Shown piece by piece: positions 1 to 19,411 of a DNA stretch of 19,411 bases. This DNA is from Succinivibrionaceae bacterium (GTDB lineage: Bacteria; Pseudomonadota; Gammaproteobacteria; Enterobacterales; Succinivibrionaceae): positions 1 through 19,411 of the forward strand of contig DMTG01000063.1 of NCBI GenBank assembly GCA_003477345.1, given 5' to 3'. Under the pieces are notes generated by a model. The model worked only from the letters and a program-made list of their open reading frames with translations. It was not told the origin of the DNA and ran no database searches. A program made the position numbers and the translations under genes. Numbering within the stretch: the stretch's first letter is position 1; the number at the start of each line of letters is the position of its first letter.

Positions 1-228
1 GGATGGGATCTAAAGCCTGTTCTTGATTTGAGAGGATTTTCTTTTAAATACGTAGATAATGCGCCCTGCTCAGCTTTGCTGACATATTTTGACGGGCGCT
101 CCTATATTCTTTTTCAGGCCTGCGGAGATGTTGAGCAGGACGATCTGAAGGCTTTATTCAGTAAAGCAGGGCGTTCCCTGAAACTTGAAGAAATACTGAA
201 AATTCAGCTAAAACCAAATACTTACTAG
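1..228 (+). CDS. 3' end of an unrecognised protein gene
   Basis: The frame is open from the first base and ends with TAG at 226-228, giving 75 residues of a C-terminus. A TTG at 28 could be read as a start, but the frame continues upstream without a stop, so this is more likely a gene cut by the window edge. The visible part is soluble-looking, with no membrane segment. It has a strand-rich stretch (LLTYFDGRSYILFQACGD) followed by a basic helical tail ending in PNTY. I do not recognise the family. It converges on hemY, which is on the other strand. The codon use resembles that of the neighbouring genes, which supports a real coding region. Confidence 0.6.
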   Translation, partial: GWDLKPVLDLRGFSFKYVDNAPCSALLTYFDGRSYILFQACGDVEQDDLKALFSKAGRSLKLEEILKIQLKPNTY

Positions 229-328
229 CGTTAGCATTATCTTTCTTATCTATAATCTAAATTAAAGCAAGATTAATTAGTTTTATCCGCAATTCTTTAT
301 TTTGTGTTTGAAATTTTTTGTTAAATAT

Positions 329-362
329 AAAAAAACTGGATCTATAAGTTAATAGATCCAGT
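329..362 (-). terminator. Rho-independent terminator behind hemY
   Basis: On the minus strand a perfect 11-bp stem (ACTGGATCTAT at 352-362 read in reverse, pairing with 335-345) with a 6-base loop is followed by a run of seven T residues (plus-strand A 329-335). It starts 28 bases past the hemY stop. There is no T run on the plus-strand side, so it should work mainly for hemX-hemY transcripts. Confidence 0.85.
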
Positions 363-390
363 GTCATGTTATCTAAGATGGCAGTATCTG

Positions 391-1569
391 CTACTTGTCA
401 CTTGCCAGAGCGGCCTTGGTAAAGTAAGTTGTCGCTTCAGCATAATTCTGCTGCTGAGTAAGAATCTGCGCTATTTTGTAGTAAATGTCTGAAGTCTTGG
501 TCATATCCAGTACTTTTGAGTAATTCTCCATAGCGTCATTGAGCAATCCCATTTGCAGTTCCATATTTCCAATAGCTTTCAGCAGAGGAACGTTTACCTG
601 AGCAGAAATAATATTGTCGGACTCTTTCTTTTTCAGAAGCTCCAGAACTTCAGGGATGCCTTTGTTCCATTTTGAAATGGCTTCTAAAAAGGCCGGAGAC
701 TCATCTTTCTTGAGAATATCAACAGCAAGCTCTTTAGCTCTGCTGGTTTCTCCTAACATCAGAAGCTTATCTATATATGAACCTATCAGATCTGGTTCGC
801 GTTTAAGCTTCCTTGGAAGGTCCTTGTATATCTTCTGCATATCCTCATAATTTTTAGCGTTCTTTAACTGATGAGTGAAGTACTGATGAGCGATATTCAG
901 CGCATCCTGCTCTGTTATAAGACGGTACTTTGATAACATTGCAGAAGATTCATATATTTTATCTATGTCATAGGTGCGCTTGTAGCATTCGTAGTAAAGC
1001 TTGTAAATAAGCTTGTTTCTGAAAGATTCTTTGATTGAATCAAGGTATTCAAGCGCAGCCTTAGGATTGTCAATTCTCAGGTTGCATCTAGCTCTTACAA
1101 TGTTGGCTGCTACCTGCGCATCGCTGCTTATCTGTTCAGCGGCAGAAAGATATTTTCTGGTAAGGTCATATTTACCAAGATTGAACGCTGCTTTGGCACC
1201 AATGAACAGAGATCTGATTGGCAGATTTTCAAAAGTTCCTGTCTGCTTTAACAGCGCCAGAGTCCTTTCGTTTTCTCCTTCCTCGTAAGCAATAACTGCA
1301 GACTCTAAAGAGTTAAGTACTTTTTTGGAACTGCGCTTTCTGAGCCATCTCATAGTGCCGCCAGGCAGCCTTAGAAAGTGACTTATTAAAGATAGCAGCA
1401 GGTAAAGAACAAACAGAGCTACTACAAGAATTATAACTGCTGTAGTAAGTGACATCTCTAGGATGTAATCGGCAATTGCAATATGAACAAATCCCTGATT
1501 GTCCGCAAGAATTGGTCCAAAAATTACTGCAGCGCAAACTATGATAATAACAAACAGAAATTTAATCAT
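391..1569 (-). CDS. hemY: HemY, TPR-containing inner-membrane protein
   Basis: A 392-residue protein, close to the roughly 400 residues usual for HemY. It starts with two hydrophobic segments (about residues 3-21 and 41-63). The stretch between them (GPILADNQGFVHIAIADY) matches the HemY N-terminal signature, GP-(M/I)-(I/L)-A-x-x-Q-G-(Y/F)-V. The rest is helical and TPR-like; the clearest repeats lie at about 340-390. The family sits in the inner membrane and is named for its place in the hemCDXY operon. Its biochemical role in porphyrin metabolism is not settled, and it is unrelated to protoporphyrinogen oxidase HemY of Bacillus. The start codon overlaps the hemX stop by one base (TAATG), so the two are translationally coupled. 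hemC and hemD are not upstream. Confidence 0.93.
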   Translation of the reverse strand: MIKFLFVIIIVCAAVIFGPILADNQGFVHIAIADYILEMSLTTAVIILVVALFVLYLLLSLISHFLRLPGGTMRWLRKRSSKKVLNSLESAVIAYEEGENERTLALLKQTGTFENLPIRSLFIGAKAAFNLGKYDLTRKYLSAAEQISSDAQVAANIVRARCNLRIDNPKAALEYLDSIKESFRNKLIYKLYYECYKRTYDIDKIYESSAMLSKYRLITEQDALNIAHQYFTHQLKNAKNYEDMQKIYKDLPRKLKREPDLIGSYIDKLLMLGETSRAKELAVDILKKDESPAFLEAISKWNKGIPEVLELLKKKESDNIISAQVNVPLLKAIGNMELQMGLLNDAMENYSKVLDMTKTSDIYYKIAQILTQQQNYAEATTYFTKAALASDK

Positions 1570-3296
1570 TATTTTTTGACCTCTGTATTTGTATTATTTT
1601 TAGCAGATTCCTGTTTCTCTGTAGTTTCTTTTACATTAGTCTCTGTTGATTTTTTATCATCTTTTAACTGAACCGCAGAATCATGCAGGGTAGGCTGGGA
1701 TTTTACAAATTCGGTAAACAGCAGCTGACTCTGCAGGCTGGTAGTAACATTCTTGTCAAACTTCTGAGCCAGCAGATTATTCAGAGTTTCTATATTGGCC
1801 TTGTATGAGTTGGTATCGTGATCATAGTAGGTCTCAATTAAAGAAACTGCCTGTGAAATGCTGCTGCTGTAGGTTTCGTAGTTGCTGTGGAATAAGGCAA
1901 ATTTTGCAAGCAGCAGTTCTGACTGGATATTCTGCTTTACCAGAGTGATCTGTTTGGATGACAGGAATCCGTCCACATCATTTGACTGACGATGTCTGAT
2001 TTCAATAAAACGGGAAGAGAACTTCTTGAAGGATTCAAGCAGATTAGCTTTCCAGTCTGCGGCAGAATCATCGGTGTTTATGACTAGACTTCCTTTGTTT
2101 AGCGCACCGATTTCGTTAATCTGCATACTGTCGAGATTCCTGTAGACACTGTCGAGCTTCAGACTAATGCCGCTCTTATCAATAGTAGGAAGGTTGGACA
2201 GCTTCATAACATCGCTGTGAATAGCCTCTCTAATCTTTAAGATATTAGGTTCTGACAGATTTACAAGCAGGCTGTCTGCATCTTTTAAGCACCAGACAGC
2301 AGATGAAATATCATCTGAGAACATGACGATCTGAAAAGCGTTGTTTACCAGGAAGTATGCCTGGGCTACACGCCAGTCATTAGGATTTCTGGTTTCAAAC
2401 TGCTTTAATTCCTGGTTCAGGGTCTTAAGGTTTTCTGCCTGTTTGCCAAACTGCTCATTTAGGGATGAAAGACTGTTCTCTAAAGAGCCAGCCTTGCTGT
2501 CAAGCTCCTTCTGTTCGGCTTTGTCGGTTTTCAAGGCAGAAATGTCAGCTTTGAGGGTAGCAATGTCATCCTGGGCTTTTAAAAGCTTGAAGTTCTGCTC
2601 GGACTGGGCAGCAATTTCTTCTGCCGTTAGCGGTTTGCCTGCGGCGTTTAATTTGAATAAGTCTGGATGCTGATAGAAATAATAGCCGCCGAAGCCGATT
2701 CCTATGAGCAGCAGAATAATGAATATAAACAGGAAGGAGGTGGTTCTTCTAAGGGAGCCTACTTCGTGTTTGAGCAGTTCAAATATAGGATCTGTTGCAG
2801 GGACTGCAGTAACATTTGAAACCTGCGTCTGGATATTCTCTGATTTTACGGATTTTTCCTGTGGCTGGGCTTTTTCTTGCTCTGAAGCCTCTGGTTTTGT
2901 CTTGTTATCTTCCGGCGCACTCTGGCCTTCAGCCTGACTTTCTTTTGCATCGGGTTCGATGCGGTCAGCGGCTTTTAATTCTTCATCGCTGTTTTTAATT
3001 TCTTCCTGACCAAACGGCATAACAGGAACAGAAGCGTCCGCACTCACTTTTTTTTCTACAGAAGTTATGATTGTATTTTTGCTGTCATTATTTTGTTGGG
3101 TATTAGTCTGCATATGCGTCCCACTATCTTTAGTAAAAATCCTATGTTCTTTGTTATGAATCTGTTCAGCTTGTTCTTCTATAGCCTCAAGCTCCTTAGA
3201 AAGAGCTTCTTCTGCTTTTAAATCAGAGGCTTCTTCCTGCCCGGAAGAATGTCGTCTAATGATATTATCATCCTGAGTCCAAGAATTGTTTGCCAT
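1569..3296 (-). CDS. hemX: HemX, single-pass membrane protein with coiled coil
   Basis: 575 residues, compared with about 390 in E. coli. Residues 1-185 are a hydrophilic, Glu/Gln/Lys/Ser-rich, probably disordered cytoplasmic region. A single membrane span follows at about 187-208, then a predicted coiled coil (about 225-300). The HemX domain starts around 305 with NPNDWRVAQAYFLVNNAF and continues through SSAVWCLKDADSLL and the NILKIREAI stretch, which match the E. coli protein well. The C-terminal 40 residues are again low-complexity and charged. Databases often label this family uroporphyrinogen-III methyltransferase, but no SAM-binding methyltransferase motif is visible and that name should not be carried over. 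It is first in a two-gene unit with hemY. No clear ribosome binding site precedes the ATG. Confidence 0.92.
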   Translation of the reverse strand: MANNSWTQDDNIIRRHSSGQEEASDLKAEEALSKELEAIEEQAEQIHNKEHRIFTKDSGTHMQTNTQQNNDSKNTIITSVEKKVSADASVPVMPFGQEEIKNSDEELKAADRIEPDAKESQAEGQSAPEDNKTKPEASEQEKAQPQEKSVKSENIQTQVSNVTAVPATDPIFELLKHEVGSLRRTTSFLFIFIILLLIGIGFGGYYFYQHPDLFKLNAAGKPLTAEEIAAQSEQNFKLLKAQDDIATLKADISALKTDKAEQKELDSKAGSLENSLSSLNEQFGKQAENLKTLNQELKQFETRNPNDWRVAQAYFLVNNAFQIVMFSDDISSAVWCLKDADSLLVNLSEPNILKIREAIHSDVMKLSNLPTIDKSGISLKLDSVYRNLDSMQINEIGALNKGSLVINTDDSAADWKANLLESFKKFSSRFIEIRHRQSNDVDGFLSSKQITLVKQNIQSELLLAKFALFHSNYETYSSSISQAVSLIETYYDHDTNSYKANIETLNNLLAQKFDKNVTTSLQSQLLFTEFVKSQPTLHDSAVQLKDDKKSTETNVKETTEKQESAKNNTNTEVKK

Positions 3297-3551
3297 GGTT
3301 AAAAATACCAGTAATTTTATTCAGACATTGTTTAATGATAGCACGCTTACAAAGAAGCTTATGATATTAACAAAGATTTATGCACAAATGTTGGAGGTGT
3401 GATCACGAATAAAACTGGTTTATTCTGCATTTCACAAGTATCTGCCAGGGTAAAATAAAACTGCAGAATGCTATTTGTTACAGTTTGCCGTTATAATGCT
3501 ATTTGTTTTAATGCAAATTGTGCTCAATCTGTAGTGGTCTGAGAAAATAAC
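3297..3551. promoter_or_regulatory. Divergent hemX/cyaA control region
   Basis: 255 bases with no gene. It must hold the promoters for hemX (minus) and cyaA (plus). Visible elements are an 8-bp palindrome GTGATCAC at 3399-3406, a 7-bp inverted repeat (3422-3428 with 3463-3469), a TATAAT at 3492-3497 and a 13-bp direct repeat around it. No convincing CRP site (TGTGA-N6-TCACA) was found, although E. coli cyaA is known to be repressed by CRP. Confidence 0.6.
3467..3520 (+). promoter_or_regulatory. Probable cyaA promoter inside a direct repeat
   Basis: AATGCTATTTGTT occurs at 3467-3479 and again at 3495-3507, 28 bp apart. A third weaker copy (AATGCAAATTG, 9 of 11 bases) lies at 3510-3520. The second copy overlaps a consensus -10 box, TATAAT, at 3492-3497. 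The bases 17 bp upstream of that box (TGCTAT) do not resemble TTGACA, so the promoter would lack a good -35 element. The repeat could be an operator or activator site; that is inference. Confidence 0.45.
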
Positions 3552-6101
3552 ATGGCAGTGACTGTCACAGCAGAAGAATTAGAAAGGCGTTTATACCGCT
3601 ACTTCACGCTTAATGAAGAGCGGGTTCGTCGTGCTCTGAAAGTTATGCCAAGGCAGACCAGAGATATTCTGTACCTCATACCAATATTCCTAAATTACAA
3701 TTCTCCCCAGATACCCGGTTTTAGAAACAGCAGTATTCCATACGGTATTGATGGCTTTGTCCCTAATGAAAATCAGCGCAGATGGCTGATTAGACAGCGT
3801 ATCGATCCTGCCTTAAAGTCACGAGGCAAGTACAGTATATACGGACTGTATGTTATGGGCAGTTCCTCATCTATAGGCCAGGGCGTAAAATCAGATTTGG
3901 ATATATGGGTTTGCATAAGCAAGGATATTCCTTACTACGAGACACGCCTGCTTGCTGAAAAATGTCATTTTATTTCAGCATATGCAAAATCTCACGGCGC
4001 TGATGTAAATCTGTTTGTTACCCCGGAAAACCGTTTTACCTCCGGAGAACACGGAACTCTTGATACCGAAGACTGCGGCAGTGCGCAGAGCCTGTTTCTG
4101 CTAGATGAATTCTACAGAACATCATTTCGTCTGTCGGGCAGATATATATCCTGGTACCTGGTTTCTCAGAAAGAGGAAAGCGAAGACTATAAAGGAGCAC
4201 TTGAGTCAATATATGCAAGCCCGAAGATAGACAGAAATTTCTGGTTTGATTTTGGCTCACTTGCAAACAGTTCTCCTACTGAATATTTCGGTTCAGGACT
4301 TTGGCTTCTATATAAAGGAATCGATTCTCCGTTTAAGGCGGTCTTAAAGATTCTGCTTATGGAGGTCTACAGCTGGGAATATCCAAATACCACCCCTCTG
4401 GCAATTTCCATACGCGGCATGGTGCATCATTATTCGCATTATTCTCTGAAGATTGATGCCTACATCATGATGTTCAAAAAAGTAGAACAGTATCTTTTTG
4501 ATAAAAAGGACGAGCAGCGTCTGGAGATAGTCAGAATCTGCTTTTTCCTGAAGCTTCTCGAGGGCTGCAAGGGCAATCTGGATGCCAAGCTTTTAAGCTA
4601 CCGCAGAAGATTCATCATGCGTTTAGCCAGCCTGTGGGGCTGGTCTAGTGAAAAGATAGACCTATTAAGTAATCCAGAGCGCTGGAAAATCGGCTATGTG
4701 AGATATCTTGAACAGCGCCTGTTTGATACTCTGATAAAAAGTTACCGGGCACTGCTGGGATTTAGTATCAGACATGGAATTGAATATGCCATTACCTCCG
4801 ATGACGCTGGAGTTCTGTCAAGAAAACTCTATGCTGCTTTTGACAGCTATCCGGGAAAGATAAACCTCATAAACCGAGAGCTGAGAGCTTTATTAGAAGA
4901 GGCGGAGCTGTCCTTTATCAGACCGTCAGCTGACAGTCTGTGCTGCAGAAACTGGTATTTGTATCCGGCCGCCATAAACAGCATGGATCTTCTGGAATCA
5001 GAAGTGTCTTACTCAGCTGAAAGCATTGTGGAAGTTGTAACCTGGGCCTGCTTTAATAATTTACTTACCTCAAGAACGAAGTGCTATGTAGGCGGAGACA
5101 GCGGAATTATTTCCGCTAAAAAAATCAACGAGCTGGCAGTTGATATAGAAAATTTCATGTATCCGAACCTGACACATGTCGGTGAGCAGGAACTGCAGAA
5201 ATCCAGGGATATAAGCTACTGCATGGTGATAATCAATTTCGTGGATGATGCAACCGATCATGATTATGTATATCTGTCGGATATAAATGAAGGTACAGCT
5301 TTAAGCTGCGGACGCACCAAGTACTGTCTTATAGGTTCAATATCCACGATTTCTCTGGATTCCTGGGGAGAAATAATCACTACCGATCTTCCAAAGGGAG
5401 AGGAAGGCATTGTTGAAATGCTGGCAATGCTTTTAAGAATCAACCAGAACCTCAATATTATGGGGACAGAAGGCATACTGAAGCGTATAAAAATCTGCTC
5501 CTATTCAAAAAGACACAACGATCTGATCCGCTATGATCTCGAAGCCGTAATTCGCCAGATCTTTTCGTGTAAGGAGCATCCGGAGCGCGGTTATACCTTT
5601 TACGTGGGACGCAATCAGTTTGAAGCCAGAATGCATGGAGACAGGGGAATAACCATTTCAAGAAAGACCATGTTTTCCATGAGAGGTTCTGATATGAACG
5701 TGCTCTCAAGATACAGTATGCGCCCTGAATATGCACTGCAGGTTCCAAGTCAGGTAGATAAAATGGCTACACTGGGCGTAGTTCAGTATTTCTTTGAACC
5801 TATAAACAAGAAAAATCTGAGTAAATCCTGGCGCATATACGTAGTAAATGAGAGAAATGAAGTTTACATATATAAAAACTACACCGGCTCCCGCGCCGAA
5901 CTTGTAAATGCCATAAACCGCTTCTATACCAAACATACTGAAGAAGAACAGGCTTCGTATACCAGATTTAATCTGCCTCAATACTTTGTATTAAGCGATG
6001 ATTTGAAATCTCTGCATCCATTCACCATTAGAAATAAATCTCATAACAGTGCAATGAGTTCATCGAGCATGATTGCACTGAAAAATCTCTTATCCAGTTA
6101 A
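3552..6101 (+). CDS. cyaA: Class I adenylate cyclase
   Basis: Makes cAMP from ATP in the cytoplasm; cAMP activates CRP. The length is 849 residues, against 848 in E. coli, and similarity runs end to end. The catalytic nucleotidyltransferase motif is GSSSSIGQ (103-110) followed by SDLDIWV (114-120), with the metal-binding Asp pair at 115 and 117. Other family landmarks are EDCGSAQSLFLLDEFYRT (near 175-190), the SIDSPFKAVLK-like stretch, SWEYPN, LLTSRT, and near the end RFNLPQYF. The C-terminal half is the regulatory part that in enterics responds to the glucose phosphotransferase protein EIIA. The ATG is preceded only by a weak GAGAA-type ribosome site, in line with the poor translation start known for E. 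coli cyaA. It heads the plus-strand series that continues with lptM, 59 bases downstream. Confidence 0.97.
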   Translation: MAVTVTAEELERRLYRYFTLNEERVRRALKVMPRQTRDILYLIPIFLNYNSPQIPGFRNSSIPYGIDGFVPNENQRRWLIRQRIDPALKSRGKYSIYGLYVMGSSSSIGQGVKSDLDIWVCISKDIPYYETRLLAEKCHFISAYAKSHGADVNLFVTPENRFTSGEHGTLDTEDCGSAQSLFLLDEFYRTSFRLSGRYISWYLVSQKEESEDYKGALESIYASPKIDRNFWFDFGSLANSSPTEYFGSGLWLLYKGIDSPFKAVLKILLMEVYSWEYPNTTPLAISIRGMVHHYSHYSLKIDAYIMMFKKVEQYLFDKKDEQRLEIVRICFFLKLLEGCKGNLDAKLLSYRRRFIMRLASLWGWSSEKIDLLSNPERWKIGYVRYLEQRLFDTLIKSYRALLGFSIRHGIEYAITSDDAGVLSRKLYAAFDSYPGKINLINRELRALLEEAELSFIRPSADSLCCRNWYLYPAAINSMDLLESEVSYSAESIVEVVTWACFNNLLTSRTKCYVGGDSGIISAKKINELAVDIENFMYPNLTHVGEQELQKSRDISYCMVIINFVDDATDHDYVYLSDINEGTALSCGRTKYCLIGSISTISLDSWGEIITTDLPKGEEGIVEMLAMLLRINQNLNIMGTEGILKRIKICSYSKRHNDLIRYDLEAVIRQIFSCKEHPERGYTFYVGRNQFEARMHGDRGITISRKTMFSMRGSDMNVLSRYSMRPEYALQVPSQVDKMATLGVVQYFFEPINKKNLSKSWRIYVVNERNEVYIYKNYTGSRAELVNAINRFYTKHTEEEQASYTRFNLPQYFVLSDDLKSLHPFTIRNKSHNSAMSSSSMIALKNLLSS

Positions 6102-6160
6102 AGGCTTGCGCTTTATTCTGTCTCGTGTTTATGATCTGTTATAAGCATATAGATGGAGAT

Positions 6161-6469
6161 ATGGTCGTGCGCAAAATTTTATTTTTTGTTTCTTTAATTG
6201 TTCTGGCTAATATCAGTGGCTGCGGTCTGAGAGGCCCTCTTTATATGCCAGAAGACGAGTCTTCCCAGAACAGTCAGCAGAATTCTGCAGTACAGGCAGA
6301 TTCTAAAAAATCTTCACAGAGTAAAGCGGACGCTAAAGACGGTACCGTGGTGCTGCCTAATATTTACCAGAATTCAAACAGCAGCTCCGATGACGGTGCG
6401 TATGCTTCTATGGATGATATTGATTATGGAAGCTCTGGAAATACCGACAGCGGTTTTATAACGCAGTAG
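6161..6469 (+). CDS. lptM: LptM, small outer-membrane lipoprotein
   Basis: A lipoprotein of about 102 residues. It has a basic start (MVVRK), a hydrophobic stretch, and a lipobox ISGC, with the modified Cys at residue 21. The family signature GLRGPLYMPED follows directly (E. coli LptM/YifL: GCGLKGPLYFP). In E. coli LptM helps the LPS translocon LptD/LptE mature at the outer membrane. The remaining 70 residues are a polar Ser/Gln/Asp-rich tail, longer than in E. coli (67 residues in total). The start is uncertain: a GGAG at 6155-6158 is only 2 bases from this ATG but 8 bases from an in-frame GTG at 6167, which may be the true start. A GTG at 6125 is possible but would put 12 poorly fitting residues before the signal. 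lysA follows 30 bases later. Confidence 0.85.
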   Translation: MVVRKILFFVSLIVLANISGCGLRGPLYMPEDESSQNSQQNSAVQADSKKSSQSKADAKDGTVVLPNIYQNSNSSSDDGAYASMDDIDYGSSGNTDSGFITQ

Positions 6470-6499
6470 CCTAAATTTCAAATATAAGGAAAACAAGCA

Positions 6500-7738
6500 A
6501 TGGATTTTTTTAATTATAAAAACAATGAACTTCATGTCGAAGATGTATCGGTTGCTTCATTGGCAGAAGAGTACGAGACCCCGCTGTATATTTATTCAAA
6601 GTCTACTTTAGAAAGACATTACAAGGCCTTTGACAATGCTCTGAGCGGAATAAATCACCTTATATGCTTTGCGGTAAAGGCAAATTCTAATCTAAGTATC
6701 CTGAGCCTTATGGCAAAACAGGGCGCGGGCTTTGACGTGGTCTCAGAAGGCGAACTGCGCAGAGTGATTAAGGCAGGCGGAGACGCCGGCAAGGTTGTAT
6801 TCTCAGGGGTTGGCAAAACAGAAAAAGAAATCAGATTTGCGCTATCTTCCGGCATAAAATGCCTGAATATAGAATCAGAAGCAGAACTTGAGGTAGTTTC
6901 AAGAGTTGCTGCCGAGATGAAAATTGTGGCTCCGGTGGCTTTGAGAGTAAATCCTGACGTGGATGCCAAAACCCTGCCGGCAATTTCTACAGGACTAAAA
7001 AACAACAAGTTCGGTATCCCTATAGAAAATGCGGTTGCCATCTATAAGCGCATAGCCGCTGATCCTAATTTGAAAGCCAGCGGCATAGACTGCCATATCG
7101 GCTCTCAGATGACCTCTAATTTCCCGATTCTGGAGGCCACAGGCAAGCTGATGAATCTTTACGATGCTTTAATAAAAGAGGGGATAAAGGTAGATCATCT
7201 CGATGTGGGCGGCGGTCTTGGTGTTACCTATGATGACGAGACTCCTCCTGAGCCAAAAGATTATTTTGACGAGATTAAAAAGCGTCTTTCTGGCACCGAT
7301 CTCGAACTCTTTATCGAGCCAGGCAGAGCCATGGTAGCCAATGCAGGAATTCTGGTTTCCAGAGTTGTTTATCTGAAAAATAACGGGACTAAAAACTTCT
7401 GCATAGTAGATGCCGGCATGAACGATCTTATAAGACCTGCTTTGTATAACGCCGTTATGAAAATCATACCGGTAGCTAAAAAAGATGGTGAACTTAAAAA
7501 ATACGATGTAGTGGGCCCGGTCTGTGAAAGTGATGATTTCTTAGGCAAAGAAAGAGAACTTATCGTTGAGCAGGGAGACTTGATTGCTGTAAGAGGCGCA
7601 GGTGCCTATGGCAGCTCAATGTCCTCCACCTACAACGGAAGACCGCTGGTTGCAGAACTGCTGGTATCTGATGACAAAGTAGAGGTTATAAGAAAGCGCC
7701 AGACCTTCGAAGAAATGTGGGCAGGTGAGCTCGTTTAG
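6500..7738 (+). CDS. lysA: Diaminopimelate decarboxylase
   Basis: The last step of lysine synthesis: meso-diaminopimelate to L-lysine plus CO2, using pyridoxal phosphate. 412 residues, normal for LysA. Visible family features are the PLP lysine K60 in FAVKAN, HIGSQ at 199-203, the glycine-rich phosphate loop GGGLG at 237-241, EPGR at 273-276, the CESDD motif at 342-346 whose Cys342 acts across the dimer, and Tyr370 in GAYGSSM. All key residues are present, so the enzyme should be active. A good ribosome site, AAGGA, lies 9 bases before the ATG. lysA between lptM and dapF is the order seen in vibrios and pseudomonads; in E. coli lysA lies elsewhere. Because LysA accepts the meso isomer, an active LysA beside an apparently inactive DapF is noteworthy. 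Confidence 0.97.
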   Translation: MDFFNYKNNELHVEDVSVASLAEEYETPLYIYSKSTLERHYKAFDNALSGINHLICFAVKANSNLSILSLMAKQGAGFDVVSEGELRRVIKAGGDAGKVVFSGVGKTEKEIRFALSSGIKCLNIESEAELEVVSRVAAEMKIVAPVALRVNPDVDAKTLPAISTGLKNNKFGIPIENAVAIYKRIAADPNLKASGIDCHIGSQMTSNFPILEATGKLMNLYDALIKEGIKVDHLDVGGGLGVTYDDETPPEPKDYFDEIKKRLSGTDLELFIEPGRAMVANAGILVSRVVYLKNNGTKNFCIVDAGMNDLIRPALYNAVMKIIPVAKKDGELKKYDVVGPVCESDDFLGKERELIVEQGDLIAVRGAGAYGSSMSSTYNGRPLVAELLVSDDKVEVIRKRQTFEEMWAGELV

Positions 7739-7763
7739 AGATAAGTTAAGAAACGGGCTTTTT
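7728..7763 (+). terminator. Terminator-like stem overlapping the lysA stop
   Basis: AGCTCGTTT (7728-7736) pairs with AAACGGGCT (7751-7759), with one G-U pair and a 14-base loop. The stem runs directly into TTTTT at 7759-7763. It begins inside the last codons of lysA and could end or attenuate transcription before dapF. Confidence 0.5.
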
Positions 7764-7786
7764 CCAGACCACCGGCTGAGAAAGCC
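7756..7786 (+). other. Alternative stem competing with the lysA terminator
   Basis: GGCTTTTTC (7756-7764) can pair with GAGAAAGCC (7778-7786) over 9 positions with one G-U pair and a 13-base loop. It uses the 3' arm and T run of the preceding stem, so the two cannot form together. It may be an antiterminator. It may instead be part of the inserted sequence that ends at about 7887. Confidence 0.35.
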
Positions 7787-7851
7787 TGCTTTTAGATCTG
7801 AAATTTTCAGAAAATAAAGCTCACAAGTCAGAGTTTTACCAAATTGTGCCC

Positions 7852-7887
7852 GAAAAGCCCCTGGCTTCAGCCATGGGGAGCTGTCAA
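7852..7887 (+). mobile_element. Hairpin like an IS200/IS605 right end (remnant)
   Basis: CCCCTGGC (7858-7865) pairs with GCCA-T-GGGG (7870-7878) around a TTCA loop, with one bulged T, and is followed by AGCTGTCAAG. Imperfect hairpins of this kind, with a bulged base and a TCAA-type cleavage site a few bases downstream, are characteristic of the right ends of IS200/IS605 (TnpA/TnpB) elements and their small non-coding derivatives. No tnpA or tnpB coding sequence is present, so this is at most a remnant or a short non-autonomous copy lying between lysA and dapF. The left end was not located with confidence. Recognition is by pattern from memory, not by a search. Confidence 0.5.
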
Positions 7888-7914
7888 GAATAGATAAGCT
7901 GTCAAGAATAGATA
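7879..7914 (+). repeat. Perfect 18-bp tandem direct repeat, two copies
   Basis: AGCTGTCAAGAATAGATA occurs at 7879-7896 and again immediately at 7897-7914 with no mismatch. The first copy starts right after the IS-like hairpin and both contain the TCAAG presumed to be the right-end cleavage site. Confidence 0.95.
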
Positions 7915-7963
7915 TAGAATATTACTATATATATTAAAAAAATGTCCGGCAGGAACTCTACTA

Positions 7964-8737
7964 ATGCTATTAAAATTTACCAAAATGCAGGGGCTGAAAA
8001 ATGACTTTATGGTAGTCAATGGAGTTACCCAGAAAGTATTTTTTAGTCCTGATTTAATAAAAAAGCTGGCAGACAGACATTCAGGTATAGGATTTGACCA
8101 GCTGCTCCTGATAGAGCCACCTTATGATCCCAACGTAGATTTCCACTATAGAGTTTTCAACCCTGATGGAGAGGAAGCTCTCCAGGGAATAAACGGCGCA
8201 AGCTGTTTTGCTAAATTTGTATTAGAGCACAGACTGATTTCAAAAAAGGAAATTTCCGTAAGTACAGCATCAGGGCTTCTCTCTTTAAAAGTCGCTAAAG
8301 ATAATTCAATAATTGTAAATCTTGCTGAACCCAAAGTAACAGCTGCTGCAGACAATCTTAAGACGGTAGAGCTTTGCGGCAGGACATACATTACAGCCTG
8401 CAACAAAGAAGTTCCAAAAGATTTTTTTGACATGGTAATTCATTCTTTTACTGAAAAAAATAAATTTAAAGAAAAACCAGAAGTTGTGATCTGCAGGATT
8501 ATCAATCCTCATAAGCTTACCTTCAATCTGTACGATTCTAACGGCGGCAGGCTTAAGGCAGGAATTCAGGCATACTGCTGCGCTGGAGCTGCCGGGATAC
8601 TGCAGGGTGGCATACAGTCTCCAGTTGCTGTAGAGAACGAGAGAGACGTACTGACCATATACTGGGATGGCGAAGCTTCTTTAGTAAAGTTTTCTGAAGA
8701 GGTTGTAAGAATATTTGATGGATCAGTTGCTATCTAG
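7964..8737 (+). CDS. dapF: DapF homologue lacking both catalytic cysteines
   Basis: 257 residues (E. coli DapF 274). The N-terminal domain is strongly conserved: MQGLKNDFMVVNGVTQ, RHSGIGFDQLL, PYDPNVDFHYRVFNPDG, with Asn13 and Asn66 kept. DapF normally interconverts L,L- and meso-diaminopimelate using two Cys residues in CGNGARC and ACGSGAC motifs. Here these read GINGASC (Gly75) and AGIQAYC (Gly200), so each Cys-Gly pair has become Gly-Ile. The YERGAGET stretch reads YDSNGGRLK, losing the Glu-Arg pair. By hand alignment about 17 residues are missing in the middle of the second domain, where the GNPH motif should lie; an NPH at 181-183 may be a displaced copy. The frame has no stop or shift. 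AGGA lies 9 bases before the ATG. On established DapF chemistry it should be inactive as an epimerase. xerC follows 22 bases later; the DUF484 gene usually between them is absent. Confidence 0.88.
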   Translation: MLLKFTKMQGLKNDFMVVNGVTQKVFFSPDLIKKLADRHSGIGFDQLLLIEPPYDPNVDFHYRVFNPDGEEALQGINGASCFAKFVLEHRLISKKEISVSTASGLLSLKVAKDNSIIVNLAEPKVTAAADNLKTVELCGRTYITACNKEVPKDFFDMVIHSFTEKNKFKEKPEVVICRIINPHKLTFNLYDSNGGRLKAGIQAYCCAGAAGILQGGIQSPVAVENERDVLTIYWDGEASLVKFSEEVVRIFDGSVAI

Positions 8738-8759
8738 GCGCTGGCTCAAAGGTACTGAT

Positions 8760-9677
8760 ATGTTGAAAGATCTGGTTGATTCTTACTTGAACTATTTAGA
8801 GAACGAACGAAGATCAAGCATAAAAACCATAGATTCTTATAAAAGAGTTTTAGATAAGGTCTGCAAATCTCTGTCAAAAGAGTTTCCTGATCTCAAAAAC
8901 TGGTCGGAAGTCGGACTTAAGGAAATGCGCTTTCTGGTCAAGGAATTAAACTTTGACAGTAATGTAAAAAGGTTAAGCAGTGTTACTGTGGCGCATGATA
9001 TATATTCGCTGAGCTCTTTTTTTAACTATTTAATCAGACAGAAAATCCTGAAGGATAATCCTGTAGACTTAGTAAGTGCCCCCAGAGTTAAAAAGCCGCT
9101 GCCTAAAATTCTGACTCTGAATGAAATCAACCTCCTTTTATCGGTTGTTCCGGAAAATATACGAGAAATCAGAGACTGTGCAATTGCAGAGCTGCTGTTT
9201 TCTTCAGGCCTGCGCGTAAGTGAGCTCGTCGGGCTGGACTTAAAAGATTACAAATCTGATCAGAGTGAGGTTAGAGTATTTGGAAAGGGCAGCAAAGTCA
9301 GAATTGTCCCGGTTGGCAACAAGGCAGTAGAAAAGCTCAATAATTATTTTGCAGTCAGGGAAGAGTTCGGACCTAAGTGTGATGCTGTATTTTTAAACAG
9401 GTTCGGGGACCGGCTTTCCAGCAGGACTGTTGAAAACAACTTAAAGGCACTGGCTGAAAAAGCAGGTCTGAATATCAGCATATTTCCACATAAATTAAGG
9501 CATTCCTTTGCCACAGAGCTGCTTGGAAACGGTGCTGATCTCAGAGTTGTTCAGGAGCTTCTGGGCCACTCGAGCCTTGCCGCAACTCAGGTATATACCC
9601 ATGTTAACTTTGAACAGATGAAAAAAGTATATGCGTCAGCTCATCCAAGAGCAAAGAGGACGGATGATAACAGCTAA
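8760..9677 (+). CDS. xerC: Tyrosine recombinase XerC
   Basis: With XerD it resolves chromosome dimers at dif, acting with FtsK at the septum. 305 residues from the ATG at 8760, close to the 298 of E. coli. I chose this start because AAAGG (8748-8752) sits 7 bases before it and the protein then begins like other XerC proteins. An upstream ATG at 8715 lies inside dapF and adds 15 unmatched residues. An N-terminal SAM-like core-binding domain (about 1-105) is followed by the catalytic domain with the full set Arg152 (SGLRVSEL), Lys176 (GKGSK), His244 and Arg247 (HKLRHSFA), His270 (LLGHSS) and the nucleophile Tyr279 (TQVYTHV). The ending AHPRAKR is typical of XerC rather than XerD. Position between dapF and yigB is the standard one. 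Confidence 0.96.
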   Translation: MLKDLVDSYLNYLENERRSSIKTIDSYKRVLDKVCKSLSKEFPDLKNWSEVGLKEMRFLVKELNFDSNVKRLSSVTVAHDIYSLSSFFNYLIRQKILKDNPVDLVSAPRVKKPLPKILTLNEINLLLSVVPENIREIRDCAIAELLFSSGLRVSELVGLDLKDYKSDQSEVRVFGKGSKVRIVPVGNKAVEKLNNYFAVREEFGPKCDAVFLNRFGDRLSSRTVENNLKALAEKAGLNISIFPHKLRHSFATELLGNGADLRVVQELLGHSSLAATQVYTHVNFEQMKKVYASAHPRAKRTDDNS

Positions 9678-9698
9678 ACAATCAATTTTACCTACTGT

Positions 9699-10427
9699 AT
9701 GATTTTTTATAAAAAACTAAGCAAGATAAAAGCAGTCTCCTTTGATCTGGACGATACCCTGTACGACAATCATCCTGTTATAGATGAGGCAGAGCGCTGG
9801 TTTAAAGCGTATCTGGTGGAAACCTACGAACTTCCTGAGTACGTAAAAGATCCTGAATTCTGGCGGCAGATAAAAAAGTATGTCTGTAAAAGCAGACCTG
9901 AACTTCTAGATGACGTGGGAGAACTCAGGATAGCAGCTTTAGCTGAGATATTTAAACGTTTTAAGTTAAAACAGGCTGAAGATAAAACAGAATTAGTGAA
10001 GCTTCTTAACCTGTTTATAGAAAAGCGCTCAAGACTTACGTACCCGCAGTCATCCATAGATCTTCTCAAAGCTATAAGGCGCAAGTACCCGATAGCGGCC
10101 GTATCCAACGGAAACTCCAATCTTGTTCAGATCGGGGTTGAGGGTTTATTTGATTATGATTTAAGACCCGGTCTTGGCAAATACAGAAGAAAACCCTTTC
10201 CTGATCTCTTTTTAGAATTTGCCCGCCTGCTGAAGATTGATACTTCAGAGATTCTGCACGTGGGAGATGAACCAGAAACGGATGTAACGGGAGCTGTCCT
10301 GGCTGGCTGTCAGTGCATCTGGCTCAAACACGGCTATGCCGGAAAATCCAGTGGCGAGGCTGATTTAAGATGTCTGCCGACTGCGGCAATCGATTCTATT
10401 GAAGAATTAAAATCCATTTTATGCTAA
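9699..10427 (+). CDS. yigB: YigB, HAD phosphatase of flavin synthesis
   Basis: A haloacid-dehalogenase phosphatase of 242 residues. The E. coli homologue dephosphorylates the riboflavin precursor 5-amino-6-(5-phosphoribitylamino)uracil and FMN. Motif I is FDLDDTLYD, with nucleophile Asp16 and acid Asp18. Motif II is SNGN at 136-139. The motif III lysine is Lys165 in RRKPFPD. Motif IV is HVGDEPETDV, with Asp190 and Asp195. The helical cap lies between motifs I and II at about 25-110, as in the type C1 family. The start FYKKLSKIKAVSFDL matches E. coli FYRPLGRISALTFDL. No good ribosome site is visible before the ATG, which lies 21 bases after xerC, so coupling to xerC translation is possible. 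Confidence 0.93.
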   Translation: MIFYKKLSKIKAVSFDLDDTLYDNHPVIDEAERWFKAYLVETYELPEYVKDPEFWRQIKKYVCKSRPELLDDVGELRIAALAEIFKRFKLKQAEDKTELVKLLNLFIEKRSRLTYPQSSIDLLKAIRRKYPIAAVSNGNSNLVQIGVEGLFDYDLRPGLGKYRRKPFPDLFLEFARLLKIDTSEILHVGDEPETDVTGAVLAGCQCIWLKHGYAGKSSGEADLRCLPTAAIDSIEELKSILC

Positions 10428-10508
10428 AAATAGTTCTGCAGAAAACGACACAGCAGGCAGAATGTTTTTGTAAACCTTATTAAAAATAAAACAGATAAAG
10501 ACTCTGAT

Positions 10509-12590
10509 ATGACAACAGAAAATACAGATTTAATTTTAGAAAAGCTAAATGACTCCCAGAGAAAGGCGGTTAGCGCTCCTTTACAGAATATGCTCGTAAT
10601 TGCCGGAGCCGGCACAGGAAAAACCCGAGTTCTGGTGTCAAGAATTGCCTGGCTGCTGCAGCATGAGGCATTACCTGCCAGAAACATTCTGGCGGTTACT
10701 TTTACTAATAAGGCCGCCAAGGAAATGAAAGACAGACTTGAAAAGATGTCGTCATCAGAAATGGCCCGAGGCCTCTGGTGCAATACCTTTCACGCTCTGT
10801 GTCTCAGAATGCTGCGCGCATATGCAGGCTACGCAGGTCTTACCAGTAATTTCACAGTTATAGATACCGAAAATCAGAAGAATTTAATCAAGCGGATAAT
10901 GAAGCAGTTTACTGGTCTGTCCAGCTTCGATGGCGTAAAGCCAAATCAGGTTGTCAGCAAGATAAGTCTTCTAAAGGAAAGAGGCAAGAGAGCGCAGGAC
11001 TGTACATCTCTGTCATCATCCTATGATCCTGTAGATAAGGCTGTGGGAAAAATCTATCCTATATATGAGGCTACCTGCAATGCTGAAAATATTGTTGATT
11101 TCTCTGAACTTCTGCTGAGAATGGTAGAGCTTCTTGAAAAGAATGAGGACGTAAGAAAGCTGCAGCACCACAGGTTCAAAGAAATTCTGGTAGATGAATT
11201 TCAGGATACAGACAGCATACAGTATAAGCTGCTGACTCTTTTATGCGGACCTGAGTCCCATGTGATGGTGGTAGGCGATGATGATCAGTCAATTTACGGC
11301 TGGAGAGGCGCTGATTTTTCCAATATGCGTAAGTTTTTAAAAGACTTTCCGAATGTGGAAAAAATAAAGCTCGAAGATAATTATCGTTCTTCTCAGAGTA
11401 TTCTGGATATTGCTAACATACTGATTAGCCGAAATGAAAACCGATTAATGGAAAAAGTCTTAAGGGGCAATCACGGAGCAGGCGAACCTGTCAGGGTTAT
11501 TGAAAATTCCTATGGTGACAATGAGGCCCTAGAAGTTGTCGACAGGATTAAGGCGCTGCATGACAAAGAAGGTGTTCCTTATGAAGACATTGCGATTCTT
11601 TACAGAAACAATAACCTGTCGTTAAGCTTTGAAACTCAGCTGGGCATTGCCCACATACCCTGCACTATATATGGCGGACAGAAATTCTTTGAGCGTGCAG
11701 AAGTATTAGATGCGCTGGCTTATTTAAGAGTGCTAATTAATGATAGAGACGATACCGCCTTATCAAGAATTATCAATGTGCCTGCAAGAAAAATCGGACC
11801 TAAGGTGGTAACTCAGCTGACTGAGATCGCAAGAGAGCGCGGCTGCTCTCTAATGCAGGCCTTAAGCTCGATTGTAGAGTACGGCAAGTCTCCTGACTGT
11901 ACCAAGGAGATTAAAACTCTGGCTAAGAAACTTGGAGTGTTTCACGACCTTATTGAGGCTATGAAGAAGAAACTTTCCTCTTCTGACTGTAAGCTGTCTG
12001 AATTTGTGAAATTCCTGATTGCAGAAACCGGGCTGTACGACTTTTACAGGCAGAAGGATGAGAAGGACAATCTGTCAGGCAATTTAAGACACTTAAACTT
12101 GGAAGAACTTGTTAATACAGCAACCAGTTTTGAAAACCAGATCCCTTCTGAGAGTGAACCTGAGGCACAGGATAGAGCTGAAGGTAAACTGCTCGACTTT
12201 ATTTCCAGCACCTCTCTTGCCAGTACTACTGAATTAAATTCTGAAGGCATGGATGTTATGTCTAACGACAAGGTTAATCTCATGACAATTCACGCAGCCA
12301 AAGGTCTTGAGTTTAAGGTAGTATTTCTGGTTGGTTTTGAAGAGCAGATTCTGCCTTCTCCAAGAAGCAGCCTGCGCGGTGCCGGCTATGCGCTCGAAGA
12401 GGAGCGAAGACTTGCCTATGTGGGTGTCACCAGAGCCAAAGAAAAGCTCTATATTTCGTACGCATCAGCAAGAACAATATACGGAACGCCTACTCTCACC
12501 GGCATGAGTCAGTTTTTAAGAGAAATTATAAGAGCTGCCAACACGAGAGAAAATACCAATATTATGTTTATAAAATCAAACAGATACTGA
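10509..12590 (+). CDS. uvrD: DNA helicase II, UvrD, without the C-terminal domain
   Basis: A superfamily 1A 3'-5' helicase for nucleotide excision and mismatch repair. 693 residues (E. coli 720). Motifs in order: Q motif LNDSQRKAV; Walker A GAGTGKT (33-39); Ia AVTFTNKAA (62-70); Walker B LVDEFQDT (227-234, Asp229/Glu230); III GDDDQSIYGWRGA (256-268); IV NYRSS; YGGQKFFER; V MTIHAAKGLEF; VI EEERRLAYVGVTRA. The N-terminal motifs are closer to UvrD than to Rep (RIAWLL, YGWRG), and yigB-uvrD is the usual order. After motif VI the protein ends with a short tail (RENTNIMFIKSNRY) and lacks the Tudor-like domain that in E. coli UvrD binds RNA polymerase. The sequence after the stop does not resemble that domain in the frames I checked, so a simple frameshift is unlikely. 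No LexA box of the form CTGT-N8-ACAG was found upstream. Confidence 0.95.
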   Translation: MTTENTDLILEKLNDSQRKAVSAPLQNMLVIAGAGTGKTRVLVSRIAWLLQHEALPARNILAVTFTNKAAKEMKDRLEKMSSSEMARGLWCNTFHALCLRMLRAYAGYAGLTSNFTVIDTENQKNLIKRIMKQFTGLSSFDGVKPNQVVSKISLLKERGKRAQDCTSLSSSYDPVDKAVGKIYPIYEATCNAENIVDFSELLLRMVELLEKNEDVRKLQHHRFKEILVDEFQDTDSIQYKLLTLLCGPESHVMVVGDDDQSIYGWRGADFSNMRKFLKDFPNVEKIKLEDNYRSSQSILDIANILISRNENRLMEKVLRGNHGAGEPVRVIENSYGDNEALEVVDRIKALHDKEGVPYEDIAILYRNNNLSLSFETQLGIAHIPCTIYGGQKFFERAEVLDALAYLRVLINDRDDTALSRIINVPARKIGPKVVTQLTEIARERGCSLMQALSSIVEYGKSPDCTKEIKTLAKKLGVFHDLIEAMKKKLSSSDCKLSEFVKFLIAETGLYDFYRQKDEKDNLSGNLRHLNLEELVNTATSFENQIPSESEPEAQDRAEGKLLDFISSTSLASTTELNSEGMDVMSNDKVNLMTIHAAKGLEFKVVFLVGFEEQILPSPRSSLRGAGYALEEERRLAYVGVTRAKEKLYISYASARTIYGTPTLTGMSQFLREIIRAANTRENTNIMFIKSNRY

Positions 12591-12597
12591 TTTTTTT
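12572..12597 (+). terminator. Weak AT-rich terminator candidate after uvrD
   Basis: AAAATCA (12572-12578) can pair with TGATTTT (12588-12594) around a 9-base loop, within the run TTTTTTT at 12591-12597 that follows the uvrD stop. The stem has only one strong pair, so efficiency is doubtful. Confidence 0.3.
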
Positions 12598-12665
12598 AGA
12601 TAGTCTGTCCCCAGGTGAGGTATTTTTTAAATTAGGTTATTGAATGGATAAATTTTATTTTTTTG

Positions 12666-12674
12666 TGCTAGAAT
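12666..12674 (+). promoter_or_regulatory. Extended -10 promoter element, probably for rho
   Basis: TGCTAGAAT reads as TGN followed by the -10 hexamer TAGAAT. No -35 hexamer is recognisable 16-18 bases upstream. If used, it would give a rho leader of about 460 bases. Confidence 0.35.
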
Positions 12675-12796
12675 AACAGCGTTTACACAGGCTGTAGATG
12701 TTTCCTGAAGAATAGGTTTCTATATTTATATAGGACAGCATTCTTAAATAATAGAATTCAATATTCGATCTCATCTGGGGTTATTGGTAGTTTGTA

Positions 12797-12934
12797 ATGT
12801 TAAGCATATGCAGACTGCTGATTTGTTTTTCTATTGGAAATCGGATACAGATAAGTAAACGCAGACTTTCCAATTTTGCGCTGATATCGCAGCTGAATTT
12901 CTCTGAAAACACAAGTTTAGTTTATCGACTATAA
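12797..12934 (+). CDS. Possible rho leader peptide, 45 codons
   Basis: ATG to TAA encodes 45 residues with a hydrophobic and basic start (MLSICRLLICFSIGNRIQ) and no family I recognise. The ribosome site is weak (GGTAG, 8 bases before the ATG). The place matches the RhoL leader peptide of enterics (33 residues in E. coli), but I see no sequence likeness. A random frame of this length is quite possible in such a gap, so it is listed with low confidence. Confidence 0.22.
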   Translation: MLSICRLLICFSIGNRIQISKRRLSNFALISQLNFSENTSLVYRL

Positions 12935-13143
12935 ATATGCTGTTTTTAGAAAGGCAATTTTGATTTTTTTAATATTTAATTCAAAATTAAACAACTGCAA
13001 ATATCATAGGCATAGGCGGAAGCCTCTTATAGAGGTAAGTTTCTCGGTTTTATCTAAATTCATGTTAATCTTGTAAATCTGCTAATAAGGATACCTTTCA
13101 ATTACGCCGCAGCGGCACTTACTGTGCTTTGGCATTGTCACAT

Positions 13144-14403
13144 ATGAATCTAAACGAATTAAAGAACACTCCTGTTGCACAATTAGTGCAGATGTGCGAA
13201 GACAACGGCTTAGAAAATACAGCCCGTTTATCCAAAAAAGAAATTATTTTTCAGCTTTTAAAGTTCTGTGCACGTAATAATGAAGACGTGTATGGCGAAG
13301 GCGTGATAGAGATCCTTCCTGATGGTTTTGGATTTTTAAGAAGCGCAGACAGCTCTTATCTGGCTGGACCTGATGACATCTACGTATCTCCAAGCCAGGT
13401 CAGAAGATTCAACCTGCGTACCGGAGACTCAATCTCAGGCAAGATTCGTCCTCCAAAAGAAGGTGAACGCTATTTTGCTCTGTTAAAAGTAGATACAGTA
13501 AATTTCGACAAGCCTGAAAATTCCCGCAACAAGATTCTTTTTGAAAACCTTACCCCATTATTTGCAGATTCAAGAATGCGTCTGGAAATCGGCAACGGAT
13601 CAAAAGAAGATCTCACTGCAAGAGTAATTGATCTGGTAGCTCCAATCGGCAAAGGCCAGAGAGGACTGATTGTTGCTCCGCCAAAAGCCGGTAAGACCAT
13701 GCTGCTGCAGAATGTTTCCCACTCGATTTCTGCAAAATATCCAGAGTGCACCCTTATAGTTCTGCTTATTGATGAAAGACCTGAAGAAGTTACTGAAATG
13801 CGCAGAATGGTTAAGGGCGAAGTGGTAGCATCAACCTTCGACGAACCTGCAACCCGCCATGTTCAGGTAGCAGAAATGGTTATAGAAAAGGCCAAGAGAC
13901 TGGTTGAGCATAAGCATGATGTTGTTATTCTTATGGATTCCATTACCAGACTTGCAAGAGCGTACAACACTGTAGTTCCTTCTTCTGGCAAGGTGCTGAC
14001 TGGCGGTGTGGATGCTAATGCTCTGCAGAGACCAAAGAGACTCTTCGGTGCTGCAAGAAACGTAGAAGAGGGCGGATCTCTTACCATTATAGCCACAGCC
14101 TTAATCGATACCGGCTCTAAGATGGATGAAGTTATTTACGAAGAGTTCAAGGGGACCGGCAATATGGAACTCCATCTTTCCCGCAAGATTGCAGAAAAGA
14201 GAGTTTATCCGGCAATTGATGTAACCAGATCTGGAACCAGAAGAGAAGAACTTCTGACCACTCCTGATGAACTGCAGAAGATGTGGATCCTGCGTCAGTT
14301 CCTGCATCCTATGGGTGAATGTGAAGCCATGGAATTCCTGATGGACAAGCTTTCCATGACCAAGACCAATGACGAGTTCTTTACTGCAATGAAGCGCTCC
14401 TAG
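13144..14403 (+). CDS. rho: Transcription termination factor Rho
   Basis: Hexameric RNA-dependent ATPase that ends transcription at unstructured C-rich RNA. With the ATG at 13144 it has 419 residues, the same as E. coli, and starts [11 protein letters not shown] like that protein (MNLTELKNTPV); the TTG at 13129 is rejected. Domains: N-terminal helical domain (1-47); cold-shock-like RNA-binding domain with GFGFLRS (61-67) and the [15 protein letters not shown] stretch; ATPase with Walker A APPKAGKT (178-185), catalytic Glu211 in [21 protein letters not shown] (Walker B, 261-275), the Q loop [11 protein letters not shown] (284-294) and the R loop around [15 protein letters not shown]. All are conserved. 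There is no Shine-Dalgarno sequence next to the ATG (AAGG at 13087-13090 is over 50 bases away), which suggests translation is controlled by or depends on the long leader. Confidence 0.98.
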
Positions 14404-14428
14404 TCTTAAAACTAGAACGCCCATATGC

Positions 14429-14466
14429 AAAAGCTGAATCTAAGATTTTTTTAGATTCAGCTTTTT
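14429..14466. terminator. Strong two-way terminator between rho and ddl
   Basis: A perfect 15-bp stem, 14429-14443 with 14451-14465, core AGCTGAATCTAA/TTAGATTCAGCT, with a 7-base loop. It ends in TTTTT on the plus strand and in TTTT on the minus strand. It lies 25 bases after rho and 25 bases after the ddl stop, so it serves both convergent genes. Confidence 0.9.
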
Positions 14467-14491
14467 AATGAGCGCGCAGTAAGCTTAAAGC

Positions 14492-15487
14492 TTATTTTGT
14501 CTTGCTGATTGCCTTTCTGACTGCGTAAGCTAAAAATTCCTTCATGCTGTCGCCGTGATGCTCAAGCATTTTCGGGAACATGGATATTGAAGTAGCTCCC
14601 GGGAAGGTATTGATTTCGTTGATTAAAATGCCGTCCTCTTCACTTAAGAAGAAATCAATTCTTGATAAGTCTCTGAGCTTTAATCCAATAAAGGCTTTTC
14701 TGGCGTAATCCTTGATGGTAGCCACATCAGCCTCTTTCAATCCTTTTGGCTCTACGGTAGTTACTGTCTTGCTGTCTGCGCTGTACTTCTCTTCAAAGGT
14801 GTAGAAAGTGCTTTCTGGCATGATGATTTCAGCAGGACTGGTTGTAACAATTTCACCGTTGAGTTCATAGGCTGCAACTTCAAGCTCTCTGTGAATAATG
14901 GTCTTTTCAAGAACAACTTCGTTGCTGTATTTGAAAGCTTCGGTAATCTTAGGCCAGAGATCTGCCTTTTGGGTAACATGATAGCAGCCTACCGATGAAC
15001 CCTGACTTGCGGCCTTGACGTAGACGTCTCCTGTCTTGTCAAAAAAGGCTTCTGCCTTCTGTTTGAAAGTTTCGTTTTCGAGCGGAATAATTTCAAAAGG
15101 AGAGTTTGGAATGCCTAAAGCATCAAGATAAAGCTTGGTGGTTATTTTATTGAAACAGTAGCGGCTGGCCTCACTTCCGCAGCCGATGAACGGAATTCCC
15201 AGAACATCGAGAAAAGACTGAATATCTCCGGTTTCTCCAGGAATACCATGTATGCACGGAACGACACAGTCGATTTTTATCTTTTTATCGCCGATTACGA
15301 ATTCTTTTTTGTCGTTGAAGTAGCCTGCTGTATTATCTACCAGAAAATGCTTATTGTGAATTACGCATTCAATTACGTTGAAATCAGGAGTTTCCTTAAG
15401 TTTTGCAGAAATAAATTTTGCTGATTTTAATGAAATTTCGTGCTCTGATCCGTCACCACCGCACATAAGAAGAATATTGACTGTCAT
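14492..15487 (-). CDS. ddl: D-alanine--D-alanine ligase
   Basis: Joins two D-alanines with ATP to make the peptidoglycan precursor dipeptide in the cytoplasm. From the ATG at 15487 it has 331 residues; E. coli DdlA has 364 and DdlB 306. An upstream ATG at 15550 adds 21 residues with no family match; the chosen start places Glu15 of GSEHEISL where E. coli DdlB has it. ATP-grasp features: IHGIPGETG (80-87), GIPFIGCG, NKITTK (113-118), VKAASQGSSVG (157-167), substrate-loop EEKYS with Tyr235, as in true D-Ala-D-Ala ligases, Arg276 in SRIDFF, and the metal-binding NEINTFPG (290-297). The ribosome site is weak (GAAG 8 bases upstream). Here it is a single gene facing rho, outside any cell-wall cluster. 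Confidence 0.95.
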   Translation of the reverse strand: MTVNILLMCGGDGSEHEISLKSAKFISAKLKETPDFNVIECVIHNKHFLVDNTAGYFNDKKEFVIGDKKIKIDCVVPCIHGIPGETGDIQSFLDVLGIPFIGCGSEASRYCFNKITTKLYLDALGIPNSPFEIIPLENETFKQKAEAFFDKTGDVYVKAASQGSSVGCYHVTQKADLWPKITEAFKYSNEVVLEKTIIHRELEVAAYELNGEIVTTSPAEIIMPESTFYTFEEKYSADSKTVTTVEPKGLKEADVATIKDYARKAFIGLKLRDLSRIDFFLSEEDGILINEINTFPGATSISMFPKMLEHHGDSMKEFLAYAVRKAISKTK

Positions 15488-15712
15488 TTTAAATCTTCGG
15501 TCCAAATGTAATTTACTTAGATGTAATGATAAAGAGTTAACCTTATGCAAGTGCCGGTCAACTTAAAAAATATTAGATAAATTCTAATACAAATATGGTG
15601 ATGACTATAAGGTAAATTTGATATTAAGCTCTAAAAGCGAGCCGGAAGGACTTAAAAGATGAAATGTTAAACGAAGTTTTACAGGATTTTTGAAGGCTGA
15701 GAAAGCGAAGAT

Positions 15713-15741
15713 GAGTAACAGCCAGAGTATGGCTATTACTC
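15713..15741 (-). other. Stem-loop just after yhhQ
   Basis: A 12-bp stem (15713-15724 with 15730-15741, one G-U pair when read on the minus strand) and a 5-base loop, 10 bases after the yhhQ stop. No T run follows on the minus strand, so it is not a standard intrinsic terminator; it may protect or process the mRNA 3' end. The rest of 15488-15751 shows no gene, only the presumed ddl promoter region. Confidence 0.5.
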
Positions 15742-15751
15742 TCATGTCTTT

Positions 15752-16408
15752 TTATCTTAAAGATGCAGACAGCATGCAGCTCTGATTTTTTAGAATATAT
15801 TTATTGATAAAAGAAAGGAATACGCCGTATACCGGTACAAAAATGATGAGGCTTGCCGCCATCTTCACGGCATAGTCGACTGTAGCGATTTCCATCCAGT
15901 TCGCAGCCATAAAGGCATCGGTTGTATGATAGAAGGCCACCGCGAAAAAGGCGTAGGTATCGAGCATATTGCCAAATACCGAAGAGGCTGCAGGGGCAGG
16001 CCACCATTTTTTCAGCTGTCTTAGTTTCTGGAATACAAAAATGTCAGCCAGCTGCCCTAATACATAGGCAGAGAATGATGCTAAGGCAATTCTGAATACG
16101 AAGGAATTAAAGGTACTCAGATTATCAATTCCCTGGAAAGATCCGTGTGCAAAAACGGTTCCTACTAAATAGGAGATAATCAGGGCCGGGATCATGGCAG
16201 AAAAAATGACAATGCGGGCCTTTTTCTGACCGTAGATTCTAACTGTCAGATCAGTTGCCAGAAAGATAAACGGATAGGTGAAAGTTCCTAAGGTGGAATT
16301 TATACAGCCGAACATTAGAATTGGTATTTGAACAGCATAGTTACTTAGAACTATGATAAATACGTGTGCAAACCAAAGCTTTTTTAAAGGGAAAGAAAGT
16401 TCATTCAT
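15752..16408 (-). CDS. yhhQ: Queuosine precursor transporter YhhQ
   Basis: A 218-residue inner-membrane protein with about six hydrophobic segments, similar in length to E. coli YhhQ (221). Family stretches are SNYAVQIP, FTYPFIFLATDLTVRIYG (43-60, near identical to E. coli), MIPALIISY, KKWWPAPAASSVFGNMLDT and FMAANWMEIATVDY. The family imports the queuosine precursors preQ0 and preQ1 for modifying the tRNA wobble base. It is transcribed away from polA. I saw no preQ1 riboswitch in the upstream 143 bases. The ATG used gives the best match; no clear ribosome site is present. Confidence 0.94.
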   Translation of the reverse strand: MNELSFPLKKLWFAHVFIIVLSNYAVQIPILMFGCINSTLGTFTYPFIFLATDLTVRIYGQKKARIVIFSAMIPALIISYLVGTVFAHGSFQGIDNLSTFNSFVFRIALASFSAYVLGQLADIFVFQKLRQLKKWWPAPAASSVFGNMLDTYAFFAVAFYHTTDAFMAANWMEIATVDYAVKMAASLIIFVPVYGVFLSFINKYILKNQSCMLSASLR

Positions 16409-16551
16409 GATGATTTTTTCGTTTCAGTAGTTAAAATGGATAAAGAACAAAAGTAGTCAGAGACTACAAAAAGTTTTGCTATTCTACAACAAAGACCAGC
16501 AATGGTACATATACAGTTAACTTATATATTAACCGAGACTTCTAGCATCGT
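16409..16551. promoter_or_regulatory. Divergent yhhQ/polA promoter region
   Basis: 143 bases between two divergent starts. It holds a palindrome GTAGTC-AGA-GACTAC at 16453-16467 and an AT-rich stretch with TATATT near 16526, a possible polA -10 box, without a good -35 partner. Neither is proven. Confidence 0.35.
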
Positions 16552-19392
16552 ATGACAGATAATGATAAACCTTTGATTCTTTTGGATGGTTCTTCTTTTT
16601 TATATCGCGCTTTTTATGCGTCTAAAAGCGGATTTACAACTAAAAGCGGGCTGCCGACCGGAGCAACCCTGATTATCACCAGAATGCTCCAGAATCTGAT
16701 AGAGAAATATCATGGCTCGAAAATGATTGCCGTTTTCGATGCAAAAGGCAAAAGCTTCAGAAGCGAAGTCTATCCTGAATATAAGAGTAACCGTCCTCCG
16801 ATGCCGGAGGAGTTAAAAGTGCAGATTGACTATGTCAGGCGCATAGTTAATGCACTTGGCCTGCCTTTAGTAAGCATCTCAGGCGTCGAGGCTGATGATG
16901 TACTGGGAAGCTATGCAAAGCTGGCTACAGAAGAAGGACTTGATACGGTTATCTGCACTGGCGACAAAGATCTGGCTCAGCTTGTGAATGATCACGTGGT
17001 TTTATATGACAGCATGAATGAAACCTATTACGACAGAGAGGCTGTAATTAAAAAGTATGGGGTTCCTCCAGAGAGAATAATCGATTTTCTGGCAATCAAG
17101 GGCGATACCTCTGACAATATTCCTGGAATGGCAGGGGCCGGTGATAAAACAGCCATAGCTCTGCTGAACGGACTGGGCGGAATTGAGGATATCTATGCGC
17201 GCAGAGACGAAATTGAAAAACTTGATTTCCGTGGGGCCAAGAAATTTGCCAGTAAATATGAAGAGGCAATTGATATTATCAGACTGTCTTATCGACTTGC
17301 TACCATCAAAACAGATGTCGAACTGCCGTTCCTGCCAAAAGATGCCAAAGTGCCAGAGAAGAATGTTGAAGAGCTGCTTGCCTTATATAAAGAGCTGGAA
17401 TTTGTAAGATTTTATAATCAGCTTGCTGATGAAGCTGGGGTACAGGAGCGCCTATCTGCAGGAGAGTCTGGTGGCAAGCACAAGGCATCAAAAGCCTCTG
17501 AGGCAGCCTTGGAGACAGTATCTGAAGCAGCCGGGGAAAACCAGGAGACAGGACCTGCTCAGAATTACAAAACCTACGGCAGTACTTTTAAACTTATTAC
17601 TTCAAGAGAAGATCTTAAGGCTGCCTCGGAGGCTATCCTGAAGGCAGGCTTAGTGGCTGTCGATACTGAAACTTCTTCTCTGGATACCCGCAGCTGTACA
17701 CTGGTTGGTATATCTCTGAGCATTGGAGAAAAACAGGCCTGGTATATACCGCTTTCGCATACCTATATTGGTGTAACAGCGCAGCTAACTTTCGGAGATA
17801 TAAAAGAAATACTGATGCCGACCTTAAACTCGGACGCAGTTGATGTTATCGGTCACAATATAAAATTTGATATGCTGGTGCTGCATTATGCAGGACTGGA
17901 ATTAAGCAAAGCAAGTGCAGATACTATGGTGATGGCGCACCTGTTAGATTCTGCGCAGCCGGTTAATTTAGATGCTCTCTGTCTAAAATATCTAAACTAT
18001 CAGAACGTAACCTATGAAGAAGTAACTCAGGGCAAGAAAAAATTAAACTTCAGCGAAGTTACTGTAGAAGAGGCCTGCATCTATTCTGGAGAAGATTCAG
18101 AGGTTACCTTCAGACTATATGCAAAATTAAAAGAATGTCTTGAGAAGAAGCCTGATTTGAACAGACTGCTTGCCAGTATGGAAATGCCGCTTCTGCATAC
18201 ACTTTACAAGATGGAGATTAATGGTGTTTATGTGGATGCTGCAGTGCTCGCAAGCCAGAATAAAACGCTGTCTACAGAACTTGCCAGATTAAAGAAAGAC
18301 ATCTTTGTTGCCTGTGGAGAGGAGTTCAATATCTCTTCACCAAAACAGCTGGGAATAGTGCTGTTTGAAAAATTAGCCATTCCTTATCCTAAAAAGAAAA
18401 AAGCCGGCAGTACCTCTTCCTACTCAACCGCAGAAGACATTCTGCAGATGATTGCCGAAAAATATGATGTGGCAAATTTAATACTGCGCTACAGAGAATT
18501 ATCAAAACTGATCACCACCTATACTGAAAAGCTGCAGACTATCATCTCTCCTGAAACCGGGAGGATCTATGCTTCCTTCAATCAGGCCGGCACGGTAACC
18601 GGCAGACTGTCATCATCCGATCCGAATCTTCAGAATATTCCAGCAAGAACCAAGGAAGGCAAGCTAATCAGGGATGCCTTCATCGCACCAGATGGCTATT
18701 CGATAATTTCTGCTGACTATTCTCAGATTGAATTAAGACTTATTGCGCATATTGCAGAAGATGCAGGACTGCTCAAGGCCTTTAATGCCGGCTATGACAT
18801 TCACAGGGCGACCGCTGCTGAGATCTTAGGAAAACCCATCGATGAGGTTTCTGATCAGGAAAGATCGCGTGCCAAAGCCACGAATTTTGGTCTGATGTAC
18901 GGCATGGGCGCTTTTGGCTTAAAAAAACAGACCAATATGTCAATGGAAGAGTCCAAGCATTATATAGACAGGTTCTTTGAGCGTTATCCAAATGTAAGAG
19001 ACTACATGGAAAGCGTTAAAAAAGAAGCTCATAAATATGGCTATGTAAAAACCATTGAGGGGCGTGAGATCACTGTAACCAATATCAATTCGTCCCTGCC
19101 GATGAGCCAGAGAGCCGCAGAGCGAGCCGCGGTAAATGCTCCCATGCAGGGCAGTGCTGCTGATATTATCAAGCTTGCGATGAACAGAATACAGGAATGG
19201 ATAGAAACACTGCCGGAAAATACTGTTCGCATGACCATTCAGGTGCACGATGAACTGGTGTTTGAGGTCAAAAATGAGTTTCTCGAAGAGGCTACTATTA
19301 ATATTAAGAATATTATGGAAAACGTAGTTAAACTGAAGGTGCCTCTGACAGTTGGGATCAGTGCGGCGGCAAACTGGGGGTCTGCTCACTAG
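16552..19392 (+). CDS. polA: DNA polymerase I
   Basis: Repair and primer-removal polymerase, 946 residues (E. coli 928), with all three activities apparently intact. The 5' nuclease (1-290) shows LLDGSSFLYRAFYA, EADDVLG, TGDKDLAQLV and KGDTSDNIPG. A Ser/Ala/Glu/Lys-rich linker (about 300-340) joins it to the 3'-5' exonuclease, which keeps Asp371 and Glu373 (DTETSSLD), Asp440 (GHNIKFD), and Tyr511 with Asp515 (YSGED), so proofreading is expected. The polymerase has TGRLSSSDPNLQNIP (683-697), motif A DYSQIELR with Asp722, the O-helix RAKATNFGLMYG with Lys775, Phe779 and Tyr783, and motif C QVHDELV with Asp900. Phe779 implies normal discrimination against dideoxynucleotides. The ribosome site is weak. 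The gene ends 19 bases before the window edge. Confidence 0.97.
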   Translation: MTDNDKPLILLDGSSFLYRAFYASKSGFTTKSGLPTGATLIITRMLQNLIEKYHGSKMIAVFDAKGKSFRSEVYPEYKSNRPPMPEELKVQIDYVRRIVNALGLPLVSISGVEADDVLGSYAKLATEEGLDTVICTGDKDLAQLVNDHVVLYDSMNETYYDREAVIKKYGVPPERIIDFLAIKGDTSDNIPGMAGAGDKTAIALLNGLGGIEDIYARRDEIEKLDFRGAKKFASKYEEAIDIIRLSYRLATIKTDVELPFLPKDAKVPEKNVEELLALYKELEFVRFYNQLADEAGVQERLSAGESGGKHKASKASEAALETVSEAAGENQETGPAQNYKTYGSTFKLITSREDLKAASEAILKAGLVAVDTETSSLDTRSCTLVGISLSIGEKQAWYIPLSHTYIGVTAQLTFGDIKEILMPTLNSDAVDVIGHNIKFDMLVLHYAGLELSKASADTMVMAHLLDSAQPVNLDALCLKYLNYQNVTYEEVTQGKKKLNFSEVTVEEACIYSGEDSEVTFRLYAKLKECLEKKPDLNRLLASMEMPLLHTLYKMEINGVYVDAAVLASQNKTLSTELARLKKDIFVACGEEFNISSPKQLGIVLFEKLAIPYPKKKKAGSTSSYSTAEDILQMIAEKYDVANLILRYRELSKLITTYTEKLQTIISPETGRIYASFNQAGTVTGRLSSSDPNLQNIPARTKEGKLIRDAFIAPDGYSIISADYSQIELRLIAHIAEDAGLLKAFNAGYDIHRATAAEILGKPIDEVSDQERSRAKATNFGLMYGMGAFGLKKQTNMSMEESKHYIDRFFERYPNVRDYMESVKKEAHKYGYVKTIEGREITVTNINSSLPMSQRAAERAAVNAPMQGSAADIIKLAMNRIQEWIETLPENTVRMTIQVHDELVFEVKNEFLEEATINIKNIMENVVKLKVPLTVGISAAANWGSAH

Positions 19393-19411
19393 TACATTGT
19401 TCGCTAATTAA

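Follow-up and report, generated by a model that had tools for sequence, protein, structure and literature searches.

The window, i.e. the whole 19,411-nucleotide stretch of DNA that was analysed, is contig C24 of G000, a 1.6-Mb MAG that is 59% complete. It carries the gene row cyaA-lptM-lysA-dapF-xerC-yigB-uvrD, which is the row of relatives in the family Succinivibrionaceae, followed downstream of uvrD by rho, ddl, a gene for a queuosine-precursor transporter and a gene that we take to be polA. The dapF gene lies at 7964..8737 (+ strand, as are all features given below) and encodes 257 amino acids followed by a stop. Its intact upstream neighbour is lysA for diaminopimelate decarboxylase (6500..7738; 504.6 bits with TIGR01048, cut-off 297.9), and downstream lies an xerC-like tyrosine recombinase gene (8715..9677; 301.6 bits with TIGR02224, below the cut-off of 335.15), whose listed TTG start overlaps the end of dapF. 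The open dapF frame, the complete adjoining LysA and the presence of Ddl all agree with the original prediction made for this DNA. Reading frame, profile match, locus and structure model together identify the frame at 7964-8737 as the ancestral gammaproteobacterial dapF at its usual locus. Spacing between lysA and dapF is 225 bases (7739-7963); at most other loci compared, the two frames overlap or are at most about 30 bases apart, and G020 and G025 have more than 120. The 7739-7963 gap contains two copies of a short direct repeat, GCTGTCAAGAATAGATA.

The gene can be described as a pseudo-DapF, an ancestral dapF without its catalytic residues. Conserved domain 1, at the N-terminus, is presumably encoded by 7964..8320, with limits taken over from DapF structure, and is equivalent to stand-alone forms of 143 aa in relatives. 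It includes the loops VTQKVFF (8024..8044, holding T20 and Q21) and EPPYDP (8114..8131, holding E49, P50, P51 and P54). In the first catalytic loop (8186..8206), CGNGARC became GINGASC (codons GGA ATA AAC GGC GCA AGC TGT), and in the second (8558..8578) ACGSGAC became AGIQAYC (GCA GGA ATT CAG GCA TAC TGC). Re-reading the codons (GGA ATA and GGA ATT) thus confirms the predicted replacement of both Cys-Gly pairs, C73-G74 and C217-G218, by Gly-Ile, and at the two cysteines that define DapF the window protein has Gly-Ile in both places. The loss of the Glu-Arg pair E208-R209 from the YERGAGET loop was also seen correctly, the loop now reading YDSNGGRL (8531..8554). Among the substrate-binding residues, which we assume to be N11, Q44, N64, N157, N190, E208 and R209, the first three are kept, and R, E, D and S are aligned at 157, 190, 208 and 209. 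Intact relatives have 275-294 aa, some 20 more than the window protein. The latter nevertheless scores 122.9 bits with the DapF equivalog profile TIGR00652, above the cut-off of 114.65, although both catalytic cysteines are gone, which is a lesson for annotation. The Pfam match to PF01678 covers residues 5-124 only, and no match to the PhzF profile PF02567 was found at E ≤ 0.001.

A protein from another assembly, P0002, is 92% identical to the window protein and has the same two catalytic motifs, so the changes are not an assembly error of one genome. Over the first 117 residues, the N-terminal part to which this count is restricted by an indel near residue 126, the two differ only at positions 12 and 111. 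Sequencing error or fresh decay of the window gene, dismissed already in the original prediction, is ruled out by P0002 together with the low dN/dS of relatives. On whether relatives keep the Gly-Ile pairs the outcome is mixed, since P0002 has the same loops but other dead lineages have different replacements.

Fifty-six genomes of the family were surveyed, and they yielded 55 dapF loci at the ancestral place (copy A) and 14 second copies (copy B); no dapF was found in G009 (69% complete). Both cysteines are present in 36 of 55 A copies, and at least one catalytic cysteine is lost in the remaining 19. Both are lost in 12 of these (G000, G001, G002, G003, G010, G012, G016, G017, G040, G046, G047, and G050), C217 is lost with a Cys aligned at 73 kept in four (G048, G049, G051, and G052), and only C73 is lost in three (G041, G042, and G043). 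Residues that replace the lost ones are lineage-specific: Gly-Ile at both sites in the window, GANAAAC and ANGTCAC as the two loops in G001, G002, G003 and G016, SNGTCAC as the second loop in G010, and further variants in the remaining lineages. Within genus g9, the copy of G044 is intact, and those of G041-G043, with C73 changed to Gly and ACGT to SCGT, show loss at an early stage. On a quick LysA tree (47 of the 56 genomes, those with a LysA of at least 300 aa available), parsimony gives 7 changes between the intact and the lost state, and at least 4 changes fall on supported branches; the tree has several long branches carrying several of the lost rows, which makes the exact positions of change unsure. 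Catalytic loss has therefore happened repeatedly within Succinivibrionaceae.

Selection on the damaged copies was estimated as dN/dS by the Nei-Gojobori method, and because dS exceeds 1 in many pairs, those with dS of 0.25-0.35 weigh most. These are G001-G010 (dN/dS 0.050, dS 0.35), G002-G016 (0.057, dS 0.25), and G042-G043 (0.059, dS 0.26), the last with no nonsynonymous and 20 synonymous changes in domain 1. In G002-G016 dS is uneven among neighbouring genes (dapF 0.25, lysA 0.06, cyaA 0.04), and recombination may therefore touch this pair. All pairs of dead A copies range from 0.050 to 0.105, with 0.00-0.07 in domain 1 and 0.065-0.152 in domain 2. Intact A pairs have whole-gene values of 0.068-0.116 (three pairs; the fourth is saturated), and LysA in damaged-A pairs has 0.018-0.091. 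Within G041-G043, each A value is 2.8 to 3.6 times as high as the LysA value of that pair; in other pairs the difference is smaller. In intact pairs, too, domain 1 evolves more slowly than domain 2 (G031-G033, G031-G035, and slightly in G023-G024). The estimate of dN/dS, proposed with the original prediction, thus gave purifying selection on dead copies and agrees with its claim of selection for something other than epimerisation; that dead DapF is kept by selection without catalysis is well supported. As regards random decay, named there as a sign against this view, the matched frames of all 19 damaged copies are free of stops. Domain 2 is also under selection in dead pairs, and this is not explained by a role of domain 1 alone.

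Retention of residues was counted for the 16 dead copies other than the 3 early ones, using 10 representatives of lineages. At active-site positions the residue survives in 17 of 60 domain-1 cells and in 8 of 48 domain-2 cells. For other conserved sites, the counts in domain 1 were 182/260 for sites shared with B, 152/240 for A-specific and 69/140 for mixed ones, and in domain 2 they were 92/224, 23/49, and 45/89, respectively. Retention was higher at both A-specific and shared domain-1 sites than in the active site (p = 5e-5 and 1e-4), with no difference between these two classes (p = 0.26), i.e. no preferential keeping of A-specific sites. Fully kept A-specific sites in the 10 dead lineages are F42, E49, P51, and P54, followed by Q21 (9/10). 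T20 is also kept in 10/10, and the VTQKVFF loop in which it lies beside Q21 is mostly replaced in foreign DapF (copy B). Likewise, E49, P50, P51 and P54 are kept in 10/10, and foreign DapF is without E49, P51-Y52, and P54. Epimerase residues are thus lost differently in each lineage, while gamma-type Q21, F42, E49, P51, and P54 persist and are absent from the foreign copy.

Reduction has gone furthest in G012, where the copy has 143 aa and consists of domain 1 and the last strand, by domain limits that we presume from known structure; domain 2 is gone and the frame is kept. Among 14 database matches to this form, three were counted as one-domain proteins, with 143, 143 and 142 aa at 97, 80, and 66% identity; they therefore represent a lineage and not one broken gene. 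The other 11 are P0133, which is the G040 copy of 185 aa that has lost most of domain 2 and retains a remnant, and ten in which the first loop begins intact but a truncation, frameshift or internal deletion follows. AlphaFold2 models were built with homologous rows and for this reason indicate compatibility with a fold, not function. The 143-aa form gave a pLDDT of 93.7 and a pTM of 0.88, and its first PDB match was 6d13_A (52% identity over 117 columns, rmsd 1.3). The window protein (mean pLDDT 91.0, pTM 0.83) is predicted to fold as a whole DapF; its top PDB matches are DapF structures, with 6d13_A, E. coli DapF from the RppH complex, second at 36% identity over the whole model.

Copy B, in which both cysteines are kept, accompanies damaged A in 14 of 19 genomes and intact A in none of 36 (Fisher p = 2.7e-9, relatedness ignored). 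On the tree there are 4 supported independent pairs of damaged A with B and none reversed, which is not significant (median sign-test p = 0.25). In 14/14 cases dapL lies 41-97 bp downstream of B on the same strand (distance between ends of profile matches), forming a dapF-dapL cassette at loci L077-L081, L083, L085, and L094-L100 (14 of 56 genomes), and no other genome of the 56 has dapL above the cut-off. A partial dapL at a contig end in G010 suggests a cut cassette; with G010 counted as present, the LysA tree implies 5 changes in cassette presence. The G046 B protein is 62-65% identical to Lachnospiraceae proteins named among the 120 matches listed, and for the form of B in genera g9, g11 and g12, Lachnospiraceae appear to be the nearest named relatives outside the family among those matches. 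In a tree of 61 rows, comprising the 14 B copies together with sampled database matches to G046 B, B copies of genus g1, about 52-54% identical to G046 B, make a separate cluster. On short branches the B sequences from g9, g11 and g12 are mixed, and this suggests that the cassette spread inside the family, between genera. We also noted P0091 (279 aa, from a contig of 1024 bases), whose first half is of A type and whose second half is of B type; it is either an A/B recombinant or an assembly chimera.

Meso-diaminopimelate (meso-DAP) dehydrogenase (ddh) is above the cut-off in 30 of 56 genomes. These include G040, G041, and G047, all three with catalytic residues lost; besides G000, they are the genomes with damaged A in which no cassette was detected. 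Proteobacterial dapE is below the cut-off in G040 and G046-G052, and these lineages therefore appear to have changed the DAP route altogether; no match above the cut-off was obtained in G010 (87% complete) and G020 either, where contig ends interrupt the gene. G000 keeps dapE (440 bits) and lysA, and for this reason a meso-DAP supplier, cassette or ddh, is expected in the missing part of the genome. A second dapF, dapL or ddh was not found in the 59% of G000 available, which incompleteness can explain, and its dapL search returned distant aminotransferases only (best 88 bits). The predicted second DapF or meso-DAP dehydrogenase is thus present in most relatives with the same defect but was not found in the window's own genome.

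We consider it probable that the ancestral dead DapF survives as an activator of RppH, the RNA pyrophosphohydrolase whose step opens mRNA 5' ends to decay. This reading was adopted since RppH activation is the one non-catalytic role of DapF found in print. The epimerase-inactive E. coli DapF(C73A/C217A) still binds and stimulates RppH in vitro, and when overexpressed it causes slightly faster decay of some transcripts, not of others, and RppH-dependent osmotic sensitivity (PMC4227774). In DapF R36A/Y268A, whose dimerisation is disrupted, binding and stimulation of RppH are likewise unaffected (PMC7144940). The window gene has the orthology and the gene row of relatives that would be looked for in such an activator. 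RppH is above the cut-off in 54 of 56 family genomes and in 18 of 19 with damaged A, and was not found above it in G000 (59% complete) or G020; being near-universal in the family, its presence does not discriminate. A partner role of domain 1 fits the pattern in which catalysis is dispensable, domain 2 is dispensable in places, and the fold and some gamma-type loops are kept. We infer that RppH is the partner and that domain 1 carries the interface.

A possible course of events begins with another source of meso-DAP taking over, usually the foreign dapF-dapL cassette and in some genomes probably ddh. Ancestral DapF would then have been released from catalysis and still bound to its second role, most likely binding and stimulation of RppH via domain 1. 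Its active site would have drifted separately in each lineage, and domain 2, less constrained, would have been lost or nearly lost twice while domain 1 stayed. In its full form, this holds that capture of foreign dapF-dapL several times split a bifunctional DapF, with catalysis passing to the newcomer and the old copy becoming a dedicated activator of mRNA 5'-end processing, whose end stage is a single 143-aa domain; for that whole sequence we see an even chance.

Selection on a non-catalytic surface does not in itself name the partner, and a dead DapF kept for something other than RppH (a heterodimer with foreign DapF, XerC, or a peptidoglycan protein) has some, rather low, probability. Many pseudoenzymes act on their own active paralogue, and at most of the loci compared the first gene recognised after dapF is xerC. 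However, foreign DapF is unlikely as a common partner because dead copies occur in G040 and G041 (95% and 97% complete) without a detected B and because domain 2 is absent in places, and xerC is some 0.9-2.3 kb away from dapF in G003, G049, G050 and G051. A new small-molecule role, as a new enzyme or a sensor of DAP, would agree with the whole DapF fold predicted for the window protein. It was suggested in the original prediction, of whose branches we take "structural or regulatory partner" as the likely one and set PhzF-like chemistry aside, given the absence of a PF02567 match, the variation of active-site residues by lineage and the places without domain 2. Such a role is improbable, as the lineages differ at N11, Q44, N64, N157, N190 and in the catalytic loops without having any new pattern in common, and G012 has lost the second half of the pocket, G040 most of it. 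Lost catalytic residues, a shortened domain 2 and an operon-like row could also describe a recent pseudogene, open only through its position between lysA and xerC (translation coupling or polarity), but the dN/dS of dead pairs largely contradicts this, and with the stop-free matched frames of the 19 copies and 143-aa forms conserved down to 66% identity it becomes very improbable. Cysteine-free epimerisation by dead DapF, for which the retained fold and DapF family score could be cited, is hardly credible when the window protein has other residues in place of both Cys, E208-R209, N157, and N190 and when E. coli C73A/C217A did not catalyse the reaction (PMC4227774).

Coupling of DapF with RppH and pseudoenzymes are both known kinds. 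As an orthologue of E. coli DapF, known as an RppH activator (Lee et al. 2014, PMC4227774; PDB 6D13, 6VCK), the window protein differs as follows: in E. coli one protein does both jobs, with catalysis not needed for RppH activation, whereas the window copy has lost catalysis and has a putative RppH role. H. influenzae DapF mutants C73S and C217S (PDB 2Q9H, 2Q9J) are changed at the same two positions and retain the fold, but they are laboratory singles, while the window copy has Gly-Ile at both positions and further losses, is natural and under selection. The cassette DapF belongs to the same family with both Cys kept, and lacks F42 and the gamma-type EPPxxP. The PhzF/YHI9 family shares the overall fold at an identity of only about 8-13%. 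In the literature accessible to the search, with most subscription papers outside its scope, we found no DapF pseudoenzyme, no naturally dead DapF under selection, no repeated origin of one beside dapF-dapL and no one-domain reduction; nor did the accessible texts include a test of whether the DapF-RppH link is selected outside E. coli. If the proposed split between catalysis and RppH activation is true, natural selection in these bacteria shows that DapF is worth keeping for its activation of RppH, apart from epimerisation. The repeated separation of catalysis from the rest of the protein also supplies natural separation-of-function proteins, among them the minimal 143-aa form, with which the connection of DapF (cell wall, lysine) to RppH (RNA decay) can be tested.

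Beyond the family survey, a wider profile search covered 394 genomes of the order, 386 of them with a DapF match. Among 18 chosen from the matches listed, the best DapF has both cysteines in 15, and two others (G146, G210) are partial matches. The remaining one, G404 (L231), is a single-contig genome whose sole DapF found has CGNGARC followed by ASGSNAS, with C217 changed to Ser. Both cysteines are present in all 80 loci kept from at least 588 relatives. Several single proteins may be added as separate observations. DapF of G007 (L012) has both cysteines but reads CGNGACC and VFESG, with R209 changed to Ser, and could represent either a less advanced state of this decay or a variant. P0051 (275 aa), near the window copy in sequence, is without both catalytic cysteines (SIDSAQC and LNQFGFC), and DapF of Oceanisphaera ostreae (P0062) has Ser at both positions (SGNGARC and ASGTGAC). 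Second DapF-like paralogues with Ser at both positions (SGNGLRI and ASGSSS[TC]) were found beside intact DapF at L236-L240, from three family codes (f11, f16, and f18), and they possibly belong to another racemase-like family.
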